From Candidatus Cloacimonadota bacterium (lineage in GTDB: Bacteria > Cloacimonadota > Cloacimonadia > Cloacimonadales > Cloacimonadaceae): DNA of 64,000 nt. The translations under genes and the position numbers were made by a program. The stretch covers positions 62,001 through 126,000 of the forward strand of contig JAKOXG010000004.1 in the NCBI GenBank assembly GCA_029781115.1, given 5' to 3'. Shown in pieces: positions 1 to 64,000 of this stretch (the stretch's first letter is position 1; every line of letters begins with the position of its first letter). The notes beneath the pieces are model-generated. The model searched no databases. It had not been told where the DNA came from and saw only the letters and a program-made list of their open reading frames with translations.

Positions 1-57
1 TGTCGGCTTTTTTTGTGTTCGGCTTTTCCGGTCTGTGGAGGGGGCGCCGGAAGGGCG
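1..57. other. Left edge, short noncoding stretch with weak hairpin
   Basis: Downstream of the cyclase gene. It holds a short inverted repeat TTCCGG (26-31) / CCGGAA (47-52). There is no clear T-run after it on the minus strand, so a terminator role is uncertain. No gene is visible. Confidence 0.25.
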
Positions 58-1917
58 TTACTTCAGGCCTATCAGCTCGTAGATCTTAACCGCTTGGTTC
101 TTGCCTTTTACCTTCACTTCGTCCAAAAAGCGGGCTTCTACCAGGTCTTCTACCTGTGCGTAGGTAAATTCGCTGATGATGATGTGCTTTTCGGTGTCGT
201 ATTCTTTGTTGATGGCTTCCAGGCGGGCACCGAGGTTGATGGTATCGCCGATGGCGGTGTAGTCGAAGATCTGCTCACTACCAAGGTTCCCTACCACGGC
301 TTGGCCGGTATTGATGCCGATGCCGATCTCAAAATCCTCCCGTCCTTCCTCACGCCATTTGCGCTGGAGTTGGGAGAGTCTTTCCCTCATCTGCAGAGCG
401 GTTTTGCAGGCTGAAAGTGCCGGATTGGGCAATGGAACAGGCGTCCCATACAGCGCCATGATCTCGTCGCCTACGAACTTGTCCACGATGCCGTCATTGT
501 GAGTGATGGTGTCTACCATGGCGGTGAGATATTCTTTGAGGATTTGCACCGTCTCCTGGGGTTTGTGGTTTTCGGAATAGGTGGTGAAGGAGCGGATGTC
601 TGAGAAGAGCACCGTCACTTCCTGCAACGAGCCGCCATATTGCAGGCTTTTGGGGTCTTTGAGCAGTTTGTCCACCAGCTCGGGTGCCATGTATTGCTGG
701 AAAGCGTTGCGGATGAAGCGTTTCTCTTTGAGTGAAGCCAGATATTGCTTTACCAGAGCCACGATGTAGAGGACAAAGAACAGCAGCAGGCTCTGAACGA
801 TCGGCAGGATCATGGCTGCTTGGATAAAGAGTAGATAGGCTGCAAAATAGAGGGTGGGAGCAAGGATAAGCAGGATGATGGCTCCCCAAACGGGTTTCAC
901 CCGATTCCAGACAAACCACAAGAGGATGGCCAAGACGGCCTGAATGCCCAAGTAGAGCCAAAAATCCACGTGGCTAAGGTATTTATTCTGCAGCACCATC
1001 TCAATGAAGTTGGCGTGTATTTCCACTCCCGGGGTTTGGATGCTGGAGGAGAAGGGGGTGCTGAAGTAGTCGTGCAGCTCGGCGGTGTCGGCTCCGATCA
1101 GCACTATCTTATCGTGGAAAACTCCCTGCTCAACCAGGTCATAAAACTCGTCCATTTCATAGCCCATGTAGCCGGGCATGGCGGTGAGGGAATCGTCTAT
1201 CACGCTGGAAAATGCGACATAGGGGAAGTGGTGAGCCGGGCCAAAGTAGTTGATCAGGGTCTCGTTGTTGCCAACGATGGGTATCTTCTTGTCTGTCACT
1301 TTCAGGTGGCCGCCGCTGCTTTGGATGTGCTTGTCCCAGTCTGCCTGGTAAACTCTGCGGTTGGCCAAAGCGGCTACACCCAGGGTGTATTGATTCTTTT
1401 GGGCAAAGTCGTGGAAAAGTGAGTAGCGGCGCATCACTCCATCCTCGTCTGTGCCAAGGTTTACCACACCCCAGCTGAGGTTGTGCAACATGATGGGATA
1501 TACGGGAGTCAGCAGTTGCTGGTGAGTGTCTCTGCCGGATGTTTCTATGATCTTGCCTGCAAAGACCACGTTTTGGTGCTTTGCGGCAGTCTGTGCCAGG
1601 AGTTCATCGTCAAAGTTGTCGGTGGATTCGGTAAATTCAAGGTCAAATACGATGAGCTTTGCGCCTGCGAGAGTGAGGTTGTCGATCAGTTTGGCATAGT
1701 ATTCCCTGGGGAAGGGGTAGCGTTCATCCAAGGCGTTGAAAGTCTCGTCATCAATGCCTACGATTACTATCTGATCGCTCAAGTCTTGAGCACCTCTGAG
1801 GCGGAAAAGGTTGTCTTGAGCCAGGTGTTCGATCTTGGCAAAAAAGCCGACCAACATCAGTAGCTTGACCACTGCCAAAATAACCAGGGGCGTGAGAATC
1901 GCTTTTAGTGCTTTCAT
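58..1917 (-). CDS. CHASE2-domain adenylate cyclase (class III)
   Basis: 619 residues. One N-terminal membrane segment (about 8-26) is followed by an extracytoplasmic CHASE2 sensor domain (about 30-310), three closely spaced membrane helices (about 318-388), and a cytosolic class III nucleotidyl cyclase domain (about 430-619). The metal-binding aspartates D440 (LFSD) and D484 (VGDE) are present. So are the purine-specifying pair K480 and D552 (FDYTAIGD) and the transition-state pair N561/R565 (NLGAR), so it should be active and make cAMP rather than cGMP. SD AAGGAG lies 5 nt before the ATG. It is the last gene of a minus-strand run whose upstream neighbours are an exported barrel-like protein and a FecR-domain protein, which suggests envelope sensing. 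A terminator-like hairpin precedes it, so it may be partly separately expressed. Confidence 0.9.
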   Translation of the reverse strand: MKALKAILTPLVILAVVKLLMLVGFFAKIEHLAQDNLFRLRGAQDLSDQIVIVGIDDETFNALDERYPFPREYYAKLIDNLTLAGAKLIVFDLEFTESTDNFDDELLAQTAAKHQNVVFAGKIIETSGRDTHQQLLTPVYPIMLHNLSWGVVNLGTDEDGVMRRYSLFHDFAQKNQYTLGVAALANRRVYQADWDKHIQSSGGHLKVTDKKIPIVGNNETLINYFGPAHHFPYVAFSSVIDDSLTAMPGYMGYEMDEFYDLVEQGVFHDKIVLIGADTAELHDYFSTPFSSSIQTPGVEIHANFIEMVLQNKYLSHVDFWLYLGIQAVLAILLWFVWNRVKPVWGAIILLILAPTLYFAAYLLFIQAAMILPIVQSLLLFFVLYIVALVKQYLASLKEKRFIRNAFQQYMAPELVDKLLKDPKSLQYGGSLQEVTVLFSDIRSFTTYSENHKPQETVQILKEYLTAMVDTITHNDGIVDKFVGDEIMALYGTPVPLPNPALSACKTALQMRERLSQLQRKWREEGREDFEIGIGINTGQAVVGNLGSEQIFDYTAIGDTINLGARLEAINKEYDTEKHIIISEFTYAQVEDLVEARFLDEVKVKGKNQAVKIYELIGLK

Positions 1918-1939
1918 CCGGTCTCCTTATCCCAAAAAG

Positions 1940-1964
1940 AAGGGAGGTCTTGGTGGCCTCCCTT
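1940..1964 (-). terminator. Terminator-like hairpin between barrel gene and cyclase
   Basis: AAGGGAGG (1940-1947) pairs perfectly with CCTCCCTT (1957-1964) around a 9-nt loop. On the minus strand it is followed by TTCTTTTT. It lies just past the stop of the barrel-like gene and about 20 nt before the cyclase start, so it may end the upstream transcript or attenuate the cyclase. Confidence 0.6.
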
Positions 1965-1982
1965 ATCGTTTATCTGCCTAAC

Positions 1983-4385
1983 CTAAAACCTCTGAGAGAT
2001 CAGGAAGTTCCAAGTCAGCAGGTTGTTTTTGTAGTTTGGGTCGTTTTTGTCTTTTTGATATTTCTTGCTGATGCCGGTGCTGATGTTCATATCTTGAATG
2101 GGGCTGGCATCCAAGCCGAGAGTGATATAATCAAAGGATTGATCGGCACTGTCGCCTACCAGGTTGACTCTCCTGTAACTGGCAAAGGGGATGAGCTTTT
2201 CGGCCAGGAAGGCATAGTCAGCACGGGCAAACAGGTTGTAGTTGCTGTTGGAAAGGTCGCTGGATACCAAGTCCTTGTCCTGGGTTGACTTGGAGAACAC
2301 AAACTGCGTCTTCAGGGGCAGCACAACGAGGCGGTTGGTCATGGAGAAGTTGATGCTATTTGAGAAGTTTTCATAGATCAGGTTCTCATTTGCGCCTTGC
2401 AGGCTGTTGTTTGTGCCCATTCTGTAGGTGATGTCCAGCTGTGATGGCACGACTGGAATCTGCTTGATGTCGTATCCCAAGCCCACAGAGATACTGTTTG
2501 AATTACGCTTGAGGGGCACAAATTGGGCGGGGTCTTGCACCCTGGGATTGTTCTCGTTGGTAGTGACAGTGTTGAAGAACGATCCCTTCAGATATGGGAA
2601 TTTGGGGATGCGCAACATCGCTTGGCCAAACCAAGAGTCACTGATCTGCGTTTCATTGCGGGTGAGGGAGAGGTTGTTCTGAGTGCGATTGAAGCCGCCA
2701 TTGAAGTTAAAATAGCGTCCGATGCAGAAGTGATCAGTGATGTTGATCTGCGATGTGTCTTTGGGATACTGGTTGATACTGAGTGAGTTGAAAGCACCTC
2801 CCACCGCGGTAAAGCTGAAGTTGAGCAGGTTGTTGAAGACGATGGTACGGAGGAAGGCGGTCGCAGCAAAGTTATCAATACTGGGCATGAAGGGCTGCAT
2901 GTTGCGGTTGATCACAAAGAGCTCAGACAGCTCATCAGGATTGATAAAGTCCAATTCGGGGGCGATCTGTTCTATATCTTCCATAGAAATGGTGGCATCC
3001 AAGGTGTTGGTGTTCAGAAGACTGGCAGCAACTTCAGCACCCAAGACCACGCTTTGCTCAGGGAGATTGATCTTCAGGTCGCCGCTTAGCACCATATTGT
3101 CCTGAGGTGTAACGCTGTAGGCCTCGTTTCCATATGCGTTCAGGTATGTGTATTGTGCTTTGGGCAGGGATGAGATGATGTCACGGTTTCTTGCGCCATT
3201 GATGCCGATGGAAAAGCCCTGTTCGTTGCCCAGGCGCAATCTGCCTCCTATCACTTCCTGGCGGAATGTGCCACCGGGAGCTACGACGGGTAATCCGTTG
3301 TCGTCAGTATCCGGCAGTGTGGTGGCGCGGACGATTTCTCCCGCCAGCACTTCTATGCCTATCTGCCTGCCAAACAGCTTGCTGTAGAGGCCAAACTGGT
3401 TGCGGTGGTTGAGCACGAATTGGCTGAGCTTGGGGGTGTAATCGCCGGCAATAACCTCCCAGACGGGGAGCTTGAAGCCCAGGGTATAGCGGTTTACCCT
3501 CTGGGCGTTCTTATCTTCAAGCGAGCTGTAGAGCAGGTTTGTAAAGCCAGTGATGACTCCATAATTGATGCTGGCTTCTCCCCAAGTCATCCAGTCGTTT
3601 TTGTTCTTGAAGACATTGGTCAGTCCCGCAGAGTAGTCGTGATCATAGACATTGGAGGCAAAGTTGATGTTTCCCGAATAGTTGACCGGGATACGAGCCT
3701 TGCCCCTTGGCACCTTGAGGTCCCAGATTTGAGATTGCACCCTGCCTCTGTCTTTGATAGCGGTCACTAAGGCGCGTGCTTCTCCACCTTTGACTTTCGG
3801 GTTTCTATAGACTACCGCGTTATCCGTGATGGTGCAATCCTTGGTGACGTCCACGCCGCCAATCCACACTTTGATGGTGCTGCGATCGATTGCCTGCGCT
3901 ATCTCAAAGAAGGAGACGGCAAACACGAAGGCGTCTGATTCAAACTCACCCTCGGTGCTGAGCAGGACAAAACCCTCATCCAGCTTGCCATGCATAGGGC
4001 CTGGGCTGAGGATGTAGGGGCCATTGACGTCAAACTCATAAGGGAGGATCTCCTCTCTATAATCATCGAGCACAAACTCATAATAGTATTGGATGTCTCT
4101 GTCTTTGATATGAGAGCTCTTGAGCACTCCCTCCCAGATGGGTGATCCAGGGGATTGGCGCTTCAAATACTGGTAGCGGTACTCGGTCTCATGTGCCTGG
4201 CGGTAGCGCAGTCTCACCGATTTGACTATTGGAGCACCGAGGTTTACCTCCACTCGCATTATTACGTCTTCCCCGAAGGCATAGTGCGCCGGGGCTTGGT
4301 TTTGAGCGTTGATCGTGCGACTGTTCTGCGCTATAGCTACAATCGAGATACCGAGCAACGCAAGGCAGATGATGATTCTTTTCAT
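1983..4385 (-). CDS. Exported outer-membrane beta-barrel-like protein, unknown function
   Basis: 800 residues with a clear Sec signal peptide (about 1-19, ending at AIAQ). Residues 30-250 look like beta-sandwich domains. From about 270 onward there are many alternating amphipathic strands rich in Asn, Tyr and Phe (motifs such as LNFSFTAVG, LDITYRMG). The protein ends in an aromatic residue, LISQRF, as outer-membrane barrels do. I do not recognise the family. It is 17 nt downstream of a FecR-domain gene and upstream of the CHASE2 cyclase, so the three may form one envelope system (inference). Confidence 0.7.
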   Translation of the reverse strand: MKRIIICLALLGISIVAIAQNSRTINAQNQAPAHYAFGEDVIMRVEVNLGAPIVKSVRLRYRQAHETEYRYQYLKRQSPGSPIWEGVLKSSHIKDRDIQYYYEFVLDDYREEILPYEFDVNGPYILSPGPMHGKLDEGFVLLSTEGEFESDAFVFAVSFFEIAQAIDRSTIKVWIGGVDVTKDCTITDNAVVYRNPKVKGGEARALVTAIKDRGRVQSQIWDLKVPRGKARIPVNYSGNINFASNVYDHDYSAGLTNVFKNKNDWMTWGEASINYGVITGFTNLLYSSLEDKNAQRVNRYTLGFKLPVWEVIAGDYTPKLSQFVLNHRNQFGLYSKLFGRQIGIEVLAGEIVRATTLPDTDDNGLPVVAPGGTFRQEVIGGRLRLGNEQGFSIGINGARNRDIISSLPKAQYTYLNAYGNEAYSVTPQDNMVLSGDLKINLPEQSVVLGAEVAASLLNTNTLDATISMEDIEQIAPELDFINPDELSELFVINRNMQPFMPSIDNFAATAFLRTIVFNNLLNFSFTAVGGAFNSLSINQYPKDTSQINITDHFCIGRYFNFNGGFNRTQNNLSLTRNETQISDSWFGQAMLRIPKFPYLKGSFFNTVTTNENNPRVQDPAQFVPLKRNSNSISVGLGYDIKQIPVVPSQLDITYRMGTNNSLQGANENLIYENFSNSINFSMTNRLVVLPLKTQFVFSKSTQDKDLVSSDLSNSNYNLFARADYAFLAEKLIPFASYRRVNLVGDSADQSFDYITLGLDASPIQDMNISTGISKKYQKDKNDPNYKNNLLTWNFLISQRF

Positions 4386-4402
4386 AATGACTTCTCTGAT
4401 GT

Positions 4403-5083
4403 TTAGTATTCTATTTCTATGATTCTGGTATTGCCGTCTTTATCGACCATGGGGATTCTCAGGATGTTGGGAGTGTGGTCATCCAAAGACCCTTCTTCCG
4501 CTGTTGCCAAGGTTTGGAGGTCTTCCTCGGTGGTATCCCGGATGCTCATTGTCAGATCCTTATCCACGATTGCGGTCTGACCTTCAGTCACATCGGAGTT
4601 TTCACCGGTGTCGGGAATCTCCACATTCACAGTTCCCTTGGTAACGATGTAGGTCACTTCGCCATCGTTGTTTACGCTGGTGAGGAACTCGGTTCCCTTC
4701 ACGGAAGCCACGGTGGTGGGGGTGCTCACCTTCATGCTGCCTTTGCTTTTGGGATCCACCTTCGTGAAGACACTTCCGGAAAAGACCTTAACGTTCTTGT
4801 CCAGGTTTCTGTCTTTACGAGATGCGTTTACCAACACATAAGAATTGGCAAAGACCTTGATGGTGGTGGAGTTGTCGACATATTTATAGGCTGCGAAGGA
4901 TTGGCTGCGGGTGCGAATTTCATCTTGGTTATTGAGGCTGTCGCCTACCTTGAAGCTGACGTCTTTGCCACCCCTTCTGAGGTTTACCTTGCCTTTGGCG
5001 GCGGTCAAAAGTCCCACTCCAGTAGCGTCTAAAGCTGTAAAAATCAAGGCGATGAGTATGAGAGTAAAGATAGTCCTTTTCAT
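4403..5083 (-). CDS. Exported FecR-domain protein
   Basis: 226 residues with an N-terminal signal peptide (about 1-20). A FecR domain covers about 25-170, with its usual features: AAKGKVNLRRGG and VGDSLNNQDEIRT near the start, then TPTTVASVKGTEF around residue 125. It lacks the cytoplasmic/TM part of true FecR sigma-regulators, so it is the stand-alone periplasmic type. The C-terminal tail is acidic. The SD in GGAGGAACC before the ATG is strong. The gene sits 9 nt from the upstream unknown gene and 17 nt from the barrel gene. Stand-alone FecR proteins often occur next to CHASE2 cyclases, as here (family knowledge). Confidence 0.85.
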   Translation of the reverse strand: MKRTIFTLILIALIFTALDATGVGLLTAAKGKVNLRRGGKDVSFKVGDSLNNQDEIRTRSQSFAAYKYVDNSTTIKVFANSYVLVNASRKDRNLDKNVKVFSGSVFTKVDPKSKGSMKVSTPTTVASVKGTEFLTSVNNDGEVTYIVTKGTVNVEIPDTGENSDVTEGQTAIVDKDLTMSIRDTTEEDLQTLATAEEGSLDDHTPNILRIPMVDKDGNTRIIEIEY

Positions 5084-5092
5084 GGTTCCTCC

Positions 5093-6220
5093 TTAGTTCC
5101 CTACTGTGATATCTATGTCTTTGGTGATGATCTCTTGAAGCACTCTGATGGCTTCATGGCCGCTATAGTTTCTGCCATTGAGGATCACGTTTCCGGCGGG
5201 GTCAAACCCTGCTGCGATCAGGGTATTGATGTCTGCATTGTCCAGACTCATCAGCAGAGCTTTCAGTTCGCTCATATTCCCAACAATACCGCCATCTGTA
5301 ACATATTGAAATACATACCAATCACTCTTGAGGCTTGATGCGCTGTCAGGCCTTCTGGAGGGAGGTAATTTGGGGTTGTCTTCGGTGAATCTGTCCAAAG
5401 TGATTTGCCAAGCATAGTAGCTGCCATCATTGAAGGGAAGATATTCTGCAAACATGAAGTTGTTGATCAAATCTTGCGCCGCCATCTCATCCGGTGTCTC
5501 GTAGAAGAGTGATCCGGTGAGTGCTACTGAGTTTTGGGTGGGTGGCACAGTTTGCGGAAACTCCTTGATGGTGATCCAAGCTTTGTTGAAGCCGGTGTTT
5601 ACTGCATTCCAGGCGAAGCTTACAGGCTTCATACTCACTTGGGGTGGAGTGCTGCCAAGCTTCTGGCCGGGAGAAAGCAGCGTGATGGTTCCGGTGTTTT
5701 TCACTGTGATAGTGAAGGTGGAAGGTGGCTCATAAGGCCCGGAAGTGACAGACCTCAGGCTGATGTCTGCTCTGATGACGCCATCCGGGAAGTATCCGGA
5801 AAGAAGAGCTTGCTTGAGGGTGGGGTCAATTTTCATGATGTCATCAAAGGTGATTTTCCCGCTGACCCTGACGAAATTAGCGCTTGATGCATTGGTAAAC
5901 AGGTCTACATTGGTCAAAAAGAGTCTCTCGGAAGGAGCTATCGGGCGCCTGGACTGAAACTCTGTCACCGGCATTTTCTTGCCATTCCAGCTCAGCTCTA
6001 TTTTCATGCCCAGTGTATGTTCTTTAGAGCTGATGTTCTGGATGGTGAAGGTGGTTAGGTGGGGTTGTCCTTCTGCGTTTTCTGGATCGAATGTAGCAGA
6101 GCTGAGCTCGTTTAGGAGTATATTATCCGGCATGAATGTGCCGCTGAAGTTGTTGCCCAACACCTGCATAGGGATCATGCTTATCATAAGCAGAATGAGA
6201 AGCTTTGGTAAATGTCTCAT
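5093..6220 (-). CDS. Exported protein of unknown function
   Basis: 375 residues. A signal peptide (about 1-22, cut near VLGNN) is followed by a beta-rich region with Ig/Fn3-like character (FTIQNISSKEHTLGMKIEL, residues about 57-75), a proline-rich segment near 290, and a helical C-terminus that ends in ITVGN. No catalytic motif is visible and I do not recognise the family. It is 12 nt downstream of ddl and 9 nt upstream of the FecR gene, so it is cotranscribed with them. A periplasmic role with the FecR/barrel/cyclase set is an inference from position only. Confidence 0.65.
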   Translation of the reverse strand: MRHLPKLLILLMISMIPMQVLGNNFSGTFMPDNILLNELSSATFDPENAEGQPHLTTFTIQNISSKEHTLGMKIELSWNGKKMPVTEFQSRRPIAPSERLFLTNVDLFTNASSANFVRVSGKITFDDIMKIDPTLKQALLSGYFPDGVIRADISLRSVTSGPYEPPSTFTITVKNTGTITLLSPGQKLGSTPPQVSMKPVSFAWNAVNTGFNKAWITIKEFPQTVPPTQNSVALTGSLFYETPDEMAAQDLINNFMFAEYLPFNDGSYYAWQITLDRFTEDNPKLPPSRRPDSASSLKSDWYVFQYVTDGGIVGNMSELKALLMSLDNADINTLIAAGFDPAGNVILNGRNYSGHEAIRVLQEIITKDIDITVGN

Positions 6221-6232
6221 TGTTCCTCCATT

Positions 6233-7162
6233 TTAAACATTGTGTATGATAGTTTCTATTAGTCTTGCAAAATCTATTCCCACAGCTTTGGCAGCCATGG
6301 GGGTGAGGCTGAGGGATGTCATGCCCGGCAGCGTATTTACCTCCAAAAACCAGGCTTTATCTCCATCATATCGAAAGTCCACCCGGGCGTAGCTCTTGAG
6401 GTCAAAAGCATGCCAGAGGCGTGTCGCATAGACCTGTAATAAACGTGACAGAGCCGGGTCTATTTCAGCGGGTGCCACATAGACGGTTTTCCCTTCGTTG
6501 TATTTATTGGTATAATCATACCAGCCTTCCACAGGCTTGATCTCCACCACGGGCAAGGCTTTGCCTTCCAGGACGGTGACGGTGAGCTCAGCGCCGGGTA
6601 TGTATTTCTCGATCAAGACGATGTTTGACTCCTTGAAAGCCAGCTCTACAGCCGGTTTCAGCTCTTTGATATGAGTAACCAGAGAAGTCCCCACGCTGGA
6701 GCCTCCGTCGTTTGGTTTCACCACCACCGGCAGTCCCAGTGAGCCCAGGAAGCCGCTCAGATCTTCATCGGTATTATAATCCACAATCATGTTTTCACGC
6801 ATGATGATAAAGTCTGCTGTGGGCACTCCAATATCTCTGGCGACGAGCTTGGAGATATATTTGTCCATGGTGATGCAACAGGCTCTGGAGCCGCTACCCG
6901 TAAAGGGGATATGCGCCAACTCAAAGGCAGCCTGCATCTTACCGTTTTCTCCCTCGCCTCCATGCAGGGCAAAGAAGACCACATCTGCAGAGCCTGCTTT
7001 GATGGCTGCAATCAGGTCTGAAAGCGTGGGATAATCCTGAGGGTCAAGCTCAAACACGTTGTATCCCAAAGCTTTGAGCTGAGCAGAGACCGCAGCTCCG
7101 CTGAGCAGTGAGATTTTACGTTCTGATGAGCTTCCGCCCTTTAAAACACATATCGTCTTCAT
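6233..7162 (-). CDS. ddl: D-alanine--D-alanine ligase
   Basis: 309 residues, the usual length for the short DdlB type. This ATP-grasp enzyme joins two D-Ala for peptidoglycan precursors in the cytosol. Visible motifs are HGGEGE (67-72), TGSG (88-91), KPNDGGSSVG (149-158), the omega-loop WYDYTNKY (214-221) and the metal-binding EVNTLPGMT (274-282). The loop tyrosine typical of D-Ala-D-Ala rather than D-Ala-D-lactate ligases is present (YDY). It is followed 12 nt later by an exported protein gene. No other mur genes are nearby, which is unusual since ddl often sits in the mur cluster. Confidence 0.95.
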   Translation of the reverse strand: MKTICVLKGGSSSERKISLLSGAAVSAQLKALGYNVFELDPQDYPTLSDLIAAIKAGSADVVFFALHGGEGENGKMQAAFELAHIPFTGSGSRACCITMDKYISKLVARDIGVPTADFIIMRENMIVDYNTDEDLSGFLGSLGLPVVVKPNDGGSSVGTSLVTHIKELKPAVELAFKESNIVLIEKYIPGAELTVTVLEGKALPVVEIKPVEGWYDYTNKYNEGKTVYVAPAEIDPALSRLLQVYATRLWHAFDLKSYARVDFRYDGDKAWFLEVNTLPGMTSLSLTPMAAKAVGIDFARLIETIIHNV

Positions 7163-7216
7163 CGTACCTCAAAGTTTCTTAGTTCAATCATAATACTAAA
7201 GTCTCCCCGAATCCCC

Positions 7217-8134
7217 TCAATTAGTTACCCGGAAGAACAGTTGGAGCTGATGTCCCATCGAAGCCTTAAATCTTGCCACTTCCGGCACGTTTGCTCCGCA
7301 GAAATCCAAAACCTTGCAGCTGGATTCCATGGTTTTGATCAGCATATCAGTATGCCAGAGGCTCACACCTTTATCCATCTCCTCTTTCACACTGCTGCGG
7401 AAGAGGGAGTAAGCGACCTGATCATCACCCTGCAGGATGATGTTGATGCTCACTATTTTGTCATCCCTGCACACATTGTGTTGTTTGATCAATCCTACTT
7501 TTGCCAAGTCTTCAATATACGTTTTCAGTCTGTCGCCGTCCTTGCTCCACTGCATACTTTTGCGTTTAAACATCACATTTCTCAGCTCCATGAAGGCAGA
7601 GGCGTCCAAGAATTCCTGAAAAGTGTAGCCTTCTTTGTCTGCCAGCCTCAGCTTCCTGCGCTCCTTGCCCATGGGTTGCGCATCCAGAGTATAATCATAG
7701 AGAGTATAATCATGGACATAGGTATAAAGCGGCTGCACCTTGAGCTTGTTCCAGATAAATCCCCTCATATCGTAGTTTGAAGGCGCCAGAGTGATGTTAA
7801 ACTTCTTGTAATGTTTTTTGAGAAAGATGGCGAGCTCGGAACAGATACGCAGCTCATCCAATCCCTTGCGGGCAAGGACGATACCTGCGTTGTGATAAAA
7901 GTGCACTCCTTGGTAAAAGGAACCCTTGGAGGGCATCAACCTGGTGAAACCCAGGTAACTCTGCTCATAGACTGGCATTTGGGCTAACAGTTCCTCGCCT
8001 TTATACACGTTAATCAGCTTGGGTTCATAGTCATGCAGCGCAGCAGAGGCTTGCATCAATTCCGCTCTGCACCACACAGGGGTGCTGGCAGACTGCTCTG
8101 CTGCATTGGGACTGGTTAGCACTATATCATACAT
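7217..8134 (-). CDS. FemAB/GNAT-like (BioF2-type) acyltransferase
   Basis: 305 residues. The C-terminal half resembles the Acetyltransf_6/FemAB-like GNAT fold: MGKERRKLRLADKEGY around 150, a central VSINIILQGDDQVAYSLF segment, and the C-terminal DFCGANVPEVARFKASMG signature typical of this family. Substrate is unknown; relatives modify peptidoglycan peptides or glycan intermediates. It starts 4 nt after the response-regulator stop, so the two are cotranscribed. ddl follows after 54 nt, so a cell-wall role is possible (inference). Confidence 0.75.
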   Translation of the reverse strand: MYDIVLTSPNAAEQSASTPVWCRAELMQASAALHDYEPKLINVYKGEELLAQMPVYEQSYLGFTRLMPSKGSFYQGVHFYHNAGIVLARKGLDELRICSELAIFLKKHYKKFNITLAPSNYDMRGFIWNKLKVQPLYTYVHDYTLYDYTLDAQPMGKERRKLRLADKEGYTFQEFLDASAFMELRNVMFKRKSMQWSKDGDRLKTYIEDLAKVGLIKQHNVCRDDKIVSINIILQGDDQVAYSLFRSSVKEEMDKGVSLWHTDMLIKTMESSCKVLDFCGANVPEVARFKASMGHQLQLFFRVTN

Positions 8135-8138
8135 ATCA

Positions 8139-8501
8139 TTACCTTGTGAGTATTTTCTGCACGATGTTGAGTAGCTCCATTAATTGAAAGGGCTTGATGA
8201 TGTAGCTTGATTTGCCCTCGATCACGGTATTGTAGACCAAATCAATGGTGGGATAGCCGGTCATGATCAGGCAATAGATATCCGGATCCTGCTCCATGAG
8301 CTTGGCCATCAATTCCAAGCCACTCATGCCGGGCATAGTTTGGTCTACAATAGCGAGCTGATACTCTCCTACATTGAATTTCGCCAAGGCAATGGATGCA
8401 TTTTCAGCCGTACTCACCCTATAGCCGTTTGCCAATAGAAAGTCAGCTATTACCTCCCTGAGCAAGCGGTCATCGTCTACAATTAAAACATGCGCATCCA
8501 T
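8139..8501 (-). CDS. Single-domain response regulator (CheY-like)
   Basis: A receiver domain with no output domain. The acidic pair is in VDDD near the N-terminus, the phospho-acceptor Asp in AIVDQTMPG, the switch Thr in IMTGY, and the conserved Lys in IIKPF. I prefer the ATG at 8501 (MDAHVLIVDDD) because a GGAG lies 11 nt upstream. An in-frame ATG at 8522 would add seven residues. No histidine kinase is adjacent. Output is probably by protein contact. Confidence 0.85.
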   Translation of the reverse strand: MDAHVLIVDDDRLLREVIADFLLANGYRVSTAENASIALAKFNVGEYQLAIVDQTMPGMSGLELMAKLMEQDPDIYCLIMTGYPTIDLVYNTVIEGKSSYIIKPFQLMELLNIVQKILTR

Positions 8502-8631
8502 CAGTTTATAAACTCCATACATATAATCTTAGGTCACGGCTGCTATCTTTTATACCCTCACCAATCTGTCAACCAAAAATGTGGTTTTCGGCTCACAAAA
8601 AGTTATATTTTAGGAAATTAAGTCTTTTGTA

Positions 8632-8660
8632 TTGACGAGAATCGGCTTATAATATATTTG
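8632..8660 (+). promoter_or_regulatory. Promoter candidate for the cold-shock gene
   Basis: TTGACG (8632-8637), then 15 nt, then TATATTTGG (8653-8661). The -10 part fits the Bacteroidetes-type TAnnTTTG. Read as a classical -10, TATTTG is 17 nt from the -35. The transcript would start near 8666, leaving a leader of about 26 nt with SD AAGAGGT. Confidence 0.6.
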
Positions 8661-8691
8661 GTAATGCAAATAAAAGATAAGAGGTAAAGCA

Positions 8692-8904
8692 ATGAAAGGA
8701 AGAGTAAAATGGTTTAACAAGAACAAAGGATATGGATTCATAACCACTGAGGACAACAAGGAATACTTCGCTCACTGGAAGTCGATTGTCACAAACTCAC
8801 CGATGGAGTTGAAAGTCCTCGAGCAGGATGAAATCGTCACTTTTGATCTGATGGATACCGATAAAGGCATCCAGGCGATTAACATCATCAGGGTTAATGC
8901 CTGA
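8692..8904 (+). CDS. Cold-shock domain protein
   Basis: 70 residues, a single OB-fold cold-shock domain that binds single-stranded RNA/DNA. RNP1 is KGYGFI (about 12-17). RNP2 is changed to YFAHWKSI instead of the usual VFVHFSAI. SD AAGAGGT lies 6 nt before the ATG. It is monocistronic, with a promoter candidate upstream and a strong terminator downstream. Confidence 0.9.
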   Translation: MKGRVKWFNKNKGYGFITTEDNKEYFAHWKSIVTNSPMELKVLEQDEIVTFDLMDTDKGIQAINIIRVNA

Positions 8905-8925
8905 CGCAATTTCGTGTCTCAAGAT

Positions 8926-8960
8926 AAAGGCCGATATTTCTTTAGCATCGGCCTTTTTTT
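8926..8960 (+). terminator. Rho-independent terminator of the cold-shock gene
   Basis: AGGCCGAT (8928-8935) pairs with ATCGGCCT (8947-8954), followed by a run of seven T. The T-run ends only 6 nt before the next start codon. Confidence 0.9.
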
Positions 8961-8966
8961 GATAGC

Positions 8967-10643
8967 ATGGCTTTTTTGGTTACCACTCAAGAAGAGATGG
9001 CCGCCCTGGGCTGGAGTGAGCTGGATATAATCCTCATCACCGGCGATGCTTATGTGGATCATCCCTCCTTTGGAACTGCTGTGATCGGCAGAGTTTTGGA
9101 GGCTAATGGCTTCAAAGTGGGCGTGATCGCTCAACCTGATTTGTCCAACGATGATGACCTCAAGCGCTTGGGGAGGCCACGCCTGTTTTTCGGCATCAGC
9201 AGCGGCAATATGGATTCCATGGTAAACCACTACACCGCCCAGCGCAAAATGCGCAACAACGACGCCTATTCGCCTGATGGAGAGATAGGCAAGCGCCCAA
9301 ACCGAGCCACCATCATCTATACCAATCATGTCAAACGCCTCTTCAAGGATGTCACCGTTGTCTTGGGCGGGATAGAAGCCTCGCTGCGACGTGTGGCTCA
9401 CTATGATTTTTGGCAGGACAAGGTGCGCGCCTCTGTCCTGGCAGACAGCAAGGCGGATATCATCGTTTACGGCATGGGGGAGAGGGCCAATGTGGAAATA
9501 GCTCAAGCACTGGATGCAGGCAAAAGCGCATCAGAGCTGCAAGACATCAGAGGAACCGTGGTCTTTGCCTCATCCGACGACGACGGCTCAAAGGGAGTGA
9601 TGCTGCCCTCCAATGTGGAATCCATAGATAAACTCAACTTCCACAAAGGCACCCAACTCTTTTGGCAACATCACCTTACCGAGGTGCTGTATCAGATAAA
9701 TGGCGGCAGACTGCTCAAACACAACCCGCCAGCAGAGACGCTTATACCTGCAGAACTGGAGAGCGTCTATGCCTTGCCCTTTGAGCGTGAGCCGCATCCC
9801 AGCTATGAGGGCAAGACTATCCCCGCTTTTGAACAGATCAAGAGCTCCATCACTTCACACCGGGGCTGCTATGGCGGCTGCAACTTTTGCACCATCGCTG
9901 CCCACCAAGGCAGGCGGATCAGCTCCAGAAGCAAAGCATCCATTCTGGAAGAAGCGACAAAACTGGCCAAACAGCACAGGGGCAAGAAGTTAACCATCAC
10001 GGATGTGGGCGGTCCCACGGCAAATATGTATGGTTCCCGTTGCAAGCTTGATTGGCCGGAGAGCTGCAAAAGGCGAAGCTGCCTCTATCCTGCCATCTGC
10101 CCCAATCTGGAGTACGATCAGCAGCTGCATCTTGATCTCTTGAGGGAGATCGAGCAAATTCCGGGCGTGGGCAATGTCTTTGTTGCCTCCGGTTTGCGGC
10201 ACGACATGGCGGTCGCCAGTTCGGCGTATATCCAGGCTTTGGCTACCAAATATGCGGGCGGAAGGCTGAAATTGGCACCTGAACACAGCGAAACCGAGGT
10301 GCTGAAGAAGATGGGTAAACCTTCCATAGACACATACATGAGCTTTTCCAACTCGTTTTTTCACTGCTGCAAAAAGGCAGGACTCAAGCGGCAAATCATC
10401 CCGTATCTGATCGTTGGCCACCCGGGTGCGAACCTGAACTCAGCAATCGCCATGCGAAAGTGGCTGATCAAAAACCGAATCAGGGTAGAGCAGGTGCAGG
10501 AATTTACACCCACACCCATGACCATCAGCACCTCTATGTATTACACCGGCCTGGATTTTGAGACAGGCAAGCCTATTCATGTCCCCAAACCGGCTGAGGT
10601 GAGAAAGCAAAAAGAGATCATCATGTGGCACAAGAAGCGGTAG
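8967..10643 (+). CDS. ygiQ: YgiQ-family radical SAM protein
   Basis: 558 residues, the shorter form of the YgiQ family. An N-terminal region with the signature LITGDAYVDHPSFG (23-36) precedes a radical SAM domain. The cluster cysteines are in CYGGCNFC (C301, C305, C308; CxxxCxxC). A cysteine-rich insert follows (CKLDWPESCKRRSCLYPAIC). Its molecular function is not established. The ATG at 8967 is the first in frame after a stop at 8943 and gives a family-like N-terminus. There is no Shine-Dalgarno, and the start is 6 nt after the terminator T-run of the cold-shock gene. Confidence 0.9.
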   Translation: MAFLVTTQEEMAALGWSELDIILITGDAYVDHPSFGTAVIGRVLEANGFKVGVIAQPDLSNDDDLKRLGRPRLFFGISSGNMDSMVNHYTAQRKMRNNDAYSPDGEIGKRPNRATIIYTNHVKRLFKDVTVVLGGIEASLRRVAHYDFWQDKVRASVLADSKADIIVYGMGERANVEIAQALDAGKSASELQDIRGTVVFASSDDDGSKGVMLPSNVESIDKLNFHKGTQLFWQHHLTEVLYQINGGRLLKHNPPAETLIPAELESVYALPFEREPHPSYEGKTIPAFEQIKSSITSHRGCYGGCNFCTIAAHQGRRISSRSKASILEEATKLAKQHRGKKLTITDVGGPTANMYGSRCKLDWPESCKRRSCLYPAICPNLEYDQQLHLDLLREIEQIPGVGNVFVASGLRHDMAVASSAYIQALATKYAGGRLKLAPEHSETEVLKKMGKPSIDTYMSFSNSFFHCCKKAGLKRQIIPYLIVGHPGANLNSAIAMRKWLIKNRIRVEQVQEFTPTPMTISTSMYYTGLDFETGKPIHVPKPAEVRKQKEIIMWHKKR

Positions 10644-10753
10644 TAACTTCCAGCGTCAAAATACTCGTAATTCTCACCCCTTTTGTTACCCTTCCTTTTT
10701 CCCAAAATAGTGCTCGTTTTCAGGACATAATTTGTTTGCAATAAACCATAATT

Positions 10754-11040
10754 TGCAAAACATTTGACTTTTCACGCCGGCTTGCCGCCCTCCAAAAGGT
10801 GCCTCAGCCCCTGCTCGGCTCCTCCTCCTAACTTACTACTTTCTTACTGCTTACTTGGTCGAGGAGCAAGAGGGTAGCAGGGAAGGAGTGGGGAGGCCGC
10901 ATGGAATGGGCATTTGAGGAGGGTCGAAAACGGCAGTTATGCGTGACCGATTGTTTCTTTGAGGTCAAATGTTGATTTTAGGCTTGCCTTTTCTGTTGTC
11001 GAGACTCAGCAATTAATTCCTACTAAATTGGTAGGTGAAT
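10754..11040 (+). repeat. Dispersed intergenic repeat, copy A (forward)
   Basis: A copy of a roughly 290-bp family (others at 33025-33317, 50338-50625, 60346-60637). From left to right: a CATTTGACTTTT box (10760-10771), an imperfect hairpin of about 130 nt (GCCTC near 10801 to GAGGC near 10898) with loop core CTTACTACTTTCTTACTGC, a conserved GGAATGGGCATTTGAGGAGG, the box GGTCAAATGTTGATTTT (about 10961-10978), and a small hairpin CCTAC...GTAGG (about 11019-11035). Homology with copy C may extend left to ATAAACC at 10741. It fills most of the gap between convergent genes (10644-11054). No ORF is conserved. Confidence 0.85.
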
Positions 11041-11054
11041 TGCGGTGATTGAAA

Positions 11055-12770
11055 TCAGAGGGGGCGGCTGCTGAGAATAGACCTGAATTCAGGGGAAAAG
11101 ACGCTATTGGGGTATTGTTTGAGAAATTCCCGGGCTTGCCGTTGCTGTTCGCTGCTGCTTGTTTCCAGTAGCAGAGCCAAAAGTGCAGAATATTCCTTGG
11201 CGATTGGGTCTTGCCAATCATGTGCCAAGATAGCGAGTGCTTTGTCCCTCTGATCAAATTCCAGAGCCCATTGCAGCGCCAAGATCATCAGCTCTTCATC
11301 CGGGTCTTCGGCAAAAATCTCAGCCAACATGTCGATGGCGTTGTGATCTTGCAGCAGGTAAGTTCGATAGGAATCCAGGAAATGGGTTTTGCCACTCTCT
11401 GAGAGGTTTAGCAGGTGCATCATCAGGTAAATGGAGTCGTTTGTATATTTGCCTTCGGGGCGGTGGATGATTTGCTCGTTCATGAGGCTGTCGGCGAGCT
11501 CTATCTCGTTTTCAAATAAGGCAATGAGGAAGATGTAGTGCTCTTTTTGCTCGGCGAAGTTTGGGTCGCTTATTCTACTGAGAATGGATTTGGCTGTCTC
11601 CAAATCTTGGTTCAGGATGTTGAGGCGCGCTGTTTCCACCTCTATTTCTGCGAGTTGGTTGGTGGATCTGGTGTATTCCTTGGCTTGGTTCAACCATTCT
11701 ATAGCTTGCTCAGGATCGTGGGAAAAACTTAAGGTTAGCTCGCTCTTGAGCTTACGTGCGGAATAGCCCACGCTACTACGCCAACGGTTCTGGGGCAGAT
11801 TGAGCAGCGAATCTTGGATTACGACAGTGACAAGGGAGTCCGCCAGCTGGTAGTCCAGGTTGCGATGGGCGATGGTTGCGCGGTTGAAGAGGTATTGGGT
11901 TTTGCGAAAAACGTCTGATTCTATGGTTTCCAGATATTCAAAAGCCAGGTAGGCGACCTCATCCTGACGTGAACTAAACTGTTGATTGGCAAAGTTTACC
12001 AGCTTGTCCGGAGAGAGTCTCTTGTAGACGTCCAAGGCTTGGGCAAAGTCTTTGCGTTGCACCAAAACGCCGGCCAAAAGCTCTTTCAGCACGATGCCGG
12101 AGCTGCTATAGGCTTTGTCTCTGATCACGTCTATCAGGGTGCTATCCGCTCCCAGAATGGTTTTGCATTGATTGTTGACGAAGTAGAGATTGGCGGGATT
12201 GCGTTCCAACCAGCTCAAGTATTCATTTAAAGCCAGCTCATATCGCTGAGCGTAGAGGGCGCTGTTGGCGTATTCCAAAGCGAAGAGGTTGGGGTCGTTA
12301 AAGTTATTTCTGCCAAGCTGATAAATCCTTTGCACATATTCAAAAAAGCCTCTGCGTTCATAATAGGAAGCGATGGTTCTGTATCTATTTTGATCGTTGG
12401 GATTCATGGAGATGCTGCGCAGGACTTTGGGCCAGGCTTCCTCTGCTTGGCCTCTATAAACCAAGATCTGTATCTGATGATCCAACAGGGTGATAGGTGC
12501 CAAATACGCCCCATATCTATCCAGGACTTCTTCCGCTTTGTCCACATTGCCGGTCATGTAAGCGATATTGAGGAGCTGCATGATGGCGGTTTGGTCGGTG
12601 GGAACCAGTTCCAAGACTTGCTTATAGAGGTTTTCCGCCTGTGTGTATTGCCTCATGGAATAGTAATTTTGCGCTTGTTGCAAAAGGATTTGCCGTTGGT
12701 CATACTGTCCCCAAAGCAGGCTGCCAAAGCTGCATAGCAACAGGATTAAGGCGAGAAAGCGGTATTTCAT
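11055..12770 (-). CDS. Exported TPR-repeat protein
   Basis: 571 residues with a signal peptide (about 1-21, LLWGQ) and then tetratricopeptide-type helical repeats. The clearest is at 27-80 (AQNYYSMRQYTQAENLYKQV...PTDQTAIMQLLNIAYMTG), with degenerate ones through about 560. It probably acts as a periplasmic or surface scaffold. Its ATG overlaps the stop of the upstream 1075-residue gene by 4 nt (12767-12770), so translation is coupled and the two products may work together. Confidence 0.75.
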   Translation of the reverse strand: MKYRFLALILLLCSFGSLLWGQYDQRQILLQQAQNYYSMRQYTQAENLYKQVLELVPTDQTAIMQLLNIAYMTGNVDKAEEVLDRYGAYLAPITLLDHQIQILVYRGQAEEAWPKVLRSISMNPNDQNRYRTIASYYERRGFFEYVQRIYQLGRNNFNDPNLFALEYANSALYAQRYELALNEYLSWLERNPANLYFVNNQCKTILGADSTLIDVIRDKAYSSSGIVLKELLAGVLVQRKDFAQALDVYKRLSPDKLVNFANQQFSSRQDEVAYLAFEYLETIESDVFRKTQYLFNRATIAHRNLDYQLADSLVTVVIQDSLLNLPQNRWRSSVGYSARKLKSELTLSFSHDPEQAIEWLNQAKEYTRSTNQLAEIEVETARLNILNQDLETAKSILSRISDPNFAEQKEHYIFLIALFENEIELADSLMNEQIIHRPEGKYTNDSIYLMMHLLNLSESGKTHFLDSYRTYLLQDHNAIDMLAEIFAEDPDEELMILALQWALEFDQRDKALAILAHDWQDPIAKEYSALLALLLETSSSEQQRQAREFLKQYPNSVFSPEFRSILSSRPL

Positions 12771-15700
12771 TGGGCTTGATCCGAGAGTAGCTTGAGATAT
12801 TTGATGATCACCTGCTGCCAGGCGTTGGGCAGGCTTTTGTAGCTGTCATCGAGCATGGCGGCTCTTCTTAGCTGTTGCAAATCCATCTGGGAGGCGTCGG
12901 AGGGGAATTGTTGCTTGGCGGTTTCAGCCTTTCTCTTTTGGGTGGTATCTCGTTTATTGATAGAGCGTTGCGCATCGAGCAGACGCGAGATGATATTCTC
13001 CTGACGTCTCATGATGTCCGGATTGAGCTGATTTGATCTCAGTTGCCGTGCCACGGCTTCCGCTTCTTCGATGATCTGTTTGATGGTGTTGGCTTGCTTT
13101 TGTGCCTCAGGATCGTTTTGCAGTGCGCGTTTGAGGTTGTCAGCCAAACGCTGTTGATCGGAAGCCAGTTTTTGCACCTGTTGCTGCATGGCGGCATCCA
13201 TGCGTCCGCCCTGCTCCTGGAGCTGCTTCAGCAGAGCTTGGGTGAGCATATTCATCATCATCTGCTCCTGTCCCATCTGCTGCAACATCTGCATCAGGGA
13301 TTGCATTCCGCCGCCGCTGCCACTGCCGCTGGAAGCGTTGTTCAGAGCCTGCATGAGGTCGTAGACCATCAGATTGAGCCCTTTGAGGATGTTTGTCATC
13401 TGCTGCGGCAACTGATAGTATTGCATTTCAGATACTTGGATGAAGAGGTCGCGGTAGGCGTTGTTGGTGTCGTTGAGGTCCAAGTAAAACTTGGGCGGCA
13501 CAAACATGCTGACTTGGGGTGTGCTGAAGAATTTGTTGATAAGTATCTGCAGGCCATCATATTGAGCGATCAGCTCCTGCATGATGGGGTAGGGGTCTTT
13601 GCCCAGGCGTTCCTGCAATTTCTCGTGGTTGGTGGAAAAGATGAGGAGCTCTCGGACGGCGCGCTGCATGGCGGCGGTGACTTCTTGCTGACTTTGGCCG
13701 CCCATGGATTGCTTCATTTCGTTCATCTTGAGCGTGAAGCGGCGCATCTTTTGCAAGGCTGATTCCATATTCGCTTGGGCTTCGGAGCGCTTGTTGCTTC
13801 GCAGGTTTTGGGAACTGCTTTGCATGTCTGATTCCGGTCTGCTCTGCTGCATGTCCTGTTTGAGCTGCTCAAGTTGCTGTTTGATGTCACGATCTTTATT
13901 GGGATCCAGCATCTTGTTCAGGTCTTCCAGTGCTTCTTTCAGGTCTTGATAGCTGGAGCCGATGTTGTCCTGATCGGTGGCCAGGTTTTCCGGCTTGTTG
14001 CCGGGATCCGAGGTTCTGTCTTTGAGGGCTTGCTGGCTCTTTTCGATCTCAGAAGCCATCTGCAAAGCCTTTTCCATGGCTTGTTCCTTCTTGATGCTTT
14101 CCAGCAAATCCAGAGTCTGGTCGATACGATCCATAAAGTCTTGCATGCTGAACTTGAAGTTTTCCATGGCTTTGCGCAGTTCTTCGGGATTCATCCTCTC
14201 CAAAGCCTGGTTCATCTTGTCCATGGCGGCTCGGAGCTCGTCGTTGGCGATCTCTTCCATCAGCTCCTGTATCTTCTGCATCTTCTGCAGGACGTCCTCG
14301 GAGAGAGCCTGATGGTTTTGCAATTGATTGATCAAATCTTGGAAATCTTCAGCCAGGTTGTCCACCTGATCCGCCAAATCCTCCTGCTTTTCCATCAAGT
14401 CCTGAAGCTGCTTTTTGTCTTCCCAGTCGGTCTGTGGGTCTTTGAGCAGTTCCCGGCGTTTTTGCTCGAACTCCTCTTGCAGGTCTTTAGCCTGTTCCAT
14501 TGCGCTCTGGAGCTCGCTGGTCTTGAGGTTTTCCTTCTGCTCGATTTCCTGATAAATCTCGGCGATGGAAGGGAAACGCGCTACATAGCGGGCGCTCTCT
14601 GCCTTTTGGTGCATGGGCGAATTGTCCCAAACCTGCATCCAGTAAGTGACTCTGTCACCGGGGAACAGGCCAAAAGGAGCGAGGTCGAAGACGTAATCCA
14701 GATTGATGATTTTGCCGGGGATGATGCTTTTGATGGTAATGTTCTGAGCAGGGGCGTCGTTGATCTGATACAACAGTTGCAGGTCACGCAAGCCAAAGTC
14801 GTCATTGGCACTCACGATCAGGGGTATGTTCATTCTCTGATCCAGCACCGTGTCCTTGGCGGGGAAGAGGATTCTGATCTCCGGCGGAGAGTCGGTGATG
14901 ATGTTGATGCTCTTCTCTTCCGGACGGTTTTTGCGGCCTAAAGCGTCGGTGAGTTCCAGATACCAGGTCTCGGCTTTCTGCACTCTAAACTGGGTGCTAA
15001 AGCTGTTGCCGCTGCCTTTCAGGGGCAGGGTGCGTCCGTCTGAAAAGCGCATCTGGGCTTGCTTGATGGGGATGTTGGTCTGGATGTTCAGGTTTACCAA
15101 GCTGTGCAGAAAAGCCTCGATATTGCCCTGAGAAAGCGTGTCAACCACGGCGCTCAAGCCTGTGTAAGCCGGAGGTGTTACGGTAGTCCTCCATTGGCGG
15201 GCGTAAGGTTCGTCCAGACAGGTGATTTTGAAAGTGTCGCTGGTGGCGACGGAGTTTGTGATGTAGTATTCGATGTCTGTTTCTACAGAATTGAAAAGGT
15301 AACGCCAATCCGTGAGGGCTAACTCTCTGAACATCTTGTCGTAGCGGAAATAGAGCTTGTGTTCCAACCTCGTTTCGGGGTTCAGCACCTCGATCAAGAC
15401 TTCCTGGCCACGGCCGATGGTGATATTGCCGGGAGTGACTTCCAGGGTTTCTTTGTAGACTATGCTTTGGGGTCTGTTGGTGTAAAACTGTTTGATGGCT
15501 AAGCTGAAGGAATCCCAAGACATAGCCCAAAAGGTGATGGTACCCACAAGAAAGAAGAGGAGGAAGAAGATTTGGGTGATGTTGAACCAGGGTGGAGGCT
15601 TGAGCTGATGTTCCTCTGCACGTTTATCTGCGGCGATGGCTAAGATTTCTATTACTTCAGGGCTCTCTTTTTGCTCCCTCAGCTCGTAGAGGTTTTGGAA

Positions 15701-15994
15701 GATGTCGTCGTCATTACCGGCAGTGATGTCCATCCAGCGGGCGGTTTTGAGGTCGTTCCAAAGCGTATTATAAGCTCTGAGCAATAGGAAGATGCAGAAA
15801 AGTGCCGTGCCCGTGCGCAGGGTCATGTTGATATAGGGGAGCACGGTGGCGCGCTGGCCAAAACCCAGCCAAGAGATGTAGTAGATGTGTATGGAAGCGA
15901 GAAAGATCAGCAGGCATGCGATCACAGCTCTGCCCATGAGAGCTGAATTGAACTTGAGTTTGTACCGCTTGAGAGCTCTCTCAAAGAGGGTCAT
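12767..15994 (-). CDS. Large membrane-anchored coiled-coil protein (DUF4175-like)
   Basis: 1075 residues. Membrane segments near 20-42, 52-72 and 147-167 are followed by a beta-rich, Ig-like region (about 190-480), a very long helical/coiled-coil region (about 480-770) and a Met/Gln-rich low-complexity part (about 860-940, e.g. MQQMGQEQMMMNML). The layout resembles DUF4175 proteins of unknown role, but I am not certain of the family. It is 30 nt downstream of a solute-binding lipoprotein gene and overlaps a TPR gene by 4 nt. It may be a large envelope scaffold (inference). Confidence 0.7.
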   Translation of the reverse strand: MTLFERALKRYKLKFNSALMGRAVIACLLIFLASIHIYYISWLGFGQRATVLPYINMTLRTGTALFCIFLLLRAYNTLWNDLKTARWMDITAGNDDDIFQNLYELREQKESPEVIEILAIAADKRAEEHQLKPPPWFNITQIFFLLFFLVGTITFWAMSWDSFSLAIKQFYTNRPQSIVYKETLEVTPGNITIGRGQEVLIEVLNPETRLEHKLYFRYDKMFRELALTDWRYLFNSVETDIEYYITNSVATSDTFKITCLDEPYARQWRTTVTPPAYTGLSAVVDTLSQGNIEAFLHSLVNLNIQTNIPIKQAQMRFSDGRTLPLKGSGNSFSTQFRVQKAETWYLELTDALGRKNRPEEKSINIITDSPPEIRILFPAKDTVLDQRMNIPLIVSANDDFGLRDLQLLYQINDAPAQNITIKSIIPGKIINLDYVFDLAPFGLFPGDRVTYWMQVWDNSPMHQKAESARYVARFPSIAEIYQEIEQKENLKTSELQSAMEQAKDLQEEFEQKRRELLKDPQTDWEDKKQLQDLMEKQEDLADQVDNLAEDFQDLINQLQNHQALSEDVLQKMQKIQELMEEIANDELRAAMDKMNQALERMNPEELRKAMENFKFSMQDFMDRIDQTLDLLESIKKEQAMEKALQMASEIEKSQQALKDRTSDPGNKPENLATDQDNIGSSYQDLKEALEDLNKMLDPNKDRDIKQQLEQLKQDMQQSRPESDMQSSSQNLRSNKRSEAQANMESALQKMRRFTLKMNEMKQSMGGQSQQEVTAAMQRAVRELLIFSTNHEKLQERLGKDPYPIMQELIAQYDGLQILINKFFSTPQVSMFVPPKFYLDLNDTNNAYRDLFIQVSEMQYYQLPQQMTNILKGLNLMVYDLMQALNNASSGSGSGGGMQSLMQMLQQMGQEQMMMNMLTQALLKQLQEQGGRMDAAMQQQVQKLASDQQRLADNLKRALQNDPEAQKQANTIKQIIEEAEAVARQLRSNQLNPDIMRRQENIISRLLDAQRSINKRDTTQKRKAETAKQQFPSDASQMDLQQLRRAAMLDDSYKSLPNAWQQVIIKYLKLLSDQAQ

Positions 15995-16024
15995 CGTTGT
16001 TTCAACCTTCCTAAGCTGATGCTA

Positions 16025-17293
16025 CTAACCTTGCTCTTCCTTGATGAGCTCGGCAAACTTGGCCGCAGCTTGATCCAGTGCTTCCTTGGGGGTAAGCACC
16101 TTCTTGAACGCTTTTTCCAGATAGTCCTTGAGCTGTTGTCTGGCTTCAAACCAAGCACCCATCTGGGGCTCGAAAATAGCGTTTTCGAGCTGAGCGAAGA
16201 TGGCTTCAAACTGGGGAGATTCTGCCAGGAAATCACGTAAGATATCCGTCTTCAGTGCACTTTTCCGTAGTGGCATGTAACAGGTTCTGGCGCTCCATTC
16301 GGCGGTTTGCTCGGTGTCTGTGAACCATTTGATAAACTTCCAGGCTGCCTCTTCACGTCTCTTGTCACCGCTTTTGAAGATAACGATGTTGGCTCCACTG
16401 ATGGCGCTCTTGTTGGTGCGATAGGTGGGCAGAGGAGCGTAGCCGATATTGAAGTTGATGGGTTGTTGCCTCATGTGAGTTATGGATACGCTGGAACCCT
16501 CATACATGGCCACAATGCCGGCCATGAAGTCGTTCTGACCATCATAGGCTTGGGTCTGATAGACGCTTTTGTCTTTGTGCAGAAGGTCGGTCAGATAGGT
16601 GAGCGCTTCCACGCCCTCAGGGCTGTTCAAAGTTGGTTTGCCGTTTTCGTCTATGATTTCTCCGCCTGCCTGGCTCAACAGGTTGATAAACTGCCATTCG
16701 TTGGGGACGTAGTTGGTGCCGTAAGTTCCTCTGGGCTTGCCGTCTTTGGTGAAGATGCGGCAGTAGTCCCTAAACTCATCCCAAGTGGCAGGGAAGTGGT
16801 TGGGATCAAGCCCGGCGCGGTAGAACATATCCTTGTTATAGAAATAGGCTCTCACGCTTTTGTTGAAAGGCCAAGACCAGATGCTATCCTGATAGGTGAT
16901 GGATTGGAGAAAGACAGGGTAGATGTCCTGCAGGTATTCATCGGTAAAGTCTTCGTCGTTGGCGATCAGGTCGCTGATGTTGACCAATACGCCTGAGGCG
17001 ACGTATTTGGAAGTCCAGGATTCAAATACCTGAGCGATGTCTGGCTGCTTTTTGGCTTGGATGGAGGCCATCAGCTTTTGGCTGAGAGCTGTGTAGCTGC
17101 TGATGGGATTGGCGACCACCTCCACTTCATTTTGGCTGCGGTTGAAACGGATGATCATGTCTGTGAGCACATCTCCCAGGGGGCCGCTCAGTCCGTGCCA
17201 AAAGGTGATCTTCACTTTACTGCTCTGGGTGGTCTTGGAGCAAGCACCAAGTATCAACACCAGAAGCATCAGGATAATGGTAAACTTACGCAT
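16025..17293 (-). CDS. ABC-type sugar solute-binding lipoprotein (family 1)
   Basis: 422 residues. The lipobox LILGAC puts the lipidated Cys at 18. The mature part has the family 1 (MalE/UgpB-like) pattern: ITFWHGLSG near 30, IPDIAQVFESW-like ligand loop near 85, WPFNKSVRAYFYNKDMF near 145 and MAGIVAMYEGSS near 265. It should deliver a sugar or glycerol-phosphate-type ligand to an ABC importer. No permease or ATPase gene is near, so it is orphan here. The next gene begins 30 nt downstream. Confidence 0.85.
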   Translation of the reverse strand: MRKFTIILMLLVLILGACSKTTQSSKVKITFWHGLSGPLGDVLTDMIIRFNRSQNEVEVVANPISSYTALSQKLMASIQAKKQPDIAQVFESWTSKYVASGVLVNISDLIANDEDFTDEYLQDIYPVFLQSITYQDSIWSWPFNKSVRAYFYNKDMFYRAGLDPNHFPATWDEFRDYCRIFTKDGKPRGTYGTNYVPNEWQFINLLSQAGGEIIDENGKPTLNSPEGVEALTYLTDLLHKDKSVYQTQAYDGQNDFMAGIVAMYEGSSVSITHMRQQPINFNIGYAPLPTYRTNKSAISGANIVIFKSGDKRREEAAWKFIKWFTDTEQTAEWSARTCYMPLRKSALKTDILRDFLAESPQFEAIFAQLENAIFEPQMGAWFEARQQLKDYLEKAFKKVLTPKEALDQAAAKFAELIKEEQG

Positions 17294-17398
17294 TTATCAA
17301 AACTCCATTTCTTATGTATCTATCTTTGAGTGCACAACTATGACAGACTCTGCTGGAAGTCAATAGATTTGTTTGTCCGTATAAGTGCAAGATGCTGT

Positions 17399-18427
17399 TT
17401 ATAGAGGTAGAGACACTCGCTGTCCGTTTTTGGCAGAGAGGTAGATGGCTTGGATGATCTCTACAGATTTGCGGCCATCACGACCATCCGTGGAAGGAGT
17501 ATCTCTGCCCAGAAGCACGTCTATCACGTTGCGATAATAGGGGTTGTGACCAAAGCCATAGATGTTTGGGGGCTGGTAGTTTGTATCCATAACGATGCGG
17601 TCGTCGTCATCATAATCTTCAAATTCCCAGTGCTCGATCTTGTTCACAGCCACGCCGCCCACCTTTACCGTGCCCTTTTCACCGATGATGGTGATGGAGC
17701 CTTCAAAGTTTTTGGGGTAGGTGAGCATGGTCACGTTGATGGTAGCGATGACACCGTTGCGGAAGTGCAAGATGGCAGAGCCGGAATCTTCAGCTTCGAT
17801 GTTTCTGGCCAGTGTGGCAGTGTAAGCCATCACGCTGTCCACGCTGCCCAAGAGCCAATACATGGCATCTACATAGTGGCTGGCTTGGTTCATGAAGGCA
17901 CCGCCGTCAAACTCCCAGGTGCCGCGCCACTTTTCGGCATCATAATACTGCTGGGGTCTTTGCCAGAAGACGTTGGATTGGGCAACGTAAATCTGCCCAA
18001 AACGCTTTTTGTCCACAGCACGCTTGAGCAGTTGCAGAGTGGCGTTGAGCCTGTTTTGTTTCACTACAAAGAGGGGGACATTGTTCAGATCACAGGCTTT
18101 GATCAGGCTATCGGCTTGGTCGATGCTGATGCCCATGGGCTTTTCGGTGATCACAGCAGCCTTGCTATTGGCCACATCCACGCCGATCCTGGAGTGGACT
18201 CCGCTTGGAGTGCAGATGCTCACTGCATCGAGGTTTTCCTTTTTCAGCATCTCATGATAATCAGTATAGAAGCTCTTAATTCCGTATTCTTTGGCTGCGG
18301 CTTCAGCCTTGGAGGGGATGATGTCCGCCACCGCCACAAATTCTGCTTCAGGGATTTGGGAGACAGCGTCAAAGTGGTTCTTGGATATGCGTCCACAGCC
18401 GATCAATCCGAGTTTGATTTTTTCCAT
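17399..18427 (-). CDS. Gfo/Idh/MocA oxidoreductase, WlbA/WbpB-like
   Basis: 342 residues. An N-terminal Rossmann domain (LGLIGCGRISKNHF, about 6-19) carries the family EKPMG motif near 95. The C-terminal domain has WRGTWEFDGGAFMNQASHYVD around 165-185 and FEGSITIIGEKGTVKVGG around 240, which closely match UDP-N-acetylglucosamine(uronate) 3-dehydrogenases of the WlbA/WbpB type. It therefore probably oxidises a UDP-sugar at C3 on the way to a di-amino uronic acid. The partner aminotransferase and acetyltransferase are not in the window. It is divergent from the glycosyltransferase cluster. Confidence 0.8.
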   Translation of the reverse strand: MEKIKLGLIGCGRISKNHFDAVSQIPEAEFVAVADIIPSKAEAAAKEYGIKSFYTDYHEMLKKENLDAVSICTPSGVHSRIGVDVANSKAAVITEKPMGISIDQADSLIKACDLNNVPLFVVKQNRLNATLQLLKRAVDKKRFGQIYVAQSNVFWQRPQQYYDAEKWRGTWEFDGGAFMNQASHYVDAMYWLLGSVDSVMAYTATLARNIEAEDSGSAILHFRNGVIATINVTMLTYPKNFEGSITIIGEKGTVKVGGVAVNKIEHWEFEDYDDDDRIVMDTNYQPPNIYGFGHNPYYRNVIDVLLGRDTPSTDGRDGRKSVEIIQAIYLSAKNGQRVSLPL

Positions 18428-18570
18428 TCGTCTTTCTCCAGATAATTACAAAATAGGGCTCGCCTTTCAGCATGCCAAAAAGTGAGCTTTAGACCATCTT
18501 TTAGGAGATAAGGTTTTTGGCAAGAATTTTCTTTTGGATCAGCAAATAAGCCGCGGGCTCAATTCTCCAA

Positions 18571-18600
18571 TTGACAAAAAAGCCCTCTTTATATATGGGG
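18571..18600 (+). promoter_or_regulatory. Promoter candidate for the glycosyltransferase cluster
   Basis: TTGACA (18571-18576), then 15 nt, then TATATGGGG (18592-18600). The geometry matches the cold-shock and tetR promoters. The start codon at 18606 is only 5 nt past this box, so the transcript could be leaderless if this promoter is the real one. Confidence 0.45.
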
Positions 18601-18605
18601 ACTCT

Positions 18606-19775
18606 ATGGATAATAACGCTAAAAAACTATTGATAATCACCGACATGTTCCCGCGTCCGGAGAACCCAACTGATGGTGTCTTTGTCTTGCATCAGGTGCA
18701 GGCATTGGCAGCACACTATCAGGTGAGGGTGTTTTCCTCTTGGTTTCCAGCAAGATACAAAGTGCAAGTGAGCCAAAAGCCTGAATATGACGTGATCCAA
18801 GTGTATTATCCACAAAGCAGGGTTTTCTTCCCGCTCACCACATATTATTATCACAAATATGTGTTGCCCAAGCTGAAAGAGGTCTTGGAAAGCTATGATC
18901 CGGACATCATTCACGTGCATGATTGCCGGCATCTGCCCGAGCTTTTGTGCATGCAAGACCTGCTCGCAAAACAGCGAGCCAAGAAGATTCTCACCGTCCA
19001 TAATATCAAAACGCTTCCCGAGAGAGCAGGACGGTTTGGGCCCAGATCCATCTACCGGAATACGCTCCCCAAAGCTTTTCGCGTCTGGGATAAGGTGCTA
19101 TTTGTAAACAAACAACTGCTTACACGCATGCAGGACATCGTCCCCTCGCACAAAAGCCAATACATCGGCAACGCCATCATGCCCACGCCGGAATGTAGTG
19201 ATGAGTCCCTGAGCCACATCAAAGAAAAGATAGAGAGCAAGAACTTCAATATCCTCTCGGTGGGCAATTTGGTGGATACCAAGGGCTTTGACATCTTGAT
19301 CCACGCTTTTGCCAGGGTGCAAAGCCAATACAGAGACATGTCTCTCACCATCATCGGCTCAGGCAAGCAGCAGAAGAAGCTGGTAAACCAGATCCTCAGC
19401 CTGGGTTTGGAAAAGCAGATCAACATGATCCCAGCTCAGCCCAACGAGATAGTGCGCAACACCTACAAGTGCTTTGACCTCTTTGCTTTGCCCAGCTATA
19501 GTGAGACCTTTGGCATCGTTTACATAGAAGCCATGGAAGCCGGACTACCGGTGATCGGAGTGCGAGGTCAGGGCATAGATGGAGTGGTGCGCGACGGTGT
19601 GACCGGTCTCCTGTGTGAACCCAGGAATGTGAGTGATCTCGTCTCCAAAATCCGCTGGGTCATCAATAACCGTGAAGCAGCAACCAAGATCGCCTGCGCA
19701 GGGCAGATACACGTAAGAGAGCATTTTATGATGGACAAGCTCATCGATAGGTTAGTGGAAATCTATGAGGGCTGA
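18606..19775 (+). CDS. Glycosyltransferase family 4
   Basis: 389 residues from the ATG at 18606 (MDNNAKKLLIITDMFPRPEN). An ATG at 18534 would add 24 residues unlike the family N-terminus. This is a GT-B fold: an N-terminal domain with GVFVLHQVQAL, and a C-terminal nucleotide-sugar domain with SVGNLVDTKGFDIL near 215 and the ESE-like block EAMEAGLPVIG near 305. It transfers a sugar from an NDP-sugar onto a surface glycan. It is the first of four tightly overlapping glycosyltransferase genes and overlaps the next by 11 nt. Confidence 0.85.
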   Translation: MDNNAKKLLIITDMFPRPENPTDGVFVLHQVQALAAHYQVRVFSSWFPARYKVQVSQKPEYDVIQVYYPQSRVFFPLTTYYYHKYVLPKLKEVLESYDPDIIHVHDCRHLPELLCMQDLLAKQRAKKILTVHNIKTLPERAGRFGPRSIYRNTLPKAFRVWDKVLFVNKQLLTRMQDIVPSHKSQYIGNAIMPTPECSDESLSHIKEKIESKNFNILSVGNLVDTKGFDILIHAFARVQSQYRDMSLTIIGSGKQQKKLVNQILSLGLEKQINMIPAQPNEIVRNTYKCFDLFALPSYSETFGIVYIEAMEAGLPVIGVRGQGIDGVVRDGVTGLLCEPRNVSDLVSKIRWVINNREAATKIACAGQIHVREHFMMDKLIDRLVEIYEG

Positions 19776-21036
19776 TAAGCGCATCTTGATGATTGTCAAT
19801 GAGTTCCCACCCACCGGTGAGAGTGGAGTGCAGAGACCGCTGAAGTTTTTGAAGTATCTTGCTGCAGCTGGCTGGCTCTGTCATGTGGTGACTCCCAAAC
19901 AGCTTCCCAAGACTGTGCAGGATGAGTCTTTATGCGCAGAAGTGCCCTCCTCAGCCGTCATCCACAAGACGCCCAGTTGGGGATTTAGAGGTAAAGCAGT
20001 GGATCAGGTAGCCAGAATACGCTTTCAGGGGGGCCAAAGTGCTCTCAAGGCTGTGCTCTTTCGCTTTCTGCTGGCAATCAACCACCTCATCTTTCCCCTT
20101 GATAAACAGATAGGTTGGGTGCCTTTTGCCTTTATCTATAGCTATCGGCTGATCAAGAAGCACAAGATCCGCAACGTATACATCGCTGCCTTTCCCTTTT
20201 CCGCCTTTCTGGTGGGCATCATGCTCAAGAAGTGCTTCAAAGACCGCATCTTCTGGGTGGCAGACTATCGTGATGCCTGGCAATTTGAGCCCATTTTTGA
20301 AGAAGCCACCCCGCATTTCAGGCAAAATATCATCCGCTACTGGGATAAAAGAGTGCTCAGACATTGTGATAGAGCCGTCTTTGTGACCCCAGGCACTCTA
20401 AAGACCTATACCGAGCGTTTTAGATGGCTGAAGAATAAAGCAAGCTGCATCACCAATGGCTACGACGAAGCGGACTTCCTCGATTTGGAGCCCAATCCTG
20501 CCAGCGCAGATTCCATCTACTACATGGGTAAACTCTATGACCTGCAACGACGCAGCATTTTACCACTTTTGCAGGTGATGAAAGATATGGAGTTGCAGCT
20601 ACCACTGATGCATGTAGGCACCATCAATGAAGGTGCCCAAGCTGCCATCGCCAAAGGGGGCTATGACTTTTATAGCTACCACGGCTATGTATCCCATCAA
20701 GAAGCCATAGAGTTAGCACTGGGAGCCAAGATAAACCTGCTCTTGATCAACGACGACAAGCAATCTGAGGATGTGTATTCAGGCAAGGTGTTTGAATTGC
20801 TCAGAGCGCAAAGACCCATCTTGGCTTTGGGTCCTGCCCGCGGCGTGGTCAAAGACCTGATAGAGATAACTCACAGCGGCGAATATGCCCATCTCAATGA
20901 CCCTGAGCAGATAACAGCAGCCCTCAGGAAGCTTTTGGCAAACCCCGAAAACTATGGCTCCGATCTGGCAGCAATCCAACAATATGAGAGACAACACTTA
21001 ACCAACCAACTGGCAAAGTTATATGAAAGAATTTAG
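19765..21036 (+). CDS. Glycosyltransferase (GT4-like)
   Basis: 423 residues. The N-terminus ILMIVNEFPPTGESGVQRP is typical of GT-B transferases that start with a Gly/Ser-rich loop. The middle has WVADYRDAWQFEP (about 166-178) and FVTPGTLKTYTERF, and the C-terminal half carries SGKVFELLRAQRPILALGP (about 340-358), the donor-binding block. Acceptor and sugar are unknown. It overlaps both neighbours (11 nt and 14 nt), which means translational coupling. Confidence 0.8.
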   Translation: MRADKRILMIVNEFPPTGESGVQRPLKFLKYLAAAGWLCHVVTPKQLPKTVQDESLCAEVPSSAVIHKTPSWGFRGKAVDQVARIRFQGGQSALKAVLFRFLLAINHLIFPLDKQIGWVPFAFIYSYRLIKKHKIRNVYIAAFPFSAFLVGIMLKKCFKDRIFWVADYRDAWQFEPIFEEATPHFRQNIIRYWDKRVLRHCDRAVFVTPGTLKTYTERFRWLKNKASCITNGYDEADFLDLEPNPASADSIYYMGKLYDLQRRSILPLLQVMKDMELQLPLMHVGTINEGAQAAIAKGGYDFYSYHGYVSHQEAIELALGAKINLLLINDDKQSEDVYSGKVFELLRAQRPILALGPARGVVKDLIEITHSGEYAHLNDPEQITAALRKLLANPENYGSDLAAIQQYERQHLTNQLAKLYERI

Positions 21037-22108
21037 GATAAACAACACCAGCAAGATCTTGATGATGTATCTCACTTGGTTTTTCTGGATAATCAGGAAA
21101 GCTTTTACACGCCTGTCTGATAGAGAGCCCAAAAGCGTCTGTGTCCTCTATCTGAGCGGTTTGGGAGACATCGTCTGTGACACCATGTTTTTCGAGTCCC
21201 TGCGTGAGAAGTGGCCCCAAGCTGAGCTTACCGCTTGCTTCCCTGCTGCTTTCTGTGATGTGCAAAAGGATTTCTTTGCCTTTGATCGCTACATAAAGCA
21301 CCAAAGCTTTTGGCTCACCCTGAAGCAACTCTGGAGTCTGCAAGCTGATCTCATCATCATTCCCGGTTGGTTGGTGCGCAATTCCCTCTTGGCTATCTTT
21401 TCCAATGCCAAAGCCATCATCGGCTATGTAAACGACCTCACCTTCAGCAACCGCTACCTCAATAGCTTCAGACTTGAACTGGCAGGAATCCAAGCCAAAC
21501 GTTGCGTGCAAGATATGCGCAAATGCCACCTGTCCCAAAGACCCATGGCTATTTCTGTGGCTTTGGGCTTGAAGACCTATGATATTGAAGACTTGGAAAT
21601 CCCCAGGATGAAAGAGTCTTTAAACCATGCTGTCTTCCACGCTGGAGCGCGTTTTGAAGGCCGACGCTACAGTGAAAAGTCCTTTGCCAGAATAGCTGAA
21701 TACCTGCTGGAAAAAGGCTGGGTTCATGCCGTGTATCTGATTGGTGCCAGCGATGATAGAGCGATAAACTTGCGCATCAAAAGCTACAGCAAGTTCAGGA
21801 CAATCAGAGACAAATCCGGAATATCTCTGTATCAGAGCTTTGACCTCATCCGCACGGCAAAGATCTTTGTGGGCAACGACTCCGGCCCCATGCACTTAGC
21901 TGCCTTATCCGGAGTGCCGACCTTAGGTCTGTTGGGCCCAAACTTTCCTCATATCAGTGGACCTTTGGGCAAGCAGAGCAGATACCTCTTCCACGAGTTT
22001 GGATGCAGCGGCTGCAACCAGAGGGGTTGTGACTACAGCTATCGCTGCATCAAGGCGATCACTACCCAGGAAGTGATAGATGCTCTGGACGAAATGATGA
22101 GAGATTAA
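21023..22108 (+). CDS. Glycosyltransferase family 9 (heptosyltransferase-like)
   Basis: 361 residues. Family 9 signatures are VCVLYLSGLGDIVCDTMFF near 33-51 and FVGNDSGPMHLAALSGVPTLGLLGP near 280-305, the ADP-heptose-binding block. A Cys-rich segment GCSGCNQRGCDYSYRC lies near the C-terminus, a common place for the CxxxxC pairs of these enzymes. It probably adds heptose or a similar sugar to an LPS-like core. It overlaps the upstream gene by 14 nt. Confidence 0.85.
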   Translation: MKEFRINNTSKILMMYLTWFFWIIRKAFTRLSDREPKSVCVLYLSGLGDIVCDTMFFESLREKWPQAELTACFPAAFCDVQKDFFAFDRYIKHQSFWLTLKQLWSLQADLIIIPGWLVRNSLLAIFSNAKAIIGYVNDLTFSNRYLNSFRLELAGIQAKRCVQDMRKCHLSQRPMAISVALGLKTYDIEDLEIPRMKESLNHAVFHAGARFEGRRYSEKSFARIAEYLLEKGWVHAVYLIGASDDRAINLRIKSYSKFRTIRDKSGISLYQSFDLIRTAKIFVGNDSGPMHLAALSGVPTLGLLGPNFPHISGPLGKQSRYLFHEFGCSGCNQRGCDYSYRCIKAITTQEVIDALDEMMRD

Positions 22109-22111
22109 GGC

Positions 22112-23278
22112 TTGAGCAAGAAGCAGATACGCATCCTCAACATCACCACCAGGTTAAACATCGGCGGCGTAGCCAAACACGTGTTTATCCTCTCTCGTCT
22201 CTTCAACGAAGCCCACTTCAGCAGCATGATCATGAGCGGACGCTGCGAAAGCCATGAAAAGGATATGTTCAGCGAAGCAGAGGAATATGGGCTGGAGCTG
22301 TTCCATGTGCCTGAAATGGAGAGGTCTATCAACCTATTCAGAGACCTACTTGCTGTCTTTAAGGTTTACCGGATCATCAAGAAGCTGAAGCCAGACATCG
22401 TTCACACCCACACCGCCAAAGCCGGATTTGCGGGCAGGATAGCCGCCAGGTTAGCCGGAGTCAGGACTATCATCCACACCTTCCACGGCAACAACTTCAC
22501 AGGCTATTTCGGCTACTTCATGAGCCAGGTATCCATCAATGTAGAAAGAGCTTTAGCCCTGATCAGCACACGCATCATCGCCATCAGCTCTCAGCAGAAA
22601 GACGAGCTTATCCGCTACAAGATCTGCCCCGTGAGGAAGATCAGAGTCATCCCTTTGGGCTTTGATTTTGAGGAGTTTGCCCACCAAGAGAGTGATGTAG
22701 ACCGCTTTAAACAAAGCTACAACATCCCCTTGGACAACAAACTGGTAGGCTTTGTGGGCAGGCTCACCGCCATCAAGAATCCTGATGCTTTCATTGATAT
22801 TGCCGCCAAGGTGCTACAGCACAGGCAGGACGTCACTTTCATCTTTGTGGGCGATGGAGACCTCACGCCCCACTTGAAGCGCAAGGTCGCTAAAAGAGGT
22901 CTGCAAGACAACGTCATCTTTACCGGCTATCTCACTGATCTCAAGCCGCTTTACGCCGACTTGGACGCCTTGGTACTCACATCCACAAATGAGGGCACTC
23001 CCGTCGTGATCATCGAAGGGATGGTCAATCGGGTGTTTATCCTCTCCACCAATGTGGGCGGTGTGCCCAATATGATCCAGGATGGCATCAGTGGCTATCT
23101 TTTTGACGGCGTAGACACCGACGCCTACACACAGAGATTGCTCTACAGCTTCGATCATCCTGAAGTCGTGCAACCCTTATTGGACAGAGCCGGTCAGGAT
23201 GTGGTCGCAAAGTATGGAGCCGAGCGCTTGCGGCAGGACTTTTTACGTCTGTTTAAAGAGCTGGGGCTCAGGATATAG
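22112..23278 (+). CDS. Glycosyltransferase family 4
   Basis: 388 residues from a TTG start (22112). The frame is closed by the TAA of the previous gene at 22106, so TTG is the first usable start and gives the family N-terminus ILNITTRLNIGGVAKHV. The motifs HTHTAKAGFAGRIAAR (about 94-109), VGFVGRLTAIKNPD (about 211-224) and STNEGTPVVIIEGM (about 290-303) are those of GT4 enzymes. It is the last gene of the four-gene cluster and its stop lies within a hairpin shared with the convergent gene. Confidence 0.85.
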   Translation: MSKKQIRILNITTRLNIGGVAKHVFILSRLFNEAHFSSMIMSGRCESHEKDMFSEAEEYGLELFHVPEMERSINLFRDLLAVFKVYRIIKKLKPDIVHTHTAKAGFAGRIAARLAGVRTIIHTFHGNNFTGYFGYFMSQVSINVERALALISTRIIAISSQQKDELIRYKICPVRKIRVIPLGFDFEEFAHQESDVDRFKQSYNIPLDNKLVGFVGRLTAIKNPDAFIDIAAKVLQHRQDVTFIFVGDGDLTPHLKRKVAKRGLQDNVIFTGYLTDLKPLYADLDALVLTSTNEGTPVVIIEGMVNRVFILSTNVGGVPNMIQDGISGYLFDGVDTDAYTQRLLYSFDHPEVVQPLLDRAGQDVVAKYGAERLRQDFLRLFKELGLRI

Positions 23279-23300
23279 TGGTTTGGCCCAAGGCCACTAT
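23275..23300. terminator. Bidirectional hairpin covering both stop codons
   Basis: ATAGTGG (23275-23281) pairs with CCACTAT (23294-23300). The TAG stop of the plus-strand transferase (23276-23278) and the TAG of the minus-strand cyclophilin (23297-23299) are both inside the stem. T-runs are short, so efficiency is uncertain. Confidence 0.5.
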
Positions 23301-24355
23301 TTCATCAGCACTCCCTTGCTGCATTTGTCTCCGTATTTAAACAGATAAGTTCCGGCACCACAGCTTCTTTGCTGGCTGTCCCTGCCATCCCAATACAGCT
23401 CTCCTTTCACCAGGCCAAAGTCTCGGATCAGTCTTCCTTTCAGGTCATAGACCTTAAGGCTTTGTGGCTGCAGTGAATTGAGCTTGATAGCTGTGCCCTC
23501 CCTGAAAGGGTTGGGGTTCAGCGAGATGCTTTGCTTGGCAGGCAGCACATTATCGTCGCCATCACTACCGGTAGATTGAACCTGCCAAGTGAAAGTGTGA
23601 GACCACTCCTCGTTTTCTATCGTGCAGCTCAAGCTATGATTTCCCGATGGGAAGCGATGGTTGATCGTTAATTCATCCACACCTTGCAAGACAACCTGGT
23701 CATCCATCTTCCAGGTATAAGTCACGGGATAGTTTTGACTGAAGGCCAACACTGCGAAAAGGGGCTCTTCACTGGGGCTGGTTTCCACCACTTCATCTAT
23801 CTCCGGCATGACGCAATCAACCATCAGATCCAGCATCCTCAGCTCATTGATGGTAACCGGTGTGAGAGGTCTATCGTTTGCATTCACAGGCACTTGGCCT
23901 ATCTCCAACACCACATTGAGGCCGTCCACCACCTTGCCAAACACGGAATAGCGACCATCCAAGCCCGGTTGTGGTGCGAGGGTAATGTAATATTGGCTGC
24001 CGGCCGAATTGGGCTGCGCAGTCTTGGCCATAGCCAGCATTCCAGCGCTATCATGTAGCAGCGAAGGATGATACTCATCTTGGATGGTGTAGCCCGGGCC
24101 GCCGGTTCCCGTGCCGTTGGGGCAGCCATCCTGGATCACAAAGCCCCGCACTACCCTGTGAAAGATCAATCCATTGTAGAAGCCACTGTTGGTGAGACTG
24201 ATAAAGTTTCCACCCGTGATGGGCATGAGGCCATTATAAATCTCTGCGGTAAAGGAGCCCATGGATGTATCCCAACGGGCAAAATGTAAGCCATATACAG
24301 GTGCTAAAAGACACACAACTACTATCAGTAAGCATGCTTTGCGAATATTGAACAT
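23297..24355 (-). CDS. Secreted cyclophilin-type peptidyl-prolyl isomerase with C-terminal sorting-like domain
   Basis: 352 residues from ATG 24355, which has a GAGG 5 nt upstream. A GTG at 24361 would add two residues. A signal peptide (about 1-22) is followed by a cyclophilin domain (about 25-185) with FHRVVRGFVIQDGCPNGTGTGGPG, AMAKTAQPNSAGSQYYIT and the FGKVVDG block. Next comes an Ig/PKD-like middle part (about 200-265), then a FlgD/type-A-sorting-like C-terminus (LNPNPFREGTAIKL, then LKVYDLKGRLIRDFG). Prolyl isomerisation outside the cytoplasm is the likely job. The tail suggests export through a type IX-like path or surface attachment (inference). Confidence 0.9.
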   Translation of the reverse strand: MFNIRKACLLIVVVCLLAPVYGLHFARWDTSMGSFTAEIYNGLMPITGGNFISLTNSGFYNGLIFHRVVRGFVIQDGCPNGTGTGGPGYTIQDEYHPSLLHDSAGMLAMAKTAQPNSAGSQYYITLAPQPGLDGRYSVFGKVVDGLNVVLEIGQVPVNANDRPLTPVTINELRMLDLMVDCVMPEIDEVVETSPSEEPLFAVLAFSQNYPVTYTWKMDDQVVLQGVDELTINHRFPSGNHSLSCTIENEEWSHTFTWQVQSTGSDGDDNVLPAKQSISLNPNPFREGTAIKLNSLQPQSLKVYDLKGRLIRDFGLVKGELYWDGRDSQQRSCGAGTYLFKYGDKCSKGVLMK

Positions 24356-24361
24356 GATCAC

Positions 24362-24837
24362 CTCATTCTTTTATTCTTGGAGCAAGCCTAAAATGCTGCG
24401 TATATTTGGCAAGCATTTTATCTCAGCGATGAAAATCAAACCCCACAGACCAAAGACCTCCCTCCATAATATACACTGACGACCTCACTTTGTAGAGAAT
24501 AATCCACAAAATAAAGCCCGTAATCGCTTGCCGGCGTAGGCGATACGATATGGTCAAATATTAACCCCTTCTGGCCGAAAGTAAAATGCCGGCTCGTGCT
24601 GCATCAATAGTAGCTCCTCACAAATGACGCCGCTAACTCACGAAGGGGCTTATAGTTACCCCGAACCATTTCTTCACCTTTTCAACCGAATTTGGTCCCT
24701 GTATCTGGTGGCTGCGATACTACTCAGTACGGTCGCTCTACCAAGCGACCTGACAAATGCAGCTTGCAATTGACAACTTGCCGACGCCGCAGGCCGCATC
24801 CATATAATAACAAAATCCATCATTTTGCACTTTATCC
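24362..24837. other. Noncoding stretch with hairpins between divergent genes
   Basis: No ORF is convincing. It holds GGTCGCT (24731-24737) / AGCGACC (24744-24750), a perfect 7-bp hairpin, and ATCGC (24523-24527) / GCGAT (about 24540-24544). A solo GGTCAAATATT near 24552 resembles the right-hand box of the dispersed repeat, but without the hairpin core. It may be decayed sequence or an RNA. Confidence 0.35.
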
Positions 24838-24866
24838 TTGACAATGAGGCTCGTTTCCCTTACCAT
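24838..24866 (+). promoter_or_regulatory. Promoter candidate for the exported-protein gene
   Basis: TTGACA (24838-24843) and TACCAT (24861-24866) with 17-nt spacing, about 30 nt before the ATG at 24901. Confidence 0.5.
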
Positions 24867-24900
24867 GCACCGCAGATAAAAAGCAATGACGAGGTTTATT

Positions 24901-25545
24901 ATGAAGACGATCCGCAATATCTCTTTAGTAGCGATCATGGTGCTGCTTGCAGTCACTTTGAGTGCAAAGAAATACAATGATCGCAACAGCATGGGACTGC
25001 ATTTCGGCACCGCCAGCGGCAGTGGTTATGCCATGCGTTGGATGGGTGACAAATATGGTTTCCAGCTCACTTTGGGAGCCTATACCAAGGGCTCCAACAA
25101 AGTACGTTTTGAGGATCCCTATACAGACTACAATGCCATCTACACTCCTGATGTTACCGGTCATATCTGGCGTAAGCTCAGTGGCCGGAGCACCAAGGCT
25201 GAGATAGGTTTAAACGGCATCATTATGCTGGATCATTTCAACAAAGGCCGCTTTTATTTGATCGGTGGCGGTGCGATGACCAGTGGCAAGAAGAAGGTCT
25301 TTTCTGCCAAATACAAGCTTGAATATGCCGGCACAAGCTCCAGCAGATATTCAAGAGTAAGTACGGTACCCATCAAAAGTGAGTACCAGAATGTGAAAGA
25401 CTGGATTGTGGGCATAGGCCCCGGCGTAGAGCTTTCCATCACGCGTCACTTCCGCCTCGCTTTTGAAGTCCCCATCACTTACGATGATCGTGACGACATT
25501 GTGATGTATATCCCGCAGGTTGGGTTTTACTATTATTTCAAGTAA
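24901..25545 (+). CDS. Small outer-membrane beta-barrel-like protein
   Basis: 214 residues from ATG 24901, preceded by GAGG 7 nt upstream. A farther ATG at 24886 would spoil the signal peptide. The signal peptide covers about 1-21 (VTLSAKK). The rest alternates short amphipathic strands and turns (YGFQLTLGAYTKGS, RFYLIGGGAMTSGKK, LAFEVPITYDDRDD) and ends in VGFYYYFK, as small 8-stranded barrels do. The function is unknown. It is followed 112 nt later by another exported protein gene on the same strand. Confidence 0.65.
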   Translation: MKTIRNISLVAIMVLLAVTLSAKKYNDRNSMGLHFGTASGSGYAMRWMGDKYGFQLTLGAYTKGSNKVRFEDPYTDYNAIYTPDVTGHIWRKLSGRSTKAEIGLNGIIMLDHFNKGRFYLIGGGAMTSGKKKVFSAKYKLEYAGTSSSRYSRVSTVPIKSEYQNVKDWIVGIGPGVELSITRHFRLAFEVPITYDDRDDIVMYIPQVGFYYYFK

Positions 25546-25657
25546 ACACAGCTTTTTCTTGCAGGATTTTGCAGCCTGATGTGTAAGTAGGTTAGAGGCG
25601 ACTGCTTGCCTGTGATTGCCTCAGCCAATCTTAACATTAAATAAAAGGAGCTAAGTC

Positions 25658-26548
25658 ATGAAAAGAGTCCTGCTCACAATATCGCTGGTCTTATTGATCT
25701 TTGGCCTCGCTGCTGAAGACGCCATGTATGGCGCATTTAGGGTGATCACCAAGCCCAGGGGAGCGGATGTGACCCTGTATGATGCGGACGTGTATCTGAG
25801 CCCTACGCCCACGCCCACCTATCCCGTTTTGATGGACGAGTATATGGACTTGGTGGAGGGGATACCCGGTCGACACATCATGCTGATGATCACCAAAAAG
25901 GGTTATGTGCCCATCCGCCAAGAGATCTTTGTTCCCTTCACGCATGAAGATGAGTGCGAGGCACTTGAGGAACCCTCCGTGTTTGTATTTCATCTGGAAA
26001 AGGATGTGAAAAAGGCTTATCACAAGGTCAGCATCTACTATGGTTACAGACACCGTAGACCCAGACCTCCAGTCTATGTTTACTATCATCCCTGGTATCC
26101 ACCTGCTCATTATGTGTGGGTTTCGCCACCTCCACCTTCTCCCAGGCCTCCAAGGCCACCCAGACCGCCCAGGCCTCCTGTGGTGCATACGGGATCAGTG
26201 ACAGCAACTGCGTCCGGGCCTTCGACAACCCCATACAAACCTTGGAACAAGCCCAAACCGCCTCCTTCACGTGGCCCCAAACTGGAAGCGGAGCCGGATT
26301 CTCCGCGCAGATCCAGCCCGGGAACGCAGGTTTCAGACAAGATAAAAAGCACAGTCAGGAAGTTGACCGGCAGCAAAAAGGAAAAGGATAAGGATAAAGC
26401 TGAAAAGAGTAAGGTCAAAACCTACGAAAGCCCTTCCAAATCCGATAATAGCACCCGATCTCCCGCCAAGGTCTCCAGCGCACCCCAGATCAAGAAGAGG
26501 GTCGTGGATCTGGAACCGCAAAAAAAGGATAAAGTCAAGCGCAAATAA
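25658..26548 (+). CDS. Exported Pro-rich protein with PEGA-like domain
   Basis: 296 residues. A signal peptide (about 1-19) is followed by a PEGA-like domain (about 25-110; FRVITKPRGADVTLYDADVY, then GIPGRHIMLMITKKGY). A Tyr/Pro stretch (HPWYPPAHYVW), an Arg-Pro repeat (PRPPRPPRPPRPP near 165-177) and a highly charged Lys/Ser C-terminal tail come next. SD AAAGGAG lies 8 nt upstream of the ATG. PEGA domains are usually found in surface or envelope proteins. The Pro-rich part may span peptidoglycan and the basic tail may bind a polyanion (inference). Confidence 0.65.
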   Translation: MKRVLLTISLVLLIFGLAAEDAMYGAFRVITKPRGADVTLYDADVYLSPTPTPTYPVLMDEYMDLVEGIPGRHIMLMITKKGYVPIRQEIFVPFTHEDECEALEEPSVFVFHLEKDVKKAYHKVSIYYGYRHRRPRPPVYVYYHPWYPPAHYVWVSPPPPSPRPPRPPRPPRPPVVHTGSVTATASGPSTTPYKPWNKPKPPPSRGPKLEAEPDSPRRSSPGTQVSDKIKSTVRKLTGSKKEKDKDKAEKSKVKTYESPSKSDNSTRSPAKVSSAPQIKKRVVDLEPQKKDKVKRK

Positions 26549-26565
26549 ACGAACAAATATAGAAA

Positions 26566-26597
26566 AAGCCCCCGATGCTGCTCGCATTGGGGGCTTT
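26566..26597. terminator. Bidirectional terminator
   Basis: AAAGCCCCCGATG (26566-26578) pairs with CATTGGGGGCTTT (26585-26597) with one mismatch. A-rich on the left and T-rich on the right, it serves both convergent genes (PEGA protein and PEP carboxykinase). Confidence 0.85.
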
Positions 26598-26618
26598 GTT
26601 TATGATTTCTGTTTTTTC

Positions 26619-28349
26619 TTACAGTTTCAGCTGCAGATGGTCGATGATATCCTTGAGCAATTCAGGGCGTTCTTTCAGGTCGCTGTTGCTGAGATATTCT
26701 CTGCGCTGACGGAATCTGTCGTCCAGAGTAGCTTTGTATTTTTCCATGTTTCCACGTGTGGTGGGCTGATATCTGTCATAATAGCCGGGGATAATCTTAT
26801 CCACAGATTCTTTGGTGGGGATCATGGAACCGGGCAGCATGTCCCAAGGTTCCCAATCCAGGGCGTCGGTGAGGATGGCGGTCTGCATGGTGAGGGAGGT
26901 GTTCAAGGGAATCGCCTCCAGCTTGTCATCAGACTCCTTCCAATATCCACGTGAATTGAAGCAATAGACGTCTGAGCCTGTCTCAATCACCTTGATAAAG
27001 GCCTCCACATCGCGATAGAGCTCATAGACCCTGAAGGGGTTGGCAAATGGTTCAAAGACCAGCTTGTTAAGCTCTTCTTCAGTCACGTTTTCAGCCCTGT
27101 TTCTCTGAGTCATCAGGGAAGCGCCCATTGCAACTGCCAAGTGTTTGTTGCTGAACTTGATAACAGGTGGCAGAGTGCTATCTTTGCTGAGCCAGACCAA
27201 TGCTTTGGGGAAGCCGCAGCGGTTGACATAGTTGCCCAGCAGCCTTCTATCCAAGAGGGCGCGTCCGTTTTGGTTGCGCACGTCTTGGCCAACAGGTATA
27301 CGTTTGCCATCGATTTCGAGCAGAGCGTGGTTCATCAGAGCCAGCGCATATTTCCAGTCTGGATGATCTATGGGACGGCTGTCCGTCTTATCAAACAGGG
27401 TGGGCTCCCAGCAGCGACAGAGCTTGTTTTCCAGGTCGATCTGGAAGGCGTCATCGTGCAGCACCACCTTGGAAAATCCTTCAGGCAGTGTGCCGGCATT
27501 GTCGTGGCTGTTGGTGTGTGAGGATTTTCCGGTTCCGGAGAGTCCGTAGAAAGCGATTGAACGCTTGCCGAGGTCGTGATATTTGGCGTCTTTACAGGTG
27601 CTAAAGTCAATTTCTTTGATGCCGCCATGACAGGCTGCCATTCCGATTCTGATGCCGGAAGTCCATGCCATGGTGAGTGTTCCCTTTTTGCGCTCGCCAA
27701 AATAGCGCATTCCCATATTCACCATCACGTTGTGTTTTTCATCCACCAAGGCCAGTTGTGGTGCGCCCACATTGTTGTAATATGGATCATCGCAGGTCCA
27801 TTCGTTAAATGCAATCAGGATGATGTCTTGGATGGGAAGAACAGGGCTGGCTTCATATTGCTCTTTGAGTTGCTCATAGGGCGCAAAGTTGAGCAGCCAG
27901 TGATAGACGTTTGCCGCATCGGATTCTGTGGTGACAAAGGTAGCTTTGATCATCAGATCCTGGTCCATGCCCAAGATAGCTTCCGCTTTGATCAGCGGGT
28001 AATGCAGCATCTGAAAAGCTGCTTCGCGGAAATCGCCTTCCAGCTTGTTTCTGCGTGTGGCATCCTCGCGGTTGTAAAACCTGCGAGCCTTGGCGGTTCT
28101 GCCAATGATATTGCCATGGGTATCATTCAGCACTCTGGTATCTTCCGGCAAGTTGTGAAGCTTGGTAAATTCTGGAAATACCCTGAGGTCTGTTTCTGAC
28201 ACACCGGGTTGTTTGCGAGCCATTTCATAGGCTTCGCGGATGTTGATTTTGCGAACATTGTGGTTGTTCATGATAGTCTCAGCAATCGCTCGAATCGGAG
28301 ACATATCCTTCGGATTCTTGTAGAAATCAGCACTTTTTTGACTAGCCAT
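26619..28349 (-). CDS. pckA: Phosphoenolpyruvate carboxykinase (ATP), divergent
   Basis: 576 residues. The P-loop GLSGTGKSS (269-277) is of the ATP-PEPCK kinase-1a type, followed by an acidic block LHDDAF near 295 (usually GDDEHGW). The segment RFYNREDATRR near 90 and the C-terminal arrangement also fit. It converts oxaloacetate and ATP to PEP, CO2 and ADP, or runs in reverse in anaerobes. It is longer than most (about 530-540), with an unusual N-terminus. SD GGAGG upstream is good. I give the ATP-dependent class with fair, not complete, certainty. Confidence 0.8.
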   Translation of the reverse strand: MASQKSADFYKNPKDMSPIRAIAETIMNNHNVRKINIREAYEMARKQPGVSETDLRVFPEFTKLHNLPEDTRVLNDTHGNIIGRTAKARRFYNREDATRRNKLEGDFREAAFQMLHYPLIKAEAILGMDQDLMIKATFVTTESDAANVYHWLLNFAPYEQLKEQYEASPVLPIQDIILIAFNEWTCDDPYYNNVGAPQLALVDEKHNVMVNMGMRYFGERKKGTLTMAWTSGIRIGMAACHGGIKEIDFSTCKDAKYHDLGKRSIAFYGLSGTGKSSHTNSHDNAGTLPEGFSKVVLHDDAFQIDLENKLCRCWEPTLFDKTDSRPIDHPDWKYALALMNHALLEIDGKRIPVGQDVRNQNGRALLDRRLLGNYVNRCGFPKALVWLSKDSTLPPVIKFSNKHLAVAMGASLMTQRNRAENVTEEELNKLVFEPFANPFRVYELYRDVEAFIKVIETGSDVYCFNSRGYWKESDDKLEAIPLNTSLTMQTAILTDALDWEPWDMLPGSMIPTKESVDKIIPGYYDRYQPTTRGNMEKYKATLDDRFRQRREYLSNSDLKERPELLKDIIDHLQLKL

Positions 28350-28381
28350 GATTTTCCTCCATGTATGTTTTTATTAGTCTG

Positions 28382-29560
28382 TTAGATGATATTAAGCTCT
28401 TTTCCAATGCTCCGGAATTTATCCAGCGCAAAATCAAGCTGCGCACGCGTATGCGTAGCCATAAATGAGGTGCGGATCAAGCATGAATTGGGTGGAACGG
28501 CGGGCGGGACTACCGGGTTGATGAAGATGCCTTCTTCGCCCAGGCGTTTCCACATTCCAAATGCGGTCATCATCTCGCCCACGTGCAGCGGAACCACCGG
28601 TGTGCAGGAAAGTCCGGTATCATAGCCCATAGCTTTAAACTCCTGCAGCATGTAGTTGGTATTTTCCCAGAGCTTTTCTCTTCGCTCAGGTTCGTCGCGC
28701 ATGACCTTGAGAGCTGCCAAGACGCTGGCTGCCGAAGCCGGGGGCATGGAAGCGGAGAAGATCAGCGCACGGGATTTATGTTTGAGGTAGTGAATGACCT
28801 GTTTATCTGCAGCGATAAATCCACCCACAGAAGCGAGGGATTTGCTGAAGGTGCCCATGATGAAGTCGCACTGGTCGATGAGATCAAAGTGTTCCGCGGT
28901 TCCGGCGCCTGTTTTGCCCAAGACGCCGAGGGAGTGAGCTTCGTCCACCATCACCGAAGAGCCATATTTGGCAGCTAATTCACAGATTTGCGGCAGGAAA
29001 GCGATATCTCCTTCCATGCTGAAGATACCATCCACTACGATGAGGCTGTTTTTGCCCTCGATTTTCTTGAGGATTTCTTCCAGGTTTTCCATATCGTTGT
29101 GGTTAAAGCGCAGCATGGTGCCAAAGGCGAGCAGGCTGCCATCGATGATGGAGGCGTGATCCAGCTTGTCTGTGATCACATATTCGCCCCGGTTTACCAT
29201 GGTGCTGATGCAGCCGAGGTTCGCCTGATAACCGGTGGGGAAGGCCAGTGCGGCTTCCTTGCCTGTCAGCTTGGCCAGCTCCTCTTCCAGCTCCATATGG
29301 ATATCCAAATTGCCATTCAAGAAGCGTGAACCGGCACAGCCGCTGCCATACTTTTCCAAAGCTTGGATGGCTGCCTCTTTCACTTTGGGGTGATTGGTGA
29401 GCCCCAGGTAGCTGTTGGAACCCATCATCAGCATCTTTTGGCCATTGCAGATAACTTCGTTATCCTGCTCAGATGAGATGGTGCGAAAATAAGGGTAATA
29501 GCCCAAAGCTTTCACTTTGTGGGCATCTTGATACTCATAACACTTGTCTATAATACTCAT
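28382..29560 (-). CDS. Alpha-oxoamine synthase, serine palmitoyltransferase-like
   Basis: 392 residues, PLP-dependent. DKLDHASIIDG (131-141) holds the stacking His (H135). VDEAH (205-209) binds the pyridine N. GTFSKSLASVGGF (236-248) gives the Schiff-base Lys K240. The N-terminal segment ALGYYPYFRTI (18-28) and the block MGSNSYLGLTNHPKV (46-60) match sphingobacterial serine palmitoyltransferases better than glycine C-acetyltransferase or BioF. It may condense an acyl-CoA with serine as the first sphingolipid step. No other lipid genes are nearby, so KBL/BioF-type activity cannot be excluded. The PEPCK gene starts 32 nt downstream. Confidence 0.75.
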   Translation of the reverse strand: MSIIDKCYEYQDAHKVKALGYYPYFRTISSEQDNEVICNGQKMLMMGSNSYLGLTNHPKVKEAAIQALEKYGSGCAGSRFLNGNLDIHMELEEELAKLTGKEAALAFPTGYQANLGCISTMVNRGEYVITDKLDHASIIDGSLLAFGTMLRFNHNDMENLEEILKKIEGKNSLIVVDGIFSMEGDIAFLPQICELAAKYGSSVMVDEAHSLGVLGKTGAGTAEHFDLIDQCDFIMGTFSKSLASVGGFIAADKQVIHYLKHKSRALIFSASMPPASAASVLAALKVMRDEPERREKLWENTNYMLQEFKAMGYDTGLSCTPVVPLHVGEMMTAFGMWKRLGEEGIFINPVVPPAVPPNSCLIRTSFMATHTRAQLDFALDKFRSIGKELNII

Positions 29561-29577
29561 TTTACTCCTTGCCTGTC

Positions 29578-30651
29578 TTAGAGAAGTTTAAACATTTTTA
29601 AGTTGAGATAGGTTTCCTTGATCATGGTGTAGGTGATGTAGAGGAGGGGAACTGAAATCAACATCCAGGTCAGGCTACCAAACCAGCCTCCGGCAAGTAC
29701 CGTCAAAAACACGATCAGGGGATGCATATCGATGGTCTTACCCACCAAAACCGGATAGACCAAATTGTTGTCCACCTGCTGAACCAGAATCATAGCCAGA
29801 ATCACCCAAATGATCATGATGGGCGGCTGTCCGGCGATAAGGCTGCTCAAGACGGCTACACAGCCGCCGATAAAGGGACCAAAATAGGGGATGATGTTGG
29901 CGAAACCGGCCACTACACCGATCAAGATGGCATAGGGGACGCCCAAAATACTCAGAGCGATAAAGGTCATCAAGGCCACAGCCAGTACCTCAAACAGCAT
30001 GGCTCTCATATACTTGCCTACGGTCTCATCTATCTTGTCGATCAAGATGAGGGTGGGCTCAAAATATCTGTTGGGGATCAGGGAAAAAAGCCCCTTGCGA
30101 AAACGCACCTTATCCAGCAAAAGGTAAAAGCAGATCAGCGGAATCGTACCCACATAGGATACAGCTCCGATGATGGCGCTGTAGTTTTGCATGATGGTCT
30201 TGGGAAGTTCAACCAAATTCTCCACCACGATATCCATGAGTTTCACATACTCGTTTGCCAGATCCAAGACAGGTACACGGGCGTCTAAATCCATGAGAAA
30301 CAGGTGAAGGTCTTTGAGCAGAGGCAGTTCCACCAATGGGTTAGTAGCCCCAGGCCTATCCTCTTGCAAGACGCTGACCACTTGTGCCACCTGATCATAG
30401 AGACTGGGAGCAAAGAGAACAACCAGGAGTGCGATGGCACCGATGATGAGAATGTATACGCTCAAGACAGCCAACCAGCGGGGCAGCCGTAGCCGCTCAA
30501 CTGCATTGACCAGAGGATCGAGAATGTAGGCCAAAACAAAACCGGCGATCAAATGTCCAAAGACATTACTGTAAAAAAAGATGCCAAAGCCGATGGCTGC
30601 AAGAAGTCCCAGGTAAAATAGTGTCTTGGTGTAGTTGATTTTCTTTAGCAT
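29578..30651 (-). CDS. AI-2E/PerM family permease
   Basis: 357 residues from ATG 30651, inside the end of the upstream CNB gene (overlap 7 nt). Upstream in-frame Met 30738 is unlikely. About seven to eight hydrophobic helices are visible, with the family core PYAILIGVVAGFANIIPYFGPFIGG around residues 225-250 and DNNLVYPVLVGKTIDMHPL around 280. Members of this family export small molecules or sodium. The function is not certain. It is translationally coupled to the CNB gene. Confidence 0.85.
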   Translation of the reverse strand: MLKKINYTKTLFYLGLLAAIGFGIFFYSNVFGHLIAGFVLAYILDPLVNAVERLRLPRWLAVLSVYILIIGAIALLVVLFAPSLYDQVAQVVSVLQEDRPGATNPLVELPLLKDLHLFLMDLDARVPVLDLANEYVKLMDIVVENLVELPKTIMQNYSAIIGAVSYVGTIPLICFYLLLDKVRFRKGLFSLIPNRYFEPTLILIDKIDETVGKYMRAMLFEVLAVALMTFIALSILGVPYAILIGVVAGFANIIPYFGPFIGGCVAVLSSLIAGQPPIMIIWVILAMILVQQVDNNLVYPVLVGKTIDMHPLIVFLTVLAGGWFGSLTWMLISVPLLYITYTMIKETYLNLKMFKLL

Positions 30652-31097
30652 GGCTTGTCGTAGATGATGTGGGTAAGCTTGGTGCAGATATTCCGCAACA
30701 CTTTCACTCCCAAGCCCCTTTGTTTGTTGATCAGGCAATCGAATTCTGATTTGGAGATAGCCAAAACCTCTGTATCAGACAGTGCAACCGCAGTGTGGTG
30801 GCGTTCATCAGACAGAAACAGCGAAGCAAGATCCAAAACCTGGTTGGCGCCAAAGCTCTGCTGGGTTTCCTGCAATTGCACCTCGCCTTCCAGGATCAGA
30901 TAGACGAGCTCCACGGGGAAGCCTTTCTCATAGATTGTCTCGCCCGCTCTGTACATTCTGTTATAAAACAGTTCGTCCACGAAGCTCAGCTCGTAGTTGC
31001 TGAGCCCTTCAAAGATCCAAAACTCTTTTAGCCGGTTGCAACGTTCCGACTTCTTGAGTGAACTTACTTTTTTGTGTAAAATGTCTTTCAAGCTCAT
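30645..31097 (-). CDS. Stand-alone cyclic-nucleotide-binding-like protein
   Basis: 150 residues; cNMP-binding beta-roll (about 25-125) with RAGETIYEKGFPVELVYLILEG (50-71). There is no DNA-binding helix-turn-helix and no enzyme domain. The phosphate-binding cassette is degenerate: instead of GE...RSA it reads VLDLASLFLSDERHHTA, with no GE and the key Arg replaced by His. It therefore may not bind cAMP in the usual way. It overlaps pcm (4 nt) and the PerM gene (7 nt). Confidence 0.75.
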   Translation of the reverse strand: MSLKDILHKKVSSLKKSERCNRLKEFWIFEGLSNYELSFVDELFYNRMYRAGETIYEKGFPVELVYLILEGEVQLQETQQSFGANQVLDLASLFLSDERHHTAVALSDTEVLAISKSEFDCLINKQRGLGVKVLRNICTKLTHIIYDKPC

Positions 31098-31741
31098 TGC
31101 GTGTCTCCAACTATCAAGGGCACAAAGGCGCAGGCGTCGTGTTTGGTGATGATCAGCTCGCCTTCTTTCCGACTGATCATGTGCAGAATTTGGTGTGAAT
31201 CGCGAGGGCCTACAGGGATGATCATCAGCCCATCTTCGGCGATCTGATCGGTCAAGCCTGTGGGGATGTGCGTGGCTCCAGCACTCACGATGATCCTATC
31301 AAAACTTTTGTGGGGCGGGTAGGCCAGTTCCCAGCCACGCGAGCCATCTCCAATGCGAAAATAGGCGTTTTTGATGCCTTGCTTTTTCAGCACTGCCTGT
31401 GCCTGCAAAGAAAGGGATTCTATACGTTCGATGCTGCACACTTCAGCAGCCATGTGCGCCAGGAGAGCAGTCTGATAGCCGCTTCCCGTGCCAATATCCA
31501 GCACAATGTGATGCTTTTGGATATCCAGATATTGCAGCATGATGGCTATCATCCAAGGTTGTGAGATGGTTTGACCCGCACCGATGGGTAAAGGTCGATT
31601 ATTGTATGCATATTCGCTAAAATGCGGCGGCACAAAGTCTTCACGTGGCACGATGGAGAAAGCCCGCAGGACTTCACTATCCGTGATGCCCAAAGCCTGA
31701 AGCTGGCTCACTAAATTTTGGCGTTGATCTTCAAAGCGCAT
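31094..31741 (-). CDS. pcm: Protein-L-isoaspartate O-methyltransferase
   Basis: 215 residues, the full family length. The SAM-binding motif VLDIGTGSGYQTALLA is around residue 80. The family blocks VPREDFVP and IGAGQTISQP (about 53-62) are present, as is the closing segment with FVPLI. It repairs isoaspartyl residues in aged proteins. It lies 4 nt downstream of surE and overlaps the CNB gene by 4 nt. surE-pcm pairs are a classic arrangement. Confidence 0.95.
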   Translation of the reverse strand: MRFEDQRQNLVSQLQALGITDSEVLRAFSIVPREDFVPPHFSEYAYNNRPLPIGAGQTISQPWMIAIMLQYLDIQKHHIVLDIGTGSGYQTALLAHMAAEVCSIERIESLSLQAQAVLKKQGIKNAYFRIGDGSRGWELAYPPHKSFDRIIVSAGATHIPTGLTDQIAEDGLMIIPVGPRDSHQILHMISRKEGELIITKHDACAFVPLIVGDTQ

Positions 31742-31745
31742 CTTA

Positions 31746-32522
31746 TTATTCTGCCAGACGCAGCAAGCCTCTGGTTTCCAACCATTCCAAAACAGCGGGG
31801 AAACACTCTACATTGGTGAGCTTAAATCCCAAAGGAGTGATGGAGATAAAGCCGGCTTTCACGGCATCTGCATCGCTACCTTCCAGGTTTACCCAGTTGG
31901 GATTGTCGCCCCCGATCCGATAGCTGAAGCCATCTTCATGCTCAGCGGTAATTCTGATAAAGTTGTAATAACGGCGGTGTCCGGTTTGCGTGAGCCGGAT
32001 GCCCTTGATTTCATCGTAGGGGAGATGGGGAAAGTTGATATTAAGCACCATTCCGGGCTCACACAAATCAGTCAAACCCAGCTCCAAAAGCTTGACGATC
32101 CAATCAGAGGTGGGTTCAAAGTCTTGATTTCTGTAGCTATTGAGGGAAACGGCGATGGCCTTGTTGCCATTGAGAGCGGCTTCCAAGGCTGCGGCGACGG
32201 TGCCGGAATAGAGCACATCTTCGCCCATGTTTTGCCCGGCATTGATGCCGGAAATCACTAAATCTATAGGTTCCTGGATGATGTGCTGCAAAGCAACCAC
32301 CACACAATCCACGGGGGTTCCATCCACGGAATATTCGTTTTCTGCCAATTGGCGAACTCGGAGGTCTCTCTGAAGGCTGAGAGAATGGGAAGAGGCACTG
32401 CGTTCTGAATGCGGAGCTACGACTATCAGTTCATGACCTGCTGCTTCGAGAGCCTTTTGCATGGTTCTAAGCCCAGCAGCCATGATTCCATCATCATTTG
32501 TAAGTAGTATTCTCAATTTCAT
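31746..32522 (-). CDS. surE: 5'/3'-nucleotidase SurE
   Basis: 258 residues from ATG 32522 (MKLRILLTNDDG), with SD AAGGTGG just upstream. The extended ORF to 32759 is only the shadow of the next gene. The metal ligands lie in the N-terminal NDDG, SERSASSHSLS (about 40-50) and GTPVDCV (about 74-80), and in GINAGQNMG. It dephosphorylates nucleoside 5'/3'-monophosphates. It is first in the surE-pcm-CNB-PerM run, 14 nt after the small membrane protein gene. Confidence 0.95.
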   Translation of the reverse strand: MKLRILLTNDDGIMAAGLRTMQKALEAAGHELIVVAPHSERSASSHSLSLQRDLRVRQLAENEYSVDGTPVDCVVVALQHIIQEPIDLVISGINAGQNMGEDVLYSGTVAAALEAALNGNKAIAVSLNSYRNQDFEPTSDWIVKLLELGLTDLCEPGMVLNINFPHLPYDEIKGIRLTQTGHRRYYNFIRITAEHEDGFSYRIGGDNPNWVNLEGSDADAVKAGFISITPLGFKLTNVECFPAVLEWLETRGLLRLAE

Positions 32523-32536
32523 TCCACCTTGTTTTT

Positions 32537-32890
32537 TTACATTATTAGGTTCCAGTATTTGACTACACAAAGCAAAGCTATGATTATCAAGGCCAACAAG
32601 ATAATAATCCAGTTTCGCCTCACGAACTCTCGAAAAGGACTGATTTCTACAGATCTGCGACGCCTGGTGGAGCTGTCCCTCGTTTTTGCTTTGGGGATAA
32701 TACTGTATCCGTGACGCTTCTTGGTGAGCATAGCAGCCTGCTGGCCCATGTTGAGCCATTTTATCCGGCCTGAAGCGAGCTTGCAGGGCTGATAGCCCAA
32801 AGAGAGATAATGCTTCTTCTGGGCGTCAGTTAAACCCGTAACTTCATCAGGGTCAAGCACCTGAATTATATCGTGTTTCTCTTTTCTCAT
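32537..32890 (-). CDS. Small single-span membrane protein, unknown
   Basis: 117 residues from ATG 32890, chosen for the AAGGT SD 7 nt upstream. An in-frame Met at 32914 has none. There is an N-terminal soluble part (IIQVLDPDEVTGLTDAQKKH), a basic stretch with STRRRRSVE, and one C-terminal membrane helix (IIILLALIIIALLCVV, about 93-108). It is probably tail-anchored with the N-terminus in the cytoplasm. It is upstream of surE by 14 nt. I do not recognise the family. Confidence 0.6.
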   Translation of the reverse strand: MRKEKHDIIQVLDPDEVTGLTDAQKKHYLSLGYQPCKLASGRIKWLNMGQQAAMLTKKRHGYSIIPKAKTRDSSTRRRRSVEISPFREFVRRNWIIILLALIIIALLCVVKYWNLIM

Positions 32891-33024
32891 ATTTCTACCT
32901 TGTCTGATAATCAATTTTGAACGGCTCTAATTTGTCAAGCACTATCTTGGTTTTTTTGACTATCCAGGCTAAAGGGGGAAATTCCATACCACGAAAACTG
33001 CAAATGAGTATCGGCATTCAGTGA

Positions 33025-33317
33025 GCCAATCACCCATTAAAATAGTAGGAGATGATTTCAGAACTCTGCCACCGGGAAAAGTCAGGTCAAAATCAATATT
33101 TGACCCATGAGTATAAATCGGTAATGCAAAACTGTCCTTTTCGACCCTCCTCAAATGCCCATTCCATGCGGACTCCTAACTCCTTCCCTGCTGCTCTCCT
33201 GCTCCTTGAGTAGCTAACGAGTAAGAAAGCAGGCAGTTAGGAGGAAGAGCCAAGGGGGAGCAAAAGCACCCCTCGGAGGCTGGTCAACCACTGCTAAAAG
33301 TCAATATTTGCGCATAC
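33025..33317 (-). repeat. Dispersed intergenic repeat, copy B (reverse)
   Basis: Reverse-orientation copy of the family. Boxes are AAAATCAATATTTGACC (about 33090-33106) and AAAGTCAATATTTGCGC (about 33297-33313), with the core hairpin between (CTCCTGCTCCTTGAG to CAGTTAGGAGG). One 5'-arm segment differs from the other copies and forms its own GGGGAGCAAAAGCACCCC-type stem. It lies between the divergent small-membrane-protein gene and rpsO. The rest of that gap (32891-33024 and 33318-33556) shows no gene. Confidence 0.85.
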
Positions 33318-33556
33318 ATCGGGTCTGTGAAAGTAATTGAACGGGCAAAATGGCACGAACCTGGCGGAGAAGCAAAGTGAATGGAAGGTGTGTGAGATCC
33401 AAGAGTGGTGCTTGACCACGATTGTAGACCAGAATTGCGATGCAGTCTGCCTTTCAGCATATCTATGGAGCTCCCCGTCATCTCAATGCTAAAAAGCAAA
33501 AAGCGCCGGATATCAGCCGCCAAAGCAATAAATGCGTCTACAATTGAAAATAAGGC

Positions 33557-33586
33557 TTTACAAAAAAGGGCAGTTATAAATACTGG
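33557..33586 (+). promoter_or_regulatory. Weak promoter candidate for rpsO
   Basis: TTTACA (33557-33562), then 17 nt, then ATACTGG (33580-33586), about 25 nt before the rpsO start. It fits the same geometry as the other candidates but with more mismatches. Confidence 0.35.
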
Positions 33587-33610
33587 TTCAAAATACATCT
33601 GGAGGATGGA

Positions 33611-33880
33611 ATGTCACTTACACCTGAGGCCAAACAGGCTATCATGGCAGAGTTTAAACTCCATGAATCAGACACCGGTTCCCCGGAAGTGCAGGTTGCT
33701 CTTCTCACCAAGAGGATCAATTCCATTACGGAACACCTCAAAGAGCATCCCAAAGATTTCAGCACTCGCCGTGGACTGTTGAAACTGATCGGGCAACGCA
33801 GACGCCTCCTTGATTATCTGAAGCGTAAAGAAATCGAGCGCTATCGCCAGCTGATCAAGGCATTGGGCATCAGAAAATGA
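33611..33880 (+). CDS. rpsO: 30S ribosomal protein S15
   Basis: 89 residues, the standard length. It carries the family blocks [19 protein letters not shown] (about 16-34), HFS-like [23 protein letters not shown] (about 48-70) and the C-terminal [19 protein letters not shown] (33601-33605) is strong. It binds 16S rRNA and the central domain of the 30S subunit. It precedes pnp, the order found in many bacteria. Confidence 0.97.
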
Positions 33881-33905
33881 TAGACTCGCCATAATAACAC
33901 TTAGT

Positions 33906-33948
33906 GAGCGGATCTTTCATTTTCAAATTGAGGATCCGCTCTCTTGTT
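33906..33948 (+). terminator. Terminator after rpsO
   Basis: GAGCGGATC (33906-33914) and GATCCGCTC (33933-33941) form a 9-bp stem, followed by TCTTGTT. It may let rpsO and pnp be expressed at different levels. Confidence 0.65.
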
Positions 33949-34014
33949 AATAATTTGATATCACCGAGGAGCTGTTTTGGCAGACTTCTCACTTGAGTAT
34001 TAACCAATCAACCA

Positions 34015-34088
34015 CTACGGGAGTTTGAGCAATAAGCTAAGACGCTTCCAGGACCAAGCTTTTTAGCCTATTGCTTCTTCTCCCGCAG
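34015..34088 (+). promoter_or_regulatory. pnp leader hairpin
   Basis: A two-part stem: CTACGGGAG (34015-34023) pairs with CTCCCGCAG (34080-34088), and GCAATAAGCTA (34029-34039) pairs with TAGCCTATTGC (34064-34074), each with one mismatch. Loop 34040-34063. The leader lies 25 nt before the pnp start. In E. coli a similar long hairpin in the pnp leader is cut by RNase III and used for autoregulation by PNPase. The same role here is an inference. Confidence 0.65.
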
Positions 34089-34113
34089 TTTAAACAAATC
34101 TAAAGGAGATTTA

Positions 34114-36327
34114 ATGCATAACTTCAACATTATCAGCCGCGAAATTGACTTTTGCGGGCGCAAACTCTACGTCGAGACAGGCCGCATGGCCAAGCAAGCC
34201 AATGGCAGCGTGTATATCCAATATGGAGATACAGCAGTATTGGTGACGGCGACGATGGGCAAAGACCCTGCAGAAAACCAAAACTTCTTCCCTCTGACAG
34301 TGGACTACATCGAGAAGATGTACGCCTCTGGCAAGATTCCGGGCGGTTTCTTCAAGCGTGAAGCCAAGCCCACCACCCAGGCAACCCTTTCAGCACGTGT
34401 GATAGACCGCGCTATCCGTCCCCTTTTCCCGGATGGATTCCGCAATCCCGTGCATGTGGTGTTGACCGTTTTGGCTTATGATGGCGTCACCGATCCTGAA
34501 GTATTGGGCATCTTTGGCGCATCTTTGGCTCTTTCAATCTCGGACATCCCCTTCCATGGCCCTATCGCAGGCGTGACCGTGGGTTATATCGACAATGAAT
34601 TTGTAGTCAACCCCACCATCAATGACCTCAATGAACGCTCCAGGCTCAACCTGGCAGTGGGCGGATCTGCCACCAGTGTGGTGATGATCGAATCCGCTGC
34701 AGATCAACTCAGCGAAGAAGTGATGCTGGATGCGGTTTATACCGGTCATGAAGAGATCAAGAAGCTTTGCGCCCTTCAGGACGATATGGTGCGTGAAGTG
34801 GGCAAGGAAAAGGTGGAAGTCACTTTGGTGAGCATTCCGGAAGAGATTATGGCCAAAGTGGAAGCGGATTATGGTGACGACATCGCCAAGAATGCCGTGA
34901 TTATCGGCAAACAAGAGCGTCAGGATGCTTTTGACGCCACTGAAGAGGCGATGATGGAGAAATATCTGGCGCAGGATGGGGAAGAGCTCTTTGAGGAAAA
35001 CGAGCATTGGTACAAGGAAGCCTACGAAGAGATCATCCGCAGATATGTGAGAGATTCCATTCTGAACAAGCATCTGCGCGTGGATGGACGCGGCTTGGAT
35101 GAAGTCCGCGATATCACCTGCGAAATAGACGTTTTGCCCGTGGTGCACGGTTCTGCGCTGTTTACACGAGGTGAAACCCAGTCCCTGGGCACACTTACCT
35201 TGGGTGGCGGCAGCGATGAACAGATTATCGACGGCCTGGAAGAGGAATACAAAAAAGGCTTTATGCTGCACTACAACTTCCCGCCTTTCAGCGTGGGAGA
35301 AGCTGGCAGAATGGGACCTACCGGTCGCCGAGAGCTGGGTCACGGCAACCTCGCCGAACGCGCTCTCAAAGCCGTATTACCCGAAAAGGAAGACTTCCCA
35401 TACACAGTGCGCATCGTGGCAGAAACCTTGGAATCCAACGGTTCATCATCCATGGCTTCCATCTGCAGTGGCTGTTTGGCTATGATGGCTGGTGGAGTGC
35501 CGCTTAAGGCGCCCGTCGCCGGTATCGCCAATGGCCTGATCATGGAAGATGGAAAGTATGTGGTGCTCACCGATATTATGGGCTTGGAAGATCACCTTGG
35601 AGATATGGACTTCAAGTGCGCCGGCACACGTGAGGGTATCACTGCCATGCAGATGGATATCAAGATCGAAGGCATCACCAAAGACATCATGCGCATTGCC
35701 CTCCAAAAGGCAAATGTGGCACGTCATCACATTCTGGACCTGATGCACGATTGTATCGAAGCACCCAGAGACGACCTGGCGCCTACAGCTCCCAGAATCG
35801 AAGCCTTCAAGATCCCCGTAGATAAGATCGGCGAAGTGATTGGACCCAGCGGCAAGATGATCAAATCCATCATCGAAGAATGCGGTGTGGAAATCGACAT
35901 CAACGACGACGGCACCGTGCGCATCCTCTCACCGGACAAAGCTTCCATCATGAAAGCTACGGAGATGGTGAAGGGTATTGCCATTGAACCGGAAATTGGC
36001 CAGGAATTCAGCGGCCCTGTCACCAGGATCGAGCCTTATGGCGTGTTTGTGAAGATCTTGGGCGGTGTGAGAGAAGGAATGGTGCACGTATCCCAGATGC
36101 ACACCTCCAGAATCGAGCATCCTGAAGACATGGTCAAGCTGGGCGACATCGTCAATGTGAGGTCATTGGGTAGCGAAAGGGGCAAGCTTGCCCTCAGTAT
36201 GAAAGGCGTGCCCGGCAATCCCGAGCCACAGCCCGGAAGGCATCGTGAAAGTGAACCTCAACAGCAAAGAAACAACCGTGATCGTGATAGAGATCGTCGT
36301 CCCCGTGGACGCGGTCCCCGTAGATAA
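34114..36327 (+). CDS. pnp: Polyribonucleotide nucleotidyltransferase
   Basis: 737 residues, slightly longer than the usual 700 because of a C-terminal tail rich in Arg, Gln and Asn. Two RNase PH domains are separated by a helical linker. The catalytic core of the second is around residues 330-500 (RGETQSLGTLTLGGG, MGPTGRRELGHG). A KH domain (about 565-625) has the GxxG loop GPSGKM, and an S1 domain (about 630-695) starts GQEFSGPVTRIEPYGVFV. It degrades mRNA phosphorolytically. SD AAAGGAG lies 7 nt upstream. The leader hairpin just before it suggests autoregulation. Confidence 0.97.
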   Translation: MHNFNIISREIDFCGRKLYVETGRMAKQANGSVYIQYGDTAVLVTATMGKDPAENQNFFPLTVDYIEKMYASGKIPGGFFKREAKPTTQATLSARVIDRAIRPLFPDGFRNPVHVVLTVLAYDGVTDPEVLGIFGASLALSISDIPFHGPIAGVTVGYIDNEFVVNPTINDLNERSRLNLAVGGSATSVVMIESAADQLSEEVMLDAVYTGHEEIKKLCALQDDMVREVGKEKVEVTLVSIPEEIMAKVEADYGDDIAKNAVIIGKQERQDAFDATEEAMMEKYLAQDGEELFEENEHWYKEAYEEIIRRYVRDSILNKHLRVDGRGLDEVRDITCEIDVLPVVHGSALFTRGETQSLGTLTLGGGSDEQIIDGLEEEYKKGFMLHYNFPPFSVGEAGRMGPTGRRELGHGNLAERALKAVLPEKEDFPYTVRIVAETLESNGSSSMASICSGCLAMMAGGVPLKAPVAGIANGLIMEDGKYVVLTDIMGLEDHLGDMDFKCAGTREGITAMQMDIKIEGITKDIMRIALQKANVARHHILDLMHDCIEAPRDDLAPTAPRIEAFKIPVDKIGEVIGPSGKMIKSIIEECGVEIDINDDGTVRILSPDKASIMKATEMVKGIAIEPEIGQEFSGPVTRIEPYGVFVKILGGVREGMVHVSQMHTSRIEHPEDMVKLGDIVNVRSLGSERGKLALSMKGVPGNPEPQPGRHRESEPQQQRNNRDRDRDRRPRGRGPRR

Positions 36328-36358
36328 ACAATACATTTAAGATCATATAAATATAAGC

Positions 36359-36381
36359 CGGCTCTGCATCAAACAGAGCCG
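36359..36381 (+). terminator. Hairpin between pnp and ahcY
   Basis: CGGCTCTG (36359-36366) pairs with CAGAGCCG (36374-36381), loop 7 nt. No T-run follows, so it may be an mRNA-end or processing hairpin rather than a terminator. Confidence 0.4.
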
Positions 36382-36408
36382 CCTACATCTTGAGCAAGGA
36401 GATTAGCG

Positions 36409-37815
36409 ATGAAACACTGGATCAGAGATATAAATGACAAAGTTCTGGGTCATAAGGAAATATCTTTGGCAGAGATAGAGATGCCGGGTTTGATGGCTCT
36501 CAGAGCTAAATATGGCGACAGCAAGCCGCTGAAAGGTGCCAGAATCACCGGCAGTCTGCACATGACGATACAGACGGCTGTGCTCATTCAGACTTTGATA
36601 GACCTCGGTGCGCAGGTGCGTTGGGCCAGCTGCAACATCTTTTCCACACAGGATCACGCCGCTGCCGCTATGGTCGACCTCGGCGTGCCCGTCTTTGCTT
36701 TCAAGGGCGAGACCCTGGAAGAATACTGGCAATGCACTCAGTATGCGCTTTTGTGGCCTGATGGTGATGGGCCCGATATGATCGTGGATGATGGCGGAGA
36801 TGCCACATTGATGGTTCATGAAGGCTATCGCTTGGAGGAGCTCTATGCCTCCACCGGTAAGCTGCCGGAAGTTACCTCTGACGTCCATGAAATGCGCATC
36901 GTGCAGGAGCTTCTGATCAAAGGTTTGGAGCAGGATCCGCAGAGATGGCACAAGGTAGCGGGGAGGCTACGTGGCGTGAGTGAAGAGACCACCACCGGCG
37001 TGAATCGCCTCTATCAGATGCTCAAAGCCGGCACGCTGCTTTTCCCTGCAATCAACGTCAACGACTCCGTGACCAAGAGTAAGTTTGACAACCTTTATGG
37101 CTGCCGTGAATCCCTGGCAGACGGCATCAAACGCGGAACTGACATCATGGTGGCTGGTAAGATTGTGATGGTGTGCGGATATGGAGATGTGGGCAAAGGC
37201 TGCGCTCAATCCATGCGTGGATTTGGTGCACGGGTGATCGTGAGTGAGATCGATCCCATCTGCGCTCTGCAAGCGGCGATGGAAGGCTTTGAAGTGAACA
37301 CCGTGGAAAACATGGTGGAAGAGGCTGACATCTTTGTGACCGCCACAGGCAATTGCGACGTGATCACCGTCGAACACATGCAAAAGATGAAAGACAACGC
37401 CATCGTCTGCAATATCGGCCATTTTGACAACGAAATACAGGTAGACAAGCTCTATGCCACACCGGGTGTGACCAGAGAAAACATCAAGCCGCAGGTGGAT
37501 TTGATTACCATGCCCACGGGACGCAGCATCATTCTGCTCTCAGAAGGCCGCTTGGTCAATCTGGGCAACGCTACAGGACATCCCTCTTTTGTGATGAGCT
37601 GTTCCTTTACCAATCAGGTTTTGGCGCAGATTGATCTCTGGCAAAAGGAGCATGAATTGGGCGTCTATACTCTGCCCAAACACCTTGATGAAGAGGTGGC
37701 ACGCCTGCATCTGGGTAAGCTGGGTGTGGTTTTGAGCACCATGACCCCCAAGCAGGCAGAATATCTGAACGTTCCCATCGAAGGACCCTATAAGCCTGAC
37801 CATTATCGTTATTGA
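36409..37815 (+). CDS. ahcY: Adenosylhomocysteinase
   Basis: 468 residues. It splits S-adenosylhomocysteine to adenosine and homocysteine, using bound NAD. The NAD-binding motif [20 protein letters not shown] is around residues 255-275, the substrate-facing loop with DDGGDAT is near 125-135, and the C-terminus DHYRY is the canonical end. It carries the bacterial insert ([17 protein letters not shown]). SD AAGGAG is 8 nt before the start. The NusG-like gene starts within its stop codon. Confidence 0.96.
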
Positions 37816-38414
37816 TGAATAAAACCTCAAGGGGAATGATTGTGGAAGAGCTCTTTGGCGAGCTGGAGCTATGCTCAGGCGATAAGAGCTGGACGGTGGT
37901 GCGGACGCGTTCTCGCTGCGAAAAGAAGCTGGCAGAGTATGCCAAACGCTCCGGTATCCACTACTATCTGCCCCTCAGGGTAAGCTCGAAAGTGTATGAA
38001 AAGAGCAAAGTCAACTTCCACATCCCTCTCTTTCCGGGATACCTGTTTGTGTGCGCAGATTTTGAAGATAAGCACACCCTGGTGCGCACCGGTTATACCG
38101 CCAGCTTTTTGAAGGTCAAAGATCAGGAGCAACTGCTCTCCGAGCTGAGGGCGATAAACCAGATTCCGGTAGCCAAGGAAGAGGCAGGTCCCCAGTATTG
38201 GCTTTCCAAAGGGCTGGAAGTGGAGATCGTGAGCGGTCCCTTTGCCGGTACCAGGGGAGTGGTGGAAGAGCATGACAAGCTGCACGAGCTGCGTCTGCAG
38301 GTGAATATCCTCAGGCAGGCTGTGATCGTGAAGACAGACCCCAAAGATGTGAAAATCATTGGCGAGTTTGAGATTGTAGAAACCGATGATATATCAAAGA
38401 TGAGGAAAAGATGA
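37815..38414 (+). CDS. NusG paralog (RfaH/UpxY-type antiterminator)
   Basis: 199 residues. ATG 37815 shares one base with the ahcY stop (TGATG). A later in-frame ATG at 37836 has AAGGGGA too close to it. An N-terminal NGN domain (SWTVVRTRSRCEKKLAEYAKR; LFPGYLFVCADF) is followed by a C-terminal KOW part (GLEVEIVSGPFAGTRGVVEEH). It is separate from housekeeping NusG since it lacks ribosomal-operon context. It is followed directly by an epimerase and UDP-glucose dehydrogenase, so it probably drives transcription of a polysaccharide operon (inference by analogy with RfaH/UpxY). Confidence 0.85.
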   Translation: MNKTSRGMIVEELFGELELCSGDKSWTVVRTRSRCEKKLAEYAKRSGIHYYLPLRVSSKVYEKSKVNFHIPLFPGYLFVCADFEDKHTLVRTGYTASFLKVKDQEQLLSELRAINQIPVAKEEAGPQYWLSKGLEVEIVSGPFAGTRGVVEEHDKLHELRLQVNILRQAVIVKTDPKDVKIIGEFEIVETDDISKMRKR

Positions 38415-39352
38415 AGATACTCGTAACTGGTGGAGCTGGCTTTATCGGCTCTCATGTGGCGCAGGCATATCTGGATCAAGGCCATGAGGTGGTAATCGTG
38501 GATGATCTGAGCACCGGCTACCTTCACAACGTAGACCCGCGCGCAAAGCTTTATAAGATAGACATCAGAGATGCGCAGCTTTCAGAGATATTTGCCAGCG
38601 AACAACCGGATATTGTCAATCATCATGCTGCCCAAATGTCTATCCCTATTTCCATCAAAGACCCCTGCCTGGATGCAGATATAAACGTGATGGGCTTGCT
38701 CAACATCTTGGAGTGCTGCAGAAGGTATCAGGTCAAAAAGGTGATCTATATCTCTTCCGGCGGTGCTATTTACGGCGAGGCAGAGGAGTATCCCACCACG
38801 GAAAACTACCATCCCGCACCCGTGAGCATCTATGCAATTAACAAGATGTGCGGCGAATACTATCTGCAATCCTACCAACATCATCATGGCATAGATTACA
38901 CTGTCCTGCGCTATGCAAACGTCTATGGGCCGCGGCAGGTTCCTCATGGAGAAGCTGGAGTGGTGGCCATCTTTATCGAAAAGCTCTTGCAGGGCTTGAT
39001 TCCTACCATTTATGCGCATGCAGATGAGCCGGAAGGGATGATCAGGGACTACGTGTATGTGGCGGATGTGGTGCGGGCAAACGTCTTGGCGCTCACGGAA
39101 GGCAACAACGGTTGTTTCAACATCGGCACCTGCGTGGAAACTACCACGCTGCAGCTTTACAACGCCATCTGCTGGCAGTTGGGACTGGATGTGCCGCCGC
39201 ATAGGGGAGAGGCGCGTCCGGGGGATTTGCGTCGCTCGATGCTGGATTGCTCCAAGGCATTCAAAGTCTTGGGTTGGAGTCCCATCTACAACTTGGTAGA
39301 TGGCATCAAACAAACTATTATCTACTTCAAAGAAAGGGGGATAGAAACATGA
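38411..39352 (+). CDS. NAD-dependent nucleotide-sugar epimerase/dehydratase (GalE-like SDR)
   Basis: 313 residues. This extended SDR has the NAD loop VTGGAGFIGSH (5-15) and the catalytic YxxxK in SIYAINK. The Ser/Thr partner is in SSGGAIYGE. Typical substrates are UDP-Glc/UDP-GlcNAc or the uronate, so the enzyme is probably a UDP-sugar 4-epimerase. It overlaps the NusG-paralog stop (4 nt) and the dehydrogenase start (ATGA). Confidence 0.9.
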   Translation: MKILVTGGAGFIGSHVAQAYLDQGHEVVIVDDLSTGYLHNVDPRAKLYKIDIRDAQLSEIFASEQPDIVNHHAAQMSIPISIKDPCLDADINVMGLLNILECCRRYQVKKVIYISSGGAIYGEAEEYPTTENYHPAPVSIYAINKMCGEYYLQSYQHHHGIDYTVLRYANVYGPRQVPHGEAGVVAIFIEKLLQGLIPTIYAHADEPEGMIRDYVYVADVVRANVLALTEGNNGCFNIGTCVETTTLQLYNAICWQLGLDVPPHRGEARPGDLRRSMLDCSKAFKVLGWSPIYNLVDGIKQTIIYFKERGIET

Positions 39353-40677
39353 AACTGTGTATCATAGGTTCGGGCTATGTGGGACTGGTGACGGGAACCT
39401 GTTTTGCCCAAATGGGCAATAACGTGATCTGCGTCGATAACGATGTAGCCAAAATTGACATGCTCAACGCTGGCGAAGTTCCCATCTATGAGCCTGGGCT
39501 CAAAGAGATGATAGCAACCAATGCTGCAGCTGGAAGACTCACTTTTACCACAAATCTTGGGGATGCAGTGGAGCGCTCCAAGATCATCTTTATCGCTGTG
39601 GGAACGCCCGCTGATGAAGATGGCTCGGCAGACCTCACTCATGTGATGGACGTGAGCAAATCCATCGCTCAACATGTCAACGAGCCGAAAATCATCGTGA
39701 CCAAGTCTACCGTTCCGGTGGGCACTGCGGACTTGGTGAAAAAAGCCATCAAAACCAAGATGCAAGAGCTGGACAACGTCCATGAATTTGCCGTAGTCTC
39801 CAATCCGGAGTTCCTCAAGGAAGGCGCTGCGATTGATGATTTTATGAAGCCGGATCGAGTGATCTTGGGTGTTGAGGACGATGCGACTGCAGCTGTCATG
39901 AGGGAGCTTTATGCGCCTTTTAGCCGGAGTTCGGACAGGATCCTGGTGATGAGCATCCGCTCAGCGGAGATGACCAAATATGCCTCCAATGCCTTCCTGG
40001 CTACCAAGATCTCCTTCATGAACGAGCTTTCACACTTGTGTGAAGCCTTGGGCTCGGACATCTCGGAAGTGAGGCTGGGCATGGGTTCCGATACACGTAT
40101 AGGCCACAAATTCATCTTCCCCGGGGTGGGCTATGGTGGCTCATGCTTCCCCAAAGACGTGCGCGCCCTGATCAGCATGCACTCCGACGCCGGCACTTCT
40201 GCCAGAATCATCCAAGCGGTGGAAGAAACCAACCAAAACCAAAAGACCGTATTGGTGGATAAGCTGGTGAAGCTGTGGGGAGATGACCTGAGCGGCAAGA
40301 AGATAGCTGTCTGGGGACTGGCATTCAAGCCTCAGACCGATGATATGAGAGAAGCACCCGCAACAGTGATCATTAATGCGCTATTGGGCATGGGAGCTAC
40401 CATCCAAGCCTATGACCCCATCGCTATTCCAACCGCAGAGAAAATCTTTGCCAATACGGCTAACATCTCTTTTATGGAAAGCGAATATGACGCACTGGAA
40501 GGGGCTGATGCCATGTTGCTGGTTACAGAGTGGCATATCTTCAGGAATCCGGATTGGCAAAAGATGAAAGCGTTGATGAAGCGTCCCCTGATCCTGGATG
40601 GACGCAACCAATATGATCCCAGAGTCATGCGGGAGCTGGGAATTGAATACTATTCCATAGGCAGGCAGCATACCTGA
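39349..40677 (+). CDS. ugd: UDP-glucose 6-dehydrogenase
   Basis: 442 residues from ATG 39349 (MKLCIIGSGYVGLVTG). An earlier Met at 39247 belongs to the shadow of the epimerase gene. The Rossmann motif GSGYVGL is at the N-terminus, STVPVGT is near 125-131, and the catalytic Cys in GGSCFPKD is near 265. It oxidises UDP-Glc to UDP-glucuronate with two NAD+. With the epimerase it can supply uronic acids for a surface polysaccharide. It is followed by a strong terminator. Confidence 0.95.
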   Translation: MKLCIIGSGYVGLVTGTCFAQMGNNVICVDNDVAKIDMLNAGEVPIYEPGLKEMIATNAAAGRLTFTTNLGDAVERSKIIFIAVGTPADEDGSADLTHVMDVSKSIAQHVNEPKIIVTKSTVPVGTADLVKKAIKTKMQELDNVHEFAVVSNPEFLKEGAAIDDFMKPDRVILGVEDDATAAVMRELYAPFSRSSDRILVMSIRSAEMTKYASNAFLATKISFMNELSHLCEALGSDISEVRLGMGSDTRIGHKFIFPGVGYGGSCFPKDVRALISMHSDAGTSARIIQAVEETNQNQKTVLVDKLVKLWGDDLSGKKIAVWGLAFKPQTDDMREAPATVIINALLGMGATIQAYDPIAIPTAEKIFANTANISFMESEYDALEGADAMLLVTEWHIFRNPDWQKMKALMKRPLILDGRNQYDPRVMRELGIEYYSIGRQHT

Positions 40678-40701
40678 ATGATGCCTGAAATTTAAACATC
40701 A

Positions 40702-40735
40702 AAAAGAGGTCACCATCCGGCGACCTCTTCTTTTG
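40702..40735. terminator. Bidirectional terminator
   Basis: AAGAGGTC (40704-40711) pairs with GACCTCTT (40722-40729), loop 10 nt. It is A-rich on the left and T-rich on the right. It serves ugd and the convergent YjbQ gene. Confidence 0.85.
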
Positions 40736-40745
40736 TCTTAAAAGG

Positions 40746-41162
40746 TTATTCACCTATTATCTTAATCAGTATACGCTTGGGTCTCTTCCCGTCGTATTCT
40801 CCATAGAATATCTGCTCCCAAGGGCCAAAATCCAGCCTGCCGTTGGTGACGGCTACCACCACCTCGCGGCCCATGATTTGTCTCTTCAAATGGGCGTCGG
40901 CATTGTCTTCATAGCCGTTGTGATGATATTGGCTGTGTGGGTGTTCGGGAGCCAGCTTTTCCAGCCAAGTCTCAAAGTCACGATGCAAGCCGCTTTCATC
41001 ATCATTGATAAACACAGAAGCCGTGATGTGCATGGCATTTACCAAGCATAAACCCTCAGAGATTCCGCTCTTGTCTATCGCAGCTTGAACCTGAGGCGTG
41101 ATGTTGATATAAGCACGCCTTTGGGGTGCAGTGATGGTGAGTTCTTGGCGGTAGGACTTCAT
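40746..41162 (-). CDS. yjbQ: YjbQ/UPF0047 family protein
   Basis: 138 residues, the usual family length. Visible features are [15 protein letters not shown] (about 42-56), the His-rich [15 protein letters not shown] (about 79-93) and the end with [28 protein letters not shown]. Members have weak thiamine-phosphate synthase activity in vitro, but their true role is not certain. The gene overlaps the HAD-phosphatase gene by one base. Confidence 0.9.
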
Positions 41163-41863
41163 TAGACTAAGGGGAATTGATCCAGGTGGGTGGAGAGTTC
41201 TACGGGACTATCAAGCACATAGTCTGCTCCGGCATTCTCCAATGCCTCGCGGCCGGAGAATCCCCAAGCTGCGCCGATAGCAATCATGCCAGCGTTTTTG
41301 GCGGTCTGCATATCAACGGGGCTGTCTCCCACCAAGGCGATGTTTCCTGCCGGTACTTTGAGCCTTTCAGCCAGTTCCAGGGCGAGGGTTGGGTCTGGCT
41401 TGAGGGGCTTGTCATCGTGCGCACCGGTATAGATGCCAAAGGGGTTCTTGCCTTGGTTGATCATCGCACCTCTAAAGTATTGGCGGATCATCTTCTTGGT
41501 GAAGTAGTGCGACTTGTTTGAAAGAATGGCCAGCTTGACCTTACGGGCTACGCAGGTTCGGATAAGGTGCAGGATGCCCATAAAGGGTTTGGTCTCGACA
41601 AACCAGTTTTCCTCATACTTCTCGGCAAACTTTTTAACCATCTTCTGGACTTCTTTTTCATTGTTCTTATCTGCAGGCAGGGCTTTCTGAACTAAAACCT
41701 TAAACCCGTTGCCCACAAAAGTTCTATAAGCTTCGAGAGGGTGGGTAGGATATCCAGATTCCTCAAGGGCAAGGTTCATGCTATTGGCGATGTCCTGTAG
41801 GCTATCCAACAGTGTTCCATCCAAATCGAAGATAATAGCGTCGATCTTAGGTAGTGACTTCAT
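41162..41863 (-). CDS. HAD-superfamily phosphatase (phosphoglycolate-phosphatase-like)
   Basis: 233 residues with the HAD motifs: I in [13 protein letters not shown] (about 9-21), II in AILSNKSH, the KPDP block in LKPDPTLAL, and [15 protein letters not shown]. The small cap domain between I and II places it with Gph-type enzymes. It probably removes phosphate from a small metabolite. The gene lies 15 nt after the MscS gene and overlaps yjbQ. Confidence 0.9.
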
Positions 41864-41878
41864 CAGTAAACCTCCTTT

Positions 41879-42688
41879 TTAGTCATTATAGAGAGATATC
41901 GTAGTAAACGGTATCTCGATATTGTTTTTGGTAAAGCTTTCTTTTAATATAATAATCAATTCGTCCCGTAAAGCAAAGAAATCCGTGCTGTTGCACCACA
42001 CTCCGAAGAGTATACTGTACCCGGAATCCCCAAAGCCGGTGATGGAGATGAAAGGCGGCTTGTCTTTGAGGGACAGCGTAGCCTGATCTGCCACGTCCCT
42101 GAGCAAAGCCAGGAATGGCTCCAGATCAGTCTCAAAGGATACAGGGAACTCCAGATTGACCCTGCGGACAGGGTAGCGGTGGTAGTTGATAACCTCTGAT
42201 TTGATCATGGTCTCGTTGGGGACGCGGATAAAGCGGTTGTCCGAGGTGTTCAGCTTGATGGAGAGCAGGTCGATGGAGTGTATGGTTCCTTCGCAATTGC
42301 CCACCTTGATAAAGTCGCCAATCTCAAATGGCTTTTCACTGATCAGGAATATGCCGCTGATGATGTTAGAGACGCTGGTCTGAGAGGCAAAGCCAATCGC
42401 AATCCCAGCCACACCGGCAGCTCCCAACAAGGCAGATAGCTTGAAGCCAAACTCGTTGAGGACAGTGACGATCAGGATCAAGCTTGATGCATAATACACC
42501 AACCTCACGATCAGTGCTTCGCTCTGGGCGGAGAGCTTGTTCACCACCAGCTTCTTGGTGAGCTTGCGGATGAGCTTTATCAAGGGAATACCAATTATAA
42601 GAATCAGCGCCACTCTGATGATAAGGCTTATCCTTTCCGGAGTGATAAACTGTTCTATCAGTTTGGTATAGTCTAAGTTCTTAAACAT
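41879..42688 (-). CDS. Small-conductance mechanosensitive channel
   Basis: 269 residues. Three membrane helices (about 18-38, 62-82, 87-108) are followed by the Gly/Ala-rich pore helix GAAGVAGIAIGFASQTSVSN (about 90-109), the MscS beta domain (PFEIGDFIKVGN) and a C-terminal alpha-beta domain. It opens under membrane tension and relieves osmotic downshock. The gene heads a minus-strand run with the phosphatase and yjbQ. Confidence 0.92.
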   Translation of the reverse strand: MFKNLDYTKLIEQFITPERISLIIRVALILIIGIPLIKLIRKLTKKLVVNKLSAQSEALIVRLVYYASSLILIVTVLNEFGFKLSALLGAAGVAGIAIGFASQTSVSNIISGIFLISEKPFEIGDFIKVGNCEGTIHSIDLLSIKLNTSDNRFIRVPNETMIKSEVINYHRYPVRRVNLEFPVSFETDLEPFLALLRDVADQATLSLKDKPPFISITGFGDSGYSILFGVWCNSTDFFALRDELIIILKESFTKNNIEIPFTTISLYND

Positions 42689-43081
42689 AAGTCCTCACGG
42701 TTATTCTACTGTTATCTATCGGTGTCACAAAAACAGAGGGGCTTATTCTGTCCACTACTATTTTTGCAATTGTTGCGCATTATAGCACCTTTGGAGGTGA
42801 ACCCGTATTGATTGCAGAGATATAGGAGCATGGCTACTGAGCTGAAGGCAGTGTTCATGTTCAATTTTGTAGATGTTCATCATTGACTCGTCCCTTACTT
42901 ACCCGCCCGGTGATGCCGTGGAGATACTCGGGTTTTTTACGGGAGGATCCGAGTAATATCCGGGAGGCTCAGTAAGGAAGAGGCAGGTAAGGCACATTGC
43001 ACTATCCGGGTTTAGAAATACCGGTAGGTGGCAATTATCTGACCTACCATGAGTGAACATGAGCCGAAGGTAAAAGCAAAG
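42689..43081. other. Noncoding stretch with large cruciform-like inverted repeat
   Basis: No gene is visible. A nested inverted repeat is present: CTTACCCGCC (42898-42907) with GGCAGGTAAG (42982-42991), and ACTCGG (42926-42931) with CCGAGT (42949-42954). It is followed by the perfect hairpin GGTAGGT (43023-43029) / ACCTACC (43042-43048). The layout of large hairpin plus small TAGG-type hairpin resembles the dispersed repeat family, but the sequence does not match it. Confidence 0.5.
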
Positions 43082-43109
43082 AAAAAAACCGATGCCGGAA
43101 GACATCGGT
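43082..43109 (-). terminator. Terminator of the NifU-type gene
   Basis: ACCGATG (43088-43094) with CATCGGT (43103-43109), followed on the minus strand by a run of T (seven A on the plus strand at 43082-43088). Confidence 0.85.
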
Positions 43110-43133
43110 TTTATGGGAAAGGTATATCAAGGT

Positions 43134-43364
43134 TTATTTGACTGAGACCACTTCCTTGACTTCGGGGATCTCTTCCTTGATGATTCTTTCAATTCCAGCT
43201 TTGAGGGTGAGAGTGGCCATGGGGCATCCTTTGCAGGCGCCCGTGAGGCGAACTTCCACCACGTTGTCTTCGCGGATGTTGACGAGCTCCACGTCGCCAC
43301 CATCGGATTGGATGGCGGGACGGATCTTGTCCAACACGGTTTCGATTCTTTCTTTATTTAGCAT
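43134..43364 (-). CDS. NifU C-terminal-domain protein (Fe-S scaffold/carrier)
   Basis: 76 residues, only the NifU C-terminal domain. The CxxC in TGACKGCPMATLTL (about 38-51) binds the cluster. It probably delivers Fe-S clusters. SD GAGGTAAC lies upstream. Monocistronic, with its own terminator. Confidence 0.92.
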   Translation of the reverse strand: MLNKERIETVLDKIRPAIQSDGGDVELVNIREDNVVEVRLTGACKGCPMATLTLKAGIERIIKEEIPEVKEVVSVK

Positions 43365-43389
43365 TGTTACCTCATAGTTAATTTAAAGA

Positions 43390-43412
43390 GGGCGAGGCAT
43401 AAAGCCTCACCC
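43390..43412 (-). terminator. Terminator of the efflux operon
   Basis: GGGCGAGGC (43390-43398) with GCCTCACCC (43404-43412). Eight of nine pairs are canonical. On the minus strand TCTTTAAATT follows. It closes the DUF3332 gene, the last in the efflux run. Confidence 0.7.
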
Positions 43413-43426
43413 TAAAAAACATGGTA

Positions 43427-43945
43427 TTAGTAGCTCACATCAACGGACAGGATGTTACCACTGGGGTAGATCAAGTCCAGCTTGTCACCGTGCATGGTGG
43501 CGACTTTGACGGAGCCATTTTGCTGTTGCAGATACCAGCTTTGGCTTGCGGCATCATAGTTCAATTCGACGATAGCGCCTTTGTTTGCACCGGACATGGT
43601 CTCGATGCTGAGTGTATCGTTTGACATGAGAAGCTTGAACTCTGATCCATCGATGGTGACATACTGGATATTCTCAACTCCATCTGCCATAGCCATGGGG
43701 TTGCTGCCTGTCCAAAACTCAATTAAGTTAAGGACTGCTACGTCTGCAACTGCCGTAAACGAGTAGACTTGGGCCATGCCCAACAGCCAAAAGACGAGGT
43801 TGTTGACAAACTTGTTTCCTGATACTGAGCCGTTGAACTCATAGAGTTTTTTGGTGAAGGTAAAGCTGCCATAGCAACCAAACATGCTCATCATCAGAAA
43901 CGAGGCTAAGGTGACCATAAGGATGAGTTTTTTGAATCTCTTCAT
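43427..43945 (-). CDS. DUF3332-family lipoprotein
   Basis: 172 residues. A lipobox-like SMFGC ends the signal peptide (about Cys 24). GSFTFTKKLYEFNGSVSGNKFVNNL follows (two pieces of a longer block typical of DUF3332), then one more hydrophobic stretch (LVFWLLGMAQVYSFTAVADVAVLN). The function is unknown. It is 20 nt downstream of the RND pump gene. Confidence 0.8.
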   Translation of the reverse strand: MKRFKKLILMVTLASFLMMSMFGCYGSFTFTKKLYEFNGSVSGNKFVNNLVFWLLGMAQVYSFTAVADVAVLNLIEFWTGSNPMAMADGVENIQYVTIDGSEFKLLMSNDTLSIETMSGANKGAIVELNYDAASQSWYLQQQNGSVKVATMHGDKLDLIYPSGNILSVDVSY

Positions 43946-43965
43946 TTTCGTTCTCCTAAGTGGGT

Positions 43966-46900
43966 TTATTGTTCGGACAACTTAGTCGCATCCTGCTTGG
44001 TTGTCAAGTAGTAAAATGCGGGAATGACGATGAGAGTCAAAAAAGCTGACACGATCAAGCCACCTATAGAGACTACACCCATGGATTGCCTGAACTCTTT
44101 CAAGCTTTCGCCGATACCCAACGCCATGGGCAGCATACCGATGACGATGGATAGCGTAGACATGATGATGGGCTTGAGTTTCAGTTCGCCGGCTTCCAGC
44201 AGGGCATCACGGCTGTTCAGGCCTTCTTTGCGACGCAAATTCACGTGGTCGATGATCAAAATAGCGTTATTGACTACGATACCGACCAGCATGATGGTTG
44301 CCATCATAGAGAAGATATTGAGAGCCTGGCCCGTGACCAGCAGGGACAGGACTACGCCGATCAATCCCAGTGGCACTGTGGCCATGATGAGAAGAGGCTG
44401 GGTGAAGCTTTCCAGGATGGCAGCCAGCAACATATAAGTGAGCAAGACAGCCAGCAGGAAGGTCTTGAGCATGTCATCCACGGTTTCGGCCAGCATTTCT
44501 GCAGTTCCGCCCCAATCCATGCGATAGCCTGTGGGCAGTTCGATGTTGGCTGTGCGGGCATTGATCTCATTAACTACATCTCCCAGCCTGGCATCTCCAT
44601 CCAAATCCGCAGTGAAGACTATGGTTCTGTAGCGATCCATGTGTGTGACTTGGTTTGTACCCGCGCCAAAGGAGATGTCTGCCAGTTGTGAAAGCAGGTA
44701 GTTTTGGCCGTGAATGGGCAGAGTGAGCTGCATCAACTTATCGGGTGAGTTCACATATTCTTCATCGAGTGTGATCTTGATATCATACTGGTTTCCATAT
44801 TCGGTGTAGTGTGTGGTGACAAATCCTTCCACAGCCGCTCTGAGAGCGATGGCGAGATCGTAGACCGTAGCACCGGTGAGAGCCATTTGATCACGGTTTG
44901 GGATGATGGTAATCTCGGGGCGTCCCAACCTGCTGCTGGTATCGAGGTTCAGCATCCCCGGCGTGCCTTCCAAGGCAGTGATGTAGCGGGTCTTGAGCTC
45001 TTCCAGCTTGGCATTGTCTTGTCCTTTGAGATAAAACTCAACGGGCGCAGCTCCGGCACCACCCATGAAGTCTTGCACACTGACTTTGATGTTGGCATTG
45101 GGAACGTCGGCCAAATCTTTGGTGAGCAGGGAAGCAATTTCCGCACTGGAACGCTTACGATCCTTCTGATCTACCAGCTTAACCTCTGCTAATGCCAGGT
45201 TCACTCCGTGATCGAGCATTCCAGAGCTTCCCAGGTTTGTGATGGTATGTTCCACTTCCTTATACTTGCCGATGTGTTTGTGGATTTGATCCAGGACTTT
45301 AGCAGTTTCGTCGAGGTTATAGCCTTGTGGCAGTTCCACCCTGATGTTGACGATGCCCTGATCCACAGTCGGGAACAGCTCCATTCCGATGACGGGAAGC
45401 AGAGTAAGGCTACCTACGAGGAGAATCACCGAAATCACCATGACGGTGGTACTGCGGGCTTTATTCCCGATGAGGAAGCCAAGGAACCTTTTGTAGCCGC
45501 GGGCAAACTTATCGAAAGCCGCATCAAATCTCCTGCCCCACCTGCCTGCTGTGTATTGCTCAGGTATGATCAGGGAGGCCAGCATGGGCGTGAGGGTAAA
45601 GCTGGTTATCAATGACATGATGGTAGCAAAGGTGACGGTGAGGGCGAATTCTTTGAAGAACTGACCCACCAGTGAAGTCATCGAGGCGATAGGCAAAAAC
45701 ACTACGATATTGGTGAGCGTAGAGGCAAGCACGGCCACCGCTATCTCGGCTGTGCCCTTATCAGCTGCCTCTTTCCTGCTTTTGCCCATATTCTTGTGTC
45801 GGAAGATGTTTTCGATCACCACCACGGAGTTTGCCACCAGGATACCCACCGAGGTAGAAAGCCCTATCAGGGTGAGGATGTTCATGGTGTAGCCCATCAT
45901 CTGTAAGAACACAAAGGTGGAGATAATGGAAATGGGCATGGAAAGAGCCACGATCAGGGTAGAGCGCAGGTCGTGCAAAAAGAGGAAGAGGATCAATCCC
46001 GTGAGCAAGACTCCCTGCCAGATATTGTTGAGAGTATCATCTACAGTTGCTCTGGTCAGATCAGAATCATCTCTGATGATGCTCAGAGTAGTCCCTTCAG
46101 GTAGATCTTTTTGGATGTTGGGCAGCTCTTTACGTAACTGCTTGGCGATTTCCACAATGTTTCCATCCGAGCTCTTGATCACGGAAAGGCGGACAACGTT
46201 ATCTTGGATAGTATTCTTGGGCACGTTGTAATAAATAGCTCTCTCGCGCACTTCTTCGTGGCTATCCTCGATGGTGGCGATGTCAGAGAGCTTCTTCATC
46301 AGGTATCCGGAGGGGATTCTGGCTTCGCCTATCTCTTCCACGCTGGAGAATTGTCCCTTGAGGCGCACGGAATACTCCTGCGAGCCGCGGTTGAAGTGAC
46401 CAGCAGGCATATCCATGTTTTGTGCCGGCAGGATCTGCATCAACTGTGCGAGCGAGAGATTATTCTCAAATACGGCAGCATCGCTGAGTTTCACATTTAT
46501 CTGACGCTTGGTTCCTCCCACGATGTTCACTTGAGCCACGCCTTCAATCTGAGAAAAGCGCTCTTTCACTCTTGTGTCTGCCAGCTCATAAAGCTCGCGG
46601 CTGTCAATGTTCCCGCTCAGGATCACGTCCATAAAGGGGAAGGTCGTGAAGTTGAACTTCTGCACCTTGGGCTTTTCTGCACCACTGGGGAGGTCTCTGA
46701 GGATGTTATCTATTTTATCCTTTACTTCCTGGTTGGCGATGTCGACGTCCTTGCCGAGTTTGAAGGCGATCATGGTGACGCTTACATTATCCAGACTGTA
46801 GGATTGGACCTTGTCGATGTTGCTCACGGTGGCAATCGCTTCTTCGATGCGGTTTGTCACCTGGGTTTCCACCTCTTCGGGTCCGGCTCCCGGATATACC

Positions 46901-47046
46901 ACCTGAATGGACACATAAGGCAGCTCCACGTCTGGCATCAAGTCCAAGGGCATGCCAAAATAGGCCATCAGCCCAAAGACCACAAACACCAGGATGGCCA
47001 TTGTGACCAGGACTGGACGTTCAATGGAGAGTTTTGACAAAAACAT
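43966..47046 (-). CDS. RND efflux pump inner-membrane protein (HAE1 family)
   Basis: 1026 residues, normal for the family. It has twelve membrane helices and two large periplasmic loops. The N-terminal half starts with the usual IERPVLVTMAILVFVVFG. The TM4 proton-relay pair (VDD in AcrB/SwrC-type pumps) reads VAN here (A405-N406). In TM10 the usual Lys is replaced by Asn (VVNNAILIID, N926-N927). So the canonical Asp-Asp-Lys relay is missing. It probably exports drugs or lipids with the MFP and TolC-type genes upstream in the same operon. Confidence 0.92.
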   Translation of the reverse strand: MFLSKLSIERPVLVTMAILVFVVFGLMAYFGMPLDLMPDVELPYVSIQVVYPGAGPEEVETQVTNRIEEAIATVSNIDKVQSYSLDNVSVTMIAFKLGKDVDIANQEVKDKIDNILRDLPSGAEKPKVQKFNFTTFPFMDVILSGNIDSRELYELADTRVKERFSQIEGVAQVNIVGGTKRQINVKLSDAAVFENNLSLAQLMQILPAQNMDMPAGHFNRGSQEYSVRLKGQFSSVEEIGEARIPSGYLMKKLSDIATIEDSHEEVRERAIYYNVPKNTIQDNVVRLSVIKSSDGNIVEIAKQLRKELPNIQKDLPEGTTLSIIRDDSDLTRATVDDTLNNIWQGVLLTGLILFLFLHDLRSTLIVALSMPISIISTFVFLQMMGYTMNILTLIGLSTSVGILVANSVVVIENIFRHKNMGKSRKEAADKGTAEIAVAVLASTLTNIVVFLPIASMTSLVGQFFKEFALTVTFATIMSLITSFTLTPMLASLIIPEQYTAGRWGRRFDAAFDKFARGYKRFLGFLIGNKARSTTVMVISVILLVGSLTLLPVIGMELFPTVDQGIVNIRVELPQGYNLDETAKVLDQIHKHIGKYKEVEHTITNLGSSGMLDHGVNLALAEVKLVDQKDRKRSSAEIASLLTKDLADVPNANIKVSVQDFMGGAGAAPVEFYLKGQDNAKLEELKTRYITALEGTPGMLNLDTSSRLGRPEITIIPNRDQMALTGATVYDLAIALRAAVEGFVTTHYTEYGNQYDIKITLDEEYVNSPDKLMQLTLPIHGQNYLLSQLADISFGAGTNQVTHMDRYRTIVFTADLDGDARLGDVVNEINARTANIELPTGYRMDWGGTAEMLAETVDDMLKTFLLAVLLTYMLLAAILESFTQPLLIMATVPLGLIGVVLSLLVTGQALNIFSMMATIMLVGIVVNNAILIIDHVNLRRKEGLNSRDALLEAGELKLKPIIMSTLSIVIGMLPMALGIGESLKEFRQSMGVVSIGGLIVSAFLTLIVIPAFYYLTTKQDATKLSEQ

Positions 47047-47049
47047 AGC

Positions 47050-48087
47050 CTATTCCTCTTCGTTCATGATGCGGATCAAGCCGTTTTCACTCACCAAGTT
47101 CATACCTGCCACGATGAGCTGATCACCTTCACTCAAGCCCGTGAGGACTTCATAGTGAAGCTGGTCGTTCAGCCCCAGGGTTACTTCTTTGCGAACGGCA
47201 CGGTTGTTTTCGGCTACCCACACAAAGGCGTTTCCATTTTCAAAGCTTAGGTGTTCTCTATTTACGACGATGCAATTTGGCTTGCTAAAAACATCTATAT
47301 TGACTGTGGCTGTGGAGCCGAAGCTGATCTTCCGGTTCATGCCATTGAAGGTGGCTACCACTCTGATGGCACGCAACATGGGATCCGGCGCCATGCCCAC
47401 TTCGGTGATTCTGCCTTTGAGGATTTCACCGTTTACTTCGGCAGTGGCGAGGGAGCCTTTCTTGATCTGAGGCGCATCTTGCGTGGGAACCATCATCACG
47501 GCTTTGTAGCCGTCCGTTGCAGAAACGGTAAACAGGTCTTTGCCGGGATACACCTTATCGCTTTGGCTCACATGGAGTGCTGAGAGGATACCGCTGATGG
47601 GTGCACGCACCTTGATCATGGATTCGCTGGATTCCAGATTGGCTTTGCTCACTTTATACATGGTTTCCACGTTATCCAGCTCCTGTTTGGAGATGGCGCC
47701 GCTGTCATATAGACGCTGCATGCGCTGATATGCGGTTTGCTGAGCTGCAAAAGCAGTGGATGCCTGTTCATATTGAGCAGCAGGTGCAGTGGTTGGGAAG
47801 CTGACGATGAGCTGCCCCTTGGAAACTCTATCGCCCACTTTGGCGTGGATTTGGCTCACCACTTCGCTGAGGTCAGATTGAGCCGTGGATTCCTGCTTCC
47901 CACTCAAGGACGCATTGTAGCGCAGTTGTTGGACGAAGGTCTCCGTGCTCACTTCTTTAATGCGCACGGGTATGCCTTCTTGCTCTTGGATTTCTTGCAT
48001 TGTCTTGCTCTTCTCAGTGCTTTTGCCACATGCACCCAGCGCAAAGAGCAAGGCAAACAAGCTGATGATAATGATGTATTTTTTCAT
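47050..48087 (-). CDS. RND periplasmic adaptor (MFP) lipoprotein
   Basis: 345 residues. The lipobox LFALGAC places Cys 20. The barrel-sandwich and hairpin regions lie between (GDRVSKGQLIVSFP; ASTAFAAQQTAYQRMQRLYDSG) and the C-terminal beta-barrel carries GLNDQLHYEVLTGLSEGDQLIVAG. It connects the RND pump with the outer-membrane channel. The gene lies 3 nt before the pump and 10 nt after the tolC-like gene. Confidence 0.9.
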   Translation of the reverse strand: MKKYIIIISLFALLFALGACGKSTEKSKTMQEIQEQEGIPVRIKEVSTETFVQQLRYNASLSGKQESTAQSDLSEVVSQIHAKVGDRVSKGQLIVSFPTTAPAAQYEQASTAFAAQQTAYQRMQRLYDSGAISKQELDNVETMYKVSKANLESSESMIKVRAPISGILSALHVSQSDKVYPGKDLFTVSATDGYKAVMMVPTQDAPQIKKGSLATAEVNGEILKGRITEVGMAPDPMLRAIRVVATFNGMNRKISFGSTATVNIDVFSKPNCIVVNREHLSFENGNAFVWVAENNRAVRKEVTLGLNDQLHYEVLTGLSEGDQLIVAGMNLVSENGLIRIMNEEE

Positions 48088-48097
48088 GGAGACTCCC

Positions 48098-49474
48098 TTA
48101 AATTTTTATTCCCATTGACTTTGTGAGTTTGAGTTGATCTATGATAATGTTATAAATGGACTGCAAGTATTGCAGGCGGATTCCGGACAGGGTGATGCGT
48201 GCATCAAAGACTTCCAGTTGTATGCCCACCTGGTTGTCATAGCGTGCCTGAGCGATTTCCAAGCTACGTTCAGCCATCCGGATGTTTTTGCTTTGTACTT
48301 CATAATCATGGAGTGTGTGTTGCAGGTTTTGCCAATTTTGGGTGATTTCCAAGCGTATCATGTTCTCAAGATCACGTTGCTGGTATTGAGCTTGGAGATA
48401 CACGCTTTTGGCGTTGTTGCGTTTGGAGGTGTTGGACAGACCCGTAAAGATGGGGATCTGTATACCAATGCCCACGCCATAGCGGCTGCCAAAATCGTCC
48501 TTTTCGATGTTGAAATCGTCAGCAGCGGTATACAAGGAATAGTCAGCGGTGAGAGCGATGTTGGGCAGGAAGTTGCCCTTTTCCGCATTGTATTTGATCT
48601 TCGCAACTTCGGTGGCGATGTCCAAAAGCTCCAGCTCTACGCGCTTTTCTCTTCCGGAGCTGAGAGCTTCTTCCAAGGTTACTTCCATCTCTGGCGGCAG
48701 CACAAACTCGCCTTCGGGTATCAAGCTCTCATCCTCAGAGCCCAAGTGCATTCTAAAAGCACTGAGCGCAATCTCATAGGTGTTTTGGGCTTGCAAAACC
48801 TGTGGCTCCAATTTGGCTACTTCCAGGCGGGCACGAAGCAGATCAAACTCGCTCACCATGCCCTCCTCATAGAAGGATTCCACGCGCGCCAAGTGCTGAT
48901 TCGCCATATCCAAGCCATCTTGTTGCACCTGCGCCAGTTTTTCTGCCAACAGGCATTGGTAGAAGAGCTCGTTGGTCTTGAGGATCAGGTTTTGCTCCTC
49001 CACCCAGTAGTTCAATCTCTGAATGCTGCGATACCTGTCCACCGCCTTGATGCCATTGATCAGCTTACCACCCAGGAAGATCACCTGCGTCATCTTGACT
49101 TGCAAAGCCACAGATGCCTGATCCTGTGGGGAGGATGGAATCATACCATTAACCACGCCTTCCAAAGCTCCAGCCAGCATGTAATCATCCATTGTAGCGG
49201 TCTGCGATAAGCCAGGCGTCAGAACCAACTGATCTGGTATGGCATTTGGTGGCAGATGAGTTCTGGATAGCTCATAACCTCCTTGCAGCGTGATCTGAGG
49301 AAGCAGCGTGCCGCGGACGTCGTTGTAAGTCATATTGGCTTTGTTTACTTCTTCTTTGGCAATCAGGAGGTTACGGTTGTTTTTGAGTGCCATGCTCACG
49401 CTTTCATCCAAGCTTATCGCACTTATGCCGATCACAAGTAGCAATAGGCCGGTTAGGGTAAAAAGTCTTTTCAT
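48098..49474 (-). CDS. TolC-family outer-membrane efflux protein
   Basis: 458 residues with a signal peptide (about 1-19). Two TolC-type repeats follow, with long helices (YEEGMVSEFDLLRARLEVAKLEPQ; AERSLEIAQARYDNQVGIQLEVFDA) around short strands (FLPNIALTADYSLY). It forms the outer-membrane channel of the RND system. The gene is 6 nt after tetR and 10 nt before the MFP gene. Confidence 0.92.
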   Translation of the reverse strand: MKRLFTLTGLLLLVIGISAISLDESVSMALKNNRNLLIAKEEVNKANMTYNDVRGTLLPQITLQGGYELSRTHLPPNAIPDQLVLTPGLSQTATMDDYMLAGALEGVVNGMIPSSPQDQASVALQVKMTQVIFLGGKLINGIKAVDRYRSIQRLNYWVEEQNLILKTNELFYQCLLAEKLAQVQQDGLDMANQHLARVESFYEEGMVSEFDLLRARLEVAKLEPQVLQAQNTYEIALSAFRMHLGSEDESLIPEGEFVLPPEMEVTLEEALSSGREKRVELELLDIATEVAKIKYNAEKGNFLPNIALTADYSLYTAADDFNIEKDDFGSRYGVGIGIQIPIFTGLSNTSKRNNAKSVYLQAQYQQRDLENMIRLEITQNWQNLQHTLHDYEVQSKNIRMAERSLEIAQARYDNQVGIQLEVFDARITLSGIRLQYLQSIYNIIIDQLKLTKSMGIKI

Positions 49475-49480
49475 ATTTGA

Positions 49481-50098
49481 TTAACCTCTTTTTAATATAC
49501 CATACAGGACCAGATCAATGAGCAGATCCTGTTCTTTTTCCAGTTTTTGCATGATCATTTGCCTTTCGTGTAAGTCACAATTCAGCTCTGCCATCATCAT
49601 CCAATCATGAACGACATTGCTAAGAGCTTCAAAACTAAAACGATCATCGACCTTCTTCTCTGCCAATCCCTCTTGGAATAGGCGATGTATATTGTTTCTC
49701 ATTCGTTGGCGACCATATTCTTGAAGCGTTTCCAATTCAGCCAAATAGGCCTCTGGAAAGCTGTTTCGAGCCTCAAACAAGATGGGCACATGCTCATAGA
49801 TGTAGCGGATGGGTATGCGCACCAGAGCCCTGAAGCGTGCCTCAAAGCCTACCAGTGACGCAACTTGCTTTTCAATATTCTCAAAAAACAGCTGATATGC
49901 CAGCTTGACGGCTTCCATAAACAAGGCTTCCTTACTGTCGAAATAGTAATACAGGGTAGCCTTGCCAATTTCTGCCTTGGCTGCTATGTCTCCAATGGAG
50001 CCCTTGGCATAACCATTTTGAGCGAATACTTCCATCGCCGCCTTGATGATCATGGCCTTCTTGCGTTCTAAAGTATCATTCGTACTGATTTCTTCCAT
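49481..50098 (-). CDS. TetR-family regulator of the efflux operon
   Basis: 205 residues. An N-terminal TetR HTH has MEVFAQNGYAKGSIGDIAAK, followed by EIGKATLYYYFDSKEALF (recognition helix region about 35-60). The C-terminal ligand domain is not conserved. It probably represses its own operon (tetR-tolC-MFP-RND-DUF3332) until a ligand binds. It is first in the operon and a promoter candidate lies 90 nt upstream. Confidence 0.9.
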   Translation of the reverse strand: MEEISTNDTLERKKAMIIKAAMEVFAQNGYAKGSIGDIAAKAEIGKATLYYYFDSKEALFMEAVKLAYQLFFENIEKQVASLVGFEARFRALVRIPIRYIYEHVPILFEARNSFPEAYLAELETLQEYGRQRMRNNIHRLFQEGLAEKKVDDRFSFEALSNVVHDWMMMAELNCDLHERQMIMQKLEKEQDLLIDLVLYGILKRG

Positions 50099-50193
50099 AT
50101 GTTTCCTCGGTTGTAATGACTGTAAGTTAAGTTTAATAGGTGCCTAATACCTTGTAGTAATGCTGGTTGATGACATGAATCTGTCTCTCGAAC

Positions 50194-50222
50194 CAAATAT
50201 GGATAGCGTTCGATTATGTCAA
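50194..50222 (-). promoter_or_regulatory. Promoter candidate of the tetR-efflux operon
   Basis: On the minus strand TTGACA (50222-50217), then 15 nt, then CATATTTGG (50201-50193). Read as a classical -10, TATTTG is 17 nt away. It has the same geometry as the cold-shock promoter, with the same ATATTTGG. The leader would be about 90 nt. A TetR operator would be expected near it, but I see no convincing palindrome. Confidence 0.6.
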
Positions 50223-50337
50223 GCACAATTGTCAAAAACGATATGATTAAAACTTAACACTTGATTTATTCTGCACCCGTTGACCTCAAAAATGTGCCCA
50301 ATTATGGGCTTAAAATGCTTGCATAAACCAGATGATT

Positions 50338-50625
50338 GCGCAAATGTTGACTTTTTGCATGGTCTGGCCGCCCCCTTTGGGACGCCTCAGCCTCCGCTTG
50401 GCTCTTCCTCCTAACCTACTGCTTTCCTACTCGTTACTCGCTCGAGGAGCAGGAGGGTAGTAAGGGCGGGGTTGGGAGGCCGCATGAAATGGGCATTTGA
50501 GAGGGGGCGAAAAGTGCAGTTTCACGTGATATTATTCTGTCAAGTGGTCAAATATTGATTTTGGCTTGGCTTTTTCAGCTGCGGAGGTGCAGAAAAGATG
50601 TCCTACCAATTTAGTAGGAGATTGG
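50338..50625 (+). repeat. Dispersed intergenic repeat, copy C (forward)
   Basis: Reference copy. Left box GCAAATGTTGACTTTT (50340-50355), core hairpin (GCCTC near 50384 to GAGGC near 50476) with loop AACCTACTGCTTTCCTACTC, conserved GAAATGGGCATTTGAG, right box GGTCAAATATTGATTTT (50546-50562), end hairpin CCTAC...GTAGG (50601-50617). It lies between tetR and gltX (both minus). The remaining part of the gap, 50099-50337, shows only the tetR promoter. Homology with copy A may extend left to ATAAACC near 50324. Confidence 0.9.
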
Positions 50626-50636
50626 TTTTAAGAGAT

Positions 50637-50664
50637 AAAAAACCACCCGCTTAAAAACGGGTGG
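50637..50664 (-). terminator. Terminator of gltX
   Basis: CCACCCG (50643-50649) with CGGGTGG (50658-50664). On the minus strand the stem is followed by TTTTTT (six A at 50637-50642). Confidence 0.88.
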
Positions 50665-50689
50665 AAGGAATGGCAAAATACTGGGCCGA

Positions 50690-52123
50690 TCAAAGCTCCA
50701 AGGCAGCCTGAATCCTGGCCAGTGCTTCGGAATCTCCCAAAATGGCAAATGTGCTGGGTAGATCGGGGCCATGGGCTTGACCGAGCATAGCCAGACGCAG
50801 GGGAGTGTAAAAGGCTTTTGCTTTCAGTCCGGTAGCGGCAAGAGCTTCTTTGACAAGCGAGTCGACCTTCCCGTCATCAAGCGGGAAGTGTGCTGGCAGG
50901 TTGGCTGCAAACCAGGAGAGAACCTTTTTGGCATCTTCTTTTTGGATGTTTTGCAGGTCTTTGTCTTGCAGGTTGGGCGTCTCTAAAAACATGCGACAAT
51001 ACTCAGGAATTTCCGCCAGTAGGTTGGAGCGTTGTCTGGCAACCTCCACCATTCTGTGGAATTTGTCTTTTTCCGGCACCTTGAGTCCTGCAGACTCAAA
51101 ATAGGGTAAGCTGCGCTCTACGATTGTCTCCAGAGGCAGTTCTTTGAGGTAAGATCCGTTCATCCAATCCAGCTTTGTCAGGTCAAAAACCGCCCCTGCT
51201 TTGCTCACTCTGTCCAAAGAGAAAATCTGGCAAAGCTCTTCCAGGGTGTAAAACTCGCGGTCATCAGCTGGATGCCAGCCCAACAGGGCGATAAAATTGA
51301 TGAGTGCTTCTTTGAGATAGCCTTTTTGTAAGTAGATTTCCACGCTCACGTCGTTCATGCGCTTGCTCAGTTTGCTACGGTCTTGGTTGAGGATGAGAGG
51401 CAGATGAACCCATTGGGGTGCTTCCCAGCCTAAACATTGATAGAGCCAGATGTGCTTGGGCGTGCTGGAGAGCCATTCTTCACCTCGGATCACGTGCGAG
51501 ATTTGCATGTAATGATCGTCCACCACGGCGGCTAAATGGTAGGTGGGGAAGCCGTCAGATTTGACTAAGACTTGATCGTCGGATTGGGAGGCGTCAATCT
51601 GCACGGTTCCGCGGATGAGGTCTTCGACCACAAACTCATGATCATCAGGCATTTTCAGCCTCAAAACATGCGGTTCTCCGGCAGCCAATTTGGCTTGAAC
51701 CTGCTCTTCACTCAAGGCTAAACAACGGCGATCATATTTCACAAATTGCTTGGCTTCTTGTTGTTGCTGCCTCATTTCTGCCAAGGTTTCAGGAGTGCAA
51801 AAGCAGTGGTAGGCGTGACCACTATGCAGAAGTCGTTGGGCTTCCTGGTGGTAGAGTTCAAGGCGTTGGCTCTGGATGTAAGGGCCGTAATCTCCACCGA
51901 TACCGGGGCCTTCGTCAAAGTGTAGATCAAGCTGTTCCAGCGATTTAATCAGGTTTTCCACAGCTCCTTCCACCAAGCGGCTTTGGTCTGTATCTTCGAT
52001 TCTGAGAATGCATTTCCCGCCTAAGGAGCGGGCAAAAAGATAATCATAGAGTGCGGTTCTCAAGCCGCCGATGTGCAGGTATCCGGTGGGGGAGGGGGCA
52101 AAACGAACGCGTATCTGACTCAA
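50690..52123 (-). CDS. gltX: Glutamate--tRNA ligase
   Basis: 477 residues, the usual length. The class I signature HIGH-like SPTGYLHIGG is at the N-terminus (10-19). The KMSKS-like motif is KLSKR (DRSKLSKRMND, about 245). It charges tRNA-Glu (and tRNA-Gln if non-discriminating; no gatCAB gene is in the window to judge). The downstream terminator closes the transcript. The unknown 205-residue gene is 14 nt upstream. Confidence 0.95.
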   Translation of the reverse strand: MSQIRVRFAPSPTGYLHIGGLRTALYDYLFARSLGGKCILRIEDTDQSRLVEGAVENLIKSLEQLDLHFDEGPGIGGDYGPYIQSQRLELYHQEAQRLLHSGHAYHCFCTPETLAEMRQQQQEAKQFVKYDRRCLALSEEQVQAKLAAGEPHVLRLKMPDDHEFVVEDLIRGTVQIDASQSDDQVLVKSDGFPTYHLAAVVDDHYMQISHVIRGEEWLSSTPKHIWLYQCLGWEAPQWVHLPLILNQDRSKLSKRMNDVSVEIYLQKGYLKEALINFIALLGWHPADDREFYTLEELCQIFSLDRVSKAGAVFDLTKLDWMNGSYLKELPLETIVERSLPYFESAGLKVPEKDKFHRMVEVARQRSNLLAEIPEYCRMFLETPNLQDKDLQNIQKEDAKKVLSWFAANLPAHFPLDDGKVDSLVKEALAATGLKAKAFYTPLRLAMLGQAHGPDLPSTFAILGDSEALARIQAALEL

Positions 52124-52137
52124 AGTGGTTTCCTCTT

Positions 52138-52755
52138 TTAGGCGTCGATAGCAAACACGGTTTTCAGCAGCTTGTGATGCAGGATGCGGTAATGCGGCTG
52201 ATATTGTGACTTGTAGTTTTTGGAGTGTTTGGTGATGGCAGCTTTTTGCACGTGCTGCACCACGATTTCGGTGATTTCTTTACTGGGTTTATAGCGGGCT
52301 TCGATCCGAGGCCAGAGCCTGCGCCAAGTGGCTTTCCAGCTGCGTACATCCACATCCATTTCCAAGCAGGATTCACGGATCAGATAAGCCATGTAGTCGA
52401 TCTGGGCTTCGCTTGGCATGGTGCGAGTCAGTTTTTTGGGCAGAGAAGAGAGAGGCACAGGGGCGGCTCCTTCTTCCGGTAAGAATGGGAGCAGGTCCAA
52501 GGAAACACGGTAGAAGCCTTTACGGTTGCCAATATCTTGCAGCAATGGCAGATATACCTTCCTGGTTTGCTTGAGCTCGTCTACAAGGGATTTGCGGATA
52601 ACGGGCAGTTCTCTTCCCATGTGACTGGGGCCATAATATGCCTGATAGAGCAACTTGTAAATATCTGTCAGATCGGCTTTTGGGTGGTGTGTGGCCTCAA
52701 TGTCCATCAAGGAATTGAGGTCACCGGCGTTAAGAGCAATTCGGCGTGTAAGCAT
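52138..52755 (-). CDS. Protein of unknown function
   Basis: 205 residues. It overlaps the end of the amidohydrolase gene by 26 nt if it starts at ATG 52755, which has AAGGA 10 nt upstream. A start at 52707 (MDIEATHHPKADLTDIYKLL) would remove the overlap but has no visible SD. The sequence is mixed helical with many basic and aromatic residues (YQAYYGPSHMGRELP, ATWRRLWPRIEARYKPSKEI) and no clear motif. I do not recognise the family. It sits between an amidohydrolase and gltX. Confidence 0.65.
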   Translation of the reverse strand: MLTRRIALNAGDLNSLMDIEATHHPKADLTDIYKLLYQAYYGPSHMGRELPVIRKSLVDELKQTRKVYLPLLQDIGNRKGFYRVSLDLLPFLPEEGAAPVPLSSLPKKLTRTMPSEAQIDYMAYLIRESCLEMDVDVRSWKATWRRLWPRIEARYKPSKEITEIVVQHVQKAAITKHSKNYKSQYQPHYRILHHKLLKTVFAIDA

Positions 52756-54214
52756 ATACTTGCATTCCTTTCTTGACTATATATTGCGTCCGCACAGCCT
52801 GATAATCAAAGGGCTTGGTGAGGTCTGCGTTCAGGACGCTAAGGTCAGCCTGAAAGCCAGGTTGCAGCCTTCCCAAGCGCATCTCATCATGGCTGAGACG
52901 GGCGGAGTTTTTGGTGTAAGTATCTATCGCCTCTTGAGCAGAAATACGCTCAAGCGGATTGTGGTGATGGATCAGGGCGTGAACACTCATGGCGATGTTC
53001 ATGGGCGTCACATACCAATCGCTGGAGCCACATACGGGGATGCCGCTGTTGATGAGGGAAGCAAAGCGATTCATCTGCTTGGCACGTGCTGAGCCCAACC
53101 TCTGTTCATAGAGTCCCTTGGGATTACCCCAATAGAGGTCAAAGGCGCTCTGCATCACGGGGACGGCCTGGGATGCCTTGATCTGGCTGATCAGTTCATC
53201 TGAGCATAGTTCGCAATGGATGAGCTGATGGCGCAGGTCTTGCGGATTTGCTTTTTGGAGCTCCAAATAGACGTCGTTGATCTGCTTGATGGCCATGTCT
53301 CCGATGCAGTGAACCGCTACCTGTAGCTTGTTTTCATGCGCCTTGGTGATGAACTCTTTCCAAAAATCATCGGTTTTGTAGAGAACGCCGCGGGTGGCTT
53401 TATCCTGATAGGGCTGGCTCAAAGCGGCGGTGTGGCTGCCAACGGAGCCATCAGCGAGGATGCAACCACCAATGCGGGGACTGCCAGCTTCCAAGGCGGC
53501 TTCGATATTGAAACTTTGAGGGTAGAGGATGTATTCTATGGGTAGCTCGTCCAGCCTCTTTTGCAGCATCTTGAAGTGATCAATGCTCATCTCGGCATCA
53601 CCTATCATGGTGTGAACAGTGGTAAATCCACCCTTCATCGCAACCTTGGCGGCACTTTGGTAAGCTTTCATCACGGTTTCATCGTCCAGCTGAGTATGGA
53701 ACCAATTGGTGACGAGATCGTTCTCCGCACCGGTTAGAATCACATCTTTGCTCTTCATGGCAGTGATCATGGCTCTGGCATTAGAAGAGAGCATGCAGGA
53801 ATGGCCGTCCACGCGTCGGAGTAAGAGCAATTGATCCGGGCAGAGTTCATCTATTTCCAGCTGAGTGGGGAAACGCTTTTCTGCCAGCGAGTTCTCATCA
53901 AAGTTCCAGGCGAAGATCAGGGCGCTATGTGGCTGCTGTTTTGCATGGTTAGAGATTTTGGCTTTGAGAGTGGCGATGTTCGGGCAGGCTTCAAGGTCTA
54001 CTCCCAGGGTGTAGATGCCGCCGGAGATGCTGTGAGTGTGGCAATCTATAAAGCCGGGATAAGCGAAACCGCCATTGAGGTCTATAGCTTGGGCATCCAG
54101 TTGGGCGGGGACGTTTTCCAAGAGCTGAGAGATGAGGCCATTCTCCACCTTGATTGCTTTGATGCTGTTGTCAAAGCTGCCATCTATATAGAAGTGGGCA
54201 TTGTGGATGATCAC
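52730..54214 (-). CDS. Amidohydrolase family protein (YtcJ-like)
   Basis: 494 residues. The metal-binding HxH (DCHTHSISGG, about 58-67) follows an N-terminal beta domain. More His lie in VAVHCIGDMAIK and the C-terminal Asp in SSDWYVTP. The family hydrolyses C-N bonds in small substrates. The substrate is not known. It overlaps the maf gene by 4 nt. Confidence 0.85.
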   Translation of the reverse strand: MIIHNAHFYIDGSFDNSIKAIKVENGLISQLLENVPAQLDAQAIDLNGGFAYPGFIDCHTHSISGGIYTLGVDLEACPNIATLKAKISNHAKQQPHSALIFAWNFDENSLAEKRFPTQLEIDELCPDQLLLLRRVDGHSCMLSSNARAMITAMKSKDVILTGAENDLVTNWFHTQLDDETVMKAYQSAAKVAMKGGFTTVHTMIGDAEMSIDHFKMLQKRLDELPIEYILYPQSFNIEAALEAGSPRIGGCILADGSVGSHTAALSQPYQDKATRGVLYKTDDFWKEFITKAHENKLQVAVHCIGDMAIKQINDVYLELQKANPQDLRHQLIHCELCSDELISQIKASQAVPVMQSAFDLYWGNPKGLYEQRLGSARAKQMNRFASLINSGIPVCGSSDWYVTPMNIAMSVHALIHHHNPLERISAQEAIDTYTKNSARLSHDEMRLGRLQPGFQADLSVLNADLTKPFDYQAVRTQYIVKKGMQVYAYTPNCS

Positions 54215-54792
54215 GCCATCACCTCGCGGCAGAGCTGATAAAAGAGATTCAGAGGAAAGCCCATCACATTGAAATAGCAGCCTTTGATATCGGTAATGAA
54301 TTGCGCACCAAAGCCTTGGATGCCATAAGCTCCGGCTTTGTCCATAGGTTCTTCAGTGGCTATATATTGTTTAATATCGCTATCGGTCAGGTTGTCAAAG
54401 GTTACCTTGGTGCGCCTGTAACCGGTGGCTACCTGCCCTTTGTAAAGCAGGCAGATGCCGGTGTAAACCCAATGACTGCGTCCGGAGAGCAGGCGCAAAT
54501 AATCCCGGGCCTCAGCATGGGAATGAGGCTTACCCAGGATCAGCTTATCTACCACCACGATCGTATCTGCACCGATGACTAAGCAATCCGGCGCCAAATT
54601 CTTTCTCACAGCGTGAGCTTTGGCGCTGGCATGAGCTATCACTTGCCTTGCCGGAGGGAGCCCATTTGGGGTTTCTGCGTAGGATGAGGGAAGCACCAGC
54701 GGCTTCACTCCCATCATTTCCAGCAGAAATCTTCTGCGTTCGCTTCCAGATGCAAGAACGACTTTGGTGTTCTCTAAAAATCTATGTATCAT
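54211..54792 (-). CDS. maf: Maf-family nucleoside triphosphate pyrophosphatase
   Basis: 193 residues, the normal family length. The N-terminal VLASGSERRRFLLEMMG (13-29) and the acidic SYAETPNG, plus the Asp in VIGADTIVV (about 71-79), are the family signature. It removes pyrophosphate from non-canonical or modified NTPs. It overlaps the amidohydrolase gene by 4 nt and is divergent from serC. Confidence 0.92.
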   Translation of the reverse strand: MIHRFLENTKVVLASGSERRRFLLEMMGVKPLVLPSSYAETPNGLPPARQVIAHASAKAHAVRKNLAPDCLVIGADTIVVVDKLILGKPHSHAEARDYLRLLSGRSHWVYTGICLLYKGQVATGYRRTKVTFDNLTDSDIKQYIATEEPMDKAGAYGIQGFGAQFITDIKGCYFNVMGFPLNLFYQLCREVMA

Positions 54793-54933
54793 ATAAATAA
54801 CCTTTAACTACAAGAAAATAAAAACCCCTTTTACGTCAACATATTTCTGAAAGCCAAAAAAAGGCTTGCCTTAAAACGAGGGGTAGAAAAAACTTGCTCC
54901 AAACTGAAAAAATACATACTCAGGAGGATACAC

Positions 54934-56019
54934 ATGGAACGTGTACACAACTTTAACGCAGGTCCGGCCGTATTGCCGGAAGAAGTGATGAGAGAAGCTC
55001 AGGCTGATTTCTTCAACTACAAAGGAATGGGCTTGTCCGTCATGGAAATGAGCCATCGCAGCAAAGAGTATCAAGCTATCATCGACGAAGCATATGCAGC
55101 AGTAAAGCGCATTTATGGCCTCGGTGATGATTATGACGTCCTCTTCTTGCAGGGTGGAGCCAGCATGCAGTTTTTGATGGTGCCCTACAGCTTCCTTCCC
55201 GAAGGCAAGCAGGCAAACGTCATAAATACCGGCGTGTGGAGCAAGAAAGCCATTACCGAGATCAAGAAGCTTGGCAAGGAAGTGCATGTAGCAGCAAGTA
55301 GTGAAGACCGCAAGTTCTCCTACATTCCCAAGACTTGGCAGCTTTCCGAAAACCCTGCCTATCTGCACATCACTACCAACAACACCATTTACGGAACCGA
55401 GTGGAAGACCGATCCAGACGTGCCCGCAAATGTGCCCTTGATCGCAGATATGTCTTCAAACTTCATGAGCAAGCCAATCGATGCAAAGCGCTATTCCATG
55501 ATCTACGCTGGAGCACAGAAGAACGTGGGTCCCTCTGGAACAGCTGTCGTGATCATCAAGAGAGACTTCCTGGAGACTGCCAAGGAAGGCGTGCCCTCCA
55601 TGCTTGACTACAAGCTCATGTCCAGCAAAGGCTCAATGTTCAACACTCCCGCCACCTTCACCATCTACATGATCGGCTTGGTGCTCAAGTGGATCGAAGA
55701 CTTTGGTGGCCTGAAGAAGATCGAAGAGAACAACATCGCCAAAGCCAAATACATCTATGACGCCATCGATGCTTCCGACGGCTTCTACAAGGGTGCTGCT
55801 GATCCTGAATATCGCTCACTCATGAACACCACCTTCCGCATGGCGACAGAAGAACTTGAAGCTCTCTTTGTCTCCGAAGCCAAGAAGAACGGCATGATCG
55901 GCCTGAAAGGACACCGTGATGTGGGTGGCTGCCGCGCCAGCACCTACAACTCACTGCCCCTGCCAGCCGCCAAGGCTCTGGGCGAATTCATGCGTGAATT
56001 CCAGAAGCAACACGGTTGA
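54934..56019 (+). CDS. serC: Phosphoserine aminotransferase
   Basis: 361 residues, standard. The N-terminal VHNFNAGPAVLPEEVM is the family start. The PLP-lysine lies in YAGAQKNVGPSG (about 192-203) and the C-terminal RDVGGCRASTYNSLP binds phosphate. It makes 3-phosphoserine for serine (and possibly B6) biosynthesis. SD GGAGG is strong. No serA or serB is adjacent. Confidence 0.95.
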   Translation: MERVHNFNAGPAVLPEEVMREAQADFFNYKGMGLSVMEMSHRSKEYQAIIDEAYAAVKRIYGLGDDYDVLFLQGGASMQFLMVPYSFLPEGKQANVINTGVWSKKAITEIKKLGKEVHVAASSEDRKFSYIPKTWQLSENPAYLHITTNNTIYGTEWKTDPDVPANVPLIADMSSNFMSKPIDAKRYSMIYAGAQKNVGPSGTAVVIIKRDFLETAKEGVPSMLDYKLMSSKGSMFNTPATFTIYMIGLVLKWIEDFGGLKKIEENNIAKAKYIYDAIDASDGFYKGAADPEYRSLMNTTFRMATEELEALFVSEAKKNGMIGLKGHRDVGGCRASTYNSLPLPAAKALGEFMREFQKQHG

Positions 56020-56022
56020 TAA

Positions 56023-56053
56023 TTGAAGCTGATCTATTGACCGATAGTATAAT
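56023..56053 (+). promoter_or_regulatory. Promoter candidate for the exbB-tonB operon
   Basis: TATAAT (56048-56053) is a consensus -10. TTGAAG (56023-56028) is a possible -35 but with 19-nt spacing. Confidence 0.4.
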
Positions 56054-56095
56054 GGCGAGCGAAAGCGAAATGCAAACCGTGCGCCTTCGCTCGCC
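56054..56095. terminator. Hairpin between serC and exbB
   Basis: GGCGAGCGAA (56054-56063) pairs perfectly with TTCGCTCGCC (56086-56095), loop 22 nt. It follows serC by 34 nt but has no T-run after it. Confidence 0.45.
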
Positions 56096-56136
56096 ACTTC
56101 TTAAGTGAAATACTACGATAAACCTGAGGAAACTTA

Positions 56137-56754
56137 ATGTCCATATTCAGTCTGTTTTTACGGGGCGGCATTTTGATGTATGTGCTGCTGCTGTTGTCCA
56201 TCGCTGTAGTAGCCATCGTGATAGAGAAGTATCGCAGCCTCAAGGTAGCGCGTAAGGCAAACGCCAAGATCATCAGTTCCCTTGCCCAGCAGGAAAAGCT
56301 GGACAACGTGAGGGCGATATTGCGCGTTTATGGTGCCAATTCACCCTTGGGCGTGATGTTGGATAAGCTTTACAATGCTGAGGATATTGATGTTGAGCTC
56401 GTCAAAGAGAGCATGGAAACAGCTGCAGAATCCGAAATCCTGAAATTGGAAAAAGGCATGGGCTGGCTTTCTACCATCGCCGCAATCGCACCGTTGATCG
56501 GGTTTTTGGGAACCGTGACCGGTATGGTGAGAGTGTTTATGAATATCCAGGGTCAGAGCCAGAATGGGATCGATATCAACATCCTTGCCGGAGGTATCTG
56601 GGAAGCCTTGATCACCACCGTTGGCGGCTTGATCGTGGGCATCATCGCTATTGTCCTCTACAACGGTCTGGTGCAACAACTGGAAAACTTCGCCAAAGAA
56701 ATGCAAGAGAAAGCCGTTGAACACCTGGTACGCTACAAGAAGATTGAGCGGTAA
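56137..56754 (+). CDS. exbB: MotA/TolQ/ExbB proton channel protein
   Basis: 205 residues. A membrane helix at the N-terminus (about 12-28), two more (about 108-130, 155-178), and the family block TIAAIAPLIGFLGTVTGMVRVF (about 108-129; TM2). It energises TonB or Tol with the proton motive force. SD GAGGA lies 6 nt upstream. It heads an operon with the ExbD, TonB, folP, cdaA and coaE genes. Confidence 0.92.
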   Translation: MSIFSLFLRGGILMYVLLLLSIAVVAIVIEKYRSLKVARKANAKIISSLAQQEKLDNVRAILRVYGANSPLGVMLDKLYNAEDIDVELVKESMETAAESEILKLEKGMGWLSTIAAIAPLIGFLGTVTGMVRVFMNIQGQSQNGIDINILAGGIWEALITTVGGLIVGIIAIVLYNGLVQQLENFAKEMQEKAVEHLVRYKKIER

Positions 56755-56757
56755 AAA

Positions 56758-57171
56758 GTGAAAATCAGAACATCCAAGAAGAGAATTAGCGCTACATCAA
56801 TGATCTCCATGTCGGACGTGGTGTTTTTGCTGATTATCTTTCTGCTGCTTTCATCCAATTTTGTTACACAGACAGGCCTGCCCATCAAGCTGCCGGCATC
56901 CACTTCATCGCAACAACAGGCACCGCAAGTGCTGCATATCATCTACGAAAACGAAGACACGATTCATTTTCGGCAAGAGGTCTATTCTCTGGACACCTTG
57001 GGGGATGCCCTCAAAGAGCAGTTCAGATCTGTTGATCAGGTAGTGAGGCTTTCAGCCCAGCAGCAAACCGAGCTGCAAAGTGTGATCAGAGTGATGGATC
57101 AGATCCGTGCAGCTGGTTTTGAGAAGATATTTATCGCTACCAGACAGCCAGACGAGAAAGATGCCAGATAA
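56758..57171 (+). CDS. exbD: ExbD/TolR-type biopolymer transport protein
   Basis: 137 residues from a GTG start, 3 nt after exbB. One membrane helix (about 15-37) holds the essential Asp in SMSDVVFLLIIFLLLSS. The rest is periplasmic. It works with ExbB in the TonB energy-transducing complex. Its end overlaps the TonB-like gene by 11 nt. Confidence 0.9.
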   Translation: MKIRTSKKRISATSMISMSDVVFLLIIFLLLSSNFVTQTGLPIKLPASTSSQQQAPQVLHIIYENEDTIHFRQEVYSLDTLGDALKEQFRSVDQVVRLSAQQQTELQSVIRVMDQIRAAGFEKIFIATRQPDEKDAR

Positions 57172-57895
57172 ATACCGTCAATACCTGCCTTGGGGGATCT
57201 CGATTGGAGCGCATCTAATCATCGTCATCATCATGATGATTTGGATGTTGCCCATCATGAAAGCCCAGACCTGGTATGAAGTCAGCTGGAGTGATGAGTT
57301 TTTCGACGAGGAATTTACCACCGTGACGGTGAGTAGACCCTCAGCTGAAGTAACCATCGCAGCCGGCGGAGCACCGGAGCATGTTCCGAGCTCCAAACCC
57401 AAGCAGAGTCCCAAGGCGTCGTCATTGCCCAAGGGGCCTGACAACCCACCTGTTGCGCCCACCAAGGGCGAATCACACCCAGGCAAAGATGAGTTGGTGG
57501 AGGCACCTGTGTTTGCGCTTCAGCAGCCTGCTTTGCAGATCCCTTCCAGCCTGAGGAGCAATCCCCGAGCCGTGGATGCACTGCGTGAAACGGTGAGTGG
57601 AGCCAAAGGCACAGCTTCAGCGGGATCGGTGAATGCAGATATCGAAGGTGGGAAACTGGTGCGCACAGATACCAAAGTCCGAACCCATACTCTGGGAGAT
57701 TTTGCAGAAGTGAAGCTCAGCTTTAGAGTGGATGAAACTGCAAAACTCATAGACAGCTCCATCAGAGTGGTGCAATCCAACAATAGCCGTTTTGACGCTG
57801 AAGCAATCAAAATTTTAAAAGACATGACCTTCGGTTTCCGAGGTCGACCCGACACCCAAAACCCATATCTAATCACTATAAGGTTCAGTCCATGA
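57161..57895 (+). CDS. TonB-like energy transducer
   Basis: 244 residues from ATG 57161, inside the end of exbD. An earlier Met at 57107 reads into the exbD frame shadow. A single N-terminal anchor helix (ISIGAHLIIVIIMMIWMLPI, about 11-30), a Pro/Lys-rich periplasmic linker (about 65-120) and a TonB C-terminal domain (about 170-244; VKLSFRVDETAKLIDSSI ... FDAEAIKILKDMTF). It carries energy to outer-membrane receptors. No TonB-dependent receptor is in the window. Confidence 0.85.
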   Translation: MPDKYRQYLPWGISIGAHLIIVIIMMIWMLPIMKAQTWYEVSWSDEFFDEEFTTVTVSRPSAEVTIAAGGAPEHVPSSKPKQSPKASSLPKGPDNPPVAPTKGESHPGKDELVEAPVFALQQPALQIPSSLRSNPRAVDALRETVSGAKGTASAGSVNADIEGGKLVRTDTKVRTHTLGDFAEVKLSFRVDETAKLIDSSIRVVQSNNSRFDAEAIKILKDMTFGFRGRPDTQNPYLITIRFSP

Positions 57896-58725
57896 AGAAT
57901 ATAACTCTCAGCAATCTCAAAACTCCCACCCTTATGGGTATTCTCAATATCACTCCTGATTCTTTCTCGGATTCGGGGCAGTTTTTCGAGCTGGACAACG
58001 CTATAGCGCATTTGGATAAGCTTATCTCATCAGGTGCCGAGATTATTGATTTAGGTGGTGAATCCACACGTCCCGGTTCCTTGGAAGTAGACCCCGAGGA
58101 GGAGGTCAGAAGATTGGAGCCGATCCTGAAGCATCTGCACCAAAAGTATCCGCAGATGGAGGTCAGCCTGGATACGCGGCACAGTCAAGCCGCCAAAATG
58201 GCGTATAAATATGGCCTTACTTATGTGAACGACATCTCCGCACTCAATCATGATCCCGAAATGACCACCTTCCTGCGTGAGCATCCCGATGTGAAGGTCA
58301 TCCTCATGCACATGAAAGGGCAGCCTCAAACCATGCAGGAAGAGCCTCATTATGATGACCTCTTTGGTGAAGTGAACGACTTCCTCGCGGAGCGGATCAG
58401 CTTTTGTGAATCCAATGGTATTTCCAGAGACAGGATAATCCTGGACCCCGGCGTGGGTTTTGGCAAGACCGCCCAGCACAACCTGCAGCTCATCGCAGGA
58501 ATGGATAAGCTGGCTCACTTTGAGCTTCCCTTCCTGGTAGGTGTATCCCGCAAACGCTTCATCAATGAGATTCATCCTTCATCTGTGACACAAAGACTGG
58601 CCGGCACCCTGGCTTCCGCACTCATATTGGCTCTGCAAAAGGTGGAGATCATCAGAGTGCACGACGTCTTTGAGCATGCTCAATTCTTCACCATACTCAA
58701 CGCACTCATTGAGGCAGGTTCATGA
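57892..58725 (+). CDS. folP: Dihydropteroate synthase
   Basis: 277 residues, the standard size. MGILNITPDSFSDSGQF (about 14-30) and LGGESTRPGS (about 53-62) are the substrate-binding loops. It makes 7,8-dihydropteroate from pABA and the pterin pyrophosphate. ATG overlaps the TonB-like stop (ATGA), and its own stop overlaps cdaA (4 nt). Confidence 0.95.
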   Translation: MKNITLSNLKTPTLMGILNITPDSFSDSGQFFELDNAIAHLDKLISSGAEIIDLGGESTRPGSLEVDPEEEVRRLEPILKHLHQKYPQMEVSLDTRHSQAAKMAYKYGLTYVNDISALNHDPEMTTFLREHPDVKVILMHMKGQPQTMQEEPHYDDLFGEVNDFLAERISFCESNGISRDRIILDPGVGFGKTAQHNLQLIAGMDKLAHFELPFLVGVSRKRFINEIHPSSVTQRLAGTLASALILALQKVEIIRVHDVFEHAQFFTILNALIEAGS

Positions 58726-59465
58726 ATTGGTTGATCCCTCAATTTAGGGATATTATAGACATCATCCTGATAGCATTCTTGATCTATCAGGTGCTGTGCA
58801 TGGTGCGCAAAAATGGCAGCTATCAGCTCTTTGGTGGCATACTGCTGTTCCTGATTCTCTATGTGATAGCGTCACTGGCTGAGCTGAAGATGCTCTCCCA
58901 ACTTTTGGGCGGCATCCGGGACTATTGGGTCTTGGGGCTGCTCATCCTTTTCCAGCCGGAGCTCAGGACGTTTCTGGCCAGATTCCGGCTCTCACAGGAT
59001 TTGGGCATCTTCCGCAAAACAGATAATACCACTGTTTTCAGCATATTAGTGGATGCCGTGAGCTCCATGTCTTTCCGTAAAACAGGAGCTCTGATCGTGA
59101 TAGAAAACACGCGTCGACTCAATGAATATATTCAAAATGGTGAGCCGCTGGATGCCAATATTTCACTGAGGCTCATCCTTACTATCTTCAACCCTCGTTC
59201 TTCCCTGCATGATGGAGCTATCATTATCCGCGGCAACCGCATTTTGGCTGCCAAGGTAGTATTGCCGCTGAGCAAGAAGAGCGAACATCAGAAACGCTTT
59301 GGCACGAGGCACTTGGCTGGCATAGGCATCACCGAGCTTACCGATGCAACCGCCATCATCGTCTCAGAGCAAACTGGGCATATCTCTGTGGCTCGGGATG
59401 GCCAGATTCGCACAAATGTGGCCTTTGAAGAGCTAATGCAAATAGTATCAGATAATGCGAGGTAA
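58722..59465 (+). CDS. cdaA: Diadenylate cyclase (CdaA type)
   Basis: 247 residues. Three N-terminal membrane helices (about 12-27, 36-52, 66-80) precede a DAC domain (about 90-240). The DGA motif is present (HDGA, 164-166). The RHR motif reads RHL (GTRHLAG, 196-198), so the third residue differs from the usual Arg. It makes c-di-AMP from two ATP. folP-cdaA is a typical pairing. The gene overlaps folP by 4 nt and is 3 nt before coaE. Confidence 0.9.
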   Translation: MNWLIPQFRDIIDIILIAFLIYQVLCMVRKNGSYQLFGGILLFLILYVIASLAELKMLSQLLGGIRDYWVLGLLILFQPELRTFLARFRLSQDLGIFRKTDNTTVFSILVDAVSSMSFRKTGALIVIENTRRLNEYIQNGEPLDANISLRLILTIFNPRSSLHDGAIIIRGNRILAAKVVLPLSKKSEHQKRFGTRHLAGIGITELTDATAIIVSEQTGHISVARDGQIRTNVAFEELMQIVSDNAR

Positions 59466-59468
59466 TAA

Positions 59469-60125
59469 ATGGACTACAAAGATCCAAATCGCCCCATAAT
59501 CATCGGTGTGACGGGAAACATCGGCAGCGGGAAGACCGTATTTTGCAATGCGTTGGAACGCTATGGACAAAAAGTGTTTTATACGGATATGCTAACGCGG
59601 GAAGTGCTGGGCTACCCTGAAGTAATGAACGCAATAACCCAGAGATGGGGAGACAGGATTTTGGAAAACGGTCAGTTTTCGCAGCGCAAACTGGGAGACA
59701 TAGTCTTTGCAAGTCCAGAGGATCTGGGCTACCTCAATTCCATCGTGCATCCTGGCATTCTGCTCAAGATGCAAGCCATCATAGAGAAAAATTGGGAGCT
59801 GCCTTCCATCGTGTTTGAGATTCCTCTGCTTTTTGAAGCAAGCCTGCAGGAAGGGTTTGACCATATCGTGCTGGTTACCTCATCGCCTCAACTGAGGGGC
59901 ATGCGCCTGCAATACAGGGACAGAATGCATCCGGATGAGATTCAGCTGCGTATCGATTCCCAAATGCCAGACAAAGACAAGCACTCTATGAGCGACCTGA
60001 TTGTCCGCAATGAAGGCACAATCGAAGACCTCTTCCAAGAGGCTCTCAAGCTTGTGACCGTCATTCCCAATATAAGCAAAAGGGATATTAAAAAGCCGAC
60101 TCAGTTGTATCGTCCCTATATTTAA
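59469..60125 (+). CDS. coaE: Dephospho-CoA kinase
   Basis: 218 residues. The P-loop GVTGNIGSGKTVF (13-25) and the Q-rich lid region near RMHPDEIQLRIDSQM fit the family. It phosphorylates the 3'-OH of dephospho-CoA. The C-terminal tail (KRDIKKPTQLYRPYI) is extra. It is the last gene of the exbB operon. Confidence 0.9.
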   Translation: MDYKDPNRPIIIGVTGNIGSGKTVFCNALERYGQKVFYTDMLTREVLGYPEVMNAITQRWGDRILENGQFSQRKLGDIVFASPEDLGYLNSIVHPGILLKMQAIIEKNWELPSIVFEIPLLFEASLQEGFDHIVLVTSSPQLRGMRLQYRDRMHPDEIQLRIDSQMPDKDKHSMSDLIVRNEGTIEDLFQEALKLVTVIPNISKRDIKKPTQLYRPYI

Positions 60126-60345
60126 AGAAGGCTCGAGTTCAATTTGAGTGGGCGGATGTTCTATCCCTCCACCATTAAGCAGGATACGGCATGTGAACTG
60201 CTGAAAATCGTGCGTATCCTCTTCGGAAATCAAAGCCAAACACCCGCCGGGACGTCAGCGTCAGCCAGCTGTCTGTCGTTGTGCTGGTTTTTGGGATTCG
60301 CGTGCTATTTCCTGTAATACACACAGCTCCGGGTCTGTTCATCCT

Positions 60346-60637
60346 GCCAATCACCTATGAAAATAGTAGGTGATATTCGGACAAGCATGGAGCTGAAATA
60401 GCAGGATGAAAATCAACATTTGACCTTATCCCACAATAAGGTAACAAATAACCGACGTTACAGACCCTCCTCAAAGCCTTTATTCATGCCGCCTCCCAAC
60501 TCCGCCCCTGCTGCTCTCCTGCTCCTCGAGTAAGTAAGCAGTAAGAAAGTAGTAGGTTAGGAGTAGGAGCCAAGTAGGGGATGAGGCGTCCCAAAGAGGG
60601 TAGCCAGACCATGCGAAAAGTCAATATTTGCGCATAC
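60346..60637 (-). repeat. Dispersed intergenic repeat, copy D (reverse)
   Basis: Reverse-orientation copy. The end hairpin ATCACCTA...TAGGTGAT (60350-60374) is a perfect 8-bp stem, and boxes AAAATCAACATTTGACC (60409-60425) and AAAAGTCAATATTTGCGC (60616-60633) are conserved. The core loop reads GTAAGTAAGCAGTAAG. It is in the gap between coaE and the small membrane protein gene (60126-60854). The other parts of that gap, 60126-60345 and 60638-60854, show no gene that I can support. Confidence 0.9.
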
Positions 60638-60854
60638 GGCTGTTTGCAGCAAGCAAAATGAGAGCCAAAATGAGCGTAGTATTCAGGGGAAAATAAGGAG
60701 AAAAACTGTTCTAATAATTGCTGGAATCGTGCCATCATCCTCAGATTGTTTATTCGGCACTTTCAGTATGGCTCTACTGAGCTAATCCATCAAAAACGAA
60801 CATGAGCTTTAGATTATTGATACCTTCCCGGATCGCCATTGCGGCTCTGCGTGT

Positions 60855-61154
60855 TTATTGCGTGTAGTCCATAGAGAGGGCTTTCACCGCAATATAGATC
60901 AAAATAGCAAGCAACCATCCAAGCGAGGAAACTATGCCCAAGATGCGTCCATAGACGGTCTTGTCAATCCCACGCTCATCCATTATTCCCATATTCATCA
61001 AGGCAAGGTCGCGGTTTGCCCAAATCCAGGCAACAGCACCCAAAATGCCGGCAGTAATAAAGCCCAGAAAACCAAACAGCAAAATCAAGCCGCCTCGATG
61101 GGGAAGAGGCTCTTGAATGGGTCGAGGTTCAAAGGGACTTTTCCTTTTTCGCAT
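60855..61154 (-). CDS. Small two-helix membrane protein (DUF4190-like)
   Basis: 99 residues from ATG 61154. No SD is seen, and a TTG at 61178 would start within a hairpin. Two membrane helices (about 21-42, 70-90) are separated by a segment AWIWANRDLALMNMGIMDERG that resembles DUF4190 proteins. The function is unknown. It follows the V-ATPase K-subunit gene. Confidence 0.6.
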   Translation of the reverse strand: MRKRKSPFEPRPIQEPLPHRGGLILLFGFLGFITAGILGAVAWIWANRDLALMNMGIMDERGIDKTVYGRILGIVSSLGWLLAILIYIAVKALSMDYTQ

Positions 61155-61166
61155 ACAAAGAATCAG

Positions 61167-61190
61167 TGGGAGCTCCAAAAGGAGCTCCCA
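61167..61190. terminator. Palindromic hairpin after V-ATPase K gene
   Basis: TGGGAGCTCC (61167-61176) with GGAGCTCCCA (61181-61190), perfect 10-bp stem, loop AAAA. It lies between the K-subunit stop and the next start. No T-run follows on the minus strand, so it may be an mRNA-stabilising or processing hairpin. Confidence 0.55.
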
Positions 61191-61211
61191 ATTGGGTTTG
61201 TAATTGTTGTT

Positions 61212-61673
61212 TTACTTGATTACAAGATTGGGGATGAGTCCGCCAATGAGGAAGCAAGAAGCAAAAGCGATAATCGCATAGAGTTCAGGCAGCACACCCA
61301 AGATGAGGGTGTTTGTGAAAACGTCGTTTCCGCTACCTAAGCTTTCGATACCGTTAGAGACGATCTTGGCTTGCTGAATTGCTGAGATCAGACCTACGAT
61401 TCCCATGATCAAGCCTGCACCCAGAATGGCACTGGCTTGAAGCAAATTAATCTCTGGTGTGATGTGAGTCTGCAGGATAAAGAAGGCTCCAAATCCATAG
61501 AGACCTTGAGTTCCGGGCAAAGCACTCAGAATCAAGCAGTATGGAAATATATCATCACGTTTCTTCATGGCACCGACACTGGCGCTGCCACCCATAACGG
61601 TTCCTATGGCGCTGCCAACTCCGGCGAGTGCAACCATTAGGAATATTCCTGTCCAAGCAAGGATATAGGGCAT
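61212..61673 (-). CDS. V-type ATPase subunit K (rotor ring)
   Basis: 153 residues, four membrane helices in two hairpins. The second has the ion-binding Glu (GVLPELYAI, E130). The first has Gln instead (LPGTQGLYGF, L52, T55, Q56). Q100/Q101 in ISAIQQAKI completes the set. These match the sodium ligands in Enterococcus hirae NtpK (L61, T64, Q65, Q110, E139), so a Na+-coupled rotor is likely (inference). SD GGGAGG lies 4 nt upstream. It follows subunit I by 25 nt. Confidence 0.92.
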   Translation of the reverse strand: MPYILAWTGIFLMVALAGVGSAIGTVMGGSASVGAMKKRDDIFPYCLILSALPGTQGLYGFGAFFILQTHITPEINLLQASAILGAGLIMGIVGLISAIQQAKIVSNGIESLGSGNDVFTNTLILGVLPELYAIIAFASCFLIGGLIPNLVIK

Positions 61674-61698
61674 GTAACCTCCCAGTTCTATTAATTAT

Positions 61699-63480
61699 TT
61701 ATTGTTTTTGACCAAATGGTTTGTATTCCAATCCAGGGCCTTGGAAATCTGCATTGTTAAAGAACTCCACGAAGGTGAGTCGCATGGGATGCACAAAGCC
61801 GGATAGGGCTCCCAAAGCAATATTGAGGGCGTGTCCAACGATCATAAATATAACAAAGATAACGGGGCCTATGATGGGAATGGTCGCAATTTGACTACCT
61901 ATGGAGTTGATCACAAAGCCAAGGATAGCACTGGACACTCCCAAAGCAAAAAGCCGGATATAAGACAAGATGTCCCCAAAGAAGCCACTGACCACGTTAT
62001 ACAGTAGCCATAGACCGCTCAGGATGTTTATGATGGGGTTTTTGCCGGGTTGGTTGAAGAGCATCATCAGAGCCAAGCCGGTGTATAAGGTGTAAGGTAT
62101 ATAGGGTTTGATTGCTGAAATGTCGGCATCAAGCATTTCTGCTCCCAGCACCGCCAGGGAAGCGATTAAAAGAAAGGTTCCCAAGGGTGCAAGGCTATGC
62201 TTCCAGCCAAATTGTACGGTTTTCTTGACTACGTTGATCGCTACACCAAAGAGTATCTGTATCACTCCCAAGAGCAGTGCAAAGTTAAAGATTTGATCGT
62301 TGTTACGGATCAGCACAGTGGGATTGAGGATGGTCTCCTTGAGGTCGTAGGCCAAGAATGAACCCATGACCCATCCCATGATCACGCTCGATACACCGAA
62401 CATGATCACCAGGTCCATGATCTTCTTGGCGGCCTTGTCCTTGGCTTTGTATCTCAAGAAGAGGCCCAAGGCAATAAAGACGAAGCCATAAGCCATATCC
62501 GCATTGCAGAAGCCAAAGAAGAGCATGAAGAAAGGTGCAAAGAAGGGTGTGAGGTCAAACTCGTTGTAGTAAGGCAACATATACATCTTGCCAATGGGTT
62601 CAAAGAGGCTGGCAAACCAGTTGTTACGCAGCTGGACAGGTGGTGAATCTTCTGCCTTGGCATCCTCTGAAAAGTGGATTACACCATTATCTTTGAGGTA
62701 TGCGTCCAGTTCGGCTACCTTGGTGGTTGGAATCCAGCCAGCCAACACTTTCAGGTGATCGTCTGCCTCGTTTGTTGCTTGCTGAGTGGCGTCTTCATAC
62801 TCATGTTCACGCATGATAGCGACAATCTCTTCTTCAAAGCGTGAGATTCCTTCAGCCGCAATATCTTCCAAGAACTGCCTGACGTCTGCTACTTTCTGCT
62901 CGCATCTGGCCAGCTCATCTTCATGGTCTTTCAGGCTGCGCTTGTGGAAACTGAAAGTATCACAATCGAGATCTGGCTTTTCATCCATGTAGAGCACCAC
63001 AAAATAGACTATGCCTGCTACTTCATTGACCTTGAGGATGGTATAATCTTCCATCCATTGGGCATCGAAATGGCTCTTGGGACAGGTGTGGAAATCCACA
63101 TTGACGCCGGCATCTTCCAGCTTGGCTTCCAGCTCGCGGTCAAAGTGTCCCCAAGGGCTCAGGTCTCTGATATGCTTGCGCAGGATGTCTTCTTGGCGAT
63201 TCAGCTCATCTATTTGCCTTACAGCTTCTTCCACCTTATCAAGGATAGCTTTGGTGCTCATGCTGCTTTGGCTCTTTTCAGCTCCGGTATCCGCTTTTTT
63301 GAGGACTTTGATGGCAGCTGTATAGCGTGAGACCTGCTCCAGTTGCTTGACCTGGGTCTCGTTGGGAGTATCGACGTTGCGGATGATGTGCACCACTCCC
63401 AGCTTCTGCAGGTCTCTCAGGAAGCTGTTATAGTCCGCATGATGCAGCACAAAGTGATATTTCTTCATCTTTTGGATCAT
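61699..63480 (-). CDS. V-type ATPase subunit I
   Basis: 593 residues. An N-terminal cytosolic part (coiled coil about 30-270) is followed by about seven membrane helices (about 310-570). The C-terminal part has the IRLFALGVSSAILGFVIN-type segment that holds the ion half-channel Arg. It forms the stator with the K ring. It overlaps subunit D (ATGA). It is shorter than some bacterial subunits (about 640). Confidence 0.92.
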   Translation of the reverse strand: MIQKMKKYHFVLHHADYNSFLRDLQKLGVVHIIRNVDTPNETQVKQLEQVSRYTAAIKVLKKADTGAEKSQSSMSTKAILDKVEEAVRQIDELNRQEDILRKHIRDLSPWGHFDRELEAKLEDAGVNVDFHTCPKSHFDAQWMEDYTILKVNEVAGIVYFVVLYMDEKPDLDCDTFSFHKRSLKDHEDELARCEQKVADVRQFLEDIAAEGISRFEEEIVAIMREHEYEDATQQATNEADDHLKVLAGWIPTTKVAELDAYLKDNGVIHFSEDAKAEDSPPVQLRNNWFASLFEPIGKMYMLPYYNEFDLTPFFAPFFMLFFGFCNADMAYGFVFIALGLFLRYKAKDKAAKKIMDLVIMFGVSSVIMGWVMGSFLAYDLKETILNPTVLIRNNDQIFNFALLLGVIQILFGVAINVVKKTVQFGWKHSLAPLGTFLLIASLAVLGAEMLDADISAIKPYIPYTLYTGLALMMLFNQPGKNPIINILSGLWLLYNVVSGFFGDILSYIRLFALGVSSAILGFVINSIGSQIATIPIIGPVIFVIFMIVGHALNIALGALSGFVHPMRLTFVEFFNNADFQGPGLEYKPFGQKQ

Positions 63481-64000
63481 GCAGTTACCTCCTGTGCCAA
63501 GCGGGATTTGAGAATCTTTTGAGCGGCTTTGGAGAGGTTTTCCTCGTCTTCCAAGAAGCGGATGATCTTGAGGATAGCCTCTTCATAGGCTGGGATCTGC
63601 ACCTTCTCATAGAGGTTCACTTTTTGAGTGGTTTTCTTGCGCACCTCTTCCAAAAGGTACATCTTTCGCAAGAGAAACTCACGCTCAATCTGCATCTGTG
63701 ACACTTCTTTGAGGATGCTGATACCATCCAGCCACCACGAGGGTGCCTTGAAAAGGTCGTATTTTGCCAGATCGTATTCGATGCCTTCCAGCTCAGGGGT
63801 GCGAACGCCAGCGATTCTGCGGGTGCGGATCTTGACCTCTTTGATGCTGATCAAGGAGGGGTCAAACTCCACCCAGAGCGACAGGAACTGCTCCAAAGCT
63901 TCGCTGCGCTTGGCGATCTCAACATCCATCGCCGCCGCGGCATCACGCGCCTTCTTCACCTCAACACGCAAGGCAGATTCCTTGTTCTTGAGCGTGGGCA
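63477..64000 (-). CDS. V-type ATPase subunit D (partial at right edge)
   Basis: The window cuts its 5' end. The visible 174 residues begin PTLKNKESALRVEVKKARDA and end EVTA. The coiled coil KVNLYEKVQIPAYEEAILKI and the block AGVRTPELEG near residue 67 are those of the bacterial V-ATPase D subunit, the central rotor shaft. It overlaps subunit I by 4 nt. The catalytic A and B subunit genes are presumably further right. Confidence 0.88.
   Translation of the reverse strand, partial: PTLKNKESALRVEVKKARDAAAAMDVEIAKRSEALEQFLSLWVEFDPSLISIKEVKIRTRRIAGVRTPELEGIEYDLAKYDLFKAPSWWLDGISILKEVSQMQIEREFLLRKMYLLEEVRKKTTQKVNLYEKVQIPAYEEAILKIIRFLEDEENLSKAAQKILKSRLAQEVTA

Follow-up and report, generated by a model that had tools for sequence, protein, structure and literature searches.

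Bacterial intergenic repeats are usually taken as scattered selfish DNA. DNA uptake sequences (USS/DUS), ~10-bp words lying ~1 kb apart, are placed more evenly than chance. We know of no dedicated, regularly placed sequence element that marks supercoil-domain boundaries. REPs/BIMEs, and REPINs with their RAYT (TnpA-REP) transposases, are non-autonomous, high-copy, intergenic palindromic repeats (PMC2817692, PMC3116915, PMC8049555). In enteric bacteria, supercoil or topological domains are ~10 kb long (PMC3420936).

Here we analysed a repeat family, fam1, with four copies in a 64,000-nucleotide stretch of the metagenome-assembled genome of an uncultivated Candidatus Cloacimonadota bacterium (the window; the source genome is called G000). 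fam1 fits no known repeat family, in agreement with an initial annotation of the window; we found no paper on such a repeat, nor anything of the kind described for the phylum. We show that three unrelated families, fam1 among them, jointly hold a regular distance and reuse sites between species, and that a second genus repeats the spacing.

Results

fam1 is a ~325-bp intergenic element

The window had been annotated as containing a dispersed, ORF-free intergenic family of about 290 bp in four copies. An alignment showed that the four copies are homologous along nearly their full length, and none of them contains a transposase or a conserved ORF. To obtain copy borders, we built a profile from 30 copies in the genome; it matched each window copy over 324-328 bp (E 1e-82 to 1e-93). 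The four copies were thus found at the places claimed for them, but their true length is ~325 bp and they start 30-40 bp further left. The copies are as follows.

10717..11040, + strand: fam1 copy A, profile 290 bits; flanked by a radical-SAM gene and a TPR gene, convergent
33027..33353, - strand: fam1 copy B, profile 306 bits; surE on one side and pnp (polynucleotide phosphorylase) on the other (Pfam of neighbours)
50297..50624, + strand: fam1 copy C, the copy initially reported, profile 305 bits; flanked by a TetR-family gene and a Glu/Gln-tRNA synthetase gene
60348..60675, - strand: fam1 copy D, profile 271 bits; adjoins coaE; the weakest match and, as had been noted, the most diverged of the four

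The shared boxes described for the four copies do exist. In copy C they are positioned as follows.

50338..50359, + strand: left box GCGCAAATGTTGACTTTTTGCA, among the most conserved columns of 30 copies
50397..50479, + strand: core inverted repeat; mean identity 83% within G000, 88% within the sister species G005 and 61% between them
50480..50509, + strand: CCGCATGAAATGGGCATTTGAGAGGGGGCG box, conserved inside species, 66% between
50546..50562, + strand: right box GGTCAAATATTGATTTT, whose GGTCAAATATT part is present in fam3 too
50601..50619, + strand: terminal palindrome TCCTACCAATTTAGTAGGA

Conservation is weak at the left end of fam1, GTGCNCATTTTGGGC-TTAATTTGTTTGCA, which is followed by the left box TTTGCGCAAATATTGACTTTTCGC, an inverted-repeat core of ~83 bp (pyrimidine-rich/purine-rich), the box CCGCATGRAATSGGCATTTGAG and a variable stretch. 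The right side consists of the box GGTCAAATATTGATTTT, a CCGGCTTTTTCAGGTG stretch and the palindrome CTCCTACTAnTTTAGTAGGTGAT. The TTGACTTT core of the left box of copy C is retained in G005 and in G002, another congener. The end palindrome measures 17-19 bp. Most copies carry it on the right (type I), a smaller number on the left (type II); across 463 kb it is confined to the elements.

The prediction of very many copies per genome was borne out. An exhaustive pattern scan yielded 76 fam1 copies in the 2.25-Mb genome (34 forward, 42 reverse) and no control matches. Our genome-wide counts come from pattern scans and sequence stretches, and G000 is a draft genome of 22 contigs. In 463 kb of contiguous sequence, a profile search found 21 copies, all essentially full length, and no fragments; the pattern recovered 21/21 of these matches without extras. 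All fam1 copies that we read had an intact centre and none was truncated; a copy interrupted by a gene, such as an autonomous parent would be, was not among them.

The examined copies were all intergenic and showed no orientation bias. Flanking genes took each of their four possible arrangements equally often (11/10/10/10), and no link with the direction of adjoining genes was seen; fam1 is therefore not tied to a promoter or terminator side, nor to neighbouring transcription. Some elements adjoin intrinsic terminators. The neighbours of the window elements are ordinary genes, largely housekeeping.

fam1 occurs in three related species and evolves in concert

By BLASTN, fam1 was limited to three congeners among 61 genomes, so that it is not a repeat common to the phylum. 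Besides the 76 copies in G000, there are 50 in G005 and at least 16 in G002, and fam1 is absent from three other genomes of the same genus. The G005 and G002 families are ~54% identical to that of G000. Scanning ~85,000 genomes for the palindrome returned the fam1-bearing species (in GTDB, USST_metabat.121 and UBA3900, which we equate with G005 and G002) and scattered single matches. No match to fam1 was obtained in phage, plasmid and viral-contig collections.

Mean identity between copies was 0.64 within G000, 0.76 within G005 and 0.54 between the two. A tree of the copies grouped them strictly by species, shared sites included. Hence, fam1 copies undergo concerted evolution inside each species. 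As positions are shared and the tree follows species, the copies are inherited in place, and either they are homogenised per species or related copies of their own genome take their place. In 14 shared G000/G005 pairs, an orthologue-specific signal was detected in the left outer part (P 0.006) and none in the core. G005 also has a young subfamily whose members are 91-93% identical, indicating that it spread recently.

Two further families

Two other families occupy the window; these, and the joint spacing described below, lay beyond the reach of the initial annotation.

24456..24593, + strand: fam3 copy (CCTCYATAATATACACTGACGAYCT...GGTCAAATATT...), the third slot occupant, ~140 bp
42855..43061, + strand: fam2 copy, a long inverted repeat unrelated to fam1; profile core 42902-42988

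fam2, which surfaced in a self-comparison of the 463 kb, is an inverted repeat of ~100 bp with GGAGATACTCGGGTTTTTCCCGGGAGGC in the middle. Among the matches listed, there are 60 copies in G000, 90 in G005 and 2 in G002. A few fam2 copies have longer common flanks ending CTCATGTTCA...TGAACATGAG. fam3 begins with CCTCTATAATATACACTGACGAYCT, carries species-specific letters (ACAC, ACTC, ACCC) and has 24 copies in G000, 23 in G005 and 20 in G002; it overlaps with fam1 in the GGTCAAATATT box alone. Both families are intergenic and interleaved with fam1. The largest gaps of contig C20 contained no inverted repeat that could represent a hidden fourth family.

The families are jointly and regularly spaced

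Within the window, the elements are located at 10.7, 24.5, 33.0, 42.9, 50.3 and 60.3 kb. Genome-wide positions were taken between pattern sites, and the gaps given here are accurate to a few hundred bases. For fam1 alone, the smallest of 58 gaps was 9.83 kb, and in 20,000 random placements the minimum never exceeded 3.26 kb. fam2 alone was also overdispersed (P 1e-4), with a smallest same-family spacing of 6.8 kb, and the two families keep clear of one another (P 2e-4). Together, the three families form 150 slots in G000 with a median gap of 12.8 kb. The coefficient of variation (CV) of the union was 0.49 versus 0.98 for random placement (minimum of 5,000 simulations, 0.76), and the gap distribution peaked at 8-16 kb. 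Only 4 gaps of 1-5 kb were observed versus 42.5 expected; these few pairs run counter to a strict spacing. With a null restricted to intergenic positions, the CV was 0.37 versus 0.84-0.88 simulated (minimum of 4,000 simulations, 0.50). The regularity is therefore not due to the restriction to intergenic gaps. We have next to no doubt that the array of elements is real.

The sister species G005 has 163 elements with a mean gap of 13.2 kb and a CV of 0.42. It contains 20 neighbour pairs less than 1 kb apart, all of them cross-family; same-family pairs this close were absent from both G000 and G005. G012, a genome from another genus, contains 15 copies of an unrelated repeat, ATCCTGCTTGAATCCTGCTTGA, over 200 kb, with a mean gap of 13.4 kb and a smallest gap of 6.2 kb (P for the minimum gap, 6e-4). 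No comparable family was found in 80-100 kb samples of G007, G008, G009 and G041, so that the spacing property is not universal in the order. Taken together, these data suggest that a spacing rule operates across the whole chromosome, for which we know of no precedent among such elements.

As to structure, the G012 repeat (contig C8, 20-220 kb) is intergenic and built of permuted short words ATCCTGCTTGAATCCTGCTTGA. Word-permuted inverted repeats of different sequence (GCGCTATCATTGCGCTATC..., CACAAGGGAATCACC..., CATATCATTCCCTTATCGC...) occur in further Cloacimonadota, downstream of radA in G008 and G011 and in the G014 sample.

Slots are shared between species and change occupants

Collinear contigs of G000 and G005 contain 16 intergenic sites that are occupied in at least one species. 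The same family was present in 5/16, different families in 6/16, and an element in one species only in 5/16, which means that slots can stand empty. The probability of six swaps by chance is about 5e-7 at 115 candidate gaps and 0.002 at 30, both numbers of gaps being estimates. For example, the site of copy A is occupied by fam3 and fam2 in G005, and the fam3 copy at 24456 adjoins a gene that carries fam1 in G005. Swapped sites contained no remnants of the other family above noise.

For about half of 40 G005 fam1 copies, the orthologue of the adjoining gene also adjoins a G000 copy, and most of these pairs agree in orientation. The G005 counterpart of copy C adjoins the same TetR gene in the same orientation, and the pair ranks first of 76 in identity. 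In two of the pairs, both species have the type II form. The interval between radA and an HD-domain gene carries fam1 in three species in identical orientation; in G001, whose RadA is more distant, a 60-nt gap is found in place of the element. Some shared G000/G005 pairs have opposite element orientation. Several of these lie at synteny breakpoints, and so they may reflect rearrangements rather than independent insertions.

Several synteny breakpoints or block inversions between G005 contigs C32, C47, C9 and C17 and G000 contig C10 end at elements of the three families.

Element ends and transposase genes

The left end GTGCNCATTTTGGGC and the right palindrome of fam1 are not inverted copies of each other, i.e. 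there are no terminal inverted repeats. No target duplication was seen, the empty sites of the sister species being too diverged to fix exact borders. A GTAG motif sits within the symmetric end palindrome CCTACTAnTTTAGTAGG and not as an adjacent tag, whereas RAYT-associated REPs have a GTAG or CGTC tag next to their palindrome.

Y1 transposase genes were found in G000 (two) and G002 (one); none was detectable in G005 despite its 50 fam1 copies. Both G000 genes are flanked by GTACGGGCGGTCGC and GTATGGTCGC REPs and not by fam1. Given these other REPs and the lack of detectable Y1 in G005, we reject RAYT as the mobiliser; no other mobilising enzyme was identified for fam1.

The RAYT-like Y1 genes (221 aa) lie at ~41.9-42.6 kb of C20 and ~0.9-1.2 kb of C19 in G000. 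The REPs around them are dense and differ in type between the two genes; downstream of each, at a distance of a few hundred bases, lies a fam3 copy.

Discussion

Different families avoid each other, yet pair up inside a single intergenic gap and are swapped from one species to the other; these three facts are most simply read as a limited set of positions, spaced ~13 kb apart, that accept or keep exchangeable families. We tentatively favour the view that fam1 is a non-autonomous element that shares a chromosome-wide array of intergenic slots, with one slot in roughly 13 kb, with at least two further families, each able to take another's place. The families are probably mobile in origin and would have been multiplied by a putative enzyme. 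A new copy would be retained on landing in a slot, inside the intergenic gap of an older occupant. Cross-family pairs less than 1 kb apart would then be the stage before one of the two occupants is lost, and copies outside slots would be lost or never made. Conversion or turnover could homogenise the copies within each species. The elements would probably be read as DNA by a putative binding protein, via the GTCAAATATT boxes and the palindrome.

An architectural role of the slots is possible, and we hold it with more reserve. The slots would most likely be chromosome-organising positions; because supercoil domains are ~10 kb (PMC3420936), we propose with modest confidence that they correspond to boundaries of supercoil (nucleoid) domains. 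Even more doubtful is the further idea that the chromosome is divided into ~13-kb segments, in which selection keeps the position of an element and not its sequence, and unrelated families take over boundary sites in the course of evolution, each family being homogenised inside a species. If true, these bacteria would possess elements dedicated to marking domain boundaries that can stand in for one another.

A rival explanation is transposition with target immunity. Here the transposase, when selecting its target, would reject sites that lie only several kb from an element already in place, and near saturation this would yield a quasi-regular, functionless array (random sequential packing). 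The sharp minimum distance between copies of one family (9.8 kb for fam1, 6.8 kb for fam2), the gap peak at 8-16 kb, the lack of same-family pairs below 1 kb in two genomes and the young G005 subfamily (members 91-93% identical) are all consistent with it. We nevertheless consider it rather unlikely: one immunity range does not explain both cross-family avoidance at 1-5 kb and the 20 pairs below 1 kb in G005, different families reuse the same gap in two species, and neither a transposase nor end repeats were found.

Another rival is insertion hot spots. According to this explanation, some intergenic positions attract or tolerate any family and same-family neighbours are recombined out, with no selected function. 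Cross-family pairs inside one gap, use of the same gap by different families, proximity of some elements to intrinsic terminators and differing orientation at a few shared sites all speak for it. However, permissive intergenic gaps are far commoner than one per 13 kb, and the null drawn from them gives a CV of 0.84-0.88. Hot spots would themselves have to follow a ~13-kb regularity that lacks an explanation and that recurs, with unrelated sequence, in a second genus; we judge this reading unlikely. Target immunity and hot spots each leave one of the three facts (avoidance, one-gap pairs, swaps) unexplained.

It had also been proposed that the repeats are a structured-RNA family, each copy being transcribed and folded. 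The hairpin core is strong and copy C folds 2.4 sd below shuffles, but the remaining evidence makes this very unlikely. With both curated and lax thresholds, Rfam 15 returned tRNAs and chance matches and no family for fam1. In a covariation test, core base pairs did no better than permuted partners (z 1.0 in G000, 1.4 in G005), double compensatory changes were almost absent, and G-U and A-C changes lacked a consistent skew on either strand. Moreover, orientation is random relative to genes. Finally, an artefact of assembly or incomplete detection is barely credible, even though G000 is a draft of 22 contigs and fam2 positions are those among the matches listed, as the copies are too different to collapse, the independently assembled G005 has the same spacing, and the pattern recovers 21/21 profile matches in 463 kb with no extras and 0 control matches.

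Whether the cause is dedicated domain boundaries, shared hot spots or long-range immunity, the array offers a countable, testable handle on the factors that set the ~10-kb scale of bacterial chromosome organisation.

How do these elements compare with known systems? Like REPs and REPINs, fam1 is high-copy, intergenic, palindromic and non-autonomous, and persists as a population within a lineage. The suggestion that it is REP-like nevertheless fails on size: a REP is 20-40 bp or a REP pair, and fam1 is ~325 bp long and has a single inverted-repeat core of ~83 bp. It fails on the association with RAYT as well, given the 50-copy carrier without detectable Y1 and the other REPs at the RAYT genes. 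A REP family in G000 is clustered, whereas fam1 is regularly spaced. IS200/IS605-derived elements have hairpins close to both ends that a Y1 transposase recognises; fam1 has the right palindrome, its left hairpin is weak, and Y1 is absent from one carrier.

fam1 resembles MITEs in being short, ORF-free, dispersed and present or absent between relatives, and in its young G005 subfamily. A non-autonomous mobile element, as initially suggested, is plausible as its origin. It differs from a plain MITE in the absence of terminal inverted repeats and fragments, in positions common to diverged species and in regular spacing across unrelated families; no parent element was seen among the copies read. 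Uptake sequences are likewise genome-wide signals spread more evenly than chance, but here the elements are ~100-325 bp long, belong to several unrelated families and lie ~13 kb apart. With supercoil domains the likeness is one of scale, the domain length being close to the slot spacing.
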